DNA of 64,000 nt from Cecembia rubra (lineage in GTDB: Bacteria; Bacteroidota; Bacteroidia; Cytophagales; Cyclobacteriaceae), in assembly GCF_003014575.1 (NCBI RefSeq), contig NZ_PYGF01000015.1:1-64000 (forward strand), written 5' to 3'. The notes beneath the pieces were generated by a model. The model was not told where the DNA came from, ran no database searches, and saw only the letters and a list, made by a program, of their open reading frames with translations. The position numbers and the translations under genes were made by a program. Below, piece after piece: positions 1 to 64,000 of the stretch; positions within the stretch are counted from its first letter, which is position 1, and each line of letters begins with the position of its first letter.

Positions 1-134
1 CTGTTATGAAGTCTGTTTTCCTCGCTGCAAGGGAAGCATCGAAAAAATGGACTATGCCCATTCGAGACTGGGGTACTATCCTTAACAGTTTCCTGCTTAT
101 ATTTGGTGATAGGGTCAGGCTTCTTGAAACCTGA
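1..134 (+). CDS. IS256-family transposase, C-terminal end (partial)
   Basis: One reading frame is open from the window edge to the TGA at 132-134 and gives 43 residues. They contain the block [15 protein letters not shown] followed by FGDRVRL, the usual C-terminal ending of IS256/Mutator-type DDE transposases. The catalytic DDE core would lie upstream of the window and cannot be inspected, so whether the element is intact is unknown. The family call rests on my recognition of this C-terminal block. Confidence 0.75.
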
Positions 135-180
135 CCATAAAATCATAATTTAAAGTTTACACACTTATCGGGATAGTGTC
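1..180 (+). mobile_element. Right end of an IS256-family insertion sequence
   Basis: The window opens inside an insertion sequence: a transposase C-terminus ends at 134, and about 20 bp further on is a terminal-inverted-repeat-like stretch, roughly 154-180, ending in GGATAGTGTC. Read inward from the outer edge it begins GACACTATCC, which fits the style of IS256-family ends. The outer boundary near 180 is inferred, because the other end and the target duplication lie outside the window. The element sits immediately beside the terminator of the next gene, so the insertion does not break a visible gene here. Confidence 0.7.
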
Positions 181-184
181 AATA

Positions 185-213
185 AAAAATCCCGGTCATT
201 AACCGGGATTTTT
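185..213 (-). terminator. Hairpin terminator of the Spy-like gene
   Basis: There is a perfect 12-bp stem (185-196 with 202-213; core ATCCCGGT/ACCGGGAT) and a 5-nt loop. The stem carries A/T flanks on both sides, so it can work in either direction. It sits 30 bp past the stop of the minus-strand gene at 244. Confidence 0.8.
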
Positions 214-243
214 GAGTAAATCAACCAACCTAATCTATGAAAA

Positions 244-726
244 TTAAGATCTTGAATGTCTATGGTTTCTTTTAGAATTTAAATGGCCGGCCTCCCTGCC
301 CTGAAATGATCTGCGATGCTGTTTTCTGTATTCAGATTTTCTATCTTCTCTCCTATTTTGGCGCATCTTTTCACCTTTTTTTCTGTTTGATTCTCTTATT
401 TCAGCCCACTTAATCTTTTGTTCAGGGGATAATATGGCCTCAATTTCTTCTATTTGCTGCTTTCTTTGCTCTTGCATAGCCCCTCTTCTTTGCTCCATTT
501 CAGATTTTCTGGTCTCCCATTCAGCTTGCCTTATTTGGGCATTTTCGAGGTGGAGCTGATAGATTTTTTGTTTTTGCCCATCATCTAAGCCAAGCTGTTC
601 TGCCATTCTGTTGGTCATTCTTTCAGCCCTTTGCTCTGGACTAGGCATTTCCCTTTGTGTGACACCCTGGGCAAATGCTCCAAAACTTAGGGAAAACATT
701 GCGGTAATTATCAATAGCTTTTTCAT
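244..726 (-). CDS. Spy/CpxP-like periplasmic protein
   Basis: This is a 160-residue exported protein. Residues 1-20 form a signal peptide ending in FAQ. Two degenerate LTxxQ-like segments follow: LGLDDGQKQKI at about 45-55 and LSPEQKIKW at about 99-107. They are separated by a long charged, probably helical stretch. This arrangement matches the Spy/CpxP family of periplasmic stress or metal-responsive chaperones, and many Bacteroidota carry similar short proteins. The last 45 residues are very rich in Arg, Lys and His, which is unusual and could bind metal or anionic polymers. The gene appears monocistronic, between a terminator and a divergent promoter region. Function is inferred only from fold-level resemblance. 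Confidence 0.6.
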   Translation of the reverse strand: MKKLLIITAMFSLSFGAFAQGVTQREMPSPEQRAERMTNRMAEQLGLDDGQKQKIYQLHLENAQIRQAEWETRKSEMEQRRGAMQEQRKQQIEEIEAILSPEQKIKWAEIRESNRKKGEKMRQNRREDRKSEYRKQHRRSFQGREAGHLNSKRNHRHSRS

Positions 727-884
727 GGTTCTTTCTTTTTTAAAGTGAAGTTAAAGTTTCAGCAAGATTAGGCAGTCCCGGGATGTGCTTTTTTCTTGTC
801 TGATTCTTATGGTTAGACCCGATCTTCATGTTCAGGTTTAAAATGGGATACCGGATATTTTGTTAACAAATCTTAAATTGCCAT

Positions 885-1352
885 ATGGAAAAGTTTTATT
901 ATTTCGGTTATGCCAGCAATTTGGACGAAAGCACCTTGGAAGGAAGGCTGAAACATAAACCTCAAAAAATTGGAATAGCTGTATTGCCACATTTTGGCTT
1001 TCGTTTTTCCCACCCCAATCCTGATGGCACTGCGCGGGCGAATATAGTTCCCAGTGAAAATGAGTCTGTATATGGTATGCTTTATGAAATAAAAGAAAGT
1101 GATAGGCCGTATTTTCTGAATTCTGAACCAGGCTATGAATTTGTGGAAAAAGTGGTTTTTTCGCAGAAGGGAAAAATTTTAGCTTACACCTTTATTTCAT
1201 CAAAAAATGAAACAGGGATTTTTCCAGCCGAAGATTATTGGAAGCTGATCATAAAAGGAGGAAAAGAAAACGGAATTCCCAATACCTATCTTTCCAATAT
1301 CCTAAATAGAGTGGGCAAATCCCCTTTATTGGATTGGGATCAGTCCTCGTAA
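885..1352 (+). CDS. Gamma-glutamylcyclotransferase-like protein
   Basis: This 155-residue cytosolic protein opens with YYFGYASNLDE, the YGSNL-type phosphate-binding loop of the gamma-glutamylcyclotransferase (GGCT/AIG2) fold. The segment LNSEPGYEF near residue 86 supplies the conserved acid expected for catalysis. The length fits the short GGCT-like family, whose members cleave gamma-glutamyl amino acids to 5-oxoproline or remodel gamma-glutamylamines; the substrate cannot be read from the sequence. It is convergent with the NADH dehydrogenase gene and overlaps its 3' end by 13 bp. Confidence 0.75.
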   Translation: MEKFYYFGYASNLDESTLEGRLKHKPQKIGIAVLPHFGFRFSHPNPDGTARANIVPSENESVYGMLYEIKESDRPYFLNSEPGYEFVEKVVFSQKGKILAYTFISSKNETGIFPAEDYWKLIIKGGKENGIPNTYLSNILNRVGKSPLLDWDQSS

Positions 1353-2686
1353 TCTTTTTCTTCAATCATCCATTTTCTCTTAAAGGCTTTGACATACCTT
1401 GGACGAATAAGCAATCTTAAGCTTGGATCAAAAGAAAGGTATTTCCAAGCCCAGGTTATCAGGATCTCGAGCTTATTCCGGACACCGAGAATGGCCATTA
1501 AGTGGACAAATAGCCAAACAAACCATGCAAAGAAACCCCTAAAGCTGATAAAAGGCAGGTCTACTACAGCCATATTTTTCCCTACGGTGGCCATTGATCC
1601 AAGGTCCTTGTATCTAAATGGTGCCCATTCCTTTCCTTTTACCTCTCTTTTGAGGTTTTTGGCCAGGTTGGCTGCCTGCTGAATGGCAACCTGCGCGACC
1701 TGGGGATGGCCATTGGGATATTTTGGTTCTTTCAAAAGGCACTGATCCCCAAGAGCGAAGATGGCTTCCTCTCCCAATAAACGGTTATAATCATCTACTA
1801 GAATCCTTCCGTTGGAGGCAAGCTGTTCGCTTGATAAGCCCTTCATGTGGTTTGCTTTCACCCCTGCTGCCCACAAAAGGGTCAAGGTTTGAATGGGAGC
1901 TTTATCTTTCAGTTTGACCATAATACCGTCATAATCTTCCACCAAGGTATTGAGCATCACTTCCACACCAAGGCCTTGGAGGTACTCAAGTGCTTTTGCT
2001 CTAGACTTTTCAGACAATCCGTTTAGGAGACTATTGCCAGCTTCTATCAGGATGACCCTCATATTTTTGAAGCTTAGCTGGGGGTAGTCTTTTGGCAAAA
2101 CTTTGTTCCTCAATTCTGCAATTGATCCTGCCAATTCCACACCAGTGGCACCTCCACCCACAATGACCACATTCATGATGGGCTTCCGGTCATTTTCTTC
2201 AGCAATGTTTATAGCCCTTTCATAATTTGAAATGATCTTATTCCTGATGTACAAAGCTTCAGAAGTGGATTTCATTGGAGCGGAAAACTTCTGAATATTC
2301 TTATTGTCAAAGTAGTTGGTAGTGGCTCCGAGAGAAAGGACTAAAATATCGTATTCCATTGTCCCTAGATTGGTAAAAATTTTTCTTTCCTGTTTATTGA
2401 TTTCCTTCACCACTGCCATTCTAAAAATCACATTGGGTGTTTTGTGAAAAATTCTTCTTAAAGGGAAGGAGACTGCATCAGGTGGTAATGCTGCTGTCGC
2501 CACTTGGTAAAGAAGAGGTTGAAACATATGGTAATTGTTTTTATCCAGCAAAACCACCTGATAGGTGCTACGAGAAAGTTTTTGAGCTAATTTGAGTCCG
2601 GCAAAGCCAGCCCCCACAATGACTACCCTTTGATAATTGGAATGTGGAATATTTGGAATAGGATTTTGAGGAATGCCGGTATCCAT
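1340..2686 (-). CDS. ndh: Type II NADH:quinone oxidoreductase (NDH-2)
   Basis: This 448-residue flavoprotein passes electrons from NADH to membrane quinone without pumping protons. It has two dinucleotide-binding motifs: GAGFAG at residues 25-30 for FAD and GGGATG at 177-182 for NADH. GDQ at about 313-315 contacts FAD, and AQVAIQ at 331-336 matches the AQxAxQ quinone-site motif of NDH-2. The C-terminal part (about 380-430) is hydrophobic and aromatic-rich, with segments such as FFAWFVWLFVHLMAIL, fitting membrane attachment. The start is the ATG followed by DTGIPQ. The gene stands alone; its 3' end overlaps the convergent gene by 13 bp. Confidence 0.9.
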   Translation of the reverse strand: MDTGIPQNPIPNIPHSNYQRVVIVGAGFAGLKLAQKLSRSTYQVVLLDKNNYHMFQPLLYQVATAALPPDAVSFPLRRIFHKTPNVIFRMAVVKEINKQERKIFTNLGTMEYDILVLSLGATTNYFDNKNIQKFSAPMKSTSEALYIRNKIISNYERAINIAEENDRKPIMNVVIVGGGATGVELAGSIAELRNKVLPKDYPQLSFKNMRVILIEAGNSLLNGLSEKSRAKALEYLQGLGVEVMLNTLVEDYDGIMVKLKDKAPIQTLTLLWAAGVKANHMKGLSSEQLASNGRILVDDYNRLLGEEAIFALGDQCLLKEPKYPNGHPQVAQVAIQQAANLAKNLKREVKGKEWAPFRYKDLGSMATVGKNMAVVDLPFISFRGFFAWFVWLFVHLMAILGVRNKLEILITWAWKYLSFDPSLRLLIRPRYVKAFKRKWMIEEKDYED

Positions 2687-2958
2687 GGTTTAAAGATTTT
2701 TGTTCAATTAGAAAATCCTCCTGAAAGCGCTTTCCGAAGAAGTTCAAAATAGCTTCTTAAAAGGTTTGGTCTCGATAAAATTTATAGCTAACAATTTCGG
2801 ATTAAATACCCTGAAGAGAAAGATTTTGAATGGAATTTTATTCGATTTCAGATTTAAAGAAAAGAAAAACCATCAACTACTTTGGATATTGGCGGATCCG
2901 TTGAAGCTAATGAAAAAGATTTATTAATTTTACCGACCTTTTATAAACTTCGAAAGTA

Positions 2959-3666
2959 ATGGGAAGAGCATTTGAATTCCGAAAAGAAAGAAAATTCAAG
3001 AGATGGAGTAAAATGTCCAAGGTATTTACCCGCCTTGGCAAGGAGATAGTGATGGCAGTGAAGTCAGGCGGTCCGGATCCGGCCAACAACACCAAGTTGC
3101 GCACGGTAATTCAAAATGCCAAGGGTGCGGCGATGCCAAAAGACCGAATAGAGGCGGCTATCAAAAGAGCTTCAAATAAAGATGAGAAGAATTATGAAGA
3201 GATCGTATACGAAGGATACGGACCTTATGGGGTAGCTGTAATTGTTGAGACATCTACGGATAATACCAACCGTACAGTAGCCAATATAAGACATTATTTT
3301 ACCAAATCCGGTGGTTCTTTGGGAACATCTGGCTCTGTTAGTTTCATGTTCAACAAAAAAGCTGTTTTTCGTTTTGCCCAGAATGATCTGGATATTGAAG
3401 AGCTGGAATTGGAACTGATAGATTTTGGATTGGAAGAGGTAGCCGAAAATGAAGGGGAGATTTTTGTGTACACTGCATTTGAAGATTTTGGAAAGATGCA
3501 AAAGGCACTTGAAGACAGAAATATTGAAATCATCAATGCTGATTTTCAGTGGTTTCCAGCGACAACTGTGGAGTTGACGGAAGAGCAGGAAGAGGAGATC
3601 AACAAGATGATCGAAAGGTTGGAGGAAGATGATGATGTCAACCAGGTTTTCACTAACGTTGCCTAA
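2959..3666 (+). CDS. YebC/PmpR (TACO1-like) family protein
   Basis: This 235-residue cytosolic protein is close to the family's usual 240-250. The N-terminus MGRAFEFRKERKFKRWSKM is the Bacteroidota version of the YebC opening. Further hallmarks are SGGPDPANNTKLR, NAKGAAMPKDRIEAAIKRA and YEGYGPYGVAV, the last found in all YebC proteins. The family was long annotated as transcriptional regulators; recent work assigns at least some members to relieving ribosome stalling at proline-rich sequences. The C-terminal tail is acidic. A hairpin terminator follows directly, so it is probably a single-gene unit. Confidence 0.92.
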   Translation: MGRAFEFRKERKFKRWSKMSKVFTRLGKEIVMAVKSGGPDPANNTKLRTVIQNAKGAAMPKDRIEAAIKRASNKDEKNYEEIVYEGYGPYGVAVIVETSTDNTNRTVANIRHYFTKSGGSLGTSGSVSFMFNKKAVFRFAQNDLDIEELELELIDFGLEEVAENEGEIFVYTAFEDFGKMQKALEDRNIEIINADFQWFPATTVELTEEQEEEINKMIERLEEDDDVNQVFTNVA

Positions 3667-3673
3667 TATATTT

Positions 3674-3703
3674 GGCTGTGAGAATTTTTCCACAGCTTTT
3701 TTG
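3674..3703 (+). terminator. Terminator after the YebC gene
   Basis: The short stem GCTGTG/CACAGC (3675-3680 with 3691-3696) is followed by a T-rich tract (TTTTTTGTTTT). It is placed a few bases after the yebC stop at 3666. Confidence 0.65.
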
Positions 3704-3718
3704 TTTTAAAGCACAGAC

Positions 3719-4294
3719 ATGAATTTTCCTAAAAGAAAAAATATCAAAGAAGACCTGCGGCAAAAACTCATTATCGTAGGAAGTAAGAATCCTGTAAAAA
3801 TTTCCTGTACCGAAGCAGCTTTTCATCAAGCGTTTCAAGGGTCATTTTTAGTTGAAGGGCTGAATATTAATTCAGGTGTATCGGATCAACCTTATGGAGA
3901 TGAGGAAACTTACCAAGGGGCTTTTAACCGGGCCAATAATGCCAAATTGGTATTTCCAGAAGCTGACTATTGGGTTGGAATTGAAGGTGGTGTGGACCTT
4001 GTAGGTTCAGAGATGCATGCTTTTGCTTGGGTGGTGGTCATAGATAAAATGGGGAATGTTGGAAAAGCAAGGACTTCAACATTCTTTCTGCCTAAAGCCA
4101 TTGTCGAATTAGTCGAGGCAGGCGTTGAACTTGGAGAAGCAGATGACAGGGTTTTTCAAAGGTCCAATTCTAAGCAGGAAGATGGAGCAGTCGGTATCCT
4201 TACCAATGGTGCTTTAGAAAGGAAAGAATATTATCAACAGGCCGTATTGTTGGCGCTTATTCCTTTCTTGCAAAGAGACTTGTATTTCAATTGA
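3719..4294 (+). CDS. Inosine/xanthosine triphosphatase (YjjX type)
   Basis: This 191-residue protein resembles the YjjX/NTPase-PRRC1 family, which hydrolyses ITP and XTP so that deaminated purines stay out of nucleic acids. The nucleotide-binding opening GSKNPVK (21-27) and the segments VSDQPYGDEETYQGAFNRA and WVGIEGGVD are the family's characteristic blocks. The N-terminal 15 residues before KLIIVGSKNP form a slightly longer lead than usual. The gene starts right after the YebC terminator and has no obvious operon partner. Confidence 0.85.
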   Translation: MNFPKRKNIKEDLRQKLIIVGSKNPVKISCTEAAFHQAFQGSFLVEGLNINSGVSDQPYGDEETYQGAFNRANNAKLVFPEADYWVGIEGGVDLVGSEMHAFAWVVVIDKMGNVGKARTSTFFLPKAIVELVEAGVELGEADDRVFQRSNSKQEDGAVGILTNGALERKEYYQQAVLLALIPFLQRDLYFN

Positions 4295-4374
4295 CCAATC
4301 ATATATAGACAAAATCAATTGGTTATTTCCTGTCATAGTACATAACTTTGCGATCTCAAAAGAAAAATTTAATT

Positions 4375-4689
4375 ATGTTGCAAGAATTAAATACTGATAC
4401 CTTACAGGAGTTAGTTGATTCCAATGATAAAGTAATTGTACAATATGGTGCTACCTGGTGTGGAAACTGCAGGATCATGAAGCCAAAGATGAAAAGATTG
4501 GCAGGTGATTATGCCGGTATTTCTTTTATATATGTGGATGCCGAAAAGAACCCTGAATCCAGGAAACTAGCTCAGGTGACAAATCTGCCTACTTTTGCTT
4601 CATTTAAAGGGGGAAAATTAGTGAATCAGACTCAAACAAATAAAGAAGAGAATTTAAAAGCTTTGATCGATGAGATTGCCGATAATTAA
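4375..4689 (+). CDS. Thioredoxin-family protein
   Basis: This is a 104-residue single-domain thioredoxin with active site WCGNC (Cys29, Cys32) after the usual beta-strand IVQYGATWC and a cis-proline in TNLPTFASFK. I start it at the ATG at 4375 rather than at an upstream TTG (4348), because the fold begins just after it and an A-rich ribosome-binding stretch precedes it. It overlaps the following small gene by 20 bp, so the two are translationally coupled. The partner of this thioredoxin is unknown; the CGNC variant is common in Bacteroidota versions that pair with DUF6952. Confidence 0.88.
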   Translation: MLQELNTDTLQELVDSNDKVIVQYGATWCGNCRIMKPKMKRLAGDYAGISFIYVDAEKNPESRKLAQVTNLPTFASFKGGKLVNQTQTNKEENLKALIDEIADN

Positions 4690-4927
4690 GCACGTTTTGG
4701 GATTTATTGAAGCCAATGATGAAGACTGGGTCAATGAAACCATTGAATTGCTTGAAAATTTGACCGAAATACCTTCACTGAAGGACCAGGAATTGGAAGT
4801 GATTGGTGAGTTGCTTTCCAACCTTTATGGTACTTTGGAGGTGAATCAAATGATAAAGGATGGAATGGATAAAAAAGAGGCTATGAATGCCTTTATGAAA
4901 AGAGTAACTGGCTCCATAGATAAATAA
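4670..4927 (+). CDS. DUF6952-like small protein coupled to thioredoxin
   Basis: This 85-residue, acidic, all-alpha-looking cytosolic protein has no signal peptide or membrane segment. Its start ATG lies 20 bp inside the end of the thioredoxin gene, in another frame, which argues for coupled translation and a joint function. I recognise it as the small conserved Bacteroidota protein that regularly follows this type of thioredoxin (DUF6952). Its biochemical role is not known to me. It has no cysteine, so it is not itself a dithiol carrier. Confidence 0.75.
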   Translation: MRLPIIKHVLGFIEANDEDWVNETIELLENLTEIPSLKDQELEVIGELLSNLYGTLEVNQMIKDGMDKKEAMNAFMKRVTGSIDK

Positions 4928-4983
4928 TTAATAAGCTGAAAGTTGTTTGATCACCCATTTGAACGAATTAAGGCTTAATTAGA

Positions 4984-5001
4984 GGGACTGGGAACAGTCC
5001 C
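4984..5001. terminator. Terminator between convergent genes
   Basis: The 7-bp GC-rich stem GGGACTG/CAGTCCC (4984-4990 with 4995-5001) has a GGAA loop and is followed on the plus strand by TTATTTTATTTT. It ends the thioredoxin/DUF6952 unit and touches the stop codon of the convergent gene. Confidence 0.7.
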
Positions 5002-5988
5002 TTATTTTATTTTAAGGTTTTCCAAAAATCCCGCTAAGGCCTTGCGCCAATCCGGATCTGCGTCCCAAACGGGGCCAGCATATAATTCATCCCTTACTAT
5101 TAACCGGATATAATACTTCACCACAATTCTGTTTTTTTCTTCTGGCTTTTCCACTGGGAATCCCATAGATGTCATTAAATCTCCTTCTTTGCCTTCTAGC
5201 TTGACCAAAACAAATTGGATCCTGTCCCTTATCAACTCAGCATCTCCTCTTGCACTGGTTAAAAACTCAAATTGGAAAGGATAATTTGCTTCAAAAATCT
5301 GCTCAATACTTGATCGTTCAGATGCTTGTTCTGAAAGTATGGCCTGTTCGCTTTTCCCCAATAAATCATATCTATAGCTTGCAAGTATCCCAATATCACC
5401 TGAAGCCCCTGAAAGGGGGATTCCAAGTTTGAATACATCAAGGTTCAATGGATTTCTATTAAAAAACCTTTTTGTTCCCTGAAGGGCTCCTTCTGCATTC
5501 GGAAATTCAGGGATTTCCAAGACTAAAAAATTCCTTGATTTAATGTTTTGTCCCATTATCTGGAGATTTCCAATCAATTCATCTAAAGAGTTGGCATTGA
5601 TTCCCCAAGCTCCTGTAGAAGAAACAATATTCTTGTTTTTTGAGAATGGGCTAATATGTAAGGCTACCTGGCCATTGGGTTTTCTTGTTATTATTAAAAT
5701 GGATTGGATTAGCCGTTTATTGAAGGCTGAGGCAAATCCGGATTGCACTTCCTCGGATAATGCCACATCTTCCAGTTCATAATAAGCGACTGGGTCACCT
5801 CCCATAGAAAGAATGGCCGGGTGGATCAGTTCTGCGATCTGTTGCCACTCCATATTAGGGTAAGCCTGAGGAGAACTTGAAATCAGGACTACTGCTTTTC
5901 CATCTAAAAAATAATCAGGAACAGCAGACTGACCCTTGGTTTTGTTAAACACTATTAAAACAGACAGCAGTGCTGCGAGATATTTCAT
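5002..5988 (-). CDS. Exported protein of unknown function
   Basis: This 328-residue protein has an N-terminal signal peptide (cleavage likely after KGQ, about residue 20). I do not recognise a catalytic family. It contains a segment with polar alternation (DGKAVVLISSSPQAYPNMEW) that looks like the first strand of an alpha/beta domain, followed by two or three further alpha/beta units and a C-terminal lysine-rich helix. No lipobox and no membrane segment beyond the signal were seen. It lies alone between a convergent terminator and the divergent M28 peptidase gene. Periplasmic location is the only confident inference. Confidence 0.6.
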   Translation of the reverse strand: MKYLAALLSVLIVFNKTKGQSAVPDYFLDGKAVVLISSSPQAYPNMEWQQIAELIHPAILSMGGDPVAYYELEDVALSEEVQSGFASAFNKRLIQSILIITRKPNGQVALHISPFSKNKNIVSSTGAWGINANSLDELIGNLQIMGQNIKSRNFLVLEIPEFPNAEGALQGTKRFFNRNPLNLDVFKLGIPLSGASGDIGILASYRYDLLGKSEQAILSEQASERSSIEQIFEANYPFQFEFLTSARGDAELIRDRIQFVLVKLEGKEGDLMTSMGFPVEKPEEKNRIVVKYYIRLIVRDELYAGPVWDADPDWRKALAGFLENLKIK

Positions 5989-6061
5989 ATCAAAATGCCT
6001 TGCGGAATAGAAACCTTACTAATTTTACGAATATACACAACGACAAAAATTAAACCTTAAA

Positions 6062-6967
6062 ATGAACAAATTATTGAAAATACTTTGGATAATTTTTTTT
6101 CTGATCCCTGAGATATCTTTTGCTCAAAAGATTGATGAAGAAGAGTTATTGAAAGATATGGAATACCTTTCTTCAGATAAACTTGGGGGCAGGAAGCCAC
6201 TTTCTGAGGGCAGTTTGAAAGCCAGAGAATATATCAGGTCCAGATTTGAAGCATTAGGTCTTACATCACAATATAGGAATTACACACAATATTTCAGTTT
6301 TAGGAATGAAAGGGATGGGCAATTCTATGAGAATTCCGCCAATATCATCGGTTTTGTCCCTGGTGAAGAGACTGAGAAATTGATTGTGGTTATGGCGCAT
6401 TATGACCATTTGGGAATTCAGGGTGATAAAATTTTTAATGGTGCAGATGATAATGCTTCTGGTACTGCTGCAGTAATGGCTTTGGCCAAATATTTTTCAT
6501 TCAAAAGGCCAAAACATTCCATGATGTTTGTGGCTTTGGACGCGGAAGAAATGGGCCATCAAGGAGCCAAGGCTTTGGTGGATGATTTTCCTTTTCCATT
6601 AGAGCAGGTAGTCCTCAATATCAATTTGGACATGATTTCCAGAAATGTTCATCAGGAATTATATGCAGCAGGTACTTATCATTATCCTTATCTGAAACCA
6701 TTGATTGAGAAAGTTTCAGAAGGGAGAAATCCAAAATTGCTTTTTGGACATGATCAACCCGAAATGGGCAGGGGAGATTGGACTTTGTCTTCAGACCATG
6801 CCCAGTTTCATTTAAATGGGATACCCTTTATCTATTTTGGAGTGGAAGACCATGAAGATTATCACCGGGAGACTGATACTTTTGATCGGATAGATCAGAA
6901 GTTTTATGAAGCTGCAGTGCAACTGATTTTGGATGTGCTGATTAGCTTGGATAAAAACTTGCTATAA
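6062..6967 (+). CDS. Exported M28-family zinc aminopeptidase
   Basis: This 301-residue secreted peptidase has a signal peptide ending near residue 21 (SFAQ). All five di-zinc ligand positions of the M28 family are visible: His113 (MAHYDHLG), Asp129 (GADDNASG), Glu162/Glu163 (DAEEMG, catalytic base and ligand), Asp190 (NLDMISR) and His268 (DYHRETD). The length is typical of the short bacterial form without a PA domain. It probably trims amino acids from peptides in the periplasm or outside the cell. It is divergent from the exported unknown at 5002 and is followed by the large gene-free region. Confidence 0.9.
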   Translation: MNKLLKILWIIFFLIPEISFAQKIDEEELLKDMEYLSSDKLGGRKPLSEGSLKAREYIRSRFEALGLTSQYRNYTQYFSFRNERDGQFYENSANIIGFVPGEETEKLIVVMAHYDHLGIQGDKIFNGADDNASGTAAVMALAKYFSFKRPKHSMMFVALDAEEMGHQGAKALVDDFPFPLEQVVLNINLDMISRNVHQELYAAGTYHYPYLKPLIEKVSEGRNPKLLFGHDQPEMGRGDWTLSSDHAQFHLNGIPFIYFGVEDHEDYHRETDTFDRIDQKFYEAAVQLILDVLISLDKNLL

Positions 6968-7617
6968 TTGGGAGGTGTTTTAAAGCAACCATTCCAAATC
7001 TGCATAATATTGACATTTTTTAGAAATAATATAACAAAATAGATATTGTTAATTCATGTTTTGATTGAGTCATTTAAAAAAAGTGCGCAGGTTGTTGGCC
7101 TGCATCTCCTTTTGCCAATCTACCTATTTGGAGATTACATGTATTTCAATAATTAGATAAATCCAAGAACTCCGCTTTTGAAATTTTATTTGGAGGGCTT
7201 GATTTTTCCACTTGTTGCCCTGGAGAGTTTGGTTCTAAAAAACTCATTTACAGGAAGATATCCACAAAATCGCCCTTTTGTAAAATGGTTTAACATTCTG
7301 AAAATCAAATAGTTAATACTTATTTGGGAAGAATTGTGGATAAGTGTGAATAAATGTGGATAAAAAAACACGAAAAAATTTTATGCCTTTTTCAGGCTGT
7401 TTTGAGGGTTTTTGATGAGCGGTCAAACAAGGATTTTGAATTTTCGTTTATGTATTGCCAAGATAGTTTGGTTAGCTGAACCAAATAAAATTCTATATGC
7501 TAATTAGAGAGGGTTGTATTGGGCCTCCAAGTGGATTTTTTGAAGCCCAATATTTCTTTTAAAAATAAAATTCTTGATCGGAAAAGGTAAAATTATTCTA
7601 AATGAGTTCAATATAAC
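6968..7617. other. 650-bp intergenic region, candidate oriC or DnaA-binding locus
   Basis: There is no gene here, and the sequence is AT-rich. Three DnaA-box-like 9-mers lie in the same orientation at exactly 10-bp intervals: TGTGGATAA at 7335-7343, TGTGAATAA at 7345-7353 and TGTGGATAA at 7355-7363. They are followed by an A-rich run. A near-match in the opposite orientation (ATATCCACA, 7258-7266) lies 69 bp upstream. The 10-bp phasing, the AT-rich flank and the unusually long gene-free space are what one expects of an origin or a DnaA-controlled site. dnaA itself is not in the window, and recF is 32 kb away. Confidence 0.45.
7335..7363 (+). promoter_or_regulatory. Triple DnaA-box array, 10-bp spacing
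   Basis: Two 9-mers match the E. coli consensus TTATCCACA perfectly when read on the minus strand. The middle one has a single change. All three share one orientation and sit on the same face of the helix. No coding sequence overlaps them. Confidence 0.6.
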
Positions 7618-8112
7618 ATGAGGAGTTTAATCTTATCAATATTGGCTTTTACTTTGGTTTGGTTCAAAGGAGATAATCATTTATACGATGAGCAAGAGCC
7701 TGTTTTTGCCATTATAGATTTTCCTGAATTTGAAAGGATGGCGGATGCAAAAACCGGAAAGATCAGGGTTTTTAACTTTTGGGCGACCTGGTGTGCTCCT
7801 TGTGTAAAAGAAATGCCTTATTTCCAGCAGGTAAAAGCAGAGGACGAAGATTTAGAATTGATTTTTATTTCTATGGATGATGGAAGAAGGCCAGAGAGGG
7901 TGACTGATTTTATGAAGAGGAGGAATATTACCTCTCCGGTATATCTCCTGAATGATGTAGATTATAATCAATGGATAGATAAGGTAGATCCGGAATGGTC
8001 AGGTGCGATTCCAGCTACATTATTTGTTAAGCCTAACGGTGTTCGCTCTTTTTATGAGGGCGAAATGACTTATGAGGAATTGAAAACAATGATTAGCCAA
8101 TTAAAAAAGTAA
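7618..8112 (+). CDS. Exported TlpA-like thioredoxin-fold oxidoreductase
   Basis: This 164-residue protein has a short hydrophobic N-terminus (residues 1-17), so it is exported or membrane-anchored. The active site FWATWCAPCVKEM has Cys59 and Cys62 and the CAPC sequence of the TlpA/ResA group. The cis-proline is in GAIPATLFVKPNG. Such proteins reduce periplasmic disulfides, for example during cytochrome c maturation. The stop is only 4 bp from the next gene, which also encodes an exported thioredoxin-fold protein, so the two form an operon and may act in sequence or on the same client. Confidence 0.85.
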   Translation: MRSLILSILAFTLVWFKGDNHLYDEQEPVFAIIDFPEFERMADAKTGKIRVFNFWATWCAPCVKEMPYFQQVKAEDEDLELIFISMDDGRRPERVTDFMKRRNITSPVYLLNDVDYNQWIDKVDPEWSGAIPATLFVKPNGVRSFYEGEMTYEELKTMISQLKK

Positions 8113-8116
8113 CAAG

Positions 8117-8743
8117 ATGAAAAAGTTAACTGCATTACTTCTGTTCTGTGTAATGGTATTTTCGGGATCTTCGGTTTTGGCCCAGGATAGTCAGGGCTAC
8201 AAAATCGGAGATAAGGCATCGGATTTTAAGCTTCAAAGTGTTGATGGTTCTTGGGTTTCTCTAAGCGCACTCAGAAATGCAAAGGGAGCCATAGTAATAT
8301 TTTCCTGTAATACCTGCCCTTATGTGGTGGCATATGAAGACCGGATGATTGAACTTCATAACAAATATGCAGCCATGGGTTACCCGGTCATTGCCATTAA
8401 TTCCAACGATGATAAGTTAAGTCCAGGGGATAGTTTTGATAAAATGAAGGAGAGATCCAAGGATAAAGATTTTCCATTTGCCTATGTTTATGATAAAACC
8501 CAAGAGGTCATCAAGGCTTATGGTGGTACACGTACCCCACATGTATATATTCTAAACAAAGAGGGCAATGATTTTGTGGTGAAATATATTGGTGCAATCG
8601 ATAATAACTATCAAGATGCCTCAGCAGTTACAGAAAGATATGTGGAAAATGCATTGGCTGACTTGATGAATGGCCGAAAAGTAGCAACCTCAACCACTAA
8701 GGCAATTGGTTGTACGATCAAATGGACCAAAAAAGCAGAATAA
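8117..8743 (+). CDS. Exported AhpC/TSA-type redoxin
   Basis: This 208-residue protein has a signal peptide ending at about residue 23 (VLAQ). The redoxin domain follows (GYKIGDKASDFKLQSVDG). Its redox motif is FSCNTCPYVVAYEDRM, with Cys64 and Cys67 in a CNTC arrangement, and the cis-proline is in GGTRTPHVYIL. This belongs to the PRX-like group of thioredoxin-fold proteins with a TCPYV-type motif. It is the second gene of a two-gene unit with the TlpA-like protein. A peroxidase or a disulfide reductase role is possible; the sequence does not decide. Confidence 0.8.
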   Translation: MKKLTALLLFCVMVFSGSSVLAQDSQGYKIGDKASDFKLQSVDGSWVSLSALRNAKGAIVIFSCNTCPYVVAYEDRMIELHNKYAAMGYPVIAINSNDDKLSPGDSFDKMKERSKDKDFPFAYVYDKTQEVIKAYGGTRTPHVYILNKEGNDFVVKYIGAIDNNYQDASAVTERYVENALADLMNGRKVATSTTKAIGCTIKWTKKAE

Positions 8744-8762
8744 TACTTGGATCAGATAAGAT

Positions 8763-8793
8763 AATCCCGGAGCAAGAGCTATGCTTCGGGATT
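8763..8793. terminator. Bidirectional terminator between convergent genes
   Basis: The 12-bp stem (8763-8774 with 8782-8793) has one G-T pair and a 7-nt loop, followed by TTTTATTT on the plus strand. It touches the stop codon of the methyltransferase gene. Confidence 0.75.
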
Positions 8794-9432
8794 TTATTTC
8801 TTCTTACTGATGGATATTCCTGAGCTACTTGTCCTGTCTATTTTGGTTTCGTATTTAGGATTTGCCTGAATCAATTCCATAAATTCCCGTATGCCACTGA
8901 TATTGTTCAGGACATTGTGGGCGGTAAACATTCCATCTTTAGGAATTGTACCGTCCAGGTCCTTAAAGTACTGACTGTACCAGTCTTTGTCAGCATCAAG
9001 GAATACAAATTCTATGGGACCTTTTAATTCCTTCACAATCTGGTGGGCATCCCCCAACCTAAAATCAACATATTCAGACAAACCTACTTCTTTCAGGTTG
9101 GCAATGGCTTGCTTTTGTCTTCTCTCATCAATCTCAATGGTCACTAGTTTTCCACCAGTTTTGCTCAGTGCCCATGCTATCCAAATCGTGGAATGACCTG
9201 TAGAAGTACCCACTTCCAGGGCAGAGGTATATCCATTGGAGACAATAAGGTCGTGAAGGACTTTACCATCTTCGAAAGGTACATTTAAGTCTCTCCACTG
9301 GTGTTTTTTTTCTTCCAGAAACTTTTCCACTTTTTGATCGATCTGTGCTCTTTGTTGGGCTAATGACCAATGGTTTATCCCAATCAACAGGAAAAAACAA
9401 AGAGGTAAGAAGGCTTTTGTGGAAGGTTTCAT
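8794..9432 (-). CDS. Exported class I SAM-dependent O-methyltransferase
   Basis: This 212-residue protein is of the catechol/caffeoyl-CoA O-methyltransferase type (Methyltransf_24-like). The SAM-binding segment is ALEVGTSTGHSTIWIAWAL at about residues 75-93, the acidic strand 2 end is VTIEIDERR, and VFLDADKDWYSQYF holds the catalytic or metal aspartate. Unusually for this family it begins with a hydrophobic signal-like segment ending in SLAQ, so the enzyme may be outside the cytoplasm, where SAM is not expected. Either the segment is a membrane anchor or the substrate is at the membrane. It is monocistronic. Confidence 0.8.
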   Translation of the reverse strand: MKPSTKAFLPLCFFLLIGINHWSLAQQRAQIDQKVEKFLEEKKHQWRDLNVPFEDGKVLHDLIVSNGYTSALEVGTSTGHSTIWIAWALSKTGGKLVTIEIDERRQKQAIANLKEVGLSEYVDFRLGDAHQIVKELKGPIEFVFLDADKDWYSQYFKDLDGTIPKDGMFTAHNVLNNISGIREFMELIQANPKYETKIDRTSSSGISISKKK

Positions 9433-9699
9433 AGGTAGTTCTTTTTCTTTACTGCGTGCTACAAAATCTTGTAATTCAGATCAATATAATGAAAAATGAA
9501 GAAACTTTGCTCATTTTTATCCTTGTATTGGTAAAGAGCCTGATTTTTCTTTCCGATGAGAATGACTGAAGGCTAGCCGTGTAGCTATTCCATTTTAACT
9601 ATGTTGTTTTTGCGTGTTCAACTCAAGGAAGGGGCCAGGTTTCCGGCTAAATCTTTGGTTTTTAACGCCGGATTTATTAGTTTAGCTAAAAGCCTGATT

Positions 9700-10854
9700 A
9701 TGAAAACAAGTTCATTTCCTGTTCTGATTATTTTGATGCTGATTTTTGCCTGTTCCGAAAAAAATAAGCTTCAATCAGTTCATCCTAATGACATTCAGTT
9801 TTTCAAAGTGGATTCCGTCCAGATTCCTTACCTTGGCCTGCTCAATTTGATGGATGTTCACCTTCCTTCCGGGCAGCTTTTATTTTTTAACCAACAAACA
9901 GGTCATTTGGTCTTGGGCAGTATGAGAGGTGAATTGATCCGGGAATTCAGCAAACAAGGAGATATGCCTGACAGCTATGGTTTTTTTCCTTTAGGTGCAG
10001 GAAAGTTCTCAAGCAATGGAAAAGCATTTACCATCATTTCCAATCAGGGAGTCTATACATATGATCTTGAAGGTAATTTGGTGCATGGGGGAAGACATCG
10101 GATAACAAAATTGCCTGCATTTTCTGGAAGAGCTTCCAGTGATATGGAGTTTTTCTGGGTGGGGGACAGAATTCTCACCGTAGGGGCTGGAAGAGGGGAA
10201 TATCCAAGAAACACCCCTGAATTTTATGAAAATTATCAATCTTTGGCCTGGTTTGACACATTAGAAAGAAAGGTTGAACAGTTTATGAAGCTGGATGAAA
10301 AAAGTGTTTTTCGAAATGGCATGGCTCACGACATTTCCCATCTGACCCCAAGGATGGCTTTGGCTAAGGACAAAATTTATTTGGTTCAGGGTATAGAGCC
10401 CGCATTGAATATGCATTCATTGACAGCTCCATATGAAAAGATTAAAAGAGTTGACTTTGATATTTCTGATTATATCTTCAACCAAGGAGAGGAATTTAAA
10501 AAAGCTGATCCAAGAATAATCAATCCTGACATGTTTTCCGGAAGAATAGAAAACCTAAAAGTAACTGATCAATATGTTTTGGTTTCTTTTTTCCCAGGAA
10601 TTCCTGAGAGGGAGCAGGAGAAATATCAAAACTTGGGTTGGATGGATTTTTTAGACAAAACAAGAAAAGATTATAATCCGAGGATGTTGGTCATGGATCT
10701 TGATGGAAATCTACTAACTGAATTAGAGATTCCTTTGCAATTCAGTGAAAGGCAGTGGCTTTACCGTGATGGTTACCTTTGGTTTTTGGCTTCCCTTAAT
10801 CTGAAAGAAGAAGAGGATTTTGTAAAAGTGTATAAGGTAAAATTGGGGGGGTAA
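9700..10854 (+). CDS. DUF4221-like beta-propeller lipoprotein
   Basis: This 384-residue predicted lipoprotein has a signal peptide with lipobox-like LIFACSEKN (Cys about 17). I start it at the ATG at 9700 because the lipoprotein signal begins there; an in-frame ATG at 9601 would put 33 unrelated residues in front. The rest is beta-rich with repeated short blocks such as GQLLFFNQQTGHLVL and RMLVMDLDGNLLTELEIP, typical of six-bladed propellers. I recognise the pattern of the Bacteroidota DUF4221 family, whose function is unknown. It is a single gene, convergent with kmo across a palindromic element. Confidence 0.7.
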   Translation: MKTSSFPVLIILMLIFACSEKNKLQSVHPNDIQFFKVDSVQIPYLGLLNLMDVHLPSGQLLFFNQQTGHLVLGSMRGELIREFSKQGDMPDSYGFFPLGAGKFSSNGKAFTIISNQGVYTYDLEGNLVHGGRHRITKLPAFSGRASSDMEFFWVGDRILTVGAGRGEYPRNTPEFYENYQSLAWFDTLERKVEQFMKLDEKSVFRNGMAHDISHLTPRMALAKDKIYLVQGIEPALNMHSLTAPYEKIKRVDFDISDYIFNQGEEFKKADPRIINPDMFSGRIENLKVTDQYVLVSFFPGIPEREQEKYQNLGWMDFLDKTRKDYNPRMLVMDLDGNLLTELEIPLQFSERQWLYRDGYLWFLASLNLKEEEDFVKVYKVKLGG

Positions 10855-10884
10855 TTGTATTTGACTTGAGTCATTAAGGCAAAA

Positions 10885-11084
10885 AAAAGAGGCTGCCTCA
10901 TAAATAAATGCTTTAAAAACATTGCCCAAATTTTATATGGTGTTTGATTGGTGAAACTTTGTGACTTAGAGCCTTCGTGGCATTTAAAGCCACAAAGCCA
11001 CCAAGTCACAAAGTAATTGATTCTTTAACAGAATTTTATTTGGGCAACAGATCTAGAGTTCTAATTATAAGACAGCCTCCTTTT
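10885..11084. repeat. About 200-bp nested palindromic (MITE-like) element, copy 1
   Basis: Three sets of inverted arms are nested around a centre at 10985. Outer: AAAGAGGCTGCCTCATAA near 10885-10903 pairs with 11065-11084. Middle: ATTGCCCAAATTTTAT at 10921-10936 pairs with 11033-11047. Inner: ACTTTGTGACTT...CGTGGC at 10956-10981 pairs with 10989-11013. The RNA would fold into a long imperfect hairpin. It fills the space between two convergent genes. A diverged copy of similar size is at 62492-62696. Confidence 0.6.
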
Positions 11085-11106
11085 ATTTTTCTTTGCAGAA
11101 GATGGA

Positions 11107-12462
11107 TCAGACCGCTTTTGCTTTATCCAGCTGATCGATGATATCCTCATAATCCAACTTGTCCCAGTTTTGGGTGATCAGTGGATTGGCCATGACCGTA
11201 TCCATGATTTTTTGTTGTAGTTTGCCCAAAGCATAAGCCTCGGAATAGGGCATAGATGAGAAAGTAACCATGGTATAAAGTGGAATCCAGTCATTTGGAT
11301 AGAGGGCATGAAGTTTGGCCTCTATCTTTTTTCGGATAATAAATTTGGGATCTGCCACATCAGCTTTCATTTCTTCAAAATTTTCCAAAGCTAATTGGCA
11401 AATAGCATCTGTATCCGGTTTTCTTTTCTTCTGGAATTTGGCAAAAACCAGTTCCCAGGCAGAAGTTCCGATTTTTTCAATTAAACTATCCAAAATCATA
11501 CAATCCTCAAAGCCACAATTCATGCCCTGACCATAAAATGGAACCATTGCGTGCGAGGAGTCCCCTATCAAAAGGGACTTGTTGAGCATCCAAGGATAGC
11601 ATTCAATTGTAATTAAAGACGAGGTGGGATTGCTAAAATATTGTTCACTCAACTGGGGCATCAGCTGATAGGCATCATCAAAATAGGTTTGGAAAACCCC
11701 TTTGACATCTTTTTCATCCCTGATATTTTCAAAACATACCCTCTCTCCCTCAAAGGGCAGGAAAAGTGTACATGTAAAAGATTTGTCGGGATTGGGAAGC
11801 GCAATCAACATGAAGGATCCTCTTGGCCAAATATGTAATGCATTGGGATCCATTGCAAATTCTCCATCAGCCGTAGGAGGTATACTTAATTCTTTATATC
11901 CATGGGAAATATATTCCTGCTTGTAATTGAAGCGCACTTGCTTTAGCATGGCGTTTCGAAGGGAAGAATAGGCGCCATCAGCGCCAAGGATTACCTCTGA
12001 ACTGATTTTCTCAAGTCCTGATTCTGGATTATCGACTGTGATTTCAAAGTTTCTAAGGTCAACATCCTCTATCCTATGTTCAAAGTGAATGTTTACTCCG
12101 GCTTTTTCAGCCTCATCCATCAGCAATTGGTTGAATTTTCCTCTTGAGATCGAATAGATGGCCTGACCCTCTTTTCCATAAGGTATAAAGCTGGTCTGTC
12201 CATGTTCATTATGGATTTGTCTACCGTACATAGGAATAGTAAGGGGAAGGACTTTTTCTTTAAGTCCAACTTTTTCCAGGGCCTTCCATCCCCTCTCACT
12301 GAGGGCCATATTTATGGACCTGCCCTCTTCTTTGTACTCTCCTTTTCTATTGTCAGCCCTTTTTTCATAAACATGAACATCAAGGCCTCTTTTTTTAAGA
12401 TAAATACTCAGTAAGGACCCTATTAGGCCTGAGCCCAAAATACTGATTTCATTTTTTTTCAT
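11107..12462 (-). CDS. kmo: Kynurenine 3-monooxygenase
   Basis: This 451-residue FAD-dependent hydroxylase converts L-kynurenine to 3-hydroxykynurenine using NADPH and O2. The FAD-binding GSGLIG motif is at residues 10-15. The second FAD motif ILGADGAYSSLRNAM is near 165, and LLIGDSSHAMVPFYGQGMN near 300 is the GD motif with the KMO-typical GQGMN. Length and C-terminal hydrophobic helices match known KMO proteins, which associate with membranes. It follows kynU by 27 bp on the same strand, so the two form a kynurenine operon supplying 3-hydroxyanthranilate for NAD synthesis; nadC is further along at 45206. Confidence 0.95.
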   Translation of the reverse strand: MKKNEISILGSGLIGSLLSIYLKKRGLDVHVYEKRADNRKGEYKEEGRSINMALSERGWKALEKVGLKEKVLPLTIPMYGRQIHNEHGQTSFIPYGKEGQAIYSISRGKFNQLLMDEAEKAGVNIHFEHRIEDVDLRNFEITVDNPESGLEKISSEVILGADGAYSSLRNAMLKQVRFNYKQEYISHGYKELSIPPTADGEFAMDPNALHIWPRGSFMLIALPNPDKSFTCTLFLPFEGERVCFENIRDEKDVKGVFQTYFDDAYQLMPQLSEQYFSNPTSSLITIECYPWMLNKSLLIGDSSHAMVPFYGQGMNCGFEDCMILDSLIEKIGTSAWELVFAKFQKKRKPDTDAICQLALENFEEMKADVADPKFIIRKKIEAKLHALYPNDWIPLYTMVTFSSMPYSEAYALGKLQQKIMDTVMANPLITQNWDKLDYEDIIDQLDKAKAV

Positions 12463-12489
12463 GGTTTGAGAGATTAATCCCTAGGTGTA

Positions 12490-13776
12490 TTAAGCGAATT
12501 TTTGAAGGGATTGTTCAAGTATTTTTGCGAATTGATATACGTCTAAGAAGCTGTTATACAGCGGAGTGGGAGCAATTCTGATCACATTTGGGTTGCGCCA
12601 ATCTCCCACAACACCATGATTGTAGAACTCATCAAAGACTGCTTTGCCACCTTTATGGATCAGCAAAGATAACTGACATCCTCTTTCCGAAGGATTTTTT
12701 GGTGTAATTATTTCTAAAACACCACTTTTCCCGCTAATTTCATGGATGAGAAATTCCAGGTAGCCTGTCAAAAGCTCGCTTTTTTTCCTTAACCTTTCCA
12801 TCCCCGCTTCCTCAAATATGTCCAATGAGGCCTGATGAGCTGCAAGAGCAAGCACATTGGAATTGGCCAGCTGCCAGCCATCTGCCCCATACATGGGTTT
12901 GAAGCCTTTTTCCATTCGGAAGCGTTCTCCTTCATCATGTCCCCACCATCCTGCGAACCTCGGTAATTCCGGACTTTCGGCATGTCTTTCATGAACGAAA
13001 ATTCCCGAAATATTTCCAGGGCCGGAATTGAGGTATTTGTAACTGCACCAGGTGGCAAAGTCCACCCCCCAATCATGCAGCTGCAGAGGGACATTGCCTG
13101 CAGCATGCGCCAAATCAAATCCAGCATAAGCCCCCGCTTCATGTGCTGCTTCAGTAATCACTTCCATATCAAAAACCTGGCCAGTGTAATACTGGAGCCC
13201 AGCCATCATGACCAAGGCCAGGTTTTCCTTATTTTCTTCGATTACCTTAAGAATATCCTCTGTACGAAGGATGTATTCTCCAGCTCTGGGGGCCAATTCA
13301 ATGATGCACTTTTCCGGATCTAAACCGTGGAACTTTACCTGGGTTTCCAGCATGTACATGTCTGATGGAAAGGCCCCAGCTTCTGTGATGATTTTGTACC
13401 TTTTCTGATCAGGTCTGTAGAAAGAAACCATCAAAAAGTGAAGGTTGGAAGTGAGGTTGTTCATAGCTACCACTTCATGTTCATGGGCTCCCACGATGGC
13501 TGCCAGGGCAGGCTTGGACTTTTTACGGACATGATACCAGGCATCTTCACCATAAAAATGGCCATCTACCGCCAGTTTTGCCCAATTTTCCAACTCCTTT
13601 TTAATATATGCTTCTGTCGTTTTGGGCTGAAGCCCAAGGCTGTTTCCACAAAAATAAAGGGCTTCCTTGCCATTGACCTGTGGAAAAAAGAACTTCTTAC
13701 GGAATTCTAATAATGAATCATGTTCATCCATTTTCCTTGCAAAAGCTTCTGAATATTCGTAGTTTATATTTTTCAT
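12490..13776 (-). CDS. kynU: Kynureninase
   Basis: This 428-residue PLP enzyme of aminotransferase fold type I cleaves 3-hydroxykynurenine (or kynurenine) to 3-hydroxyanthranilate (or anthranilate) and alanine. The PLP lysine is Lys247 in TWCSYKYLNSGPG, and Asp221 and His224 in GFDLAHAAGN bind the cofactor. The N-terminal YFCGNSLGLQP is diagnostic for kynureninase. It is the first gene of the kynU-kmo operon, with a divergent RidA gene upstream. A 3-hydroxyanthranilate dioxygenase was not found in this window. Confidence 0.95.
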   Translation of the reverse strand: MKNINYEYSEAFARKMDEHDSLLEFRKKFFFPQVNGKEALYFCGNSLGLQPKTTEAYIKKELENWAKLAVDGHFYGEDAWYHVRKKSKPALAAIVGAHEHEVVAMNNLTSNLHFLMVSFYRPDQKRYKIITEAGAFPSDMYMLETQVKFHGLDPEKCIIELAPRAGEYILRTEDILKVIEENKENLALVMMAGLQYYTGQVFDMEVITEAAHEAGAYAGFDLAHAAGNVPLQLHDWGVDFATWCSYKYLNSGPGNISGIFVHERHAESPELPRFAGWWGHDEGERFRMEKGFKPMYGADGWQLANSNVLALAAHQASLDIFEEAGMERLRKKSELLTGYLEFLIHEISGKSGVLEIITPKNPSERGCQLSLLIHKGGKAVFDEFYNHGVVGDWRNPNVIRIAPTPLYNSFLDVYQFAKILEQSLQKFA

Positions 13777-13932
13777 GGCTTAAATTTTTGGGCTTTGGTC
13801 TTATCAGAGTACCAAGGACTATCTTGAGTAGACTGACAAATACCCAAACTTACAACCTTTCAGCTTTGAAAAAAACGGATTTCCTTTCGGTTGAAGGATT
13901 ATGAATATTTAATTTGCGGAAAAATCATAACC

Positions 13933-14313
13933 ATGAGTAAAGAAATTATCTTTTCAAAAGAAGCACCTGCTCCCATCGGACCCTACAGCCAAGCTGTAAA
14001 AGCAGGCAATACATTGTATGTTTCCGGTCAAATTGCACTGGAAGCTGAAACGGGCGAACTGATCAATGACAATATCACAGAAGAGACCCATGCCGTCATG
14101 AAAAACCTTGAAGCTGTATTGAGGGAGGCTGGATATGGTTTTGGGGATGTAGTTAAATGCACGATTTTTATCAAGGATATGGGCCAGTTTGCTACTATCA
14201 ATGAAGCCTATGGACAATACTTCAAATCCAATCCTCCTGCTAGGGAAACCGTAGAAGTGAGTAGATTGCCAAAGGATGTCAATGTAGAAATTTCGTGTAT
14301 TGCTGTAAAATAA
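13933..14313 (+). CDS. RidA-family enamine/imine deaminase
   Basis: This 126-residue protein of the RidA/YjgF/UK114 family hydrolyses reactive enamines and imines made by PLP enzymes. The start is the ATG before SKEIIFSKEAPAPIGPYSQAV, the family's conserved opening; a TTG 42 bp upstream is less likely. The C-terminal REVVEVSRLPKDVNVEISCIA-like segment contains the conserved arginine (ARETVEV) needed for activity. The gene is divergent from kynU, itself a PLP enzyme, so it may protect that pathway or act on 2-aminomuconate-like intermediates. That link is inference from position. Confidence 0.9.
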   Translation: MSKEIIFSKEAPAPIGPYSQAVKAGNTLYVSGQIALEAETGELINDNITEETHAVMKNLEAVLREAGYGFGDVVKCTIFIKDMGQFATINEAYGQYFKSNPPARETVEVSRLPKDVNVEISCIAVK

Positions 14314-14451
14314 TAAATTAATGGACTGCAAGGGATTGTAATGGGCTCAGGAAATATTCCAGTGCTTTGCTGATCTCCTTTGGAGTCCTTTTTTATTTTG
14401 ATCATCAGTAATTTTGGGAAAACTTTAGCCCGAAAATCAAGTTTGATTCTT

Positions 14452-14925
14452 ATGCCTTTTTTTCCAAGCCATAGTGAAGTATTGGTCTCTTCTCTAAGTA
14501 AGGAGGAAGTAATGGAGCGCTTGGATTTGGTAACAAAAGATGCCAATTTTTTGGAGTATGAGCTGAAAGAAAACCAAGGTTATCAATTCAATGGGACGCT
14601 TTCTGAGGACAGTTTTAGCCTTTCTTTGGTTATTACCAAGGCAGATAGCTTTTTGCCTTTGATTAAAGGAAAACTAGAAGCTACACCCAAGGGAAGTATT
14701 TTATTTCTCCAATATAGTCTATTTCCAGGAACCATCTTTTTTTTGGGTTTCTGGTCTGTGGTGACCGTAATTTTGGCGATTTTCTTTGCAATGGTTTCTG
14801 TGAAATATATCTTATCCGGTATAAGTTTGGCGGTCGGCATAGGCAATTACCTATTTGCATGGAACCATTTCAAGCGGAAAATCAGAGTTTCTCAGGAAAT
14901 CTTTCATGAGCTATTGAATCTTTGA
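14452..14925 (+). CDS. Small membrane protein of unknown function
   Basis: This 157-residue protein starts at the ATG at 14452; a longer TTG form adds 24 residues that read like non-coding sequence. An N-terminal soluble part (1-90) with beta-strand character precedes two adjacent membrane segments at about residues 92-114 and 117-136, then a short basic cytosolic tail (FKRKIRVSQEIFHELL). I do not recognise the family. It lies alone between RidA and fumarase, on the same strand as both. Confidence 0.5.
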   Translation: MPFFPSHSEVLVSSLSKEEVMERLDLVTKDANFLEYELKENQGYQFNGTLSEDSFSLSLVITKADSFLPLIKGKLEATPKGSILFLQYSLFPGTIFFLGFWSVVTVILAIFFAMVSVKYILSGISLAVGIGNYLFAWNHFKRKIRVSQEIFHELLNL

Positions 14926-14977
14926 TTCACCAAAAAGTTTCGGTTAGGCCTACTCATGAAGGTGGTTTATTTAGGTA

Positions 14978-15008
14978 TTTGGATATTCATACAAAATAGC
15001 TATGTATT
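14978..15008 (+). promoter_or_regulatory. Candidate Bacteroidota sigma-A promoter for fumC
   Basis: TTTG at 14978-14981, a 19-bp spacer and TATGTATT at 15001-15008 fit the Bacteroidota -33 TTTG / -7 TAnnTTTG pattern. The spacing is exact and four of six fixed -7 bases match. The start codon at 15065 leaves a leader of about 50 nt. Confidence 0.4.
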
Positions 15009-15064
15009 ATGCCCTTCAGACCTTATTTTAGCGTGCGCAAAAAACGTTCAAAAAATTCATAATT

Positions 15065-16465
15065 ATGAGCTTTAGAATTGAGAAAGATACCATGGGGCCA
15101 GTAGAGGTTCCAGCGGAAAAATACTGGGGGGCACAGACCCAAAGATCTATCAACAATTTCAAAATCGGCGGAGAGCGTAACCGCATGCCGATTGAAATCA
15201 TCAGGGCATTTGCCATTTTGAAGAAGTCAGCTGCACTTACCAATGCAGAATTGGGCGTTTTGGCTCAGGAAAAAGCAGATATCATAGCGAAAGTCTGTGA
15301 TGAAATATTGGCCGGTCAGCATGATGATCAGTTTCCATTGGTAATATGGCAGACAGGTTCAGGAACCCAATCCAATATGAATGCCAATGAGGTGATTGCC
15401 TACAGGGCCCATGTGATTTTGGGAGGCTCTTTAGAGGATTCCAAAAAACTGATCCACCCCAATGATGATGTCAACAAATCCCAGTCTTCAAACGATACTT
15501 TCCCTACGGCCATGCACATTGCAGCGTATAAGATGGTGGTAGAAACAACCATTCCTGGTGTGGAGAAGCTGAGAGATACTTTGAAGGCAAAATCTGAGGC
15601 TTTCATGGATGTGGTAAAGATCGGAAGGACCCACTTTATGGATGCCACACCATTGACCTTGGGACAGGAGTTTTCTGGTTATGTAGCCCAGTTAGATCAT
15701 GGTTTAAAAGCATTGAAGAACACCCTTCCGCACCTTTCTGAATTGGCACTGGGCGGAACTGCGGTAGGAACTGGCCTCAATACGCCAAAAGGCTATGCTG
15801 AATTAGTTGCGAAGAAGATTGCAGAATTCTCAGGACAGCCTTTGGTGACGGCTCCAAATAAATTTGAGGCATTAGCAGCGCATGATGCAATCGTAGAGAC
15901 TCACGGTGCCTTGAAGCAATTGGCAGTTAGCTTAATGAAGATCGCAAATGATATCCGTATGCTTTCTTCAGGTCCAAGATCAGGTATTGGAGAGATTTTG
16001 ATTCCTGAAAATGAGCCAGGGTCATCCATCATGCCGGGTAAAGTCAATCCTACTCAAGTAGAAGCCATGACCATGGTAGCGGCTCAGGTGATGGGCAATG
16101 ACGTGGCCATTTCGGTTGGCGGATCCAATGGTCACTTTGAACTGAATGTATTCAAGCCGATGATGATAGCCAACTTCCTTCAGTCTGCCAGATTGATAGG
16201 AGATGCCTGTGTATCTTTCAATGACAATTGTGCCATCGGGATCGAGCCAAATACACCATTCATTAAGAAGCACTTGGAAAATTCCCTTATGCTGGTAACT
16301 GCCCTGAATCCGCATATTGGTTATGAAAATGCAGCAGCAATAGCCAAGAAGGCACATAAGGAAGGTACTTCATTGAGAGAAGCTGCCTTGGCTTTAGGAC
16401 TTTTGACCAATGAGCAGTTTGATCAGTGGGTAAGACCAGAGGACATGATTGGAAGCTTAAAATGA
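15065..16465 (+). CDS. fumC: Class II fumarate hydratase
   Basis: This 466-residue cytosolic TCA-cycle enzyme interconverts fumarate and malate. Substrate-binding blocks [10 protein letters not shown] (99-108) and [10 protein letters not shown] (141-150), [10 protein letters not shown] with His190, and the superfamily signature [13 protein letters not shown] (319-331) are all present. GxMPGK and the T-H pair argue for fumarase rather than aspartase or argininosuccinate lyase. Class II enzymes are iron-free and oxygen-stable, which suits an aerobe. A small exported protein follows 21 bp downstream. Confidence 0.95.
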
Positions 16466-16486
16466 CAATAACAAAATAGATAATCC

Positions 16487-16804
16487 ATGAAAAAAGCGAT
16501 TTTGAACCTTTTCTTGGTTGGATTGATGGTCTTGGCCGGAAATCAGCAAGTTTTTGCTAAGGAGAAGTTCTCCAAGGGAAATATTGAATTCTCAGAGGCT
16601 GAAATCAAAAGATTTGCTGAAATTGAAGCAAGGATTATGGAAATCAATGCTTTGGATATATCTGGAATGACTCATCAAGAGAAAAAGGAACTCAGGACTG
16701 AGCTAAAAGACCTGAAAAAAGAAGCTAAGCAAAGTGGCGGTGGACTTTATATCTCCACCGGCGCTTTGATTATCATCCTGATCTTGTTGATTATTCTTTT
16801 ATAA
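16487..16804 (+). CDS. Small exported, C-terminally anchored protein
   Basis: This 105-residue protein has a signal peptide (1-24, ending FAKE), a highly charged helical middle (about 30-80, with KKELRTELKDLKKEAKQ) and a C-terminal glycine-led hydrophobic segment GGGLYISTGALIIILILLI. That makes it a small tail-anchored envelope protein with a coiled-coil-like body. I have seen similar short proteins in Bacteroidota genomes but know no function. It is only 21 bp downstream of fumC and may share its transcript. Confidence 0.65.
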   Translation: MKKAILNLFLVGLMVLAGNQQVFAKEKFSKGNIEFSEAEIKRFAEIEARIMEINALDISGMTHQEKKELRTELKDLKKEAKQSGGGLYISTGALIIILILLIILL

Positions 16805-16809
16805 TCTGC

Positions 16810-17772
16810 TTAGATTTTCAGTCCAGAAAGGTGTTCAAAACTCTTTTTCAAAGCTGATTGTGGATCGGGGGTCAAGTCTTTTTCTAAGAAGAAATGCTTG
16901 ACTCCTGATTTTTTTGCTACAGACATGATTTTTTTAAGATCCAGTACCCCTGTTCCAGCATCTGCTAGGTAAGGGAAAAGTCCCATCCATTCTCCCATAT
17001 TGCCCCCATCTCCGGTAAATGTCTTCAATTCCCGCATGTCCTTAACATGTAAGGAAACAAATCTCCCGGGGTTTTCTTCCAAGTATTTAATAGGATCAGC
17101 CTTGGCAGCTGTAAACCAGAAAACATCGAGTTGCATTTTGACCAGCTCAGGATCAGTTTGCTCCAGAATCATTTGAAATGGTATTATGCCATCCATTGGA
17201 GCATGACCATAGCCATGGTTATGATAGAAGAAAGTCACCCCATATTTCTTGGCACTTGCCCCTACTTCATTAAAAATATCTATTGTCTTCTTATAGTCAT
17301 CGAGATTTTTCCTCATCTCATCAGGAATCATGGCAATACCTACATTTTTATGACCCAAGATATGGGCGGCTTCAGCGACAGCTTCCATATTTTCCTGTAA
17401 GGTGGGTAAGTCAATGTGAATGGAAGGAGCAGAAAGTCCATACTTATCCAGCATCTCCTTCAATTTTTTGGGAGAATTACCGAAGTAACCGCTTCCGCTA
17501 AATCCCAAGGCATTGGCAGCCATTTTCCATCCCTCCTTGGCAGCGGAGGTGCTGAACTCATACGGGCCAAAAAATTCAAGTTCTTTGTAACCTAATTCGG
17601 AAATCATTCTTAATGTGCCTTCAAAATCCTCTGAAAGGGATTTGGGAAGGGTAAATAAGGCTACTCCCAAGCGGGGAGCGACATTTTTATTAGTAAATGC
17701 TAGCGAAGGAACCATACTCAGGCCAGCTGTAGCCAGGCTAATTTGTTGGATAAACTGTCTTCTTTTCATCAT
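16810..17772 (-). CDS. Exported sugar phosphate isomerase/epimerase-like TIM-barrel protein
   Basis: This 320-residue protein has a Tat-like N-terminus (MMKRRQFIQQISLATAG) suggesting export. The rest matches the AP-endonuclease-2/xylose-isomerase-like TIM barrel. Recognisable strands include GYKELEFFGP, APSIHIDLPTLQEN, VTFFYHNHGYG (metal histidine region), VKMQLDVFWF and FVSLHVKDM, ending VKHFFLEKDLTPDP. Such proteins commonly act on inositols or modified sugars; the substrate is not evident. It is convergent with the small exported gene, with 5 bp between stops. No operon partner is obvious. Confidence 0.8.
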   Translation of the reverse strand: MMKRRQFIQQISLATAGLSMVPSLAFTNKNVAPRLGVALFTLPKSLSEDFEGTLRMISELGYKELEFFGPYEFSTSAAKEGWKMAANALGFSGSGYFGNSPKKLKEMLDKYGLSAPSIHIDLPTLQENMEAVAEAAHILGHKNVGIAMIPDEMRKNLDDYKKTIDIFNEVGASAKKYGVTFFYHNHGYGHAPMDGIIPFQMILEQTDPELVKMQLDVFWFTAAKADPIKYLEENPGRFVSLHVKDMRELKTFTGDGGNMGEWMGLFPYLADAGTGVLDLKKIMSVAKKSGVKHFFLEKDLTPDPQSALKKSFEHLSGLKI

Positions 17773-17831
17773 GGGAAATTTTGAAAAGGCATTTTAATCA
17801 TTATGTATTTTACACACAATGAAACCCTTGA

Positions 17832-18266
17832 TTATTTTTCTTTTTCCAGAAAAGTTTTCACATCCATGGCCCTTTTACTGATTATGATCAGAGGAACCAA
17901 CCAGATCAATTGATTAAAGGCCAGCTGGAAAATTGTTCTCTTATTCCAGCCCAACTCAGGTATAAATCCAATGACAAACCATAGGGCCAAGGCAAAACTT
18001 CCAACAATTCCTACCCAGGTCAGGTATCTCCAACTGATAGGATAGAAAGCACTCAAAAAAACAAGGAAAGCGGATATCATACCTATGCTTCCAAACCAAT
18101 TGCTTTGCATCGCGCCGGTCCAATGGCTGTCCATGGAAAGCCATTTGAGGAAGTCTTCTCCAAAGTATTTGAAAAATGCAGCCCAAGCAATATTGTACAT
18201 TCCTGTAAGTAAAAGTAACCCTCTCATCGGCATGGGGAAGCTTGGTGTAATGCTGCTTTTGTCCAT
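17832..18266 (-). CDS. Four-helix integral membrane protein
   Basis: This 144-residue protein starts at the ATG before DKSSITPSFP; an upstream start at 18329 would add 21 residues and nearly touch the divergent amidase gene. It has about four hydrophobic segments: MRGLLLLTGMYNIAWAAFF, SIGMISAFLVFLSAFY, LTWVGIVGSFALALWFVIG and FNQLIWLVPLIIIS. No catalytic motif is seen. It may be a small integral membrane protein of the type often annotated only as conserved in Bacteroidota. Function unknown. Confidence 0.65.
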   Translation of the reverse strand: MDKSSITPSFPMPMRGLLLLTGMYNIAWAAFFKYFGEDFLKWLSMDSHWTGAMQSNWFGSIGMISAFLVFLSAFYPISWRYLTWVGIVGSFALALWFVIGFIPELGWNKRTIFQLAFNQLIWLVPLIIISKRAMDVKTFLEKEK

Positions 18267-18339
18267 TGGTATAAATTTATATCTTCCTGAAAATAACTTT
18301 AGCTGAATCAATTGGTTCATTGTACACATACAAAATTAC

Positions 18340-20013
18340 ATGATGCTATTCAAAAACAAGTCAAAGCTTGGATTATTTATCCTCGGATCGGCTCTCCTTT
18401 CTATTGGCTTCATTGCTGGGAAAAAGGCCGGTGAAATTACCCCATCTGCCATTTCAGGAGCAGAGACCTTAATCGGTTTGGCATTCAGCCCTGCTGAAAA
18501 GGACAGTATGATCCAAAACCTGAGCAATCACCGGAACAGTTTTGAGCGGATGAGAGAGCAGAAACTAGAGAATTCCACTTCACCTGCCCTGTACTTCAAC
18601 CCTTTGCCCCATGGATTTACCCCGTCTCAAGAGCAAATGGACTATGATTGGGGTTTTCCTGCCCTGGTCAGATTACCTGAAAAGGAAAATGATATTGCTT
18701 TCCTTTCTGTGGCAGAATTGTCTGTTTTGATCAAAAACAAACAGATCAGTTCCGAAAGGCTGACAAGAATTTATCTTGACAGGATCAAGAAATATGCTGA
18801 TACCTTGGAGTGCCTTATTACTTTAATGGAAGAGGAAGCCCTTGTACAGGCCAAAAAGATGGATGCAGAGTTGGCAGCAGGAAAATACAGAGGTCCACTC
18901 CATGGAATTCCTTACGGAATCAAGGACCTTTTAGCCGTAAAAGGTACCAAAACCACCTGGGGAGCCATGCCTTACAAAGATCAGGTAATTGATGAAACGG
19001 CCTCCGTGGTAGAAAAACTGGAAGCAGCAGGTGGGGTATTGGTAGGGAAATTTACCTTGGGCGCTTTGGCCATGGGTGATGTATGGTATGGTGGGGTGAC
19101 TAAGAATCCCTGGAACCTGCAGCAGGGATCTAGTGGATCTTCCGCTGGCTCGGGGTCTGCAGTAAGTGCAGGCTTAGTTCCCTTTGCTATAGGTACAGAA
19201 ACTTTAGGGAGCATTGTTTCTCCTTCTACCCGCAATGGAGTAACCGGTTTAAGACCTACCTTCGGTAGGGTCAGCCGACATGGAGCCATGGCCTTGAGTT
19301 GGAGCATGGATAAAATAGGCCCGATGTCCAGGTCGGCATTGGACAATGCCATCGTCCTTTCTGTGATCAATGGATTTGATCCTAAGGATAAAAGCACCAT
19401 TGCAGCTGCTTTTAATTACGATGCCAAGAAATCATTTAAAGAACTGAAAGTTGGGTACTTTGCTGCTTTCTTTGAAGGTGAGCGTGCAAGTTCCTTTGAC
19501 AAAAGGGTTTTGGAAGAATTAAAGGCAATGGGTGTAGCATTGCATCCTGTTGAGCTAAAGACCTCAGTGGATGTGGCATCCATGCTGATTTCCCTCTATG
19601 TGGAAGGTGCAGCTGCCTTTGATGAAATGACCCGCTTGGACTTGGATGATCTATTGGTAGCCCAGCACCGCAACGCCTGGCCAAACCTGTTCCGGTCTTC
19701 CCGCTTTATTCCGGCGGTGGAATACATTCAGGCCAATAGGTTCCGTAATATCCTCATTGAAGAAATGCATGCACTGTTTTCTGACTTTGATGTGATTGTT
19801 ACCCCTTCTTATGGTGGCAATCAATTGCAGATTACCAACCTCACCGGACATCCGGCCCTTTGCATGCCAAATGGATTTACAGAAAATGGCAGCCCGGTAT
19901 CCATTACCTTCCTTGCTAATTTATTTGATGAAGAAAAGCTGATCATCTTGGGAAGGGCTTATCAGCAAAGCACCGAATGGCAAAGAAAAAGACCTCCTTT
20001 GTTTGATCAATAA
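18340..20013 (+). CDS. Membrane-anchored or exported amidase (amidase signature family)
   Basis: This 557-residue protein has a hydrophobic N-terminal anchor (residues 10-27) followed by an amidase signature domain. The Ser-cisSer-Lys triad is visible: Lys195 in GIPYGIKDLL, the cis-serine in GSSGSSAGSGSAV (about Ser268) and the nucleophile Ser291 in GTETLGSIVSPS. The usual GGSSGGS and TGGSI motifs are slightly altered (SGSS, LGSI), so the substrate probably differs from GatA. N-terminal anchoring and lack of GatB/C neighbours argue against a tRNA amidotransferase role and for hydrolysis of an extracytoplasmic amide. It is divergent from the membrane protein at 17832. Confidence 0.85.
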   Translation: MMLFKNKSKLGLFILGSALLSIGFIAGKKAGEITPSAISGAETLIGLAFSPAEKDSMIQNLSNHRNSFERMREQKLENSTSPALYFNPLPHGFTPSQEQMDYDWGFPALVRLPEKENDIAFLSVAELSVLIKNKQISSERLTRIYLDRIKKYADTLECLITLMEEEALVQAKKMDAELAAGKYRGPLHGIPYGIKDLLAVKGTKTTWGAMPYKDQVIDETASVVEKLEAAGGVLVGKFTLGALAMGDVWYGGVTKNPWNLQQGSSGSSAGSGSAVSAGLVPFAIGTETLGSIVSPSTRNGVTGLRPTFGRVSRHGAMALSWSMDKIGPMSRSALDNAIVLSVINGFDPKDKSTIAAAFNYDAKKSFKELKVGYFAAFFEGERASSFDKRVLEELKAMGVALHPVELKTSVDVASMLISLYVEGAAAFDEMTRLDLDDLLVAQHRNAWPNLFRSSRFIPAVEYIQANRFRNILIEEMHALFSDFDVIVTPSYGGNQLQITNLTGHPALCMPNGFTENGSPVSITFLANLFDEEKLIILGRAYQQSTEWQRKRPPLFDQ

Positions 20014-20319
20014 ATAGCAAATTTTTAGAGGTTCTTAGGAAAAAATTGCAGGTGGTTTGTGGGTTCCGCCAAAACTTACCAAGAGCGGCCAACCAAATGC
20101 TGAAAATAAAAAAGGGGAGGGGAAATCAGCTATGCTGAATGCTCTCCCTCTTGTTTTTCAGCTATTTCTAAATTCCTCATCATGATTTTCCGCTTTCTTG
20201 CCAGTAGGATCATCACAATAGAATAAACCTAAGATTTCAAACCCATATCTATTCATATCAGGTTGATTCAAGACCCAATTTAAATTGGTTACTGGTCTAA
20301 TTGCGGATATACATATTCC
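20014..20319. other. Gene-free stretch with weak terminator
   Basis: No supported gene was found. An imperfect GGGAG...CTCCC hairpin at about 20115-20145, followed by TTGTTTTT, probably ends the amidase transcript. A 32-codon minus-strand ORF at 20158-20256 lacks any recognisable feature and was not called. Confidence 0.4.
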
Positions 20320-21585
20320 TCATTGACTACTTGAAACTTTGTAATCCAATGGTATTAAATCCCCGATTTTTTCCCAAGCCATATAACCGTCTAAGTAAAG
20401 GTCAAAAGGGTGGAAATAATTGCCATCTTCAAATAACCTCAGGGCATTTCCAGTCAAGTTGAGTTTGGAGATTTGGACCGGTAAAGGATTGGTCTGGGTA
20501 AAAAAAATAAGATTCCCACTACGGATTGAATTTTTTTGATCCATTAACGACTTTCGATAGTTCAATTCTTCGATTTCATTGTTAAATATCACAAAAAACG
20601 GCTCTGAATAAGTTAAAAACAAAAAACCATTTCGGGCCTCTTCTACCAAATCACCTCTTCTCAAAGTATCCTCTGAAATTTTTTCCAATTCTTTTGGAAG
20701 ACTTTCCATTTTAATGACTTGTTGTAGGCTATCTCTGGTCAACCAAGTCCTTGTATCAGCAAGCAACATTTTGGTTGCCTCAATTTCTTCATCACTTGGG
20801 CGCTCTGGGTTAGGAACCAATTCAATTTTTTTGACCAAATAACCTTCATCTTCCAGCTTATCATGGTATAAGGCCCTGACAAAATGGGTAATGCTGCCTT
20901 CAAATGCCCGCTTTCTTTGTTCTTCGACTTTAGCTTTTCTTCTTTTGGGTATATTTTCCTCAAAAAAATATCCTTGACCGACATATTGGGTTAAATTGCT
21001 TTTGAAATCATGGAAAAAAGACTCCAATACAAATTTTATGGTATAACCTAAATTGGGGTTCTGTATTTCTAGGATATCTTTTCCTCTAGCCACCAGTCTG
21101 TTTTCATAGGATTCGCTATCCAAAATGAGCACTTCAGGATTAAGGATCTTCGATTTTTTCCCGTTGATGCTGTTTCCCAGGAACTTTTCCTCAAAAATTT
21201 TCAGATTCTTGTACCATTCCTTGTCTCTTTTATCCACCACCTTGGCCTCCTCCAGATCAATGGTTTCCTGAAGAATCCGAAACTGATAAGACGCCCTGAT
21301 TTCCTGCGTGGAAAAAGGGAATATAAATGTCTGATAACCCATAAAGCTGATAACCAGTTCGTAATTCCCCGAAGGAATTGGGATTTCAAAGACCCCGTTT
21401 CTATCCGTAATATCTCCGAAAGTAGAATTATTGATAAACACCGTAGCAAATTCTACAGGCTGAAAAGTTTCTGCGTCCACTACCCTCCCTTTCATTATAT
21501 ATTGGGCATGGGCAGTGCTGTAATCCAATATTGTCAAAACCATTAAGACCATCATACCAATTAAAAAGTTCTTTCTTTTCATCAA
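20320..21585 (-). CDS. Exported carboxypeptidase-like regulatory-domain protein
   Basis: This 421-residue protein has a signal peptide (about 1-27, ending AHAQ). Residues 29-105 form a CarboxypepD_reg-like domain (MKGRVVDAETFQPVEFATVF, FEIPIPSGNYELVISFMGYQ), the transthyretin-like fold that opens many SusC/TonB-receptor-type Bacteroidota proteins. The remaining 300 residues have no family I recognise and look mixed alpha/beta. It is the last gene of a minus-strand unit: its ATG overlaps the stop of the upstream MG2/plug gene by 4 bp. It is therefore translationally coupled and probably works with that surface protein. Confidence 0.75.
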   Translation of the reverse strand: MMKRKNFLIGMMVLMVLTILDYSTAHAQYIMKGRVVDAETFQPVEFATVFINNSTFGDITDRNGVFEIPIPSGNYELVISFMGYQTFIFPFSTQEIRASYQFRILQETIDLEEAKVVDKRDKEWYKNLKIFEEKFLGNSINGKKSKILNPEVLILDSESYENRLVARGKDILEIQNPNLGYTIKFVLESFFHDFKSNLTQYVGQGYFFEENIPKRRKAKVEEQRKRAFEGSITHFVRALYHDKLEDEGYLVKKIELVPNPERPSDEEIEATKMLLADTRTWLTRDSLQQVIKMESLPKELEKISEDTLRRGDLVEEARNGFLFLTYSEPFFVIFNNEIEELNYRKSLMDQKNSIRSGNLIFFTQTNPLPVQISKLNLTGNALRLFEDGNYFHPFDLYLDGYMAWEKIGDLIPLDYKVSSSQ

Positions 21586-24077
21586 TCGGAAACTTTAAAA
21601 TTATAACTGGCCTGAATAGGTTCGCCTTTATTGGATATACCTTCCAAACTCACCCTTACTTCAGGGCTTCCCTCTGTTAGGCGAAACTCAATATAGGCTT
21701 TTCCCCTAGGGTCTGTCTGGACCATAGGCTGCCAATAAATGGTAGACCGGAAGTCTATGGCAAATGGCGCGTTGATATCCGGTACAGCAGGAGGGGTATA
21801 AAATTCACGGATAGGTGCATAGCCTTGGGCAACAATCGTAGCATTGCCCAAAATATCCACATCTGACCAATCCCTATTGGGATTACCTCCTTTGGTAAGG
21901 ATATTGACTACACCGCCTGCCCCATCCGCACCAAAAACAGCCGAGCGGTTAAGGCTCCTCAAAATATCCACCCTTTCTATTTCTGGTACAGGAAGGTTCA
22001 TCGCCCATAAGGGATCCACAGGCATACCATCGATGAAAATCCTTGCTCCCTGAAAACCGAAACCACGGATCTGACCACCACGCATCAATATGGCAGGAGG
22101 ATTCACAAAATCAAATACATTACCCACGACATTTACTCCCGGGAACCTTCCTCTGATCAGTTGATAGACATTCTGAAATCCATAATACTCCTCCGTCACC
22201 ACCATACTCAACTCCGGATTATTGTTGTACTGAATGGCACGGGTATCTCGAATCAATTCACTTCTCCTTCCTCGGACGGTTACTTCCCCAAGTTCCAATT
22301 CCCTTCCAAGGCGGTACTGTTCCACGAGGTCTCGGGCTTCTTTGACACTGACAATGTAGTCATCGAAATCCATATACTGATCTCCGCTTGGAAGTCCAAT
22401 AAGGTTGGCCATTCTAGGTTCGGGTATCTCTTTTTGAAAGATTTGCACATCATTTCTCTTGATTTGCCTTTTGCTTCCGCTCCTGCGCTCTCTTTCCACA
22501 TGGGCCTGAAGAAAGATGCCTACAGTATCCTGGTAATCCATTCCCATAAAAGTAAAATATCCTAAAGAGTCGGTTACTCCTTCATAGATAATCGGGCCTC
22601 CATAAAAATGACGTACCAACATAGTCAATTGGTGTACCTCGTTAACAGGAAGTTCATTGCTCCTGGCCACCCTGCCACTCAAAGTCAGACCTGATTCGGA
22701 CAGGTATTTGGGGTCTGTGTTCATCCTATCCAGGTTTTCCCAATTAAAGCGTCTCCAGCCTTGGGTCAACATCAAATTATCCAAATAGGCCGCGGCATTG
22801 GGATTGCTTTCATTGAAGTAGTAAGCAGGACTTTCAATCTGCCCCTTCAGTTCAGACACCAAATTCAAATAAGAAGCAATGTCCTCGGTATGCTCCAAAT
22901 GCATGACCTGATAGGCATCAGTAACAGATATAGAAAAATTACCTTCCACAGGACTACCAAATTCATCGACTACCTCAACGTCCATTCTTACCAGCTCCTT
23001 TGGACTATAAAGGTGTTTTTCTGTACGAAAATCTGCTGTCCCTTGGGCAAAAGGCAGGAAATACACCAAGCGTTCGGCCAATAAACGGGTCTCTTCATCC
23101 AGTAGGGTAAAGGTATAAACCCCTGGAAGGTAATCATCCTGGTCGATCACCCATTCATGGGACTTTTGATTAGCATCAAACATTTTTCGGGCGACAACTT
23201 TTCCTTTGCTCTGCATTAAGAGGTGGAATTCCTGGGGAGGGAACCGGTAATTATGACTGATCTGAATTTTGGTTTTATCCTCCTCCCAAATAGGGTCCAC
23301 GCTCATTACCACACCCTCGACCTGAATGGAGGCTATATTGAGCCGCTTCCAAGGAACTTGGGAAGACCTTGTCCATACTTCGTACGTTTCCCCTGCTTTT
23401 GGAGTAAACTCCATGCTTCCCATACCCATATGGGCCGATTCAAAACGAAGTACAGTATCTTGTTTATTATTGAGGATCATACCAAGCACATCCAATCCCT
23501 TGCCCGTGGCATCGGTAGCTTTGAAACCGATTTTTGAAGTTAATCCCCTTACCAGATAGCCACCTTCGGGAAAGAAACTCAAGTTTAATTCCGGTTGCTT
23601 TTCCACAAAAGTCCAACCATCCCCAAACTCACCCACCCAAAGATTTTTTTCAAAAAATGCTTCCTGACCAAAGTTCCTCATCCACTCTGTATAGGCTCTT
23701 AGCGTATAGACTCCAGGCCTCAGGTTCCTTGGCAGGACAATATCTCCCAGTCCTAATCCATTTTCTAATTTGATAATGATGCGGGATACATAAGGCAATA
23801 GTCCGTTTTGTAACAATTCCACATATAGGGGTACTGAAGTGGTTCTCACAGGATCTTCCTGACCTACATCCATTAGACCATAGGCCTTGATCCAGATGGT
23901 ATCATTTAGAAAATAGTGTGGCTTATCCGTATGCAGGTAAACTTTCTCAAAGGGATAGTTTTGATGATAAGCCTCTATGCGCTCTACTAACCGGTCCATT
24001 GGGCTCTGGGCAAAAGCAAAGCCCAAAGACAGGACTGTCATTGCCAAAATCAAAAAGGTTATTTTTCCGTATCCCAT
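21582..24077 (-). CDS. MG2-like protein with TonB-receptor plug domain, no barrel (paralogue 1)
   Basis: This 831-residue exported protein has a signal peptide of about 23 residues. The N-terminal half contains MG2-like beta-sandwich domains as in alpha-2-macroglobulins (KVYLHTDKPHYFLNDTIWIKAY; RPGVYTLRAYTEWMRNFG). The C-terminal half holds a TonB-receptor plug domain at about 640-750 (ILMRGGQIRGFGFQGARIFID, ERVDILRSLNRSAVFGADGA, GGVVNILTKGG). Only about 80 residues follow, ending in another beta-sandwich, so no outer-membrane barrel is possible. It is coupled to the gene at 20320 and downstream of a paralogue. Such proteins are probably cell-surface or periplasmic partners of outer-membrane machinery; the exact role is unknown. 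Confidence 0.85.
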   Translation of the reverse strand: MGYGKITFLILAMTVLSLGFAFAQSPMDRLVERIEAYHQNYPFEKVYLHTDKPHYFLNDTIWIKAYGLMDVGQEDPVRTTSVPLYVELLQNGLLPYVSRIIIKLENGLGLGDIVLPRNLRPGVYTLRAYTEWMRNFGQEAFFEKNLWVGEFGDGWTFVEKQPELNLSFFPEGGYLVRGLTSKIGFKATDATGKGLDVLGMILNNKQDTVLRFESAHMGMGSMEFTPKAGETYEVWTRSSQVPWKRLNIASIQVEGVVMSVDPIWEEDKTKIQISHNYRFPPQEFHLLMQSKGKVVARKMFDANQKSHEWVIDQDDYLPGVYTFTLLDEETRLLAERLVYFLPFAQGTADFRTEKHLYSPKELVRMDVEVVDEFGSPVEGNFSISVTDAYQVMHLEHTEDIASYLNLVSELKGQIESPAYYFNESNPNAAAYLDNLMLTQGWRRFNWENLDRMNTDPKYLSESGLTLSGRVARSNELPVNEVHQLTMLVRHFYGGPIIYEGVTDSLGYFTFMGMDYQDTVGIFLQAHVERERRSGSKRQIKRNDVQIFQKEIPEPRMANLIGLPSGDQYMDFDDYIVSVKEARDLVEQYRLGRELELGEVTVRGRRSELIRDTRAIQYNNNPELSMVVTEEYYGFQNVYQLIRGRFPGVNVVGNVFDFVNPPAILMRGGQIRGFGFQGARIFIDGMPVDPLWAMNLPVPEIERVDILRSLNRSAVFGADGAGGVVNILTKGGNPNRDWSDVDILGNATIVAQGYAPIREFYTPPAVPDINAPFAIDFRSTIYWQPMVQTDPRGKAYIEFRLTEGSPEVRVSLEGISNKGEPIQASYNFKVSD

Positions 24078-24185
24078 AGAATTTTATTGTGAGTCCTTAA
24101 AAATATACGAAACCTTTAATTGGCAAGTTGTGCTTAGCTATTTTTTTGTTTTGCTTTTTCAAATATTTGGTCTTCAAGTCCAGTT

Positions 24186-26573
24186 TCAAAGTTTGCTTTC
24201 CACTGTAAATTCCATTTTGCCATGAAAAGCTTGGCCACTATCTGAAATTCCCTGTACATCCACATGAACGGTGGTAGCCCCTTCACTTAAAGGAAATGAC
24301 ACCAAGGCCCGTCCAAAATCATCTGTACTGATGGTTGGATTCCAGTAAATGGTGGAACGGTAATCCAAAGCTATTGGGCTGTTGATGTCCTGTTTGTCAG
24401 GAGGTATATAAAATTCCCTTGTAGGTGCATAGCCCTGTATATTGAAACCACGGGTACCTGATACTTCAACGGATGACCAATCAAAATTTGGGTTTCCTTT
24501 TTTTGTAAGGATATTAAATGCAAGTCTGCCATTTAAATTCATTTGATTTGGCCTCCTTCCATCTAGGATATCCACAAACTCAATTTCTGAAACCCTCAAT
24601 GTGGCCACCATTTGATAGCTTGAGAAATTACCATCAATAAAGTAATTGTTGGAGGGATTTATAGTGACATTCCTTCTTGTAGCCCTAGCCTGCAAAAGCT
24701 CAATGATATTGTAGTAATTATATACCGCTTCTGGGATTCTCAACCGGATGTCGGGATCATCATTGTAGGCGATGGTTCTAGGGTCTTGCCTGTATGCTCT
24801 TCTTCCTTTTACCACAAATTCCTCCAATTCAAATTCATTCATAAGGAATGATTTTCTTAAGATTTCATTGATATTCTTTACCTCTTGGAGATAGGGGTCT
24901 TTCTCCAAAAGATCTATCCAAACAATTTCCGGCAACTTCACCAATTGTGGAATGGGGGGAATTTCTAATTGATGGAGATGTATTTTCCCTGATTTGATTT
25001 CTTTGGCATCTTTTTTTCTTCTGGATTTTAGCTCAAATGACTGTATATAAACTCCTACAGAGTCCGTGAAATCCATTCCCAGAAAAACAAAATTACCCTT
25101 CTCATCGGTATGTCCTTCATGAATCTCTGGATAGCCGTCCTTGTCGATCAACAAAAGGCGTAAATCCCTGGCACTATCCCTGCTGTCGTCCCTTACCTGA
25201 CCGGCTATATTCAATCCTGTTTCAAAAACATAGGGGTTTTTATTCCCATTCAAAAATTCCAACTCAGGGAAAAAACCTCTCCAAAACTGCGTCATTAAAA
25301 AATTGTCCAGTTTTATAGGATCTTGTGGAATTGGAAAGTGTTGGGCATTGGCTTTTCCGGATAATTCGGAAATTAGGTTTGAAAAAGTTGCTATACTTGA
25401 TGGACTTTTTGTAGGGATGACCTGCTTGGCGTCTGTTATGGAAATTGAAAATTCTCCATGGATAGGCTTGCCTAAATGGTCCAAAAGCTTTATTTCAAGA
25501 TCTACCTTTTCCTTAGGAAAATAACTGGACTTTGACGGGGATATTTCCACACTTACTTCTTTTTCCCCTGCTAGATAAACCAATCTTTCAGCGATTGGCT
25601 CATCTCCATTAATAACCAGTTTGAAAACTGTCAAGCCAGGGCTGAAGTCTTGTGTTGAAAGTTCGAGTGTGGCTTCATCATTCCTAAATTTCATTCCGAT
25701 TTCTTCTATCACAAAACCATTCTGAATGATGAATAAATTGGTTGCGGCCTCTTGCTTTAAATTGATTCGGGTTACTTTGATTTTTAGCTGATCCCTATCC
25801 GAAATAGGATCGATCTTTAGGGCATACCCGCTTGTATCAAAATCCGGGAGATTTATAGTTTTTCTGGTACCGCGTTGATTGAATGTTTGGATTTGATATC
25901 TTTCATTAGCCAAAGGGGTAAATTCAAATATCCCCAACCCAGACTCATCAGTGCTGAAATCTATTAATTTTTCATTCATTGCAGATAAGATCTGGCCATT
26001 TACAGGAATACCATTTCCATTATTGTCCAAAGATTGGATAGCAAATCTTTGCTTAATTCCGGCCAAAGCCGTCCCGCCTTCAGGATAAATAAAAATACTG
26101 TAATCGTTTTCATTTACCTGAAGCATACCCAACTGGCCTATATCTGAAATGAAAACTTCTTTTTCAAAAAATGCCTGATCACCAAAATTCAAAGAATAAG
26201 CAGTGTAGGCCCTCAATTTATATATTCCGGTTTTGAGGTCCCTAGGTATTACAAAATCCCCCTCACCTTTTCCATCTTTTAATTTGATGATCTTCCTGGA
26301 TGCAAAGGGGATGACACTGGGTTTTATCAATTCAACATACAAGGGAACAGAAGGTGTGGGAGATTGCCTGAAATCTTCTTCTGAGGTGGTGACATAAGCC
26401 TTGAACCAAATGGTGTCACTAGGGAAGTAATAAGGTTTGTCCGTATGGATATAAATCTTCTCGTAGGGGAATGCTTTGCTAAAAACGTTGACGGTTTCAC
26501 CGTAATTTTTTTGTGCTTGAGCTAATAATGTCAAAGAAAAAAATAGAATTGTCAACAGGAAATTTTTTGTCAT
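24186..26573 (-). CDS. MG2-like protein with degenerate TonB plug domain (paralogue 2)
   Basis: This 795-residue exported protein (signal about 1-20, ending LAQAQ) parallels the protein at 21582 throughout. It shares KIYIHTDKPYYFPSDTIWFKAY, the middle beta-sandwich domains and the same C-terminal YWNPTISTDDFGRALVSFPL segment. Its plug region (NYFIDGNFSSYQMVAT, EFVDILDGRRPNQM, LAFNILTKKGNPNF) has lost the glycine-rich RGG and FGADGAGG blocks of paralogue 1. The plug fold may therefore persist without its usual function. It lies 108 bp upstream of paralogue 1 on the same strand. The tandem duplication is ancient, since DNA-level identity is not obvious. Confidence 0.85.
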   Translation of the reverse strand: MTKNFLLTILFFSLTLLAQAQKNYGETVNVFSKAFPYEKIYIHTDKPYYFPSDTIWFKAYVTTSEEDFRQSPTPSVPLYVELIKPSVIPFASRKIIKLKDGKGEGDFVIPRDLKTGIYKLRAYTAYSLNFGDQAFFEKEVFISDIGQLGMLQVNENDYSIFIYPEGGTALAGIKQRFAIQSLDNNGNGIPVNGQILSAMNEKLIDFSTDESGLGIFEFTPLANERYQIQTFNQRGTRKTINLPDFDTSGYALKIDPISDRDQLKIKVTRINLKQEAATNLFIIQNGFVIEEIGMKFRNDEATLELSTQDFSPGLTVFKLVINGDEPIAERLVYLAGEKEVSVEISPSKSSYFPKEKVDLEIKLLDHLGKPIHGEFSISITDAKQVIPTKSPSSIATFSNLISELSGKANAQHFPIPQDPIKLDNFLMTQFWRGFFPELEFLNGNKNPYVFETGLNIAGQVRDDSRDSARDLRLLLIDKDGYPEIHEGHTDEKGNFVFLGMDFTDSVGVYIQSFELKSRRKKDAKEIKSGKIHLHQLEIPPIPQLVKLPEIVWIDLLEKDPYLQEVKNINEILRKSFLMNEFELEEFVVKGRRAYRQDPRTIAYNDDPDIRLRIPEAVYNYYNIIELLQARATRRNVTINPSNNYFIDGNFSSYQMVATLRVSEIEFVDILDGRRPNQMNLNGRLAFNILTKKGNPNFDWSSVEVSGTRGFNIQGYAPTREFYIPPDKQDINSPIALDYRSTIYWNPTISTDDFGRALVSFPLSEGATTVHVDVQGISDSGQAFHGKMEFTVESKL

Positions 26574-26805
26574 TTGAGCGTGATGTTTAAATGTTCTTTT
26601 CGATACTCAATTTGTTATAGGTTCATTTCCTGAACCACAGAATAAAATGTTCAATAAAGAATCAGATTCAAAAACATTTCTGATTCTGGCTACAATTTTT
26701 GAAATTTTATTATTAATTAAAAATTACGTCAGAGTTTGAGTTTTTGTTGTAAATTTTTTGAAATAATGTGAGAAACCTTAAAATATGTTTCTTTTAAACA
26801 AGCAA

Positions 26806-26837
26806 AAAGCCTGACAGAAATGTTTCTGTCAGGCTTT
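26806..26837 (-). terminator. Strong terminator of the GMC oxidoreductase operon
   Basis: A perfect 15-bp stem (26806-26820 with 26823-26837; core GCCTGACAG) has a 2-bp centre and is followed on the minus strand by TTTTTGCTTG. It is placed 21 bp after the GMC stop codon. Confidence 0.85.
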
Positions 26838-26858
26838 GAAGTAGATTTTATCATGCGA

Positions 26859-28565
26859 TTACCCAAAGGTTTTCATCGCATGGTGCGCTGCCCTGGCTGC
26901 AAAAGCCATATAGGTCAAAGATGGGTTTTGGGTAGCAGTGGAAGTCATGCTGGCACCATCGGTGACGTACACATTCGGTACGGCATGCAATTGATGGTTG
27001 GCATTGAGCAAGGAGGTTTTAGGATCTCTGCCCATGCGCACGCCGCCCATTTCATGGATATCCAATCCAGGTGCCCTTCGGTCATCACGGGTTTGGATAT
27101 TGGTAAAGCCTGCCTTTTCAAACATTTCTGTCATCTGCTCCAAATAATCTTTGACCATCTTCTCGTCATTGTCATCATAGTCCACATTGACCCTGAGCAA
27201 TGGAATTCCCCACTCATCTTTCTGGTTCGGATCCAATGCAACATAATTGCTTTCTTTAGGTATGGTTTCGCCCATCATGTGGGATCCTACTCTCCATGGG
27301 CCATATTGGTCTGGGTTGAGCAGATTTTCTTTCAGGTGCATGCCCACGCCACCTTGCTCAGGGTAGACGCCTCTGTTGGCAGAGAAGCCTGCTGCATAAC
27401 CCCTCAAAAAGTCTGTTTCCTGTTTGAAGACATTACGGAACCTAGGGAAATAACCAGATGTAGGTCTTCCCCCTTGGGTGGTATATTCTAAGTGACCATG
27501 GTATTCCGCTGAAATTCCCGCTCTGTAATTGTGAAAGGCCACAAATTTACCCAACAAACCGTTGTCATTCCCCAGTCCATTGGGGAAGCGGTTGGAAGTG
27601 GAATTCAACAAAATCAGGTTGGTGTTCAGTGCTGATCCGTTTACGAAAATCACATCTGCAAAATACTCTTCCATTTCTTTAGACTGGGTATCTACAATCC
27701 GCACTCCGGTTGCCTTGCCTTTCTCTTCATCATAAATGATGGAATGTACTACCGCATTGGTCCTTAGGGTCATGTTGCCCGTTTTTTCCGCCCAAGGCAA
27801 AGTGGAGGCATTGGCGGAGAAATACCCACCAAAAGGACAGCCTCTCTGACAAAGGTTTCTGCTTTGGCATTTTGCCCGGCCTTGCTGCGCATAGTAATCC
27901 AAATTACCGGTTATATGGGCACATCGGGCCAAAATCATATGCCGGGAACCGCCATAATGTGCTTTAAGTTGGTCCTGAAAATACCTTTCCACTACATTCA
28001 GTGGAAAACCAGGTAAGAATTCCCCATCTGGAAGATGTGGCAGTCCGTCTTTGTTTCCGGAGACTCCGGCAAATTTTTCCACATGGCTGTACCAAGGAGC
28101 AATATCTTTATACCGTATCGGCCAGTCCACCGCAAAACCATCTCTTGCAGGTCCTTCAAAATCAAAGTCTGACCAACGTTGCACCTGTCTAGCCCAAAGC
28201 AGGGACTTTCCACCTACCTGATATCCTCTGATCCAGTCAAATGGTTTTTCTTGGACATAGGGGTGTTCTTTGTCTTTCACGAAGAAATGAGCTGCATCTT
28301 CCCTAAAAGCATAGCAGCGGCTGACAATAGGATTCTCCTTTTGGACCTCCAAAGGAATCTGACCCCTGTGTTCAAATTCATAAGGAAGCATATTGGTAGT
28401 GGGGTAGTCTTTGATGTGTTTCACATCCCGGCCCCTTTCAATGACCAGGGTTTTGACCCCATGTTCGCAAAGTTCTTTGGCCGCCCAGCTGCCGCTCATT
28501 CCCGAACCAATCACAATGGCCTGGAAAGTTCTTTCTTTTACTGCATCTATATTGAAATTAGCCAT
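26859..28565 (-). CDS. GMC-family FAD oxidoreductase
   Basis: This 568-residue protein carries the FAD-binding GSGMSG in AIVIGSGMSGSWAAKELCEHG at the N-terminus. C-terminal blocks HEMGGVRMGRDPKTS and NVYVTDGASMTSTATQNPSLTYMAFAARAA are typical of the GMC enzymes that pair with a gluconate 2-dehydrogenase subunit 3-like protein and oxidise sugars or polyols. The start is the ATG that overlaps the upstream stop by 8 bp (ATGGCTAA); a start 27 bp further upstream is less likely. The enzyme lacks its own signal peptide, and the partner's Tat-like signal could carry the folded complex across the membrane. Electron acceptor and substrate are not determined. Confidence 0.88.
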   Translation of the reverse strand: MANFNIDAVKERTFQAIVIGSGMSGSWAAKELCEHGVKTLVIERGRDVKHIKDYPTTNMLPYEFEHRGQIPLEVQKENPIVSRCYAFREDAAHFFVKDKEHPYVQEKPFDWIRGYQVGGKSLLWARQVQRWSDFDFEGPARDGFAVDWPIRYKDIAPWYSHVEKFAGVSGNKDGLPHLPDGEFLPGFPLNVVERYFQDQLKAHYGGSRHMILARCAHITGNLDYYAQQGRAKCQSRNLCQRGCPFGGYFSANASTLPWAEKTGNMTLRTNAVVHSIIYDEEKGKATGVRIVDTQSKEMEEYFADVIFVNGSALNTNLILLNSTSNRFPNGLGNDNGLLGKFVAFHNYRAGISAEYHGHLEYTTQGGRPTSGYFPRFRNVFKQETDFLRGYAAGFSANRGVYPEQGGVGMHLKENLLNPDQYGPWRVGSHMMGETIPKESNYVALDPNQKDEWGIPLLRVNVDYDDNDEKMVKDYLEQMTEMFEKAGFTNIQTRDDRRAPGLDIHEMGGVRMGRDPKTSLLNANHQLHAVPNVYVTDGASMTSTATQNPSLTYMAFAARAAHHAMKTFG

Positions 28566-29112
28566 GGATCTTGTCAGTTTTAATATCAGCAATCAGTACT
28601 TCTCCCTGATAATCCCCAGGGATAAGGGAATAAGGTTTTACCTCTGTCTGGATGTATTCAGAAAGCATGAAACCTTGAATAGTAAAGCGTTTGGTAGTCC
28701 CCAAAAATGACCGGATGTCCCTTTCGGCTTCGGCATCTGTAGTCATGCCGGCAAGTAGGAGTTCCTCTTTTTGTACCGTTTCAAGTTTAGAAAAGGTATT
28801 GCCTTTTGTCTTTTTGCTGAATTCCTCAAAACCTTGCAGGCCATTCATAAAGGATTGTTGTCCATTTTCATCCACACAGTCATTGACCATCACCAGGATA
28901 AAGTCCTGCACGCTGAGGTCTGAGGCACCTTTGATTTTTCCCGGAGGAATGATGCTGTCTGCTATGTCGGCCAATAATTGCTTAAGAGTAGGGGTAATTT
29001 GAAGGTTCTGATAGGCAGCGAGGATGTCTTCCTTGGAAAAATCGCAGGAAGGCACCAGGACCAGTCCGCCTGTCAACAGGGCAAGACTCCTAAGGGCATC
29101 TCTTCTTTTCAT
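28558..29112 (-). CDS. Gluconate 2-dehydrogenase subunit 3-like Tat protein
   Basis: This 184-residue protein begins MKRRDALRSLALLTGGLVLVPSC, a Tat-type signal with double arginine and a lipobox-like cysteine near residue 23. The body (DIADSIIPPGKIKGASDLSVQDFI, FSKLETVQKEELL, FMLSEY) matches the gluconate 2-dehydrogenase subunit 3 family (gamma subunit), which escorts and anchors GMC flavoproteins. It overlaps the GMC gene by 8 bp. The upstream space contains the repeat array described separately, which ends within about 80 bp of this start. Confidence 0.85.
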   Translation of the reverse strand: MKRRDALRSLALLTGGLVLVPSCDFSKEDILAAYQNLQITPTLKQLLADIADSIIPPGKIKGASDLSVQDFILVMVNDCVDENGQQSFMNGLQGFEEFSKKTKGNTFSKLETVQKEELLLAGMTTDAEAERDIRSFLGTTKRFTIQGFMLSEYIQTEVKPYSLIPGDYQGEVLIADIKTDKIHG

Positions 29113-29191
29113 GGATAGGTTATTAGGGATTAATTTGAAATGAGGGATAAGGTAAAACGATTTAGGGATTTTTCAAACCACTGATTAATTT

Positions 29192-29540
29192 AACCAGAGA
29201 TGAAATTGGATAAAGATTAAAAAATAAACCACAGATGAATGTGATGAACACTGATAAAATGAATCTGGGATGAAAATTGATTTTCTATGATTACTGAATA
29301 TGGGATAAGGTTTGACTAATTCAGGTGAAGTTTTAACAACAGATGAAATTGGAAAAAGAAAAAAAATGAACCACGGATGAATGGGATGAATACTGATAAA
29401 TGATTCAGGGATAATGATGGATTTTCTATGATTACTGAATTTGACAATTGATTTGAGGTATTCAGGTAAAGTTTTAACCACAGATAAATGGGATGAACAC
29501 AGATAAAATGGATAAGGGATGAATGAGGATTAACGCAGAT
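29192..29540 (+). repeat. Left array of degenerate repeats flanking the GxxExxY gene
   Basis: At least three imperfect direct units of 133-141 bp (starting near 29200, 29333 and 29474) share ACCACAGATGAA, GATGAACACTGAT and TTTTCTATGATTACTGAAT blocks. No long conserved reading frame is credible; the repeat-driven open frame on the minus strand is a by-product. Orientation is opposite to the array at 30072-30420. Confidence 0.75.
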
Positions 29541-29624
29541 AAAAAATGATTTAATCGGTTATTTAAACGGATAATATGAAACGCATTTGACTAATAGCGG
29601 TTATTTTTTGGAAAATGATTTGTT

Positions 29625-30002
29625 ATGGCATGGGATTATGATTGGATCACTGAAGAAATAATTGGCAAAGCCTTTAAGGTTTCCAATACTTTGGGTGCAG
29701 GTTTTCTGGAAAAGGTTTATGAAAATGCATTGGCTATTGAATTAAGAAAAAGCGGATTTTCTGTCAATCAGCAATATCCAATACATGTGCATTATCAAGG
29801 AGAAATAGTAGGAGAATATTTTGCCGATCTATATGTGGAAAAAACGGTAATTATAGAATTGAAGACAGTAAAAACCCTAGATGATATTCATTTGGCTCAA
29901 GTTTTAAACTATTTGAAAGGCACAAGAAACTCAATAGCACTTTTAATCAACTTTGGAGCTCCAAAAGTCCAAATCAAAAGAGTAATCAATAATGTTTTAT
30001 AG
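29625..30002 (+). CDS. GxxExxY-family protein, PD-(D/E)XK-like
   Basis: This 125-residue protein has the family's name-giving motif in LGAGFLEKVYENALAIEL (G-x-x-E-x-x-Y within GFLEKVY), at about residues 24-41. A nuclease-like core follows: FADLYV (acid) and IIELKTV (E-x-K) fit the D-(x)n-ExK geometry of PD-(D/E)XK endonucleases; catalytic activity is unproven. Length (120-130) is normal. It has no operon partner and sits alone at the centre of two oppositely oriented repeat arrays, which suggests a selfish or mobile unit rather than a host gene. The start is the ATG before AWDYDW. Confidence 0.85.
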   Translation: MAWDYDWITEEIIGKAFKVSNTLGAGFLEKVYENALAIELRKSGFSVNQQYPIHVHYQGEIVGEYFADLYVEKTVIIELKTVKTLDDIHLAQVLNYLKGTRNSIALLINFGAPKVQIKRVINNVL

Positions 30003-30071
30003 ACAAATCGACCTGTTATTTTGAACTAATGATGCTACGGAAAGTGTGAATACAATAATTAAAACGAAGTT

Positions 30072-30420
30072 TTATCAATATTTATCAGTGTCTATCTTTG
30101 GTTAAATCATCAGTGTTCATCGGCGTTAATCTGCGGTTAATTCATCCATTTTTATCCACCATCAGTAGTCATCAGGTTGAATCAATGGTTCATTCTATTT
30201 TCACAAATAATATCAGTGTTTATCGGCGTCTATCTGTGGTTAATTCATCTATCATTTATCCAATATCACTAATCATCCGAACTCATACTCGGTTAAAACT
30301 TTTGTCAACATTCATCTGTATTTTTTATTCCCAAGATCAGTGTTTATCGGCGTTAATCTGTGGTTAGTTAATCCTTTTTTATATTCATCATCCGCGTTCA
30401 TCCAATTTATCTGTGGTTAA
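30072..30420 (-). repeat. Right array of degenerate repeats flanking the GxxExxY gene
   Basis: Copies of ATCAGTGTTCATCGGCG followed by TTAATCTGCGGTTAATTCATCC occur near 30084, 30109, 30211 and 30336. They are the reverse complement of motifs in the left array; for example, the reverse complement of 30109-30138 aligns with 29227-29255 at most positions. The array ends exactly at the stop codon of the fucosidase gene. Confidence 0.75.
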
Positions 30421-32478
30421 TTAATTATCCCTGGTAATTACACCAAGTTCTGCAAAGGAGCCCTTCAATCCATCCGTAGTTCCCAATGCCCTCAGCCGGA
30501 AATACCTTGCATCCACCCCATCAAATCTTATAGTCTGCTCAATAGGATTGTTGTAAATATTTGAGAATTCGCCCAGAGCCCTATCTGTCCAGTTCCTGCC
30601 ATCCATACTACTTTGAAAAACATACCTGTTAATCACACCACTCATATACCTATTTTGAGGAGGAAGGTAAGTAAATCCATGAATTGTGATGATCTCTCCT
30701 AGATCTACAGTCAACTCATCACCTGTACTCTGCCAAAAGGTGTTGGGATCCTCGTCAATGGCTTTTTCAGCATTGGGAATATTGTGGATAACTTTCCATT
30801 TAGCCTTGGCTATATCCACGTCTTGGACCAAAATCTCACTCAATTGACCGGTAGCGGGGTCATGACTGATGGCCCTCAATTGGACCGCTTGATCCACCAT
30901 CACAGGCCTTTCATATTTAATACTGTTGATGCTTGGATTACTGCCATCCAAGGTATAATAAATATCCACATTGCTTCCGGGAACATTCAAAGTCACGGCT
31001 CCCGATTTATCCCTTTCCAACACCGGCTCGATCAGCAAGGCAGGTGCATGGTAAACTCCAATTCTGGAAATAGTAGGGCTTGCTTTTGCATCGGTAATGG
31101 TAAACCTCAAAGCATCTGTATCCACATCCTCAAATCTTAGGATTCTCTTAGCCCCAATGGTAGTTCCATTGTGGATAAGTTCCCAGCCTTTTTCTGTTTT
31201 GGCTTCCAATGTAAAAGCCTTTACCCTTTGGCCTAAAGCAATATGCTCTTGGGCCATAAACCTGTTAATGCTTTGTTTTTTAGGAAATTGTATAAGTATT
31301 TCATTGTGGATAACTCCATCTTCAGCTGCCCAATACTTATTTTTTTCCTCATTGAGCACCTGCTTGATTTCAAAGCCTCTACCTCTTTCATTGGAAGCGC
31401 TTAACTTGGCTTTTTGGGCCAGGTCTACGGCAAAATCTTCCTTGATTTTTGTGGATAACTTCATGATTTGTTCCACGTCTTTCTCATGGATCAAACCTCT
31501 TCTATCCACAGGGAAGTTGATCAAGAGAGCGGCATTTCTGCCAATGCTATTGTAATAGATATCCAGCAATTGGGGGAGGGTTTTGACCTTGTGATCCTCG
31601 TATTCATGGTAGTACCATCCCGGTCTAATGGATACATCCGCTTCCGCCGGCACCCAATGGGTGCCGGCTTCCTGTCCTGAAGCATATTTTTCAGGATATT
31701 CCGGCATACCGGCATAAACAGAGTCCCGCATCAAATTGGACCAAGTGGTCTCATAGGCATATCCCTCCTCATTGCCAACCCAGCGCACGTCCGGGCCGCC
31801 ATCGCTGAACAATACCGCACCGGGCTGCAATTCTCTCACCAAGGCATAGATATTGGGCCAATCGTAATAAGTCAACTTATCCACATAGCGGTTTTCATTG
31901 GCACCACCATAGAAGCCGGTTCCCCCGTTGGCTCCGTCAAACCATACCTCAAAGATTTCTCCGTAATTGGTCAATAGTTCAGTCAACTGATTCCTCATAT
32001 ATGTGATATAGGCCGGTGTGCCATATTCCGCATGGTTCCTGTCCCAAGGGGAGTAATAAATTCCCATTTTTAGACCAAACTCCTCACAGGCTTCCCTCAA
32101 CTCTTGGATCAAATCTCCCTTTCCATCTTTCCAGGGGGAATTTTTTACGGAATGTTCGGTATAAGCGGAAGGCCAAAGACAGAAGCCATCGTGGTGCTTG
32201 GCCGTGATAATAATGCCCTTCATGCCTGCCTCCTTGGCTACTTTGGCCCATTGGCGGGTATCCAAAGCTGTGGGGTTAAAGTCTGCCGGATCTTCATCCC
32301 CCATGCCCCATTCCATATCCGAAAAAGTATTCATATTGAAATGTACAAAGCCATAGTATTCCAGGTCATGCCAGGCTAGTTGAGCCTCGGAAGGAATGGG
32401 ATATACCGGTGCTGGAGGAGCTACACCAGGGCCTTGGCAAGCACATACTATAAGAAATAGAAGGAGGCATTTTTTCAT
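30421..32478 (-). CDS. GH29 alpha-L-fucosidase lipoprotein
   Basis: This 685-residue protein has a lipoprotein signal (MKKCLLLFLIVCAC, Cys14). The GH29 catalytic barrel spans about 30-340: YYGFVHFNMNTFSD, ITAKHHDGFCLWPSAY and the nucleophile Asp181 in EVWFDGANGG. Then come a beta domain, a chitobiase/FN3-like segment near 490-550 (YYTLDGSNP) and a C-terminal discoidin (F5/8 type C)-like domain (about 570-680, TFWQSTGDELTVDLG). It removes terminal fucose from glycans at the cell surface. The coding strand contains four perfect TTATCCACA 9-mers and a fifth lies in the other orientation, which is unusual. The repeat array abuts its stop codon. Confidence 0.92.
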   Translation of the reverse strand: MKKCLLLFLIVCACQGPGVAPPAPVYPIPSEAQLAWHDLEYYGFVHFNMNTFSDMEWGMGDEDPADFNPTALDTRQWAKVAKEAGMKGIIITAKHHDGFCLWPSAYTEHSVKNSPWKDGKGDLIQELREACEEFGLKMGIYYSPWDRNHAEYGTPAYITYMRNQLTELLTNYGEIFEVWFDGANGGTGFYGGANENRYVDKLTYYDWPNIYALVRELQPGAVLFSDGGPDVRWVGNEEGYAYETTWSNLMRDSVYAGMPEYPEKYASGQEAGTHWVPAEADVSIRPGWYYHEYEDHKVKTLPQLLDIYYNSIGRNAALLINFPVDRRGLIHEKDVEQIMKLSTKIKEDFAVDLAQKAKLSASNERGRGFEIKQVLNEEKNKYWAAEDGVIHNEILIQFPKKQSINRFMAQEHIALGQRVKAFTLEAKTEKGWELIHNGTTIGAKRILRFEDVDTDALRFTITDAKASPTISRIGVYHAPALLIEPVLERDKSGAVTLNVPGSNVDIYYTLDGSNPSINSIKYERPVMVDQAVQLRAISHDPATGQLSEILVQDVDIAKAKWKVIHNIPNAEKAIDEDPNTFWQSTGDELTVDLGEIITIHGFTYLPPQNRYMSGVINRYVFQSSMDGRNWTDRALGEFSNIYNNPIEQTIRFDGVDARYFRLRALGTTDGLKGSFAELGVITRDN

Positions 32479-32704
32479 ATCGGAGCAATTAACTCATTAT
32501 AATAATCATTTTTCAAGAAAACATGAACTCTGAAGCTCCCAACCTTAATATCTTTGAAAAATTTAGGTTAGATCTTCCTAGTTTAAGCCTGGCATTATTT
32601 CGAAATGGAGGCCAAGGAAATTGCTATTGCTTGTCTTTTTGGACCAGCTGTACTAACTTTTAGGTAAATTTCTGAAGAATTTCATTATCACTCCCCAATC
32701 AGTC

Positions 32705-33667
32705 ATGAGAATTGTACAGTTTAAATTTAAAGAAAAAGGTACCAAGGTAGCTTTGGTAGATGGTGAAAAGGTAAGGCTACTTAAGGATGTAAACAGCACC
32801 TATGACTTGAGCCAAAGGGTATTCAAAACAGGGAAAAGCCTTGTTGAATTGGTGGAGGCACTTGTTGGTGATGAAACAGAAAATTATCAAGACTTATTGG
32901 ACAAAAAACAGATTTTGCTTCCCCTTTCACATCCTGATCCCTATCATACCTGGGTCACTGGAACAGGTCTTACCCATTTAGGGTCTGCTGCTTCACGTGA
33001 TGAGATGCATCAAAAATTAAAAAAGAGTAACCCTAATGAGCTTACAGATTCAATGAAGATGTTCCAAATGGGACTTGAAAATGGGAAAATGTTAAACGGA
33101 AATCCAGGAGTACAACCAGAATGGTTTTACAAAGGGAATGGGCTATCGGCAATACCTTCAGGCCATGAATTGCTTTCTCCTCCCTTTGCTCTGGATGGTG
33201 GAGAAGAACCTGAATTGGCAGGACTTTATGTGATTGATCCGGATGGAAAACCTTTTAGGCTAGGTTTTGCCATAGGAAATGAATTTTCAGATCATAAAAT
33301 GGAAAAAATCAATTATCTCTATTTAGCCCATTCCAAACTAAGAAACAGCGCCTATGGACCTGAAATCTTATTGACCGAGCTTCCCGATCATTTGGTGGGA
33401 TTAAGCCGAATCCTAAGAGGGGACAAAGTGGTATGGCAGAAGGAGTTTCTAACAGGAAATGCCAATATGAGTCATAACATCGCCAATTTGGAATACCACC
33501 ACTTTAAATATGACATGTTCAGGCAACCTGGGGATGTACACGTACATTATTTTGGTACTTCAGTGGCAAGTTTTGCGGATGGGATTGAAGTGCAAAATGG
33601 GGACAGATTTGAAATTTCGATCCCTGAACTCGGAAAACCACTCATCAACACATTGAAACAGGTATAA
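32705..33667 (+). CDS. GguC/AraD1-like fumarylacetoacetate-hydrolase-fold protein
   Basis: This 320-residue protein has an N-terminal beta-rich part (MRIVQFKFKEKGTKVALVDG). A fumarylacetoacetase-like domain follows, with metal-binding segments LDGGEEPELAGLYVIDPDG and GNEFSDHKMEK and a C-terminal FGTSVASFADGIEVQNGDRFEI. The pattern corresponds to the GguC/AraD1 group, members of which are linked to arabinose and related sugar-acid catabolism (2-keto-3-deoxy-sugar acid dehydration). No sugar operon surrounds it, so its substrate here is uncertain. It is transcribed alone, divergent from the fucosidase gene. Confidence 0.8.
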   Translation: MRIVQFKFKEKGTKVALVDGEKVRLLKDVNSTYDLSQRVFKTGKSLVELVEALVGDETENYQDLLDKKQILLPLSHPDPYHTWVTGTGLTHLGSAASRDEMHQKLKKSNPNELTDSMKMFQMGLENGKMLNGNPGVQPEWFYKGNGLSAIPSGHELLSPPFALDGGEEPELAGLYVIDPDGKPFRLGFAIGNEFSDHKMEKINYLYLAHSKLRNSAYGPEILLTELPDHLVGLSRILRGDKVVWQKEFLTGNANMSHNIANLEYHHFKYDMFRQPGDVHVHYFGTSVASFADGIEVQNGDRFEISIPELGKPLINTLKQV

Positions 33668-33943
33668 CGACAATGCTTTAATTTTTCTTCAACTGCCTCA
33701 GTTAAAATTATACAGAAAATAATGGTTCATTTCTGCAGAATTGGAACTTTAAACCATTGAGCAGATCAATTACAAACAACAGATCACCTTAGTGTAATTT
33801 AGGTTGATTCAAAATCTACGTTTTATCTACAATAAGTTTAGGTTAGATAGTGTTATGCATTTGGGTTATCCGTGAAATGCAATTTTAATCCAACTCTTTC
33901 ATAAATAATTAGGTTAAAAAAATAGAAAATGTAATTTGCCCTC

Positions 33944-35098
33944 ATGCAGCATACCTCTTATATAGAAATCAGTAAATCCGCCTACCAAAAAAACATTCAA
34001 TTTATCAAAGAAGAAATAGGGCCCAAAACCCAGATTTCCATAGTAGTTAAAGGCAATGCCTATGGGCATGGCATAGAAAATATTGTTACTATGGCTGAGG
34101 AAAATGGGATCAGGCATTTTTCCACTTTTTCTGCAGATGAAGCTTTAAGGGTGTTTTTATCCAGTCAGAATGGAAGCGAAATTATGATTATGGGAATGTT
34201 GCAGGATGAAGATTTAGTGGAATTGATCCTGAAAGGGATCAGTTTTTATGTCTTTGATTTTGAGCGGTTGGAGGCGGCAGCTAATGCTGCCAAAATTACT
34301 GGTTATAAAGCCAAAATTCATGTGGAAGTCGAAACGGGTTTTCACCGGACAGGCTTTGAATGGGAAGAAAGGAAAAAGCTCGTCAAATTTTTCAGGGACC
34401 ATTCAGATTACTTTGAGCTCAAAGGACTCTGTACACATTATGCAGGAGCTGAAAGCATTGCCAATTATGTGAGGGTCCGAAACCAAATCAAGCAGTATAA
34501 GCAATTTAAAAAATGGTTTGATTCTCAAAATATAACCTTTGACAAATACCATACTGCCTGTTCCGCTGCCACCTTATTGTATCCGGAAACCAAAATGGAC
34601 ATGGTCAGGTTAGGTATTGCTTCCTATGGTTTTTGGCCAACCCAGGAAACCTACATGTACCGCTTCCAATCTCTACCGGATGATAATAAAAACCCACTAA
34701 AGAGGCTTATATCTTGGAAAAGTAGTGTCATGCATGTCAAATCAGTCAAAATGGGAGAATTTATTGGATATGGGTCCAGTTATATGGCCCCTCGGCAAAT
34801 GACCATTGCCTTGGTTCCTATTGGTTATGGTCACGGATTTAGTAGGATCCTTAGTAATCAGGGTAAAGTGTTGATCAGTGGCGTTATTGTTTCAGTCGTG
34901 GGTACCGTTACTATGAATAGCATTGCCGTAGATGTCACTGATCTCAAAAATGTGAAAAAAGGGGATGAAGTGGTCCTAATAGGAAGTCAGGGAGATAACG
35001 AAATCTCCGTCGCTTCATTTGGAGAATCCTCCCAGCAGGTGAATTATGAATTACTTACCCGATTACCTCAGGATATTCCAAGAAAAGTTGTGGATTAA
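33944..35098 (+). CDS. alr: Alanine racemase, stand-alone
   Basis: This 384-residue PLP-dependent racemase has a PLP lysine Lys36 in ISIVVKGNAYGHG and a C-terminal domain with GYGSSYMAPRQMTIALVPIGYGHGF, holding the catalytic tyrosine region. It supplies D-alanine for peptidoglycan. The genome has a second alanine racemase fused to MurF at 50255, so this one may be a paralogue with a different regulation or substrate. Differences such as VVKGNAYGHG against MVKAFAYGGG suggest early divergence. It is convergent with the aspartate kinase gene across a terminator. Confidence 0.88.
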   Translation: MQHTSYIEISKSAYQKNIQFIKEEIGPKTQISIVVKGNAYGHGIENIVTMAEENGIRHFSTFSADEALRVFLSSQNGSEIMIMGMLQDEDLVELILKGISFYVFDFERLEAAANAAKITGYKAKIHVEVETGFHRTGFEWEERKKLVKFFRDHSDYFELKGLCTHYAGAESIANYVRVRNQIKQYKQFKKWFDSQNITFDKYHTACSAATLLYPETKMDMVRLGIASYGFWPTQETYMYRFQSLPDDNKNPLKRLISWKSSVMHVKSVKMGEFIGYGSSYMAPRQMTIALVPIGYGHGFSRILSNQGKVLISGVIVSVVGTVTMNSIAVDVTDLKNVKKGDEVVLIGSQGDNEISVASFGESSQQVNYELLTRLPQDIPRKVVD

Positions 35099-35106
35099 TA
35101 ATAAAA

Positions 35107-35145
35107 AAAATTCATCCTAAGTGCTTTAGCCTTAGGATGAATTTT
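35107..35145. terminator. Bidirectional terminator alr/lysC
   Basis: There is a perfect 15-bp stem (35107-35121 with 35131-35145; core ATTCATCCTAAG) with a 9-nt loop and A/T runs on both flanks. It lies exactly between the two convergent stop codons. Confidence 0.85.
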
Positions 35146-35157
35146 CTGGGCTAAGGT

Positions 35158-36477
35158 TTACCATTCAAAAAGCCCATTGTTTAGGCTTTTCAAGGCATCA
35201 TTTTTATATTTAGCATCAACAAGAAGAGAAACATTGTGTCTGCTGCCACCGTAGGAAACCATCCTTACCGGGAAATCAGCAAGGCTGTTCATTATTTTTG
35301 CTAAAGTACCTCTAGACTCAGCAATCATATTGCCTACCACTGAGATAATTGTTTGATTATTATCAATCTCCACAATTCCATAAGCCTCAAGTTCTTTTAC
35401 TATATCCTCCAAGTGGCTAAGGTCATCTATCGTTACGGAAACAGCTACTTCAGAGGTAGTGATCATATCGATAGAGGTTTTGTATTTTTCAAAAACCTCA
35501 AAGACCTTTCTTAAGAAACCATAGGCAAGGAGCATCCTACTGGATTTGATTTTGATGGCGGTGATACCATCCTTTGCTGCCAGTGCTTTGACTCCGGTTC
35601 CCTGCTCTTTAGCCGTGATGGTTGTCCCAGCTGCTTCCGGCTCCATTGTGTTTAGGAGCTTCACAGGAATGTTATACATTTGGGCTGGCCAAATGGAAGC
35701 AGGATGAAGGATTTTAGCACCAAAATACGCCAATTCAGCTGCTTCATCAAAGGACAACTGTGCTATTGGCCGTGTTTTGTCCACCACCCTCGGGTCATTG
35801 TTGTGCATGCCATCTATATCCGTCCATATTTCAACAACTTCCGCATTGACAGCGGCACCAATAAGTGAAGCAGAATAATCTGAACCTCCTCTTTTTAGGT
35901 TATCTACCTCATTTCTGTGGTTTTTGCAAATGTAGCCCTGGGTGACGAAAATCCTGTCATTGGGATAATTTGCCAAAATGGCTTTTACTTTTTCGGCTAT
36001 TTTCTTCAATTCAGGTTCAGAGTTTTCATCAATGCTCATGAAGTCAAGAGCAGGTAGGAAGACTGCCGGAATGTCCAGTTCCTGTAAAAGGGTGTAGAAT
36101 AATTTTGTGGATAGTAATTCCCCTTGAGCAAGAATATCCCTGTTGATGGCTTCATTGAAAGAGATCTTCAGGATGATATTCAAAAACTCGAAGTGTTCCT
36201 TTATGATTTTCTCAGCTTTTACCCTTGCGGTTTCTGTTTTTAGCAGGTCCTTGTAGAATTTCAAATAGTGCTCATGTAAGATGTCAATCCGCTCCTTTGC
36301 CAAGTCTTTGTTGGCCTCTGCCAAAGCCTCTCCAATGCCTACCAATGCATTGGTTGTGCCGGAAAGTGCAGAAAGCACCACTATTTTCTTTTCGCTGTCT
36401 CTGGTAATCAAGTCTTTCACTTGATGCATTCTTTCGGGTTTTCCTACTGAGGTTCCCCCGAACTTCATTATTTTCAT
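35158..36477 (-). CDS. lysC: Aspartate kinase
   Basis: This 439-residue enzyme phosphorylates L-aspartate, the first step to lysine, methionine, threonine and diaminopimelate. The N-terminus MKIMKFGGTSVG is the kinase nucleotide-binding signature. LKRGGSDYSASLIGAAVNAE and EIWTDIDGMHNNDPR belong to the catalytic domain. The C-terminal 150 residues form two ACT domains (ISVVGNMI, VRMVSYGGSRHNVSLLV) that usually bind lysine for feedback control. It is monofunctional, with no homoserine dehydrogenase part, and stands 23 bp downstream of ribH on the minus strand. Confidence 0.9.
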   Translation of the reverse strand: MKIMKFGGTSVGKPERMHQVKDLITRDSEKKIVVLSALSGTTNALVGIGEALAEANKDLAKERIDILHEHYLKFYKDLLKTETARVKAEKIIKEHFEFLNIILKISFNEAINRDILAQGELLSTKLFYTLLQELDIPAVFLPALDFMSIDENSEPELKKIAEKVKAILANYPNDRIFVTQGYICKNHRNEVDNLKRGGSDYSASLIGAAVNAEVVEIWTDIDGMHNNDPRVVDKTRPIAQLSFDEAAELAYFGAKILHPASIWPAQMYNIPVKLLNTMEPEAAGTTITAKEQGTGVKALAAKDGITAIKIKSSRMLLAYGFLRKVFEVFEKYKTSIDMITTSEVAVSVTIDDLSHLEDIVKELEAYGIVEIDNNQTIISVVGNMIAESRGTLAKIMNSLADFPVRMVSYGGSRHNVSLLVDAKYKNDALKSLNNGLFEW

Positions 36478-36500
36478 ATTATAAGTAAGGTTTGAGATTT

Positions 36501-36977
36501 CTAGAATCCTAGCATTTTGATTGCGGTTATGGCAGCTTCATCACCTTTGTTGCCATGCTTGCCACCGGCTCTGTCCAGGGCTTGTTGCATGGTGTTGGGA
36601 GTCAGAACCCCAAAGATGACCGGTTTGTTGTATTTAATGCTGACATTGGTAATGCCATGGGCTACTGCATCACAGATAAAATCAAAATGCCTTGTTTCTC
36701 CCTGAATTACACAGCCCAGACAGATTACGGCATCTATTTCTTCCAATTCTGCAAGCCATTGGGCACCAAGTGTTAGCTCAAAAGAGCCTGGAACGTTTTT
36801 TCTGAAAATGTTTTCTTTTTTAGCCCCGTGTTTCAGTAAAGTATCCACAGCGGCTGAAAATAGGGATTCGGTCACTTGATCATTCCACTCCGAAACGACG
36901 ATACCGAATTTTTTATTGGAAATGTCCAGTATATTTTTGTCAGAATACTGGCTCAAGCTTTTCAATGAAGTTGCCAT
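36501..36977 (-). CDS. ribH: 6,7-dimethyl-8-ribityllumazine synthase
   Basis: This 158-residue enzyme is the penultimate step of riboflavin synthesis and forms icosahedral or pentameric shells. The substrate motifs FGIVVSEWND (24-33), VPGSFELT (62-69) and CVIQGETRHFDF (89-100, catalytic His97) are all intact, and the C-terminal GGKHGNKGDEAAITAI matches. It precedes lysC by 23 bp on the minus strand, so the two may be co-transcribed. No FMN riboswitch is visible upstream. Confidence 0.95.
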   Translation of the reverse strand: MATSLKSLSQYSDKNILDISNKKFGIVVSEWNDQVTESLFSAAVDTLLKHGAKKENIFRKNVPGSFELTLGAQWLAELEEIDAVICLGCVIQGETRHFDFICDAVAHGITNVSIKYNKPVIFGVLTPNTMQQALDRAGGKHGNKGDEAAITAIKMLGF

Positions 36978-37005
36978 ATTTTTTTTATGTTGATTGAAAA
37001 CAAAA

Positions 37006-37032
37006 AAGAGTAAGGCTTTTGGCCTTACTCTT
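37006..37032 (-). terminator. Terminator of the TPR-protein gene
   Basis: The perfect 11-bp stem AAGAGTAAGGC/GCCTTACTCTT has a 5-nt loop and a run of six T on the minus strand. It is located between the TPR gene stop and ribH. Confidence 0.8.
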
Positions 37033-37058
37033 CTTAAATGCTAGGGTACTACAAAGCA

Positions 37059-37769
37059 TTACTTAGAGGCAAGGCCTTCCAAGCGAGCTTTATGCTTTCG
37101 AGCGTTGGTATATTCGAAAGACTCATAATATTTGTCTTCTATGATACCATAGGTTTTGATGGCATTTTCAATTTCTCCTGCCTCCTCATAGGCAATAGCC
37201 AACTTATTCAGGTATCTAGGTGCAAAATGCTTATTTTCTTTGTGATCGATTGCTTTTTTGTAAGAAGCAATTGCATCTTTGGTATTCCCCAATTCCAAAT
37301 AAGCATCACCCAATAGGGCAAAAGCTCTGGCCTGAACGAAATAATCATCGGCAGAGAACTTTTTCAGGTGGTCCGCTGCTTTTTGGAACTGACCTTCAGA
37401 AAGATAAATGGAACCAATATAGAAATGGGCAAGATTGGCTGCAGCAGTACCGCTATATTGGTCTACGATTTTAAGAAAACCTGAATTTGAACCATCACCG
37501 TTCAGCGCAAGATCAGTGCTGTCCTGCTCAAAATAATATACGGCCTGGAACATTTCTGACTGGGCCTTCTTGTTTTTATTCTGCTTATCAATCTGGAAAT
37601 ATAGCACGCCTGCAATGATCAGGATACCTGCGATCAGAATTCCTCCAAAAACTTTGGAATTCTTTTTGATGAAAGCTTCACCTCTTTCCAGTCTGCCTGC
37701 AATCACTTCCGGTTTTTCCAAAAGCTCATATTCTACTTCAGGAGCTTTTTTCGTTTCTTTCTTAGCCAT
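37059..37769 (-). CDS. YfgM-like membrane-anchored TPR protein
   Basis: This 236-residue protein starts at the ATG before AKKETKKAPEVEYELLEKPE; a longer start would add 31 residues of non-coding character. A cytosolic head (1-50) precedes one membrane helix (VFGGILIAGILIIAGVLYFQI, about 54-74). A tetratricopeptide region follows (NLAHFYIGSIYLSEGQFQKA, FALLGDAYLELGNTKDAIAS, LNKLAIAYEEAGEIENA). YfgM-type proteins act as chaperone helpers at the Sec translocon; the precise role in Bacteroidota is unproven. It lies between pdhA and ribH with a terminator on both sides. Confidence 0.8.
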   Translation of the reverse strand: MAKKETKKAPEVEYELLEKPEVIAGRLERGEAFIKKNSKVFGGILIAGILIIAGVLYFQIDKQNKNKKAQSEMFQAVYYFEQDSTDLALNGDGSNSGFLKIVDQYSGTAAANLAHFYIGSIYLSEGQFQKAADHLKKFSADDYFVQARAFALLGDAYLELGNTKDAIASYKKAIDHKENKHFAPRYLNKLAIAYEEAGEIENAIKTYGIIEDKYYESFEYTNARKHKARLEGLASK

Positions 37770-37831
37770 TCTATAAAATTTTTCGCCCGCAAATATAAGG
37801 CTTTTAATTAATTCACAAATAGAAACAAAAA

Positions 37832-37870
37832 AACCAGCTGTTAATGGGTATACCTCATTCACAGCTGATT
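37832..37870. terminator. Terminator of the PDH E1-alpha gene
   Basis: A 15-bp stem with two mismatches is centred on CAGCTGT/ACAGCTG, with A and T runs on both flanks, just after the pdhA stop. Confidence 0.7.
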
Positions 37871-37880
37871 TTTTGTTGGG

Positions 37881-38900
37881 TTATTCCATTACAAATGGAT
37901 AATCTTCCTGCACATACACATCCTTGAATGCATCCATGCCATCAGGCCAAGGGGATTCTTCTGCAAATTTAACCGAATCATCCACTTGTTTTTTCACCCT
38001 TGCATCGATCTCAGCAATTTCTTGTTCTGTCAGGATATTGTTTTCCAAAATGGTGGCTTTCACCTGCTCGATTGGATCCCTCTGTTTGTATTCCTCAACT
38101 TCCTCACGGGTTCTGTATTTTTGAGGATCAGACATAGAGTGTCCTTTGTATCTGTATGTTCTGAATTCCAATAGGGTAGGACCTTCACCTTTTCTTGCTC
38201 TTTCAGCTGCTTCAGCTACAGCTTCATGAACCGCCTCCACATTCATCCCATCTACTGGGAATGCAGGCATATCATAAGCCTCCCCTATGGTGTAAAGTTC
38301 AGTTACATTGGACGTTCTGGCTACAGATGTACCCATAGCATAACCATTGTTCTCGATAACAAAAATCACTGGCACTTTGTACAGCATTGCCAAGTTGAAT
38401 GCTTCGTGAACAGCACCCTGTCTTACTGCACCATCACCCATGTAGCAGATACACAGATTTTTGGTTCCTCTGTATTTTTCAGCAAATCCGATTCCCAGGC
38501 CCATAGGAACTTGTGCACCTACAATACCGTGCCCGCCCATAAAGTTGCGTTCTTTGTCAAAGATGTGCATGGAACCCCCTTTGCCTTTGGTTGTTCCTGT
38601 GGCCTTGCCATAAAGTTCAGCCATGACAGCTCCAGGGTCAGTGCCTAATCCAAGGGGATGAGCGTGATCTCTGTAGGCAGTTATCCACTTATCATCTTTT
38701 TCCAGAGCAGTGATGGCTCCGGAAGCACAGGCTTCTTGGCCTATATATAAGTGACAGAATCCTCTGATTTTTTGCTGTCCGTATAGCTGTCCGGCTTTTT
38801 CTTCAAACCTTCTCATCAACAGCATGCTTTCGTACCAATAAGCGTAAGTTTCTTTAGAATATTTCGCTTTAGCTTTGGTCGCTGAACTCTTTTTTGCCAT
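37881..38900 (-). CDS. pdhA: Pyruvate dehydrogenase E1 component, alpha subunit
   Basis: This 339-residue subunit is of the alpha2beta2-type E1. The thiamine pyrophosphate motif runs from GDGAVRQGAVHEAFNLA (155-171) to ENN (183-185). The phosphorylation-loop-like segment YKGHSMSDPQKYRT and the GHGIVGAQVPMGLG block are conserved. The start is the ATG before AKKSSATKAK; an upstream in-frame codon would add 12 residues. The E1 beta and E2 genes are not neighbours here. The gene is divergent from recF. A perfect -7 box lies 33 nt upstream. Confidence 0.92.
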   Translation of the reverse strand: MAKKSSATKAKAKYSKETYAYWYESMLLMRRFEEKAGQLYGQQKIRGFCHLYIGQEACASGAITALEKDDKWITAYRDHAHPLGLGTDPGAVMAELYGKATGTTKGKGGSMHIFDKERNFMGGHGIVGAQVPMGLGIGFAEKYRGTKNLCICYMGDGAVRQGAVHEAFNLAMLYKVPVIFVIENNGYAMGTSVARTSNVTELYTIGEAYDMPAFPVDGMNVEAVHEAVAEAAERARKGEGPTLLEFRTYRYKGHSMSDPQKYRTREEVEEYKQRDPIEQVKATILENNILTEQEIAEIDARVKKQVDDSVKFAEESPWPDGMDAFKDVYVQEDYPFVME

Positions 38901-38933
38901 ATCGTTTAATGTAAAATATGCTAAATTAGGCCC

Positions 38934-38941
38934 CAAATATA
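38934..38941 (-). promoter_or_regulatory. Candidate -7 box for pdhA
   Basis: TATATTTG on the minus strand matches the Bacteroidota -7 consensus TAnnTTTG at every fixed base, 33 nt before the pdhA ATG. A TTTG -33 element at the ideal spacing is not present, which lowers confidence. Confidence 0.35.
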
Positions 38942-39005
38942 ATCAAATGGGCTGAATTTTAAGGCCGAACGCGAAAATAGTCAAAAACCTCACAGATTCT
39001 GCAAG

Positions 39006-40115
39006 ATGCACCTCAAAAATATCCGCTTACAGCAATTTAAAAATTATCCCAAAGCGGAGGTGCAGTTTTCCAATGAGATCAATTGCTTCGTGGGCCTGAA
39101 TGGAAGCGGCAAAACCAACCTGCTGGATGCCATTCATTATCTCTGCCTTACCAAAAGCGCCCTCAACGGAATGGACAACCTCAATATCCTCCATGAAAGA
39201 GACTTTTTTACTGTCTTTGGTGATTTTGAACTTGAGGGTAAAGAATTGGGAATCAGGTGTATATTTGAAAGTGGTAAAAAAAAGCAGCTACTGCAAAACG
39301 GGAAAGCCATAGATAAAATGAGTGATCATGTAGGCTTACTTCCTGTGGTGATGATTGCCCCTGATGATACCTTGCTGATCAAAGACGGTAGTGAAGAGAG
39401 AAGGCGATTTTTTGACAATATGCTTTGCCAGTTGGATAAAACCTATTTGGATAACCTGATGCGGTACCAGCATTTTTTGAAACAGCGGAATGCCCTTATC
39501 AAGCAATTCGCAGAAAAAGGAATTTGGGACAAGAATTTTATTGAGCCCTATGACCGTGAAATTATCCTCTTGTCCCAGCGGGTTGCCAAGGACAGGCAGG
39601 TTTTTTTACAGGAATATGAACCTCTTTTGATGGAGTACTATGCGGAAATTTCCGAAAACAGGGAAAATATCAAGATCAGCTATGAAACGCAGTGTCTTTC
39701 GGAGGACTTTGATAAGGATTTCAAGGCAAGTGCCCAAAAAGACCTGATCCTAAAAAGGACCAATATGGGAATCCATAAGGATGATTTTGTATTTGAAATT
39801 GAAGGATACCCCATCAAAAAATTCGGTTCCCAGGGTCAGCAGAAGTCCTTTGTAATTGCGCTTAAGCTTGCCCAGTTCCAGATTTTTCTTAGCCATAAAA
39901 AGACAAAGCCTATCCTCCTTTTGGATGATATTTTTGACAAATTGGATGATGGCCGCATCCGAAAGCTGATGGAATTGGTAGCCGATCACCGCTTTGGGCA
40001 GTTGTTCATCACCGACGCAAGACCGGAAAGGTCCAAGCAGATCTTAAAAGATATAAATGCTGATTGTAAGTTTTTTATGATCGAAAAGGGCACGGTTGCA
40101 ATTTGGAATCAATAA
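39006..40115 (+). CDS. recF: DNA replication and repair protein RecF
   Basis: This 369-residue ABC/SMC-like ATPase works with RecO and RecR to load RecA at single-strand gaps. Walker A is GLNGSGKTNLLDAIHYL (30-46), the signature is KKFGSQGQQKSFVIALKLAQ and Walker B is PILLLDDIFDKLDDGR. In many bacteria recF stands beside dnaA and dnaN; here it does not. Its 3' end overlaps the convergent DoxX gene by 7 bp. Confidence 0.95.
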   Translation: MHLKNIRLQQFKNYPKAEVQFSNEINCFVGLNGSGKTNLLDAIHYLCLTKSALNGMDNLNILHERDFFTVFGDFELEGKELGIRCIFESGKKKQLLQNGKAIDKMSDHVGLLPVVMIAPDDTLLIKDGSEERRRFFDNMLCQLDKTYLDNLMRYQHFLKQRNALIKQFAEKGIWDKNFIEPYDREIILLSQRVAKDRQVFLQEYEPLLMEYYAEISENRENIKISYETQCLSEDFDKDFKASAQKDLILKRTNMGIHKDDFVFEIEGYPIKKFGSQGQQKSFVIALKLAQFQIFLSHKKTKPILLLDDIFDKLDDGRIRKLMELVADHRFGQLFITDARPERSKQILKDINADCKFFMIEKGTVAIWNQ

Positions 40116-40528
40116 CCGTTTCTCCTTTTTCGAATCTGCGCATCTACCGAAAACTTGCCAGGTCCCATTATAAACTGAACAATAAAAATAAGTAAGAAAA
40201 GCAAGGCTTTTTCCTTCATGGCAAATGGATCCTCTGCATGTACAATAAAGCTAACAACGGTCATTGTAAAGATCAGTGGAATCAGAGAAAGTCTTGTCAT
40301 AAAACCAAGTGCCAAGAGAATGGAGCAGAAAAATTCTGCAAAAATAGTTGCTTGTAATGACATAGCAGGTCCCAATCCTATAGGATCTCTAAATGTGGTC
40401 AATCTTGCGCTGAAGTCAATTATTTTTGCCCATCCATGTGTCATCATCATCAAAGAGGTACCGATTCGTAGTAAGAGTAATGCTACATCTGTTCCCCATG
40501 AAGAAGAGGAAAAAAACAACTTTTTCAT
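40109..40528 (-). CDS. DoxX-family membrane protein
   Basis: This 139-residue protein has four predicted membrane segments and the family opening SWGTDVALLLLRIGTSLMMM followed by THGWAKI. DoxX-like proteins occur in redox and sulfur metabolism and as quinone-interacting subunits, but most members are uncharacterised. The stop overlaps recF by 7 bp. The DNA around its start resembles that around the small ORF at 41880-42017, including an identical CCCATGAAGAAG stretch. Confidence 0.85.
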   Translation of the reverse strand: MKKLFFSSSSWGTDVALLLLRIGTSLMMMTHGWAKIIDFSARLTTFRDPIGLGPAMSLQATIFAEFFCSILLALGFMTRLSLIPLIFTMTVVSFIVHAEDPFAMKEKALLFLLIFIVQFIMGPGKFSVDAQIRKRRNGY

Positions 40529-40641
40529 ATTTAAGTTCTTGTTGAATGTTGTGGTCTGCTTTCAAAATTAGCAAGAAAAACATATCCTCTTACTATATTG
40601 GGGCGTTAAATCGTAAGTTATCGCCTATAATTTCAAAAAAA

Positions 40642-41754
40642 ATGAAACGCATCCTTTTAATTCTGATATTTCTTCTGTCTGGAGGACAACTTTTTGCGCA
40701 AGGACCCTCCCAAGGTTTCCTTGAATACATGAATGGAATACAACAATTGATACAGAATGATCTCTATAACAAGGTATCAGCTGTTTTATATGATGTGGAA
40801 GAGACACCAAAGCAGAGCGTGTTTTTGGATTTTTGTAAAAATGTGGAAAAGGATTTCCATACACACTATTCAAAATACGCCGACAAGTTGAGTTCAGAGG
40901 AAAAAGATGCTGCAGCAAAGTTTACCCAAACCATGATGATCCAATTGGGGGAGCTGTACTTGGACAGGGCCCAGGAGTTGGAGGTCAGTGAAAGGCTGGT
41001 TTTCTTCAGGACTTTCATGATGGAAATGGGATATGCTCAAAATCTATCCTCATTGAATGAAGACGTTTCGAGGGCCATTATCATGGGCATTTACTCGGCG
41101 ATGAACATTCCTTTTGGCATGCCTACCCAGGAAGTGGTGGCATACATATATAAGGAGGAAGAGCCCATCAAGGAGCTTTACCATGCAGCATTTATCATCA
41201 ATGAAATGGCCATGCTCAATGAAAGCTACGATGAATTGGAGGCCATGTCAGCCGGATTTCAAAAAGAGTATCCATCATCCCGCTTCCTTTCAGGGCTGGA
41301 CGCCACCCTGGCTTCTCTAGAAAACCTAAGGGAAGGGGCATTGGTGCAGGATTTTTCTTTTGTGGACCAGGAAGGCAAAGAAAGAAAGCTTTCAGAATTT
41401 AAGGACAAGATCATCTATTTGGATCTTTGGGCATCTTGGTGCGGGCCATGCATCAACACTTTCAAAACCAAAACCCCTGATTTCGAGAAGAAATTAAGGA
41501 ACCGCGAAGATGTGGTGCTTATGTATATTTCCATTGACGAGAAACCTGAATCCTGGAAAAATTACCTGGACAAAAACCCCATGAGAGGGATACACCTGTT
41601 TGCTGGAAGAGGTTTCGAGGCAGATATTATGAAGTATTTTAAAGTCTGGGGAATTCCCAGGTACCTGATTATCGGAAAAGAAAACAAACTCATTAGCCCG
41701 AATGCTCCTAGGCCGGGAGATGAGGCTTATGAGGCCTTGATTGGTTTAAATTAG
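40642..41754 (+). CDS. Exported TlpA-family thiol-disulfide protein with N-terminal helical domain
   Basis: This 370-residue protein has a signal peptide (MKRILLILIFLLSGGQLFAQ) starting at the ATG at 40642; the longer open frame upstream is not coding-like. Residues 21-230 form an all-alpha-looking domain of unknown family. Residues 235-370 are a thioredoxin domain with DLWASWCGPCINTFK (CGPC) and a cis-proline in VWGIPRYLII. Such two-part proteins are frequent in Bacteroidota envelopes. It is the only gene in its unit and ends in a clear terminator. Confidence 0.85.
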   Translation: MKRILLILIFLLSGGQLFAQGPSQGFLEYMNGIQQLIQNDLYNKVSAVLYDVEETPKQSVFLDFCKNVEKDFHTHYSKYADKLSSEEKDAAAKFTQTMMIQLGELYLDRAQELEVSERLVFFRTFMMEMGYAQNLSSLNEDVSRAIIMGIYSAMNIPFGMPTQEVVAYIYKEEEPIKELYHAAFIINEMAMLNESYDELEAMSAGFQKEYPSSRFLSGLDATLASLENLREGALVQDFSFVDQEGKERKLSEFKDKIIYLDLWASWCGPCINTFKTKTPDFEKKLRNREDVVLMYISIDEKPESWKNYLDKNPMRGIHLFAGRGFEADIMKYFKVWGIPRYLIIGKENKLISPNAPRPGDEAYEALIGLN

Positions 41755-41760
41755 TTGAAG

Positions 41761-41798
41761 AAAAAGAGGCTGACCCATATTTGGGAAAGCCTCTTTTT
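41761..41798 (+). terminator. Terminator after the TlpA-family gene
   Basis: The 11-bp stem AAAAAGAGGCT/AGCCTCTTTTT (41761-41771 with 41788-41798) ends in a T run. It is located 6 bp after the stop codon. Confidence 0.8.
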
Positions 41799-41879
41799 TA
41801 CAGATTTAACAAAACAAATGAAAGTTTGATTAGGCCATTCTACTGGGCCAATTTTTAAATTCTATACCAATTTTATTGA

Positions 41880-42017
41880 TTAAAACCTTTTACTATTGAC
41901 TAATTTCTTCCAAAGTTTGAAGATTCCATATGCCATTAAGATAAGTAAGGTGAGATTGATTAACTGGATAGATAAGCCTATCGCATCCCATGAAGAAGTA
42001 AATATGTATAATTTCAT
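41880..42017 (-). CDS. Possible 45-residue membrane peptide related to the DoxX N-terminus
   Basis: An open frame of 45 codons gives one long hydrophobic helix (GLSIQLINLTLLILMAYGI) with a basic tail (KLWKKLVNSKRF). Its opening MKLYIFTSSWDAIGL parallels MKKLFFSSSSWGTDV of the DoxX protein at 40109, and the surrounding DNA shares CCCATGAAGAAG and CATATTTAA. It may be a short real membrane protein or a remnant of a duplicated doxX 5' end. A perfect 38-bp palindrome lies 41 bp upstream of its start. Confidence 0.4.
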   Translation of the reverse strand: MKLYIFTSSWDAIGLSIQLINLTLLILMAYGIFKLWKKLVNSKRF

Positions 42018-42057
42018 ATTTAAAAGTTTAGTACTTTCAAATGTAACCGCTTTATTT

Positions 42058-42095
42058 CACCTAAAAAATACCTAACGTTAGGTATTTTTTAGGTG
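42058..42095. promoter_or_regulatory. Perfect 38-bp palindrome, candidate operator
   Basis: CACCTAAAAAATACCTAAC is followed directly by its exact reverse complement, with no loop. It lacks a T tract after the stem and has no spacer, so an operator for a dimeric repressor (core TACCTAACGTTAGGTA) is more likely than a terminator. It is upstream of the 45-codon ORF on the minus strand. Confidence 0.5.
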
Positions 42096-42151
42096 GTCAC
42101 TTATGGAATTGGGCCGTATTCAAGATGCTATTTTTCTTAATCAACAAAAAA

Positions 42152-42190
42152 AGACTTTAGACTTTGGGGAAAACCCAAAGTCTAAAGTCT
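42152..42190 (-). terminator. Strong terminator of the nucleotidyltransferase gene
   Basis: A perfect 17-bp stem (42152-42168 with 42174-42190; core ACTTTAGACTTTGGG) has a GAAAA loop and is followed on the minus strand by TTTTTTTG. Confidence 0.85.
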
Positions 42191-42277
42191 GAAATAGATT
42201 GTTTATTGTAAAGTTTTTAACTTTAATAGTATTGGATTGAATATAAAATCCCGAACTCAGAAAATGAGAAAGTTTTA

Positions 42278-43183
42278 TTACCCCCACAGATTCTCAGGAT
42301 ACTCCCCGGAATCATGCATGTTTTTTAAAGCTTCGATGACAACAGGTCTGTCCTCGGTATAAGTTACCCCAAACCAGGTCTTACCTCCTGCAAGGATTTC
42401 GAAAGCAGCTTTCCCTTCCTGTATCAGATTGTTGGCTACGGTAGGAATGTAAAATTCAGATTTGATATTTTCTTTGTTGGCAGGTAAAAATTCATCCCAC
42501 ATGCTCTGAATATCTCCGAAAACTGCCGGATGGAATCCCCAGAAGTTCATGGAAACAGGGGTCCCTGGTTTGATTTCAATTTCTTCATCTTCCCCACGGG
42601 ACACTATTTTTTCCCCTTCTCTGGCAATGGAGGTTCTTTCCACCATTCCTATCAGCTGATTGGCCTTATTCATGGAGCAGACACCTCTGCTTACCGTTCC
42701 GTTTTCTGAGAGCACATTTTCTATCGCATACCCCACCATGGCATGAAGGTTTGGCTGTACCCCATGGGTCAGGAATTTGCCCAATACCTCAAAAGCTTCT
42801 CTGCCATAGAAATCATCCGCATTGATTACAGCAAAAGGTTCAGCGATGGCGTCTTTGGCACAAAGCACTGCATGGGCAGTACCATAAGGTTTTACCCTGT
42901 TAGGGTTTCTGTAAACTTCAGGAACAAAACTATTGAGGGATTGTAATACAAAATCCACTTCAATTTTTCCTTCTAATTTGGGAAGGAACAGGTCTTTTGC
43001 CATCTGTAGGATTTCTTCCCTTACGATCAGCACCACCTTGCCGAAGCCGGCACGGATGGCATCATAAATGGAATACTCCAAAATTGTCTCACCATGAGGA
43101 CCAAATCCGTCGATCTGTTTATTACCTCCATACCTGCTGCCCATACCTGCAGCCAATACCAAAAGTGTAGGTTTAGTGTTCAT
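42278..43183 (-). CDS. Sugar-phosphate nucleotidyltransferase-like protein
   Basis: This 301-residue cytosolic protein has the nucleotidyltransferase opening LLVLAAGMGSRYGGNKQ (about 6-22), then a substrate loop FGPHGETILEYSIYDA and the metal aspartate in AVINADDFYG. It belongs to the NTP_transferase fold that makes UDP- or dNDP-sugars. The GSRYGGNKQ lead differs from GalU/RfbA (GTRLRP), so the sugar cannot be named. The start is the ATG before NTKPTLL; 23 further upstream residues are poor coding sequence. It is monocistronic, with a terminator right after. Confidence 0.8.
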   Translation of the reverse strand: MNTKPTLLVLAAGMGSRYGGNKQIDGFGPHGETILEYSIYDAIRAGFGKVVLIVREEILQMAKDLFLPKLEGKIEVDFVLQSLNSFVPEVYRNPNRVKPYGTAHAVLCAKDAIAEPFAVINADDFYGREAFEVLGKFLTHGVQPNLHAMVGYAIENVLSENGTVSRGVCSMNKANQLIGMVERTSIAREGEKIVSRGEDEEIEIKPGTPVSMNFWGFHPAVFGDIQSMWDEFLPANKENIKSEFYIPTVANNLIQEGKAAFEILAGGKTWFGVTYTEDRPVVIEALKNMHDSGEYPENLWG

Positions 43184-43482
43184 ATTTTTCCGTTCAATCA
43201 AAACAAGGCTCAAAATTAGGTTTTTCCATCTTTTCAAAAAGGATTGTGGCATTTAATTTAAAAAATAGGAGTTTAAATGATCACTGGTTTAATAAAGAAC
43301 CAATAAAACGATAAACAAGCAAAAATTTTTCAATATGGGGGTGTAAAATCAACCAAAAAATGACCAAAAATGAAAAATTTACGAAAAACCAGTTAAAAAT
43401 TGAATCCAATTTTGCATTTGTGGTAATATTTGTCTTAGATTAGCGAGGATTTCCTATTAAACCCATTGTAAAATTGTCTAAA
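43184..43482. other. Intergenic region upstream of the P-II gene
   Basis: This 299-bp stretch is A-rich, with no gene and no clear hairpin. A GTAATATTTG stretch at about 43424-43433 resembles a -7 box with one extra base; no matching -33 was found, so no promoter is called. Confidence 0.4.
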
Positions 43483-43821
43483 ATGAAAAAAATCGAAGCA
43501 ATTATTAGAACATCCAAATTTGAGGATATACACCAGTGCATTGCTGGACTGGGAGTAAAATTCTTCACCTTTTACGAGGTAAAGGGAATGGGGATGGAAC
43601 ATGCCAAGCCACAGACCTATAGGGGTGTCGCTTATGAGCCTGCTTATATTCCTAGGACCAAAATTGAGATTGTCACCACGGACGAACATGTGGATGCCAT
43701 CATCAACTGTATCCTGACGACCGGAAGGACCGGTGAAGTGGGAGATGGAAAAATATTTGTCTATGAAGCCCTTCAGGCCTATCGTGTCAGAAACAATGAT
43801 ACGGGAGAAGAGGCTCTTTAA
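43483..43821 (+). CDS. P-II nitrogen regulatory protein (GlnK/GlnB)
   Basis: This 112-residue signal protein binds 2-oxoglutarate, ATP and ADP and gates AmtB. Alignment without gaps to E. coli GlnB puts the T-loop tyrosines at Tyr46 (QTYRG) and Tyr51 (VAYEP), so the uridylylation-site tyrosine is kept. The C-terminal GDGKIFVYEALQAYRVR contains the P-II C-terminal signature. I start it at the ATG at 43483; a TTG three codons upstream gives a longer form. It lies 61 bp before amtB on the same strand, the classic glnK-amtB pair. Confidence 0.93.
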   Translation: MKKIEAIIRTSKFEDIHQCIAGLGVKFFTFYEVKGMGMEHAKPQTYRGVAYEPAYIPRTKIEIVTTDEHVDAIINCILTTGRTGEVGDGKIFVYEALQAYRVRNNDTGEEAL

Positions 43822-43882
43822 TTTCCTCTTTCACACCCAATCTCTTCATCCTATATCTTAAAAAATCAAATCTTTCAAACCT

Positions 43883-45115
43883 ATGAATCAAGAATTATTT
43901 ACCGTCAATAACCTCTGGATGATGGTGGCCACCATTTTGGTTTTCATCATGCACTTGGGCTTTGCCAGTTTGGAAGCAGGGCTTACCAGAGCAAAAAATA
44001 CTGTCAATATCCTGTTCAAAAATACCATTATACCGGCAATTGGATTGCTTACCTATGCCTTCATAGGCTTTAACCTGATGTATCCGGGTGAAGGCTTTGC
44101 CGGAGGGTTTATTGGCTTTACAGGAGTTGGGATTTCATTGCCGGAAGGCTGGAATACTTTTGCTTATAACGAAGGTTATACCTTTTTTACTGATTTTATA
44201 TTTCAGGCCATGTTCGCAGCTACTGCAGCTACGATTGTATCAGGAGCAGTAGCCGAACGTATCAAATTGGGTCCTTTTATTTTCTTTTCTATCCTATATG
44301 TTGGGATTTGTTATCCCATTGTAGGTATGTGGAAATGGGGAGGTGGGTTTTTGGACGCTTTGGATACTCCATTTTATGATTTTGCAGGATCTACCATTGT
44401 ACACTCCGTAGGAGGTTGGGGTGCCTTGGTAGGTGCTTTCCTTTTGGGACCAAGATTGGGTAAATACACAGAACATGGCATGAGGGCTATTCCTGGCCAT
44501 AGTATCCCTATGGCTACTATCGGCGTATTTTTGCTTTGGTTCGGTTGGTTTGGGTTTAATGGCGGATCCGTATTGAGTGCTGATCCAGGTACAGTTTCTT
44601 TGGTTTTTGTCACCACTGCCATAGCAGGAGCTGCAGGCGCTTTTGGAGCTTTGATCACTTCATATATCAAATTCAGGACCTATGATATCACAATGGTGCT
44701 GAATGGTATATTAGCGGGTTTGGTAGGTATTACTGCCGGGGCTGACTTGATGGGCATAGGAGAGGCTGCTATTATTGGATTTATCGGCGGTGTTTTAGTG
44801 GTATTGGGTGTGGTCCTTTTTGACCGTATCAAAATCGATGATCCAGTGGGGGCAATTTCGGTGCATTTGATAGGTGGAATTTGGGGAACCTTAGCAGTCG
44901 GTATTTTTGGAGACCTTGCCGGAATCCAGCAATTAGTTTCCCAGTTGACAGGGATTGCAGCAGTTGGTGCTTTCTGCTTCTTGACCAGTTGGCTGATTTT
45001 CTTTTCCATGAAGCGTAGCCTTGGTATACGGGTGGATGAAAAAGAAGAATTGGAAGGCTTGGACATCAATGAGCACAGTATGCAGGCATATCCTGATTTT
45101 GCTCCAAAAGATTAA
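43883..45115 (+). CDS. amtB: Ammonium transporter AmtB
   Basis: This 410-residue channel has about eleven hydrophobic segments. Characteristic blocks are LGFASLEAGLTRAKNTVNIL, FQAMFAATAATIVSGAVAER, GWGALVGAFLLGPRLGKY with DFAGSTIVHSVGG (first pore histidine) and the second pore-histidine segment ISVHLIGGIWGTLAVG. It moves NH4+/NH3 inward under control of the upstream P-II protein. No N-terminal signal peptide is evident; the first helix doubles as signal. A terminator follows at 45139-45170. Confidence 0.95.
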   Translation: MNQELFTVNNLWMMVATILVFIMHLGFASLEAGLTRAKNTVNILFKNTIIPAIGLLTYAFIGFNLMYPGEGFAGGFIGFTGVGISLPEGWNTFAYNEGYTFFTDFIFQAMFAATAATIVSGAVAERIKLGPFIFFSILYVGICYPIVGMWKWGGGFLDALDTPFYDFAGSTIVHSVGGWGALVGAFLLGPRLGKYTEHGMRAIPGHSIPMATIGVFLLWFGWFGFNGGSVLSADPGTVSLVFVTTAIAGAAGAFGALITSYIKFRTYDITMVLNGILAGLVGITAGADLMGIGEAAIIGFIGGVLVVLGVVLFDRIKIDDPVGAISVHLIGGIWGTLAVGIFGDLAGIQQLVSQLTGIAAVGAFCFLTSWLIFFSMKRSLGIRVDEKEELEGLDINEHSMQAYPDFAPKD

Positions 45116-45138
45116 ACAACTATCACGCTTTATAAACC

Positions 45139-45170
45139 AAAAAGCCGGTCAGTTTACAGGCCGGCTTTTT
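45139..45170. terminator. Terminator amtB/nadC
   Basis: The 10-bp stem AAAAAGCCGG/CCGGCTTTTT has a 12-nt loop and a T run. It lies between convergent genes and works for amtB. Confidence 0.8.
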
Positions 45171-45205
45171 TGTTATATAAATAAACACCCATTTTTACCT
45201 GGGGT

Positions 45206-46066
45206 TTAGTAGGCCTTCAAACTGATATCCAAGCTTTTTACCTGATGCGTAAGCGCTCCAACGGAGATAAAATCTACGCCACATTCGGCCACATCTTTGA
45301 GGTTCTCTTCTGTAATTCCACCAGAGGCTTCCAGTGGATACTTGCCATTGACCAATTGGACAGCTTTTCTCATGGTTTCATAATCCATATTGTCCAACAT
45401 GATGTAATCAATACCTCCAATACGGAGAACTTCTTCTACTTCCTGAAGGGACCTGGTTTCTACCTCTATTTTAAGTTTGAGATTCTTCTCAGCTAGGTAC
45501 CTTTTGGTATTATGGATGGCGTTTTTTATTCCCCCAGCGAAGTCGATATGGTTATCTTTTAACATCACCATGTCGTAAAGGGCAAAGCGATGATTAATTC
45601 CTCCACCTATCCATACTGCCCATTTTTCCATTAATCTGAAGTTAGGCGTGGTTTTGCGGGTGTCCATCAGCCTAGCTTTGGTGTGGAGGATGAGCTGTGT
45701 CAATAGGTGCGTCTTGGTAGCAATTCCGCTCATGCGCTGCATACAATTCAATACCAAGCGCTCAGTCGTCAATATAGAGGCTGCCTTACCTTTTACCCGT
45801 AGACCAATATCACCGGATTTGACCGGATCCCCGTCCTTAAGGAGCAGTTCAACCTGAAGTGAAGCATCAAATTGTTTAAAAATCATTTCGGCCAATTCCA
45901 ACCCGGCAATTATTCCAGATTCTTTGACCAGCAATTGTGCCTGTCCCATGCAATTGTGTGGGATCGAACCCAATGTAGAATGGTCACCATCGCCCACATC
46001 CTCTTGGAGAGCTTGGGTTATAAATTGATGGATTTTATCCGGGTGAAGGTAAGTAGGTCTGTTCAC
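45206..46066 (-). CDS. nadC: Nicotinate-nucleotide diphosphorylase (carboxylating)
   Basis: This 286-residue enzyme turns quinolinate and PRPP into nicotinate mononucleotide. DVGDGDHSTLG near the N-terminus, ERLVLNCMQRMSGIATKTH, LMDTRKTTPNFRLMEKWAV and GGGINHRFALYDMVMLKDNH are its family blocks. With kynU and kmo at 11-14 kb it completes part of the tryptophan-to-NAD route. The following DUF4783 gene is on the same strand just upstream (31 bp), a weak operon link. Confidence 0.95.
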   Translation of the reverse strand: MNRPTYLHPDKIHQFITQALQEDVGDGDHSTLGSIPHNCMGQAQLLVKESGIIAGLELAEMIFKQFDASLQVELLLKDGDPVKSGDIGLRVKGKAASILTTERLVLNCMQRMSGIATKTHLLTQLILHTKARLMDTRKTTPNFRLMEKWAVWIGGGINHRFALYDMVMLKDNHIDFAGGIKNAIHNTKRYLAEKNLKLKIEVETRSLQEVEEVLRIGGIDYIMLDNMDYETMRKAVQLVNGKYPLEASGGITEENLKDVAECGVDFISVGALTHQVKSLDISLKAY

Positions 46067-46097
46067 AGCGCAAAAATAGGGAAAATTCAGGATTGCC

Positions 46098-46502
46098 TCA
46101 GTTTTTTACAATATCCAAACTGTAAACCTTGAATTCATTTTGCTCTTTTCTGCCACGGATAAATACCTTGAAGACAGTTTCCTCTGACTTATAATTCCCT
46201 ATGTAATATATAATCTGATCAGAATTATTTCCTTTATGTAGCAACTGAAAATCCATTGGAGGGAACTTCTTGAAAAAATCTCTCATAACAACTTCAGCTT
46301 GGCTTTTGGAATAATCACCTTGGTTGCCATTAATATTGATATCTATACCTTGGGCAAAAAACCTTGCCAATTCTCTACTTGATCCAGATTGAAATACCGT
46401 CACAATTTCTTCAATGGAATTGTTTTGGGCATTGATTGATTTAGCCTGACCGTAAGTAAAGACGATAAAGAAAAGTATGCCTATGTATAACAATTTTTTC
46501 AT
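46098..46502 (-). CDS. DUF4783 exported protein
   Basis: This 134-residue protein has a signal peptide (MKKLLYIGILFFIVFTYGQA, about 1-20) and a compact alpha+beta body (SIEEIVTVFQSGSSRELARF, GDYSKSQAEVVMRDFFKKFP, YYIGNYKSEETVFKVFI) of NTF2-like appearance. I recognise the Bacteroidota DUF4783 pattern, whose function is unknown. Its ATG at 46502 is preferred over an upstream in-frame codon. It precedes nadC on the minus strand with a 31-bp gap. Confidence 0.75.
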   Translation of the reverse strand: MKKLLYIGILFFIVFTYGQAKSINAQNNSIEEIVTVFQSGSSRELARFFAQGIDININGNQGDYSKSQAEVVMRDFFKKFPPMDFQLLHKGNNSDQIIYYIGNYKSEETVFKVFIRGRKEQNEFKVYSLDIVKN

Positions 46503-46680
46503 TGTGAAATTTTTCAACAAATTTTAAGCCAAAAATTAGTTAAAGGATAAAGTCCTCATATTTTTCTGTTTTTTTATGTTTTCGAAATTTTAATGCAGTG
46601 TTTTTTGTTGACCTGATAAAGAATCCGCATTTTTACAGCCACTTTGTAAAACAGGATGGAATTATCCGTGCAATAACATT

Positions 46681-48204
46681 ATGGAAAAGAAAGTATTACT
46701 GATGATTTTGGATGGTTGGGGATTGGCAACCAACCCAGCTGTATCTGCCATTGAAAAAGCCCAAACCCCTTTTATCGACAGTTTATATCTCAAATATCCA
46801 CACTCTAAACTGGAAGCATCCGGATTGGCCGTTGGTTTACCTGAAGGTCAAATGGGGAATTCTGAGGTGGGCCATATGAATATCGGTGCAGGTAGGGTAG
46901 TCTATCAGGACCTGGTCAAAATCAACAAAGCTGTAAGCGAAGGGGATCTTAATTCCCATCCTACATTGGTGGAGGCTTTTGAGTATGCCAAAATGAACCA
47001 CAAAAAGGTGCATTTTATTGGATTGGTTTCTGACGGTGGTGTACATGCCCATATCAATCATCTCAAAGGCCTTTGTGATGCAGCAAAAGCAAATGGGCTG
47101 AAAGAGGCATTTATTCATGCTTTTACCGATGGACGTGACACTGACCCCAAAAGCGGTGTTCATTTCCTCAATGAACTGAAAGAACATTTACAACATTCCG
47201 TTGGCAGTATTGCTTCTGTAGTAGGTAGATACTATGCCATGGACAGGGATAAAAGATGGGAGAGAGTCAAATTGGCCTATGATGCCCTTGTTCACGGGGA
47301 AGGAGAAAAATCGAAAGACATAATTGCCTCAGTAGTGAAATCTTACTCCAATGATGTGACCGATGAATTCATCAGACCTATTATCCAAGCCAATGGTGAA
47401 AATAAGCCACTAGCAGTCATTGAAGAGGGAGATGTTGTGATCAATTTTAACTTTAGAACTGACAGAGGAAGGGAAATCACTCAGGTACTTACACAGCAGG
47501 ATTTTGAGGATTTCAACATGAAGAAAATTAAGCTCCATTATATCACTTTTACCAATTATGATGATACCTTCAAGGATGTAAGGGTTATTTTCGATAAGGA
47601 TAACCTCAATAATACTTTGGGCGAAGTTTTGGAAGCTAATGGTAAAAAACAAATCAGGATTGCTGAAACAGAGAAATACCCCCATGTGACATTCTTTTTC
47701 TCAGGAGGAAGGGAAAAGGAATTTATTGGAGAAAGTAGGATTTTGTGTTCTTCTCCCAAAGTCGCCACCTATGACCTCAAACCTGAGATGAGTGCTTTCG
47801 AAATTGCAAGTAAAATCAAACCTGAACTTAGGAGGAAGGAAGCTGATTTTATATGTCTGAATTTCGCAAATGCTGACATGGTTGGACATACAGGGGTGTT
47901 TGAAGCTGCAGTCAAAGCCTGTGAAGCCGTAGATAAATGTGCTGAAGATGTCATTACCCAAGCATTGGAAAGTGGATATACTACCATAGTGATTGCTGAT
48001 CACGGCAACAGTGATGTGATGGTAAATGAAGATGGTTCACCTAATACAGCTCATACCACGAATCTGGTACCTTGCATCATGGTCGATGATCAGGACAGGC
48101 TTGAAGTAAAAGACGGAAAGCTGGGAGATCTTGCTCCCACAATACTTAGCCTGATGGGTTTGAAAAGACCTAAAGAAATGACTGGTGATGTTCTCTTAAA
48201 ATAA
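46681..48204 (+). CDS. gpmI: 2,3-bisphosphoglycerate-independent phosphoglycerate mutase
   Basis: This 507-residue glycolytic enzyme belongs to the alkaline-phosphatase superfamily. Nucleophile Ser61 is in GQMGNSEVGHMNIG, the first metal aspartate Asp11 is in LMILDGWG, FIHAFTDGRDTDP is the substrate segment, and the C-terminal metal sites are NFANADMVGHTG and IADHGNSDVM. The length matches the family. It is transcribed alone, with a lipoprotein gene 95 bp downstream. Confidence 0.95.
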   Translation: MEKKVLLMILDGWGLATNPAVSAIEKAQTPFIDSLYLKYPHSKLEASGLAVGLPEGQMGNSEVGHMNIGAGRVVYQDLVKINKAVSEGDLNSHPTLVEAFEYAKMNHKKVHFIGLVSDGGVHAHINHLKGLCDAAKANGLKEAFIHAFTDGRDTDPKSGVHFLNELKEHLQHSVGSIASVVGRYYAMDRDKRWERVKLAYDALVHGEGEKSKDIIASVVKSYSNDVTDEFIRPIIQANGENKPLAVIEEGDVVINFNFRTDRGREITQVLTQQDFEDFNMKKIKLHYITFTNYDDTFKDVRVIFDKDNLNNTLGEVLEANGKKQIRIAETEKYPHVTFFFSGGREKEFIGESRILCSSPKVATYDLKPEMSAFEIASKIKPELRRKEADFICLNFANADMVGHTGVFEAAVKACEAVDKCAEDVITQALESGYTTIVIADHGNSDVMVNEDGSPNTAHTTNLVPCIMVDDQDRLEVKDGKLGDLAPTILSLMGLKRPKEMTGDVLLK

Positions 48205-48299
48205 TTTTGATGATATATTTAAGGCCGGTTTTGGGATTTTCCATCACCGGCCGTTTGTTGAAATCCCTTATTACTTTCAAGCTTATTACCCCAAACTTT

Positions 48300-48857
48300 A
48301 TGAAAATGAAATATTTCTTAAGCACTGGTATTTTGCTCACCTTGCTATGGGGCTGCAATATTGGTTCTGAGTCAGGCAAAATTGATGAGCCCGGCTTTTT
48401 TCCTGTAAAGGAATATGTGGAAGTTCATGCATCTAAACTTGAGGGCAAAACACTCTATAAGGAAGTAACAATCAATGGTGAAACCGAAAAAACTGAAGGA
48501 CCTGTAACGGTGGATGAATTGATGAAGGAACTAGATTTTTTTATTAAGGCAGATATCAACAGCCCGGCATTGGCTGATTCCTATGAAACAGAACGAAGCC
48601 GAAGGTACCTGATCCATACATTAAAGGAAGGTGCCAAAGGCAAAGTGAAGAAGATAGTGGTTCAATATTATGATGAAGATGTGAAGGAGATAAGTTTTCA
48701 CATGAAGACGGAAAATCCGTTTTATGAATCAGAAACCAGGGGTGTCCTCCTTTGGCATGCATCTATGTGGGTGATTCATCAATATAATATTGAACATTAC
48801 CAAAAAGTGATTTTCATGAAACCCAACAGAATGTTCATTAAAGGGGATATATGGTAA
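48300..48857 (+). CDS. Lipoprotein of unknown function
   Basis: This 185-residue protein has a lipoprotein signal (MKMKYFLSTGILLTLLWGC, Cys19). The body is alpha/beta with a charged, beta-rich centre (YKEVTINGETEKTEGP) and no recognised family. Start ATG 48300 or 48306 both give the same signal. It lies downstream of gpmI on the same strand, separated by a weak GGCCGGT hairpin, and ends in a strong terminator shared with serS. Confidence 0.65.
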   Translation: MKMKYFLSTGILLTLLWGCNIGSESGKIDEPGFFPVKEYVEVHASKLEGKTLYKEVTINGETEKTEGPVTVDELMKELDFFIKADINSPALADSYETERSRRYLIHTLKEGAKGKVKKIVVQYYDEDVKEISFHMKTENPFYESETRGVLLWHASMWVIHQYNIEHYQKVIFMKPNRMFIKGDIW

Positions 48858-48890
48858 AAAAAGGGCTTTCAAAGTTGAAAGCCCTTTTTT
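48857..48890. terminator. Bidirectional terminator before serS
   Basis: A perfect 16-bp stem (48857-48872 with 48875-48890; core AAGGGCTTTCAA) has A and T runs at both ends, between two convergent stop codons. Confidence 0.85.
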
Positions 48891-48900
48891 ATTGATTTTA

Positions 48901-50172
48901 TCAGATAATGTCGAATCCAAGGTATGGAATCAAAACCTTAGGCATTTTAATACCTTCTTCAGTTTGGTTATTTTCTAAGATGGCCGCGACAATTCTAGGA
49001 AGTGCCAGCGCACTTCCGTTGAGAGTATGTGCCAACTGGGTCTTCTTGTCTTCCCCTCTAAACCTCAATTTGAGCCTATTTGCCTGATAGGATTCAAAGT
49101 TGCTAACCGAACTTACTTCAAGCCATCTTTCCTGAGCAGCAGAAAACACTTCCATATCATAAGTCAAGGCTGAGGTAAATCCCATATCACCCCCACAAAG
49201 TCTCAATACCCTGTAAGGTAACTCAAGCTTTTGCAGGAGGCTTTGAACATAGTTACTCATCTCTTCCAATGCCTCATAAGATTTTTCAGGATGGGCAATC
49301 TGAACAATCTCTACCTTATCAAATTGATGGAGTCTATTAAGACCACGCACATGGGCTCCCCAGCTTCCGGCTTCCCTTCTAAAGCAGGGTGTATATCCCA
49401 CATTTTTAATAGGAAACTCCAGCTCATTGAGAATAACATCCCTGTACATGTTGGTAATTGGTACCTCTGCTGTCGGAATTAAGTAGAGTTTGTCTATAGT
49501 AGCCTCATACATTTGACCTTCTTTGTCAGGGAGCTGACCAGTGCCATATCCAGAATCTTCGTTGACCAGGATGGGAGGCTGTACTTCTGTATAGCCTGCG
49601 TGAAGGGCTTCATCCAAAAAGAAATTGATCAATGCCCTTTGTAGCCTTGCGCCTCTACCCTTGTAAACTGGAAACCCTGCCCCTGTTATTTTTACTCCAA
49701 GGTCAAAGTCGATGATGTCGTATTTTTTGATAAGTTCCCAATGGGGCAATTTATCTTCCTGAAGCACAGGAATTTCACCATGCTGCAAAATCACCTCATT
49801 GTCCTCAGCAGATTTTCCTTTTGGGACAGCATAGTGTGGAACATTGGGGATGGTATAGAGCAATTGTCTTAGGTCCTCCTCATAGGTATTGTATTCTTCC
49901 TCTAAGGTTTTGATCTGCTCTTTGATCTCAGTAGTTCTGGTTTTGATTTTTTCAGCCTCTTCCTTCTTTCCATCCTTCATCAACATCCCTATTTGTTTGG
50001 AAATATTGTTGGATTCCGCCTGGAGGCTGTCTCTTTTTACCTGAGTTTCTTTTCTGTTTTTATCAAATTCCAAGACCTGATGCAAAACTGCCTCGGCATT
50101 GGGGAAGTTGCGTTTTTGCAGTCCTTCCAAAACTATCTCAAAATTATCCCTGATGGTATTGACAAGTAGCAT
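48901..50172 (-). CDS. serS: Seryl-tRNA synthetase
   Basis: This 423-residue class II synthetase has an N-terminal coiled-coil arm (about residues 30-110, rich in Glu/Lys/Gln) that binds the long variable arm of tRNA-Ser. Motif 2 is FRREAGSWGAHVRGLNRLHQF and motif 3 is LAHTLNGSALALPRIVAAIL. All expected blocks are present at normal length. It is the last gene of the minus-strand run scpA, flippase-like protein, murF-alr, serS. Confidence 0.95.
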   Translation of the reverse strand: MLLVNTIRDNFEIVLEGLQKRNFPNAEAVLHQVLEFDKNRKETQVKRDSLQAESNNISKQIGMLMKDGKKEEAEKIKTRTTEIKEQIKTLEEEYNTYEEDLRQLLYTIPNVPHYAVPKGKSAEDNEVILQHGEIPVLQEDKLPHWELIKKYDIIDFDLGVKITGAGFPVYKGRGARLQRALINFFLDEALHAGYTEVQPPILVNEDSGYGTGQLPDKEGQMYEATIDKLYLIPTAEVPITNMYRDVILNELEFPIKNVGYTPCFRREAGSWGAHVRGLNRLHQFDKVEIVQIAHPEKSYEALEEMSNYVQSLLQKLELPYRVLRLCGGDMGFTSALTYDMEVFSAAQERWLEVSSVSNFESYQANRLKLRFRGEDKKTQLAHTLNGSALALPRIVAAILENNQTEEGIKMPKVLIPYLGFDII

Positions 50173-50254
50173 AGTCTGATGTGAAAATAAGTGTTGGGGA
50201 CAAAGATAAACATGTTAATGAAAACCACCGTTCTGGAATGAGATTTTGCACTGA

Positions 50255-52723
50255 TCAATCCAAATAATATACCCTTTTTACCCGGCTACTGATATTGGTA
50301 AGCAACTCATATGGGATGGTTCCAATCCTTTCAGCAAGCTCTTTGAGGGATATTCCAGGGCCATAGATGATCACTTCATCTCCTTCCTTGACATTTAAAC
50401 CGCTTACATCAATCATGGTCATATCCATACAAACATTTCCAATGACCGGAGCTTTCTTTCCGTTGATGAGTACAAAACCTTTTCCATTACTGAACCGTCG
50501 GTCATATCCATCCGCATAACCCAAAGCAATAGTGGCTATTTGACCGTCTTCTTGCATTACTCCCTTTCTGCTGTAACCTATAGTCTGCCCTTTTTTCAGG
50601 TTTTTGATCTGTGAAATGGTGGTTTTAAGCGTGCTGATGGGCTTGAGGTGTTGGTCATATTTACCTGTGACCTCTACTCCATATAGTCCAATACCCAGTC
50701 TTACCATATCATATTGATGTTCAGGATATTTTGCTATTCCGGCTGAGTTCAGTGCATGACGGATAGGGCTATAATTCAAATTTCCCATGATTTTTCCACA
50801 CATCTGATCAAATGCTTGGAATTGTTCCCTCGTATAGTCCTCATGTTCAGATTCATCTGCCCCGGCCAGGTGGGTATATAGACTGGCAATTTCCAATTGT
50901 GGATTGGTTTTGATCAACCCGATAAGCTCATCCACATGGCTTTCTTCAAATCCCAGCCGGTGCATACCTGTATCCAAATCCAGATGGACTTTCATTTGGG
51001 TTTGTTGGCTCTCACAGTATTTTGCCAGCTCTTTGAAAAACTCCGGACTGTAAACTACCGGCTCCAAATGGTGTTCTTTCAGATGGATAAATGATTCCTG
51101 TACCGGATTCAACACCATAATTGGAAGCCTGATGCCCTCCTCTCTCAATGCTACGCCTTCATCTGTATAAGCTACTGCAAGATAGTCAGCCTTGAGTTGC
51201 TGTAAGTGATTGGCGATTTCAGAAGCTCCCCCTCCATAAGCAAAAGCTTTCACCATGACCATGATCTTGGTTTTGGGGTTCACCCTGGTTTTGTAAAAAT
51301 TGTAATTATGTGTCAGGGCATTCAGATTGATTTCCAGGGTAGTCCCGTGAATTCTTTGCTGTAGCCTGTTTACCACAGACTCAAACCCATATTTCCTGGC
51401 TCCTGTAACCAAGATTAGGTCATTGTCAAAGGCATCAATATTAAGATTTTGGAGTAATTCTTCTGTTGAGGCAAAAAAATCCTGCTTTATTGGAAGTTCT
51501 CCTTTTAAAATTTGGATGTCCTCTCCCACAGCAATGAGGTAATCAATGCCAAAGAATTCCAATAAACGTCCCACCTCTGAATAGACTTGATTGGTATTCC
51601 CAACCTGAAGTAAATCTGAAATGATCAATACTTTCCTTTTCTTCGGCCTTTGGGCCGCCATAAAATCCAATGCCAGCCTCAAGCCTGCCAGGTCATTGTT
51701 GTAGGTATCATCAATGATCAGGCTTTCATTGGCTCCAGGTTTTAAGGTCAGCCTCATATCAATGGCTTTCAGGTGTTTTAACCCCTCCTGTATTGTTTGT
51801 TCTTCCATTCCCAAAGTCAAAGCCGCAGTGATGACATGCCTGATATTTTCCAGTGAGGCTTCATCTGAGAAAGGTACATGAAAAGTGAAAATGCTCAAGT
51901 CAGGCCTCATCATAATGAGTTTTGAGCTTTGCTCTTCTTTTTTGACAGTCAGAGAATAGTCCGAACCAATATTGTCAGACCATGCTATCAAGCTGTCTGA
52001 AGGAAAAGTCTTTTTCAGGTAATCTGCAATCAGGAAATGCTCTTTACGAAAGATGATATAATTGCAATAAACGAAAAGCTTGGCTTTTTCCTCTAATTTA
52101 TGCTGCATGGATTCAAAACCCTCTTCGTGTGCAGTGCCGATATTTGTAAAAATACCCAATTCCGGCATCAGCATGGATGCCAAAGATTCCATCTCATTTG
52201 GCTTGGATATACCTGCTTCCATAACGGCAACCTGATGTCCAGGTTCAATTCCAAAAATAGAAAGTGGTACGCCAACCTGACTATTATAACTTTTTGGGCT
52301 CTTGGCTACGGCAAATTTTTGGGAAAGTACCTGCCCCAGCCACTCTTTGACAATAGTTTTTCCATTGCTTCCTGTAATCCCCACCAATGGACCTTTGAAA
52401 TTGCTGCGCTGATAGGCTGCCAGTTCCTGTAAGGCTTTCAGGGTATTCTTAACTTTAATAAGATTTGCATGGCCTAGATATGTCTGGGTCAGATCAAAGT
52501 CTTCACGGACTAAAAATGATTTTACACCTTGTTCAATTACTTCAGGAATAAAATCATGTCCATCGAACTTTGCTCCCTTGAGTGCTACAAATAGGGTATT
52601 TTCAGGCTGAAGGATATTTCTAGAATCAATGGCAATCTCAGAAATCAAAACATTTTTGTCTGATACCTGAATTTCAGCATGTAGCAGGCTAAGCAATTGG
52701 TCCAATGTAAGGCTTTGCATCAT
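50255..52723 (-). CDS. MurF-alanine racemase fusion (bifunctional)
   Basis: In this 822-residue fusion the N-terminal half (about 1-440) is UDP-N-acetylmuramoyl-tripeptide:D-Ala-D-Ala ligase, with P-loop GITGSNGKT (115-123) and the Mur ligase block VAVMEAGISKPNEMESL. The C-terminal half (about 455-822) is a PLP alanine racemase with MVKAFAYGGG (PLP lysine) and TIGYSRKGVMQEDGQIATIALGYADGY holding the catalytic tyrosine region. The fusion joins D-alanine supply with its incorporation and is a hallmark of Bacteroidota. A separate alanine racemase gene at 33944 is in the same window. The start ATG is the first of two (MMQSL). Confidence 0.92.
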   Translation of the reverse strand: MMQSLTLDQLLSLLHAEIQVSDKNVLISEIAIDSRNILQPENTLFVALKGAKFDGHDFIPEVIEQGVKSFLVREDFDLTQTYLGHANLIKVKNTLKALQELAAYQRSNFKGPLVGITGSNGKTIVKEWLGQVLSQKFAVAKSPKSYNSQVGVPLSIFGIEPGHQVAVMEAGISKPNEMESLASMLMPELGIFTNIGTAHEEGFESMQHKLEEKAKLFVYCNYIIFRKEHFLIADYLKKTFPSDSLIAWSDNIGSDYSLTVKKEEQSSKLIMMRPDLSIFTFHVPFSDEASLENIRHVITAALTLGMEEQTIQEGLKHLKAIDMRLTLKPGANESLIIDDTYNNDLAGLRLALDFMAAQRPKKRKVLIISDLLQVGNTNQVYSEVGRLLEFFGIDYLIAVGEDIQILKGELPIKQDFFASTEELLQNLNIDAFDNDLILVTGARKYGFESVVNRLQQRIHGTTLEINLNALTHNYNFYKTRVNPKTKIMVMVKAFAYGGGASEIANHLQQLKADYLAVAYTDEGVALREEGIRLPIMVLNPVQESFIHLKEHHLEPVVYSPEFFKELAKYCESQQTQMKVHLDLDTGMHRLGFEESHVDELIGLIKTNPQLEIASLYTHLAGADESEHEDYTREQFQAFDQMCGKIMGNLNYSPIRHALNSAGIAKYPEHQYDMVRLGIGLYGVEVTGKYDQHLKPISTLKTTISQIKNLKKGQTIGYSRKGVMQEDGQIATIALGYADGYDRRFSNGKGFVLINGKKAPVIGNVCMDMTMIDVSGLNVKEGDEVIIYGPGISLKELAERIGTIPYELLTNISSRVKRVYYLD

Positions 52724-52746
52724 GGCCTAAAAGTACGCATTTGAAT

Positions 52747-53802
52747 TCAATCTTCTTTCTTCTTAAAAAAGACCTGTTTCACCCAACGAGGTAAGAAAAT
52801 AGCGCCCAGTAGCAAGTAGGGGTAATATGAGAGCAACCTCCAAAGGATACTGGTCACGAAGGTATAACCTTGTAAAAACTGTTGGAAGAACTGTGCAAAA
52901 AAGAACTCTGCAGTACCGCTACTTCCCGGAGTTGGGGAAATCATCATGACAATCCACATGATTACTTGTCTCGCAAAGATGATGATATGTTCTGAAAAGG
53001 TCAGGGAGTCATATGCCCCGATCAATGCATTGAGCATGAGGTACCTAGAGCACCAGATAAAGATTGTTGCAACGATTATTGGCAGCCAATATTTATAATT
53101 TTTCCCAACAAGCTCTTTGGATGCCTCAATGATCTGATTACCGTATTCATTGGCAGAATGTTTCCATTTCCTCAGCCATTTGATGGAATAAATTTTCAAT
53201 AAAATCCACTTGAATACCCTTGGCTTGAAAAACAAAGCAGCTGCCATAATAAAAGAGTAAAATGCATAAAGTCCGTAACTGGTCCAGAAAAGTAATTCCA
53301 AGCTTCGCCCTAATCTCATTTCCATTACCCTGCTTGCAGGAAATATATTTCCTTGAGCAAAAAAGAGTATGATAGGTGCCCCAATGACGAAAAACAGATT
53401 GTCAAGTATTGCCGTGACCATCACATAAGCAATGGCCTTTCCTAGTTTAATTCCTTCCTTGTTCAGGATGAAAACTGCAACTGCTGTGCCCCCCACCACC
53501 GAAGGGGTAACTGCAGAAGCAAATTCCCATAAAATAATCACATAAATCGCCCTGGTCCAAGTGAGCTGCCGGTCTGTAATTTCGCGGATTCTATAGATAT
53601 ACCCAGCATCCCTACCTAGGATTACCAAGATGGCCAGAATAATTCCCCATGCAGAAGCATCAAACACCCCTTTTAAGGTTTTTGCATTGACATTGGGGTC
53701 CAAATAGAACATCAAAAAGACTATTCCCACACCGATCAAAACCGGCACCCACACCTTATTGGGATTTAGGGTCTCAAAAATCTTCTTATTGTCTAATTTC
53801 AT
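52747..53802 (-). CDS. Flippase-like membrane protein (LPG synthase TM-domain family)
   Basis: This 351-residue integral membrane protein has about eight membrane segments and the conserved VTPSVVGGTAVAVFILNKEG and MISPTPGSSGTAEFFFAQFF blocks of the UPF0104/AglD/YbhN family, the flippase-like half of MprF. It may move lipids across the membrane. It lies 3 bp from scpA and 23 bp from murF-alr, in one minus-strand run, so it may belong to envelope or cell-division functions. Confidence 0.82.
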   Translation of the reverse strand: MKLDNKKIFETLNPNKVWVPVLIGVGIVFLMFYLDPNVNAKTLKGVFDASAWGIILAILVILGRDAGYIYRIREITDRQLTWTRAIYVIILWEFASAVTPSVVGGTAVAVFILNKEGIKLGKAIAYVMVTAILDNLFFVIGAPIILFFAQGNIFPASRVMEMRLGRSLELLFWTSYGLYAFYSFIMAAALFFKPRVFKWILLKIYSIKWLRKWKHSANEYGNQIIEASKELVGKNYKYWLPIIVATIFIWCSRYLMLNALIGAYDSLTFSEHIIIFARQVIMWIVMMISPTPGSSGTAEFFFAQFFQQFLQGYTFVTSILWRLLSYYPYLLLGAIFLPRWVKQVFFKKKED

Positions 53803-53805
53803 GGC

Positions 53806-54555
53806 TTAAGCTGCGGGTACTTTATCGATTTTTTCAACCCAAAAGTTGTTGAATCCTTCACCAATGGTAATAGTGACCAGGGAAAGTTGTAAAAGGTCCA
53901 AAATTGCCAAAAATGTGTATATAACGAATATTTTATCCGGTTTGTAGCTTACAAAATCTGAGAAGGGTACCCTGTCTTTGAAGCTTATTTTTTCCATGAC
54001 AAAGTCTTTCTGCTGTTCAATGGTGTAAGGGTATTGTATGACTGTATGTTTGGTTTCATCTGTTCGGGAGGCATATTTGGACATTACTTTTTGGAAGACC
54101 TTTAATAGCTTGTAAAGGTCCAGGTCCTGCATTTCAGCATCTACGTCATCTGCTTTTGAAAGTTGCCTCAATTCTGCGACAACATTGCCACGTTTTTCTT
54201 TGGAGAGGCGCTCCTCTTCCATCTGGGCAAGGTCAGCAATCACTGATTTGTACTTTTTGTATTCCAATAAGTGCCTGACTAGTTCTTCCCTAGGGTCTAT
54301 TTCTTCCCCATTTTCATCCAGATCCGGTCGGGGAAGCAATAACTTGGATTTGATTTTCATCAAGGTGGCAGCAAAAAGAATGAATTCACTCGCCACTTCA
54401 ATTTCCATTTTTTCCAATTGGTGGATGTAATCCAGAAAATCCTGGGTGATTTTTGAGATTGGAATATCATAAATATCCAGCTCATCCCTTTCGATGAAGA
54501 AAAGCATCAGGTCAAAGGGACCTTCAAATAAAGGCAATTTGATTTCGAAACTCAC
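53806..54555 (-). CDS. scpA: Segregation and condensation protein ScpA
   Basis: This 249-residue kleisin bridges SMC heads and ScpB in the condensin complex. The N-terminal FEIKLPLFEGPFDLMLFFIERDELDIYDIPISKIT is the ScpA signature (SMC-binding helices), followed by ASEFILFAATLMKIKSKLLLPRP and a variable middle. The C-terminal winged helix region (FSDFVSYKPDKIFVIYTFLAILDLLQL) is present. It is the first gene of the minus-strand run. The scpB and smc genes are elsewhere. Confidence 0.93.
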   Translation of the reverse strand: MSFEIKLPLFEGPFDLMLFFIERDELDIYDIPISKITQDFLDYIHQLEKMEIEVASEFILFAATLMKIKSKLLLPRPDLDENGEEIDPREELVRHLLEYKKYKSVIADLAQMEEERLSKEKRGNVVAELRQLSKADDVDAEMQDLDLYKLLKVFQKVMSKYASRTDETKHTVIQYPYTIEQQKDFVMEKISFKDRVPFSDFVSYKPDKIFVIYTFLAILDLLQLSLVTITIGEGFNNFWVEKIDKVPAA

Positions 54556-54649
54556 TGGATTGAAATTTTTTATGTTATTTTTGCCTCGGAATTAGACCCA
54601 AAGATATTTAATTAATGGTAAATTAAGCATTTGAATTCCAAAAAGACTT

Positions 54650-54706
54650 ATGGCAACGGATGATTTTACATTTGTTGATTATTTGGAAAACAATAGTGTA
54701 TCCTAA
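54650..54706 (+). other. Short ORF in the dxs leader
   Basis: An 18-codon frame (MATDDFTFVDYLENNSVS) is followed by a second mini-frame MKRFANGDQTR (54725-54760) that overlaps the dxs start in another phase. Such nested short frames can influence translation of dxs. No conservation evidence is available from one sequence, so no gene is called. Confidence 0.2.
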
Positions 54707-54740
54707 GTGTTATTTACCTTTACAATGAAACGTTTCGCTA

Positions 54741-56660
54741 ATGGTGATCAAACCCGGTAAATTGCTATCAAAGATCGATTCCCCTGATGATCTTAAAAAG
54801 TTTTCAAAGGACCAATTGGTTCAGATTTGCGATGAACTCAGACATTTTATAATAGATAATGTTTCGGTTTATGGCGGTCATTTTGGTGCCAGTTTAGGTG
54901 TAGTTGAACTTACCGTTGCGCTTCATTATGTGCTCAATACTCCTGATGACCAATTGGTTTGGGATGTGGGGCATCAGGCCTATGGCCATAAGATTTTGAC
55001 AGGTAGGAGAGATGATTTCCACACTAATAGGATTTATGGGGGAATATCAGGTTTTCCAAAGAGGAAAGAAAGCGAATTTGATACTTTTGGTGTGGGGCAT
55101 TCAAGTACTTCCATTTCTGCAGCACTGGGAATGGCCGTTGCTTCCAAATATAAGGGAGAGCAAAGGAAACAGCATGTGGCTGTCATTGGCGATGGTTCCA
55201 TGACAGGAGGTATGGCTTTTGAGGCAATGAACCATGCGGGTGTTTCTGACACTAATCTGCTCATTATACTTAACGATAATTGCATGTCCATCGATCCCAA
55301 TGTGGGGGCATTGAAGGACTACCTTACTGATATAACCACCTCCCATACCTATAACAAGGTAAAGGATGAGGTTTGGAATCTGCTTGGTAAATTCAGCAAA
55401 TTTGGTACTTCTGCCCAAGAAGTGATTTCCAAAGTGGAAGGTGCGATCAAGTCTGCTGTGTTAAAACAAAGTAATTTATTTGAGTCACTTAATTTAAGAT
55501 ATTTCGGACCTGTTGATGGACATGACGTTAATCATCTGGTCGAAATTCTGGCCGATTTAAGGGATATCCCTGGCCCAAAGATCCTGCACTGTGTAACAGT
55601 CAAAGGAAAGGGGTATGAACCGGCGGAAAAAGGAAACAAAACAACTTGGCATGCTCCAGGTCTATTCGATAAAGTGACCGGGGAAATATACAAAAAGGCA
55701 CCTACTACGCCTCAGGCGCCTAAATATCAGGATGTCTTCGGACATACGCTGGTTGAACTGGCCAAAGAAAATGACAAAATCATGGGCATTACTCCGGCAA
55801 TGCCTTCCGGTTCTTCCCTCAACATCATGATGAAAGAAATGCCGGATAGGGCTTTTGATGTGGGTATAGCTGAACAACATGCAGTAACTTTTTCTGCGGG
55901 GCTGGCAACACAGGGTTTGATTCCATTCTGCAATATTTACAGTTCCTTTATGCAAAGGGCTTATGATCAGGTTATCCATGATGTAGCATTACAGAACCTG
56001 CAGGTAGTGTTCTGTCTGGACAGGGCTGGATTTGCAGGGGCTGATGGTCCTACCCATCATGGAGCTTATGACATTGCTTATTTTAGATGCGTTCCAAACA
56101 TGATCGTTTCGGCACCGATGAATGAAGAGGAATTGAGAAACCTGATGTATACGGCGACCCAGTACCAAGGCCCTTTCTCAATTAGGTATCCCCGCGGCCA
56201 AGGAGTGATGCCAGACTGGAGGACCCCTATGAGGGCAATTCCAATTGGACAGGGAAGAATTGTGAAAGAAGGTGAAGAAGTTGCCTTATTAACGCTAGGA
56301 CATATTGGTAATTATGCTGTAACTGCTTGTGAGGAGCTTGCAAAGGAAGGATTGAATCCGGCTCATTATGATATGCGGTTCGTAAAACCTTTGGATGAGG
56401 GATTATTGCATGAGGTATTTGGAAAGTTTAAGAAAGTAATAACCGTGGAGGATGGTTGCTTAATGGGGGGATTTGGATCATCAGTCTTGGAATGGATGAT
56501 AGATCATGGCTATCAAGCCCAGGTAAAAAGATTGGGAATTCCTGATGCGATCATAGAACATGGAGAACAGATAGAGCTTCACAGGGAGTGCGGATTTGAC
56601 CCGGAAGGCATTGCGAATGCTGTAAGAGCATTGGCAGCTGTGGAATTTTCCGGTAAATAA
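54741..56660 (+). CDS. dxs: 1-deoxy-D-xylulose-5-phosphate synthase
   Basis: This 639-residue thiamine-diphosphate enzyme starts the MEP isoprenoid pathway from pyruvate and glyceraldehyde 3-phosphate. The TPP motif is VIGDGSMTGGMAFEAMNHAG to NDN, and the C-terminal transketolase domain holds DVGIAEQHAVTFSAGLATQG and DRAGFAGADGPTHHGAYD. The start ATG before VIKPGKLLSKID is preferred because the family sequence begins there. It is divergent from scpA, with a 185-bp leader region containing two short ORFs. Confidence 0.95.
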   Translation: MVIKPGKLLSKIDSPDDLKKFSKDQLVQICDELRHFIIDNVSVYGGHFGASLGVVELTVALHYVLNTPDDQLVWDVGHQAYGHKILTGRRDDFHTNRIYGGISGFPKRKESEFDTFGVGHSSTSISAALGMAVASKYKGEQRKQHVAVIGDGSMTGGMAFEAMNHAGVSDTNLLIILNDNCMSIDPNVGALKDYLTDITTSHTYNKVKDEVWNLLGKFSKFGTSAQEVISKVEGAIKSAVLKQSNLFESLNLRYFGPVDGHDVNHLVEILADLRDIPGPKILHCVTVKGKGYEPAEKGNKTTWHAPGLFDKVTGEIYKKAPTTPQAPKYQDVFGHTLVELAKENDKIMGITPAMPSGSSLNIMMKEMPDRAFDVGIAEQHAVTFSAGLATQGLIPFCNIYSSFMQRAYDQVIHDVALQNLQVVFCLDRAGFAGADGPTHHGAYDIAYFRCVPNMIVSAPMNEEELRNLMYTATQYQGPFSIRYPRGQGVMPDWRTPMRAIPIGQGRIVKEGEEVALLTLGHIGNYAVTACEELAKEGLNPAHYDMRFVKPLDEGLLHEVFGKFKKVITVEDGCLMGGFGSSVLEWMIDHGYQAQVKRLGIPDAIIEHGEQIELHRECGFDPEGIANAVRALAAVEFSGK

Positions 56661-56705
56661 CCTGTTTGGTTTCTTACAAAAATTGAGTTTGATGCTTTTT
56701 AGAAG

Positions 56706-56732
56706 AAGCCTTGCTGTAATTCAGCAAGGCTT
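56706..56732 (+). terminator. Terminator after dxs
   Basis: The 11-bp stem AAGCCTTGCTG/CAGCAAGGCTT has a TAATT loop and is followed by TTATTTTTTG. Confidence 0.85.
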
Positions 56733-56774
56733 TTATTTTTTGTTTGTGTAATTTGCATCAAATATTCAATTACC

Positions 56775-57542
56775 ATGATTGCATTTAGTCAACAAGGTTC
56801 AGGTCCTGCTCTAATTTTGATACATGGATTCTGTGAATCTAAGGAAATGTGGAAAACCTTTGTCGAGCAGTTGTCCAATAATTATACTGTTTATTGTCCT
56901 GACCTCCCCGGCTTTGGAGACAGTCCATTGCTAGAAAATGAGATTTCATTGGAAACTGCGGCTGTATTGCTTCAGGAATGGATGGAAGAAAATAATATCC
57001 ATAACCCTATTGTCATCGGACATTCCTTAGGTGGATATATTACTTTGGCTTTGGCAGAATTGTTAGGGCATGGATTAAAGGCTATAGGTTTGTTCCATTC
57101 CACAGCTTTTCCCGATGATGAGGAAAAAAAGCAAACCCGGAACAAGACCATAGGATTTATCAAAAAGTATGGAGTGGATAAATTTGTTGAGTCATTTGTT
57201 CCCCCATTATTTTCAGATCAACACCGATCGGAACAGGCTGACCAGATAACTGAACTCATTCAGGCTGGGAAAAAGAGTTCCCAGAATGGGCTGATTGCAT
57301 TCACTGCTGCTATGAGAGACAGAAAAGACCGGTTTGAACTGTGGAAAAACTTCCAAGGTCCCAAACTGATGATTGCAGGGGAACTTGATTTAGCTGTCAA
57401 AATTGATGGTAGCAGAAGGCATCAACCTTACGCAAGCCATTACCATGAACTTATCGGTACCGGTCATATGGGCATGTTTGAAGAACCGGAAAGGACTTTA
57501 GGAATTATTCAGGATTTCTTAAAGGATGTGGAAATTAAATAG
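56775..57542 (+). CDS. Alpha/beta hydrolase
   Basis: This 255-residue cytosolic hydrolase has oxyanion-hole segment LILIHGFCESKEMW, nucleophile elbow GHSLGG with Ser84 and C-terminal GTGHMGMFEEPE with the catalytic His (about 237). GELDLAVKID holds the acid region. The substrate is unknown; it could be an ester or a ring-cleavage product. It has its own upstream terminator from dxs and is convergent with the cryptochrome gene. Confidence 0.88.
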   Translation: MIAFSQQGSGPALILIHGFCESKEMWKTFVEQLSNNYTVYCPDLPGFGDSPLLENEISLETAAVLLQEWMEENNIHNPIVIGHSLGGYITLALAELLGHGLKAIGLFHSTAFPDDEEKKQTRNKTIGFIKKYGVDKFVESFVPPLFSDQHRSEQADQITELIQAGKKSSQNGLIAFTAAMRDRKDRFELWKNFQGPKLMIAGELDLAVKIDGSRRHQPYASHYHELIGTGHMGMFEEPERTLGIIQDFLKDVEIK

Positions 57543-57619
57543 TGAAACAGATTTTGAAGTTCGGTATTCGGGAAGGTAACTTATTAAGTTTATAGAGAGG
57601 CTTTTATCCATCAAAGATG

Positions 57620-59047
57620 TCAAATCCAGGCTTTCAATTTGACCAAAGGATGTGGATATGTAACACCCAATGAAATACCGTATCCTTTCAATGTGGATGG
57701 AGGTAATTCAAATGGTTGATGGATATCAAAACCGGGAATAGCCGCAAGTTCGGGAATCCAATGCCTGATATATTCTCCCTTCTTATCATAATTTTTTGCT
57801 TGCCTTAATGTATTGAAATAGCGGTCGTCTTTGGGGTCATTGCCCACTCCTGCTACATACATCCAATTGCCCCAATTGCTGCATACATCGTAGTCAATCA
57901 ACATACTTTCAAAATACATGGCACCCCACCGCCAATCCATACCAAGGTCATTGACCAGGAATGAAGCTACATTCTGCCTACCTCGATTGGACATAAATCC
58001 TGAATTATTGAGCTCCCGCATATTGGCATCGATGAAGGGGATACCCGTTTCTCCCTTGGCCCATTTCCAGAATAATGATTCATTTCTGGAATATTTTTCT
58101 ACTTTATATTTGATGCCGGTAAGTTGGAAGATTTTATTGCCATGCTTTTTACTGATGAACCTAAAATAATCTCTCCATATCAATTCAAATATGAGCCAAT
58201 AGGTTGATTGGTTCTTTTCTCGTTCCTTTTCATAGCGCTTAACTTCCTCATAAATGATTCTTGGGCTCAGGCATCCTATAGCTAACCAAGGGGAAAATTT
58301 GCTGGAATAATCAGGTCCCAATAGGCCATTTCTGGTTTCTTTGTAATTCTTAAGTTGATCCCTTTCCCAAAAATAGGCCTGAAGTCTTCCCAGTCCCTCG
58401 GTCTCACCACCAACAAACTCCAATACCGAGCGAGTGGATTTTACGGGTTCCTTCAGGCCAAATGTGGATAATTTGGGCAATTCAATAGTTTCAAATTTCT
58501 CTTTTGGAAATGGAATTCTTTTGGGAACTGGCAGTGGTTTCTGGATTTTCCCAAATTTTTCGCATTCTTTCCTAAACTGGGTAAAAACCTCTGGCGTCTG
58601 CATAATTGGAAAAGGCAGATCCTGAATATGAAAAAGTGTACTTTGCCAATATGAGCTGGTTTTGATTCCCTGTTTCCAGGCATGCTGCTCCAATTTGAAT
58701 TCCACCTCTTTTTCCTCAGAAGTCACTTCCTCAGAAAAAAAGATAGCGTCAGCATGAATTTGCAAAGCAAGATCCACCAATCTCTCTTCTGGTTTTCCTT
58801 TCAATAAAAGCAAGTCTCCATTTAAGGAGCGAAGATTTTGGCTTAAGTCAGTTACAGCTTCCAGAAGAAACTTAGCCCTAAAGTTTCCTGTTTTTTCCAG
58901 GCCGAGCTCCATTTTGGAGAAATTTCTTGGGTCAAAACAATAAACGGGGATAACTTCTTTTGCTTTTTGAACAGCGTTAAATAAGGGTGCATTGTCATGC
59001 ACCCTTAAGTCATTCCTAAACCAAACTATAACTCTATTAAACATCAT
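57620..59047 (-). CDS. DASH-type cryptochrome / photolyase family
   Basis: This 475-residue flavoprotein has an N-terminal photolyase-related domain (RVIVWFRNDLRVHDNAPLF). The FAD-binding domain starts near 200, with FSPWLAIGCLSPRIIYEEV, LIFELIWRDYFRFISKKHG, FIDANMRELNNSGFMSNRGRQ, DWRWGAMYFESMLIDYDVCSN and NWGNWMYVAGVGNDPKDDRYF. The last blocks are the DASH signature; such proteins repair UV dimers in single-stranded or looped DNA and may sense blue light. Several in-frame ATG codons lie near 59044-59053; 59047 is used here. Confidence 0.9.
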   Translation of the reverse strand: MMFNRVIVWFRNDLRVHDNAPLFNAVQKAKEVIPVYCFDPRNFSKMELGLEKTGNFRAKFLLEAVTDLSQNLRSLNGDLLLLKGKPEERLVDLALQIHADAIFFSEEVTSEEKEVEFKLEQHAWKQGIKTSSYWQSTLFHIQDLPFPIMQTPEVFTQFRKECEKFGKIQKPLPVPKRIPFPKEKFETIELPKLSTFGLKEPVKSTRSVLEFVGGETEGLGRLQAYFWERDQLKNYKETRNGLLGPDYSSKFSPWLAIGCLSPRIIYEEVKRYEKEREKNQSTYWLIFELIWRDYFRFISKKHGNKIFQLTGIKYKVEKYSRNESLFWKWAKGETGIPFIDANMRELNNSGFMSNRGRQNVASFLVNDLGMDWRWGAMYFESMLIDYDVCSNWGNWMYVAGVGNDPKDDRYFNTLRQAKNYDKKGEYIRHWIPELAAIPGFDIHQPFELPPSTLKGYGISLGVTYPHPLVKLKAWI

Positions 59048-59139
59048 GTACATTGCCAACAGCTTGTTAAATAAAAGTGTTTGGGGATTCCAAGGATTTA
59101 TCTTTATTTACCAATCATTCAATAAATCCCAACCCATAA

Positions 59140-59697
59140 ATGAAAAATTTCTTGTCCCTAACCCTGTTCATATTTTCATTTACTGCTATTGCACAGGACT
59201 TGAAACCCAATGAAGTTTTTTGGAAGACCTTACAGCTTCATTGCGGTAAGGCTTTTGAGGGTGAAATCATGACCCCTTCAGAGAATGATCCTTTTTCTGG
59301 TAAGCGATTGGTAATGCATGTAGTGGACTGTGGGGAAGATTTTATCCATATCCCCTTTTTTGTGGGGGAGGATAAGTCCAGAACTTGGGTTTTGACCATG
59401 GAAATGGGAAGAATCAAATTAAAGCATGACCATAGACATGAAGATGGGTCAGAGGATGAAATCACACAGTATGGTGGTATAGCTTCCAATACCGGAATGG
59501 CAGGGATCCAGTTTTTCCCAGCTGACCAGGAAACAGCAGAATTGATACCTTATGCCGCCAATAATGTCTGGTGGATTACTATTGACGAAACTTCTTTTAC
59601 TTATAATTTAAGGAGAATAGGATCAGAACGCTATTTCTCTGTCAAATTTGATCTGAGCAAAGAAGTGGATAGCCCTGGGCCTGCTTGGGGTTGGTAG
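59140..59697 (+). CDS. Exported protein of unknown function
   Basis: This 185-residue protein has a signal peptide (about 1-19, ending IAQ). The body is beta-rich with conserved-looking segments FWKTLQLHCGKAFEGEIMTP, GGIASNTGMAGIQFFPAD and NNVWWITIDETSFTYNLRRIG. It contains the charged cluster KLKHDHRHEDGSEDE, which could bind metal. I do not recognise a family name, though similar short exported proteins occur in Bacteroidota. It is divergent from the cryptochrome gene. Confidence 0.6.
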   Translation: MKNFLSLTLFIFSFTAIAQDLKPNEVFWKTLQLHCGKAFEGEIMTPSENDPFSGKRLVMHVVDCGEDFIHIPFFVGEDKSRTWVLTMEMGRIKLKHDHRHEDGSEDEITQYGGIASNTGMAGIQFFPADQETAELIPYAANNVWWITIDETSFTYNLRRIGSERYFSVKFDLSKEVDSPGPAWGW

Positions 59698-59818
59698 AGG
59701 ATTTAAGCTTTTTAATTGAGATTGTACTAGGTGAGCCTTTAAGCTTATTAAATCGCAAAAGCACAGAGGTACACTTGATTATTTAAGTTTTTCACATTCA
59801 ATTGTTTATCTTTGATAT

Positions 59819-60904
59819 ATGCACAAGAGTTTTTATATGATATTGAAATTAATTTTTTTGGTCTGCTGCATGTCCTTTTTTTGTCGATCGCAAGCCCAGC
59901 AAATATCACTTTTTGACGAAGAGACTGTGTTGGATATTACCTTATCGGGAGATTTGGATAAATTATTTAAAGACCGTGTTGGCGAAGCCACTTATTTAAA
60001 TCTACACCTCAGGTACCGGGATGAAAGGGGTGAATTGGTTGAAATACCAATCAAAAGCAAAACCCGTGGTAATTTCAGAAGAAGAAAAAATGTTTGTACC
60101 TACCCTCCATTATTACTCAATTTTTCGAAGAGTACTTCCTCAAATTCTATTTTTCACCAGCAGGATAAAGTAAAACTTGTCATGCCCTGTAAAATGGACA
60201 AGTATGTTATCAGAGAATATTATGCCTATAAATTGTTTAACCTTATTTCTGAAAAGAGTTTTAAAGTCAGATTGGTACGCATAACATTGGAAGACTCTTC
60301 AGGGAAAATGAAACAAGAAGGTCCCTTTTACGCTTTTTTGATCGAAGAAGAAGAGCAATTGGCCAAACGAAATGGGATAGAAGTATTAAAAAAGGATTTT
60401 TTACGGCCAGAGTTGGTCATAAAAGAGGATTTTTTAGCCATGGCTGTATTTCAATATTTGATAGGGAATACTGATTGGTCTGTTCAGTATAGACAGAACA
60501 TCAAATTGTTCAGTGACCAATATCAGGAAAATATTGTCGCAGTACCCTATGATTTTGATCATGCGGGAATAGTTTCAGCGCCTTATGCCAAACCTGCCGA
60601 GGCATTGAAGTTGAGCTCTGTTCTTGAAAGGAGGTATAGAGGATACTGCATCCAGGATATGGAGAAATTTGAACATGTTTTTACAATTTTTAATGAAAGG
60701 AAAGATGATATTTATGAACTCTATACTGGCAGTCCGTATTTAGAAAAAAGTTATATCAATTCCACCCTTAAATACTTAAATGCATTTTATCGGACAATAA
60801 ATTCTCCTAGATTAGCAAAAGTAGAATTTACTTATCCCTGTGATCCCGAAGGTACAGGACATGTAGTGATAAAAGGACTAAGAGAAATCGAAGATCAAGA
60901 TTAA
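59819..60904 (+). CDS. CotH-like exported protein
   Basis: This 361-residue protein has a signal peptide of about 27 residues. The middle contains KSKTRGNFRRRKNVCTYPPL and LVMPCKMDKYVIREYYAYKLF. The C-terminal half has FQYLIGNTDWSVQYRQNIKLF and VPYDFDHAGIVSAPYA, which resemble the CotH/atypical-kinase pattern of a conserved NTD...N and DFD metal motif. An extracytoplasmic kinase-like role is inferred from this resemblance only. It begins a possible plus-strand unit with the deacetylase gene 28 bp downstream. Confidence 0.6.
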   Translation: MHKSFYMILKLIFLVCCMSFFCRSQAQQISLFDEETVLDITLSGDLDKLFKDRVGEATYLNLHLRYRDERGELVEIPIKSKTRGNFRRRKNVCTYPPLLLNFSKSTSSNSIFHQQDKVKLVMPCKMDKYVIREYYAYKLFNLISEKSFKVRLVRITLEDSSGKMKQEGPFYAFLIEEEEQLAKRNGIEVLKKDFLRPELVIKEDFLAMAVFQYLIGNTDWSVQYRQNIKLFSDQYQENIVAVPYDFDHAGIVSAPYAKPAEALKLSSVLERRYRGYCIQDMEKFEHVFTIFNERKDDIYELYTGSPYLEKSYINSTLKYLNAFYRTINSPRLAKVEFTYPCDPEGTGHVVIKGLREIEDQD

Positions 60905-60932
60905 TCCTCCTCGCCCATCAACAAAATTGATT

Positions 60933-61898
60933 ATGAAAAAACTTCCTCTATTCCTGCTGATGTTGTTCAGTAGTTATTGTTTTGCTCAAGAAAAAACCTT
61001 GGCTGAAAGGCTAGGATATTCCAAAACTGACAAATTGCTTATCATTCACGCTGATGATATCGGTATGGCCAATTCAGAAAACCGCGCAACCATAGAAGCA
61101 ATAAGAAATGGAGTGGTCAATTCTACAAGTATCATGATGCCCTGCGCCTGGTCTACAGAAGTTGGAGAACTGATCAAAGATATGCCCGGGCTGGATATAG
61201 GTGTGCATATCACCTTAACAAACGAATGGCATACTTACAAATATGGACCAATAGCTTCTAAATCAGAAGTTCCTGGATTGGTTGGTCCGGATGGATTTAT
61301 GTACAAAGACTGTGCATCAGTTGCACAGAATGCCTCGCCTGAGGAAGTGGAGATAGAAATGAGGGCACAGATTGAGGCTGCTTTAAAAATAGGAATCCGT
61401 CCTACTCATTTGGATTCACATATGGGCTGCGTCTTTTATGGCAGGCCGGAGTATGTAGCCTCTTATCTCAAATTAGCTCAGGAATATGGTATTCCTGCGA
61501 TGATGAACCAGCAAATTGTTGATGCAATAATTAAGCCCAATCCCAGCCTATTTAATGAAGTGGATTTGGAAAAAGTGGTATTAATAGACCATACCGCCAT
61601 TGCAAATCCTCAAGCTTATGATGATATGGGTATGGATGCTTTTTATTCCCACTTGCTCAACAATCTTCAGCCAGGTGTAACTGTTTTGTTGAATCATATA
61701 GCATATGATGATGAAGAGATGCGTGCCATTACAACTGGTTTTAGCCATTGGCATGCTGCCTGGCGACAGGCAGATTTTGATTTTTTTACCGGTGAAAAAG
61801 TCAGGCAGTTACTCAAAGACAATAAGATTCATTTGATTACCTGGAAAGAAATTGGAAATTTGGTTGGGAATGAATTAATATTGCCACAAAGAAAATGA
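60933..61898 (+). CDS. Exported YdjC/ChbG-family carbohydrate deacetylase
   Basis: This 321-residue protein has a signal peptide (MKKLPLFLLMLFSSYCFAQ, ATG at 60933; a TTG start 6 bp upstream is less likely). The metal/active-site segments are LLIIHADDIGMANSENRATI (catalytic Asp pair), GVHITLTNEW and IRPTHLDSHMGCVFY. The ChbG/HpnK family removes acetyl groups from chito-oligosaccharides or hopanoid sugars; the substrate here is not certain. It is followed by a lipoprotein gene with a 1-bp gap. Confidence 0.85.
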   Translation: MKKLPLFLLMLFSSYCFAQEKTLAERLGYSKTDKLLIIHADDIGMANSENRATIEAIRNGVVNSTSIMMPCAWSTEVGELIKDMPGLDIGVHITLTNEWHTYKYGPIASKSEVPGLVGPDGFMYKDCASVAQNASPEEVEIEMRAQIEAALKIGIRPTHLDSHMGCVFYGRPEYVASYLKLAQEYGIPAMMNQQIVDAIIKPNPSLFNEVDLEKVVLIDHTAIANPQAYDDMGMDAFYSHLLNNLQPGVTVLLNHIAYDDEEMRAITTGFSHWHAAWRQADFDFFTGEKVRQLLKDNKIHLITWKEIGNLVGNELILPQRK

Positions 61899-61899
61899 C

Positions 61900-62493
61900 A
61901 TGAACAAGCCTTCAAACTACCTTATATTATCCTTAATTGTAGTGCTATTGATCAGTGGTTCTTGTTCTAAGGACTGCAGAGATGGTTTTTTTACTATTAA
62001 TGAAATAAAAATTGAACCTAGGAGATGGTTTCCTGAGACCAATATCGGAGAAACAGAACCTTGGGACAATTCAAAAGAGCTGCCAATTATCGTCTTGACT
62101 ATGGAAATGCAGCTAACCAAATTTTTTAGAACATTGCCCGAATTTGGAAATGGATGCTTTGGCAAATATTTGATTGAAAATCCTGTCAAGGATATCAGGG
62201 TTTTCAGTAATTTATCTTTCAATGGAGTTAGTTCCGGATCTGATCTTTCCAGCATACTCTTATTTTCTCCTAGGGCCAACACCCGGGTTGGAGAGTTTAT
62301 TTCAAAGGAAGAGTTGCTGAGGTTTTATGTGAATGAGTCAAATTTTACCAAGGTTTATTTCTATTTCAACCAGAACCCAGAATTGCAGGGTGTACACCGG
62401 ATAAGAATGGAATTTGTCTTTGAAGATGGGACGATAATGGAGTCAAATCCGGTGGATGTATTATTAGTTCCTGCAAGACCTGCTCAAAATTAA
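61900..62493 (+). CDS. Lipoprotein of unknown function
   Basis: This 197-residue predicted lipoprotein has a signal MNKPSNYLILSLIVVLLISGSC (Cys22). It is beta-rich with several cysteines near the N-terminus (CSKDC). No family is recognised. The ATG follows the deacetylase stop by one base, so it is translationally coupled to that enzyme and may be its partner or substrate-binding lipoprotein. Confidence 0.65.
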   Translation: MNKPSNYLILSLIVVLLISGSCSKDCRDGFFTINEIKIEPRRWFPETNIGETEPWDNSKELPIIVLTMEMQLTKFFRTLPEFGNGCFGKYLIENPVKDIRVFSNLSFNGVSSGSDLSSILLFSPRANTRVGEFISKEELLRFYVNESNFTKVYFYFNQNPELQGVHRIRMEFVFEDGTIMESNPVDVLLVPARPAQN

Positions 62494-62696
62494 AAAGAGG
62501 CTTTCTTAAAAGTCTTACCGCGTTAAATTATTGTTTGTATTTCTACTTGAAGGTGTTTTATGTCTTGGTGGATTGGTGGATTTTTTTGAAGAAGAAAGCC
62601 GCCAAAGCGCTGAGCCAAAAATGATACGATTTGTTAGACTAATACTTATAGGGTAATTAACCAGGTAAGGATTAATGAGACAGTCTCTTCGGTTTT
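62492..62696. repeat. About 200-bp nested palindromic (MITE-like) element, diverged copy 2
   Basis: Outer arms AAAAAGAGGCTTTCTT (62492-62507) and GAGACAGTCTCTT (about 62677-62689) resemble those at 10885-11084. The inner arms CTTGGTGGATTGGTGGATT (62564-62582) and 62598-62616 pair with wobble. Centre and length (about 204 bp) agree with copy 1. Pairing is weaker, so this is a tentative second copy. Confidence 0.45.
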
Positions 62697-62750
62697 TTAA
62701 ATGTTTTTCTTTAGTTTGAAGACTGGTTCTGGATTTAAAGCTAACCATTC

Positions 62751-64000
62751 ATGAAACAATATAGACTTGGTCCCGTCTTTTTTTTGCTCTTATTCTTGCT
62801 TTCCTGCAAAGAGGAAATCTCTCCGCTTAGTGATCATTTAGCTGATTTGGAGGGTTTGGAAGGGAATAAGAACTACCTTTCTTCTCCCTTTTTTGCTGCA
62901 GGGGACAGGGTTTATATGGTCGGTCATCAAGATGGAAGTTTCCCAGATCTTGGTTGGCATGTGGAAGGTGAAATGGGCGGTATCTGGAACCATCCTATCA
63001 AGTTAATGGATGGTTTTACGGCAGCATTGCAATTAGAGAATGAAAAGTTTTGTCTGGATAAGGCCGATATTTTTATAAACTATCCCATCGGCAACAAACA
63101 TGTTTTCCAAAGCCAAATCAATGGACTTGAAGTTGAACGATTTCAGTTTGTACCTGATGGTCAAGAAGGCCTTATCATTGAATTTACTTTTAAGAATCTA
63201 AGTCAATCCAGCATTCACTTTGATTTTGAATTTACGGGCCATACTGATCTAATGCCCGTATGGTTGGGCGAAAGAGCCAATATGATTGATCATGAAGATG
63301 TTCTTGAATTTGATGCTTCCAGGCAGGCATGGAGAGGTAAAGATCAAGGTAATGATTGGTATGTTTTATTCGGTTCAACTCTGAAGCCCAAAGCTTATGA
63401 AATCGGGAGTTCAACGTCCTGTACTTATAATCCCCGAGGTAAAGGAGTTTCAGGCAAATTGTCTTACAATGTAAAAATTGAAGCTGGAAATTTCCAAGCC
63501 ATTCGCTTTGTTGTAGCAGGGTCCTACCAAAGCCAACAAGATCTGGAAAAAACTTATGAGCTTTTGAAATCAAACGCCGAGGACTACTTAAAAGATAAAA
63601 TCCAACATTATAAAAAGATTGCAGAGAATTCAAAACTCACCCTCAGTGACAAGAAATTAGAAAAAGCTTTTGAATGGGTAAAATACAATACAGAATGGCT
63701 TGTCAGGGATGTGCCTGAAATTGGTAGAGGTTTGGGAGCAGGTATGCCTGATTATCCATGGTGGTTTGGTGTGGACAATGAATATACACTTAAGGGAGCA
63801 ATTGCAACAGGAAGGAAGGATTTGGTTTACCAAACCATCGACCTTATTCATAAACTCTCTGAGGCCAATGGTAATGGTAGAATAATCCATGAAGTCAGTA
63901 CCAATGGTGTGGTCTTCAATCCTGGAAACATTAATGAAACCCCTCAGTTTGCCTCCTTGATTTGGTGGGTTTTTCAATGGACTGGGGATAAGGAATTTCT
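62751..64000 (+). CDS. Exported MGH1-like glycoside hydrolase, N-terminal part (cut by window end)
   Basis: An open frame starts at the ATG at 62751 and continues to the window edge (416 codons so far). The lipoprotein signal is MKQYRLGPVFFLLLFLLSC (Cys19). An N-terminal beta-sandwich (EMGGIWNHPIKLMDGF, GLIIEFTFKNLSQSSIHFDF) is followed by the beginning of an (alpha/alpha)6 barrel (KAFEWVKYNTEWLVRD, YPWWFGVDNEYTLKGAIATG). The pattern is that of GH63/MGH1-like or glycogen-debranching-type hydrolases. Catalytic acids are not yet in view. It lies at the end of a plus-strand set with the YdjC enzyme. Confidence 0.7.
   Translation, partial: MKQYRLGPVFFLLLFLLSCKEEISPLSDHLADLEGLEGNKNYLSSPFFAAGDRVYMVGHQDGSFPDLGWHVEGEMGGIWNHPIKLMDGFTAALQLENEKFCLDKADIFINYPIGNKHVFQSQINGLEVERFQFVPDGQEGLIIEFTFKNLSQSSIHFDFEFTGHTDLMPVWLGERANMIDHEDVLEFDASRQAWRGKDQGNDWYVLFGSTLKPKAYEIGSSTSCTYNPRGKGVSGKLSYNVKIEAGNFQAIRFVVAGSYQSQQDLEKTYELLKSNAEDYLKDKIQHYKKIAENSKLTLSDKKLEKAFEWVKYNTEWLVRDVPEIGRGLGAGMPDYPWWFGVDNEYTLKGAIATGRKDLVYQTIDLIHKLSEANGNGRIIHEVSTNGVVFNPGNINETPQFASLIWWVFQWTGDKEF

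Follow-up and report, generated by a model that had tools for sequence, protein, structure and literature searches.

What keeps a single small gene between two arrays of repeats that mirror each other across it, and does the encoded protein act on these repeats or spread with them? The question arises from a 64,000-nucleotide stretch of the Cecembia rubra genome (the window; the beginning of contig NZ_PYGF01000015.1), in which a gene of the GxxExxY family is placed in this way (Table 1). A preliminary description of the window had proposed that gene and arrays form a possibly selfish unit.

Table 1. Features of the GxxExxY locus and its neighbours in the window.
Feature	Position	Strand	Description
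Gluconate 2-dehydrogenase subunit 3 family gene, PF13618	28558..29112	-	Other anchor for site comparison
Left array	29179..29550 (ends approximate)	+	Degenerate words ACCACAGATGAA / GATGAACACTGATAAA, oriented towards the gene
GxxExxY gene	29625..30002	+	125 aa, TIGR04256 / PF13366 PDDEXK_3
Right array	30081..30420 (start approximate)	-	Left-array words on the minus strand; its last base directly precedes the fucosidase stop codon
Alpha-L-fucosidase gene, PF01120 plus C-terminal F5/F8 type C domain	30421..32478	-	Anchor for cross-genome site comparison

Besides the words given in Table 1, the plus strand of the left array carries GATGAACACTGAT, with counterparts on the minus strand of the right array; the word underlying both facing arrays is a degenerate CACAGAT. 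When at most one mismatch was allowed, CACNGATDAA was found upstream of the gene ten times on the plus strand and once on the minus strand, and downstream ten times on the minus strand and never on the plus strand. Nine of the 12 exact sites in the 64-kb window belong to this unit and the remaining three are isolated. An alignment between the upstream flank and the reverse-complemented downstream flank gave a mirror score of 52, compared to 21 in direct orientation; 60 dinucleotide shuffles averaged 24.3 and did not exceed 36. Strand counts and mirror score confirm the mirror-image arrays of the preliminary description, and two of its details were also reproduced: positions 29227-29255 and the reverse complement of 30109-30138 share 25 of 29 bases in an alignment with one gap, and the right array's final word (30411-30420) adjoins the stop codon of the fucosidase gene (30421-30423). 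On the other side of the fucosidase gene lies a 320-aa open reading frame (32705-33667, plus strand) without a Pfam match at 0.001.

GxxExxY is the only gene in the window unit, which contains no transposase of a known class. The predicted open reading frame is present, and its description as PD-(D/E)XK-like was borne out by the profile search that had been suggested as a check, with matches far above the curated cut-offs to TIGR04256 (2.3e-42, 144 bits; cut-off 35) and to PF13366 (2.5e-41, 141.1 bits; cut-off 22). In an alignment of 68 proteins, G24, D68, E78, K80, Q92, N109, and F110 are invariant, as are G26, E29, and Y32 of the GxxExxY motif; D68, E78, and K80 provide an acidic residue and an E-x-K motif at the places expected for PD-(D/E)XK enzymes. 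An AlphaFold2 model of the window protein (pLDDT 94.7) has the PD-(D/E)XK, or restriction-endonuclease-like, fold. Its best match in the PDB is Cas4 SSO0001 (4ic1; Foldseek 1.4e-4, VIA Z 10.3), followed by restriction-type enzymes and by Hjc at Z 7.6; the matches named here are a selection, and there may be further ones. The window protein is likely a nuclease. Its identity as a tyrosine (HUH) transposase was rejected, since profiles and fold are those of PD-(D/E)XK and the H-V-H triplet of the window protein lies outside the family consensus.

No PDB sequence matched the profile at E-values up to 10, and three GxxExxY proteins searched against PHROGs gave nothing significant. The PADLOC defence models returned weak, partial matches for the same number of proteins (best 7.6e-4; 0.002 for the window protein). 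Among the Cas4 models, Cas4b was weakly matched by the protein of locus L071 over 61 residues only (7.6e-4), and the window protein matched none; the latter is free of cysteine and thus has no Cas4-type iron-sulphur cluster. Of the 60 genomes from this bacterial family and the 118 sampled from the phylum, 40 and 59, respectively, have GxxExxY matches above the cut-off. Three matches (G085:C9:91044, G113:C1:72354, and G097:C22:338277) lie within open frames of 883 codons, possibly as fusions to a larger protein. In our searches of the open PMC literature, the GxxExxY domain was found mentioned in passing and PDDEXK_3 gave no result. These searches showed no account of GxxExxY units, and queries with the repeat strings returned only seemingly unrelated papers.

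The association of the gene with facing repeats extends far beyond the window. To score symmetry without reference to any word, we locally aligned the upstream flank of each gene with the reverse complement of its downstream flank. The loci had been picked by similarity to a query alignment or as best matches per genome and are therefore a non-random sample. A first set comprised 69 loci with long enough flanks from the same genome, genus, family, and phylum (two were dropped for short flanks); 47 of them beat all 60 of their 60 shuffles in facing orientation and 32 did so in direct orientation. In a second set of 79 loci, drawn from 80 named genome contigs and three viral contigs with four dropped for short flanks, 62 reached a score of at least 28 in facing and 26 in direct orientation, compared to 1 and 2, respectively, of 147 control intervals within the same loci. 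Another 48 Flavobacterium loci included 37 with facing arms at this threshold, so that arms were missing at 28 from 17/79 loci of the second set and from 11/48 of the Flavobacterium loci. The coupling of gene and repeats and their mirror symmetry thus hold for most loci. In part, the refuting condition set in the preliminary description speaks against a strict unit, given the armless loci and a decayed left array that stands alone in a relative of the window genome (see below). As many loci carry direct repeats instead of, or in addition to, facing ones, tandem duplication also shapes the arrays.

Facing arms scoring at least 28 were found in Bacteroidota (45/59), Cyanobacteriota (4/4), Planctomycetota (3/3), Acidobacteriota (2/3), Ignavibacteriota (1/2), Thermodesulfobacteriota (1/1), Lentisphaerota (1/1), SAR324 (1/1), and the viral contigs (3/3). 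They also occur in a metagenome-assembled genome labelled Rhizobium, which is probably mis-binned, as its flanking genes look flavobacterial. Armed loci hence span seven named phyla, or eight with the doubtful Rhizobium genome, in addition to SAR324 and three viral contigs, which bears out the statement of the preliminary description that GxxExxY genes stand in such surroundings in unrelated phyla. We set aside a viral origin of the units, since only three related loci came from the viral collection; plasmid records contributed eight.

The plainest unit measures about 440-500 bases. It begins with an outer cap (TTAACC, TTTCAC, or TTTCTC), followed by words such as CGCAAAG and by the gene, and is completed by the reverse complement. 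Across 145 units the median arm length is 38 bases, and word starts are 8-10 bases apart in 256 of 327 spacings. Arms can be perfect inverted copies, as in Hymenobacter daecheongensis (L118), where 52 of 52 bases agree. The arrays of the window are longer than most arms because stretches within them are duplicated at intervals of about 103-142 bases (about 141-142 in the left array); the window unit is an enlarged form of the plain one. The window genome (G000) has ten GxxExxY matches, of which two are truncated tandem copies and one contains an in-frame stop. Its copies differ in their words: CACAGAT in the window, CGCAAAG at L003, CGCAACG at L005, CACGAAT at L006, CACAAAG/CACGAAG at L009, and CATTAAG at L008. 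At L009 and L010 (G000:C6:248900-249700), a truncated GxxExxY frame occurs twice, head to tail and 490 bases apart, each time together with its CACAAAG/CACGAAG arms. A further variation is seen at L004 (G000:C2:166955) and at L021 (G001:C1:2570888) in a second species of the genus, where the gene lies within repeats of about 250-270 bases on both sides; these repeats contain palindromes of the kind GTGTAATTCGTGGACAG...CTGTCCACGAATTACAC.

Which words a unit carries follows the lineage of its protein. Word classes (C[AG]C plus four letters) were set by hand according to our own scheme from the aligned arms of 145 units, of which 129 could be classed and 16 could not; automatically enriched 7-mers had been tried before and were replaced because poly-A and poly-T swamped many loci. 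On a FastTree protein tree, which rests on few alignment columns, word class changes 27 times, compared to 56.7 times when classes are shuffled (sd 2.2, minimum 49 in 300 shuffles), and the CAC/CGC letter changes 15 times versus 40.2 (minimum 32). An earlier, cruder labelling had given 34 versus 52.7 changes for class and 11 versus 42.4 for CAC/CGC. When each protein was paired with its nearest relative in another genome, the two units had the same class in 44/46 cases at 80% identity or more, in 30/43 at 70-80%, in 13/31 at 60-70%, in 3/8 at 50-60%, and in 1/1 below 50%, where chance predicts 0.18. Within the first set, the window protein is most similar to that of L035 (64% identity), a unit that also has CACAGAT words. 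Units within one genome agree no more often than by chance (8/59 pairs; 0.18), and the eight units of G000 fall into six classes. Binning all pairs by BLAST identity gave a diffuse picture, with the lowest bins below background, and was abandoned in favour of the tree and the nearest-neighbour counts.

Part of this agreement is due to shared descent, as some of the close pairs are orthologues from a single site in related species. However, non-coding DNA that has diverged so far should be randomised unless it is selected, and we therefore infer that the protein reads the word. The co-inheritance of words and protein suggests that each GxxExxY protein would recognise its own word class, which lends indirect support to the earlier proposal that the protein acts on the repeats.

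The history of individual sites bears on whether the unit moves. In G001, which belongs to the genus of the window genome and has a fucosidase 90% identical to that of the window, the site lacks the gene and the right array yet keeps a decayed left array. Comparison with relatives lacking the unit, as the preliminary description had envisaged, thus uncovered a remnant of the unit. In G002, a genome of another genus with a fucosidase 71% identical, the site holds a GxxExxY gene in the opposite orientation (67% identity to the window protein over 115 residues), with a mirror score of 33 and a direct score of 55. The GxxExxY gene beside the same fucosidase in G002, together with the decayed array in G001, indicates a long residence of the unit at the window site, where the gene would either have flipped between its arms or have been replaced. 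The G001 site (L167:1100-1400) further contains a repeat-like stretch with the inverted pieces CCCCTGGTGAAACCAGGGG and CCTGACCCTAAAAGGGTCGAAC in place of the gene, perhaps another kind of small element. A different situation is found between genes that we read from the sequence as LysR and histidine ammonia-lyase, where G000 (L003) and G001 (L022) hold different units: the flanks are 83-88% identical, the proteins 54%, and the words are CGCAAAG and CACAAAG, respectively.

In the 13 of 17 protein pairs with a finite dS, dN/dS ranged from 0.025 to 0.099; several of these pairs have a dS above 1 and thus only rough values. The low ratios in these pairs argue that the GxxExxY gene works and is not debris. 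Given this purifying selection in the pairs measured and the age of the unit at the window site, the label 'selfish' is not supported. The suggestion that the unit spreads fared better: gene-less copies (see below) and different units at one site speak for it, although no movement was caught. Visual inspection of the outer flanks at 27 loci, among them no clean pair of filled and empty strains, showed no evident target-site duplication, and no excision product was seen. At L002 (positions 1337-1958), a unit lies between 42-bp direct repeats with one mismatch, which look like a histidine kinase gene's 3' end; the unit thus gives the impression of having been inserted or exchanged there. L023 (992-2101) and L007 (1236-1848) share 613 bases of the unit at 99.5% identity in two species and in different contexts. 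The L023 copy, in G001, is missing its right arm and is flanked by two inverted, near-identical sequences of about 250 bases; as these resemble insertion-sequence ends, we did not take L023 as evidence for the unit's own mobility.

The repeats also occur without the gene, for example in G178 (Flavobacterium panacis, reached through L143). A pattern of two neighbouring words matched 84 times in this genome and its reversed control never; the corresponding counts were 63 versus 0 in G181, 22 versus 1 in G000, 7 versus 1 in G177, and 2 versus 1 in G001. G178 has eight gene matches to GxxExxY. Twenty stretches picked from its word matches were all free of GxxExxY within about 1 kb; 16 had facing arms and four a single arm. 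In one of them (L283), a CACGAATT hairpin is nested inside a CGCAAAG hairpin, which belongs to a different class. The palindrome of L280 matches the arms of L295, a full unit in the same genome that ranks third best of 145 units. Gene-less elements of 109-110 bases with facing ends are also found in G000 in two mosaics, L226 and L227 (G000:C10:13800-16700 and 72600-74100). Both mosaics are dense, mixed with GAT-type words, and several kb away from reported GxxExxY matches.

The intergenic site between hemN and a cyclase gene in Flavobacterium, which is occupied by the unit at ten named loci, was surveyed in the best 29 of 74 genomes with the cyclase among 81 searched. Gene and arms were present in six genomes, gene-less regions of at most 110 bases in 20, and longer gene-less regions in three. 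Words in the short regions face each other (p < 0.01 in 16/20, 0.012 in two, 0.024 in one), except for one region of 29 bases that has none. This word-orientation test was added after a hairpin test in which 5 of 18 gene-less sites beat 40 shuffles, most hairpins being imperfect. The classes at gene-less hemN sites vary between CACAAAG, CACGAAG, and GAT types. Tandem amplification is seen at the same site: L233 has three gene-less copies, L234 repeated gene ends and right arm, and at L124 the left arms are repeated together with the end of hemN. At L235 the gene suffered an internal deletion that left both of its ends. Every one of the 21 Flavobacterium genomes checked has one or more GxxExxY matches at other places, which would allow the gene to act on gene-less elements in trans.

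We bring together the coupling of gene and arms, their facing symmetry, the match between word class and protein lineage, the gene-less elements, the purifying selection in the pairs measured, and the different units at one site in a single reading, to which we give about an even chance (roughly 50%): GxxExxY units, that of the window included, would be a large family of small elements in which each protein lineage recognises its own words and spreads the unit and its gene-less derivatives. The unit would consist of a PD-(D/E)XK gene between two facing arms of short words (CRCNRAG, CACAGAT, CACGAAT, and others), and each protein lineage would bind its own word class in DNA. The protein may then nick or cut at the facing arms, in double-stranded or extruded DNA, and cutting might drive the copying or exchange of the unit and its gene-less derivatives between intergenic sites, resembling the role proposed for RAYT proteins on REPINs.

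Other explanations account for parts of these data. Hairpins of facing words might be mobilised by some other transposase, with small genes such as GxxExxY and S23 caught in their loops. We included as a comparison family free-standing S23/IVP genes (L196-L225), which encode a four-helix bundle, a fold unrelated to that of GxxExxY. Facing arms of at least 28 were found in 16/30 and direct ones in 3/30 of these loci, two of which are cut by contig ends so that their gene edges are uncertain; their words are others and have a shorter period, e.g., TAGACACAAGAC, GTACCAAGTAC, and GAGAAGCGAGAG. Either S23 and GxxExxY are two families that converged on one lifestyle, or both ride more general arms. 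The excess of word-pair over gene matches in G178 and the bracketing of L023, as if carried by an insertion sequence, would suit passengers as well. However, passengers offer no reason for word class to follow the protein tree or for units of one genome to differ in class, and the word-protein match argues for convergence, in the GxxExxY case only. We consider such passengers unlikely. It is quite improbable, too, that GxxExxY is a vertically kept host gene whose words serve as operators, terminators, or mRNA-protecting hairpins and whose gene-less sites are deletions. Purifying selection, the long vertical stay at the hemN and window sites, and the deletion at L235 are what a host gene would predict, but gene-less elements dispersed away from any GxxExxY gene, the nested hairpins of different class at L283, word classes that differ between species at one site, and a site that two genomes of one genus fill with different units are not.

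Pairing of the arms in a transcript, so that the element is processed or protected at the RNA level in the manner of 23S rRNA intervening sequences, has a very slim chance of being the explanation. It has a precedent: passages of PMC4990558 describe the S23 intervening sequence of Coxiella as a 428-nt element with an open reading frame and a 28-bp terminal stem, and such sequences as lying inside 23S rRNA, bounded by inverted repeats of about 30 bp and processed by RNase III. The S23 genes studied here have arms, too. However, the mismatches between arms at 98 loci comprise 110 G-U and 119 A-C pairs and hence show no wobble excess, and covariation between the arms of hemN-site orthologues was not significant. 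At this site, left arms did not match their own right arms significantly better than those from other species (43.5 versus 40.7; permutation p 0.11), which means that the arms need not pair mutually. A protein that reads each arm, more than a hairpin of RNA or DNA as such, is what the lack of both a wobble excess and a significant preference for the own arm suggests. Alternatively, an intergenic homing endonuclease might cut unit-free sites and spread by repair from flanking homology. GxxExxY presumably resembles PD-(D/E)XK homing endonucleases, and the nuclease fold, the different units at the same site, and the direct repeat of the kinase gene end around the L002 unit would agree with homing. 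We nevertheless judge it very improbable, as it leaves unexplained why the facing words belong to the unit itself and why gene-less copies are dispersed in unrelated intergenic places.

If lineage-specific recognition and spread by the protein are correct, GxxExxY, a named but functionally blank family, acquires a role, with the repeats around the gene as substrate. Many puzzling repeats of Bacteroidota, Cyanobacteria, and further phyla could then be assigned to a gene. The match between protein lineages and words would also provide natural pairs of protein and DNA word from which a recognition code could be read.

Several known systems resemble GxxExxY units in part. The fold and the positions of D, ExK, and Q are shared with Cas4, lambda exonuclease, and Hjc, from which GxxExxY differs in having no significant PDB sequence match and, in the window protein, no cysteine. 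Insertion sequences and MITEs have terminal inverted repeats and gene-less derivatives. GxxExxY units share both features, with inverted repeats as perfect as those of L118, but they have neither a DDE nor a serine/tyrosine transposase and no clear target duplication. The 23S rRNA intervening sequences, in the passages cited above, are likewise small, carry a single open reading frame, and are bounded by inverted repeats, whereas GxxExxY is a different protein and the units read here lie between protein genes.

The closest parallel is found with REPIN-RAYT systems. Passages of Bertels and Rainey (2011; PMC3116915) describe a gene with cognate inverted short repeats, several repeat classes per genome that each stand beside their own gene, gene-less inverted doublets between genes, tandem clusters, and co-diversification of gene and repeats. 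As far as these passages go, GxxExxY units correspond in each respect: the gene is flanked by cognate inverted repeats (62/79 loci versus 1/147 controls), gene-less inverted doublets are dispersed (16/20 picked stretches in G178), and several classes per genome, tandem clusters, and gene-repeat co-diversification occur as well. In contrast, RAYT proteins are tyrosine (HUH) transposases and GxxExxY is PD-(D/E)XK by profile and predicted fold, and the GxxExxY repeats are arrays of short spaced words whereas REPs are single palindromes. On present evidence, we regard GxxExxY units as a variant of the REPIN-RAYT kind. We tentatively entertain, at somewhat less than even odds, that they form a class of mobile DNA of their own. 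A PD-(D/E)XK nuclease alone would then recognise lineage-specific spaced words in the facing arms and move its own gene as well as large gene-less populations. Such units would be a counterpart of REPIN-RAYT systems that originated with an unrelated enzyme, and S23-type units might represent a third case of this lifestyle. If so, the way of living of REPIN-RAYT systems, in which one conserved gene tends small palindromes that lie scattered, came about with a nuclease unrelated to RAYT proteins.
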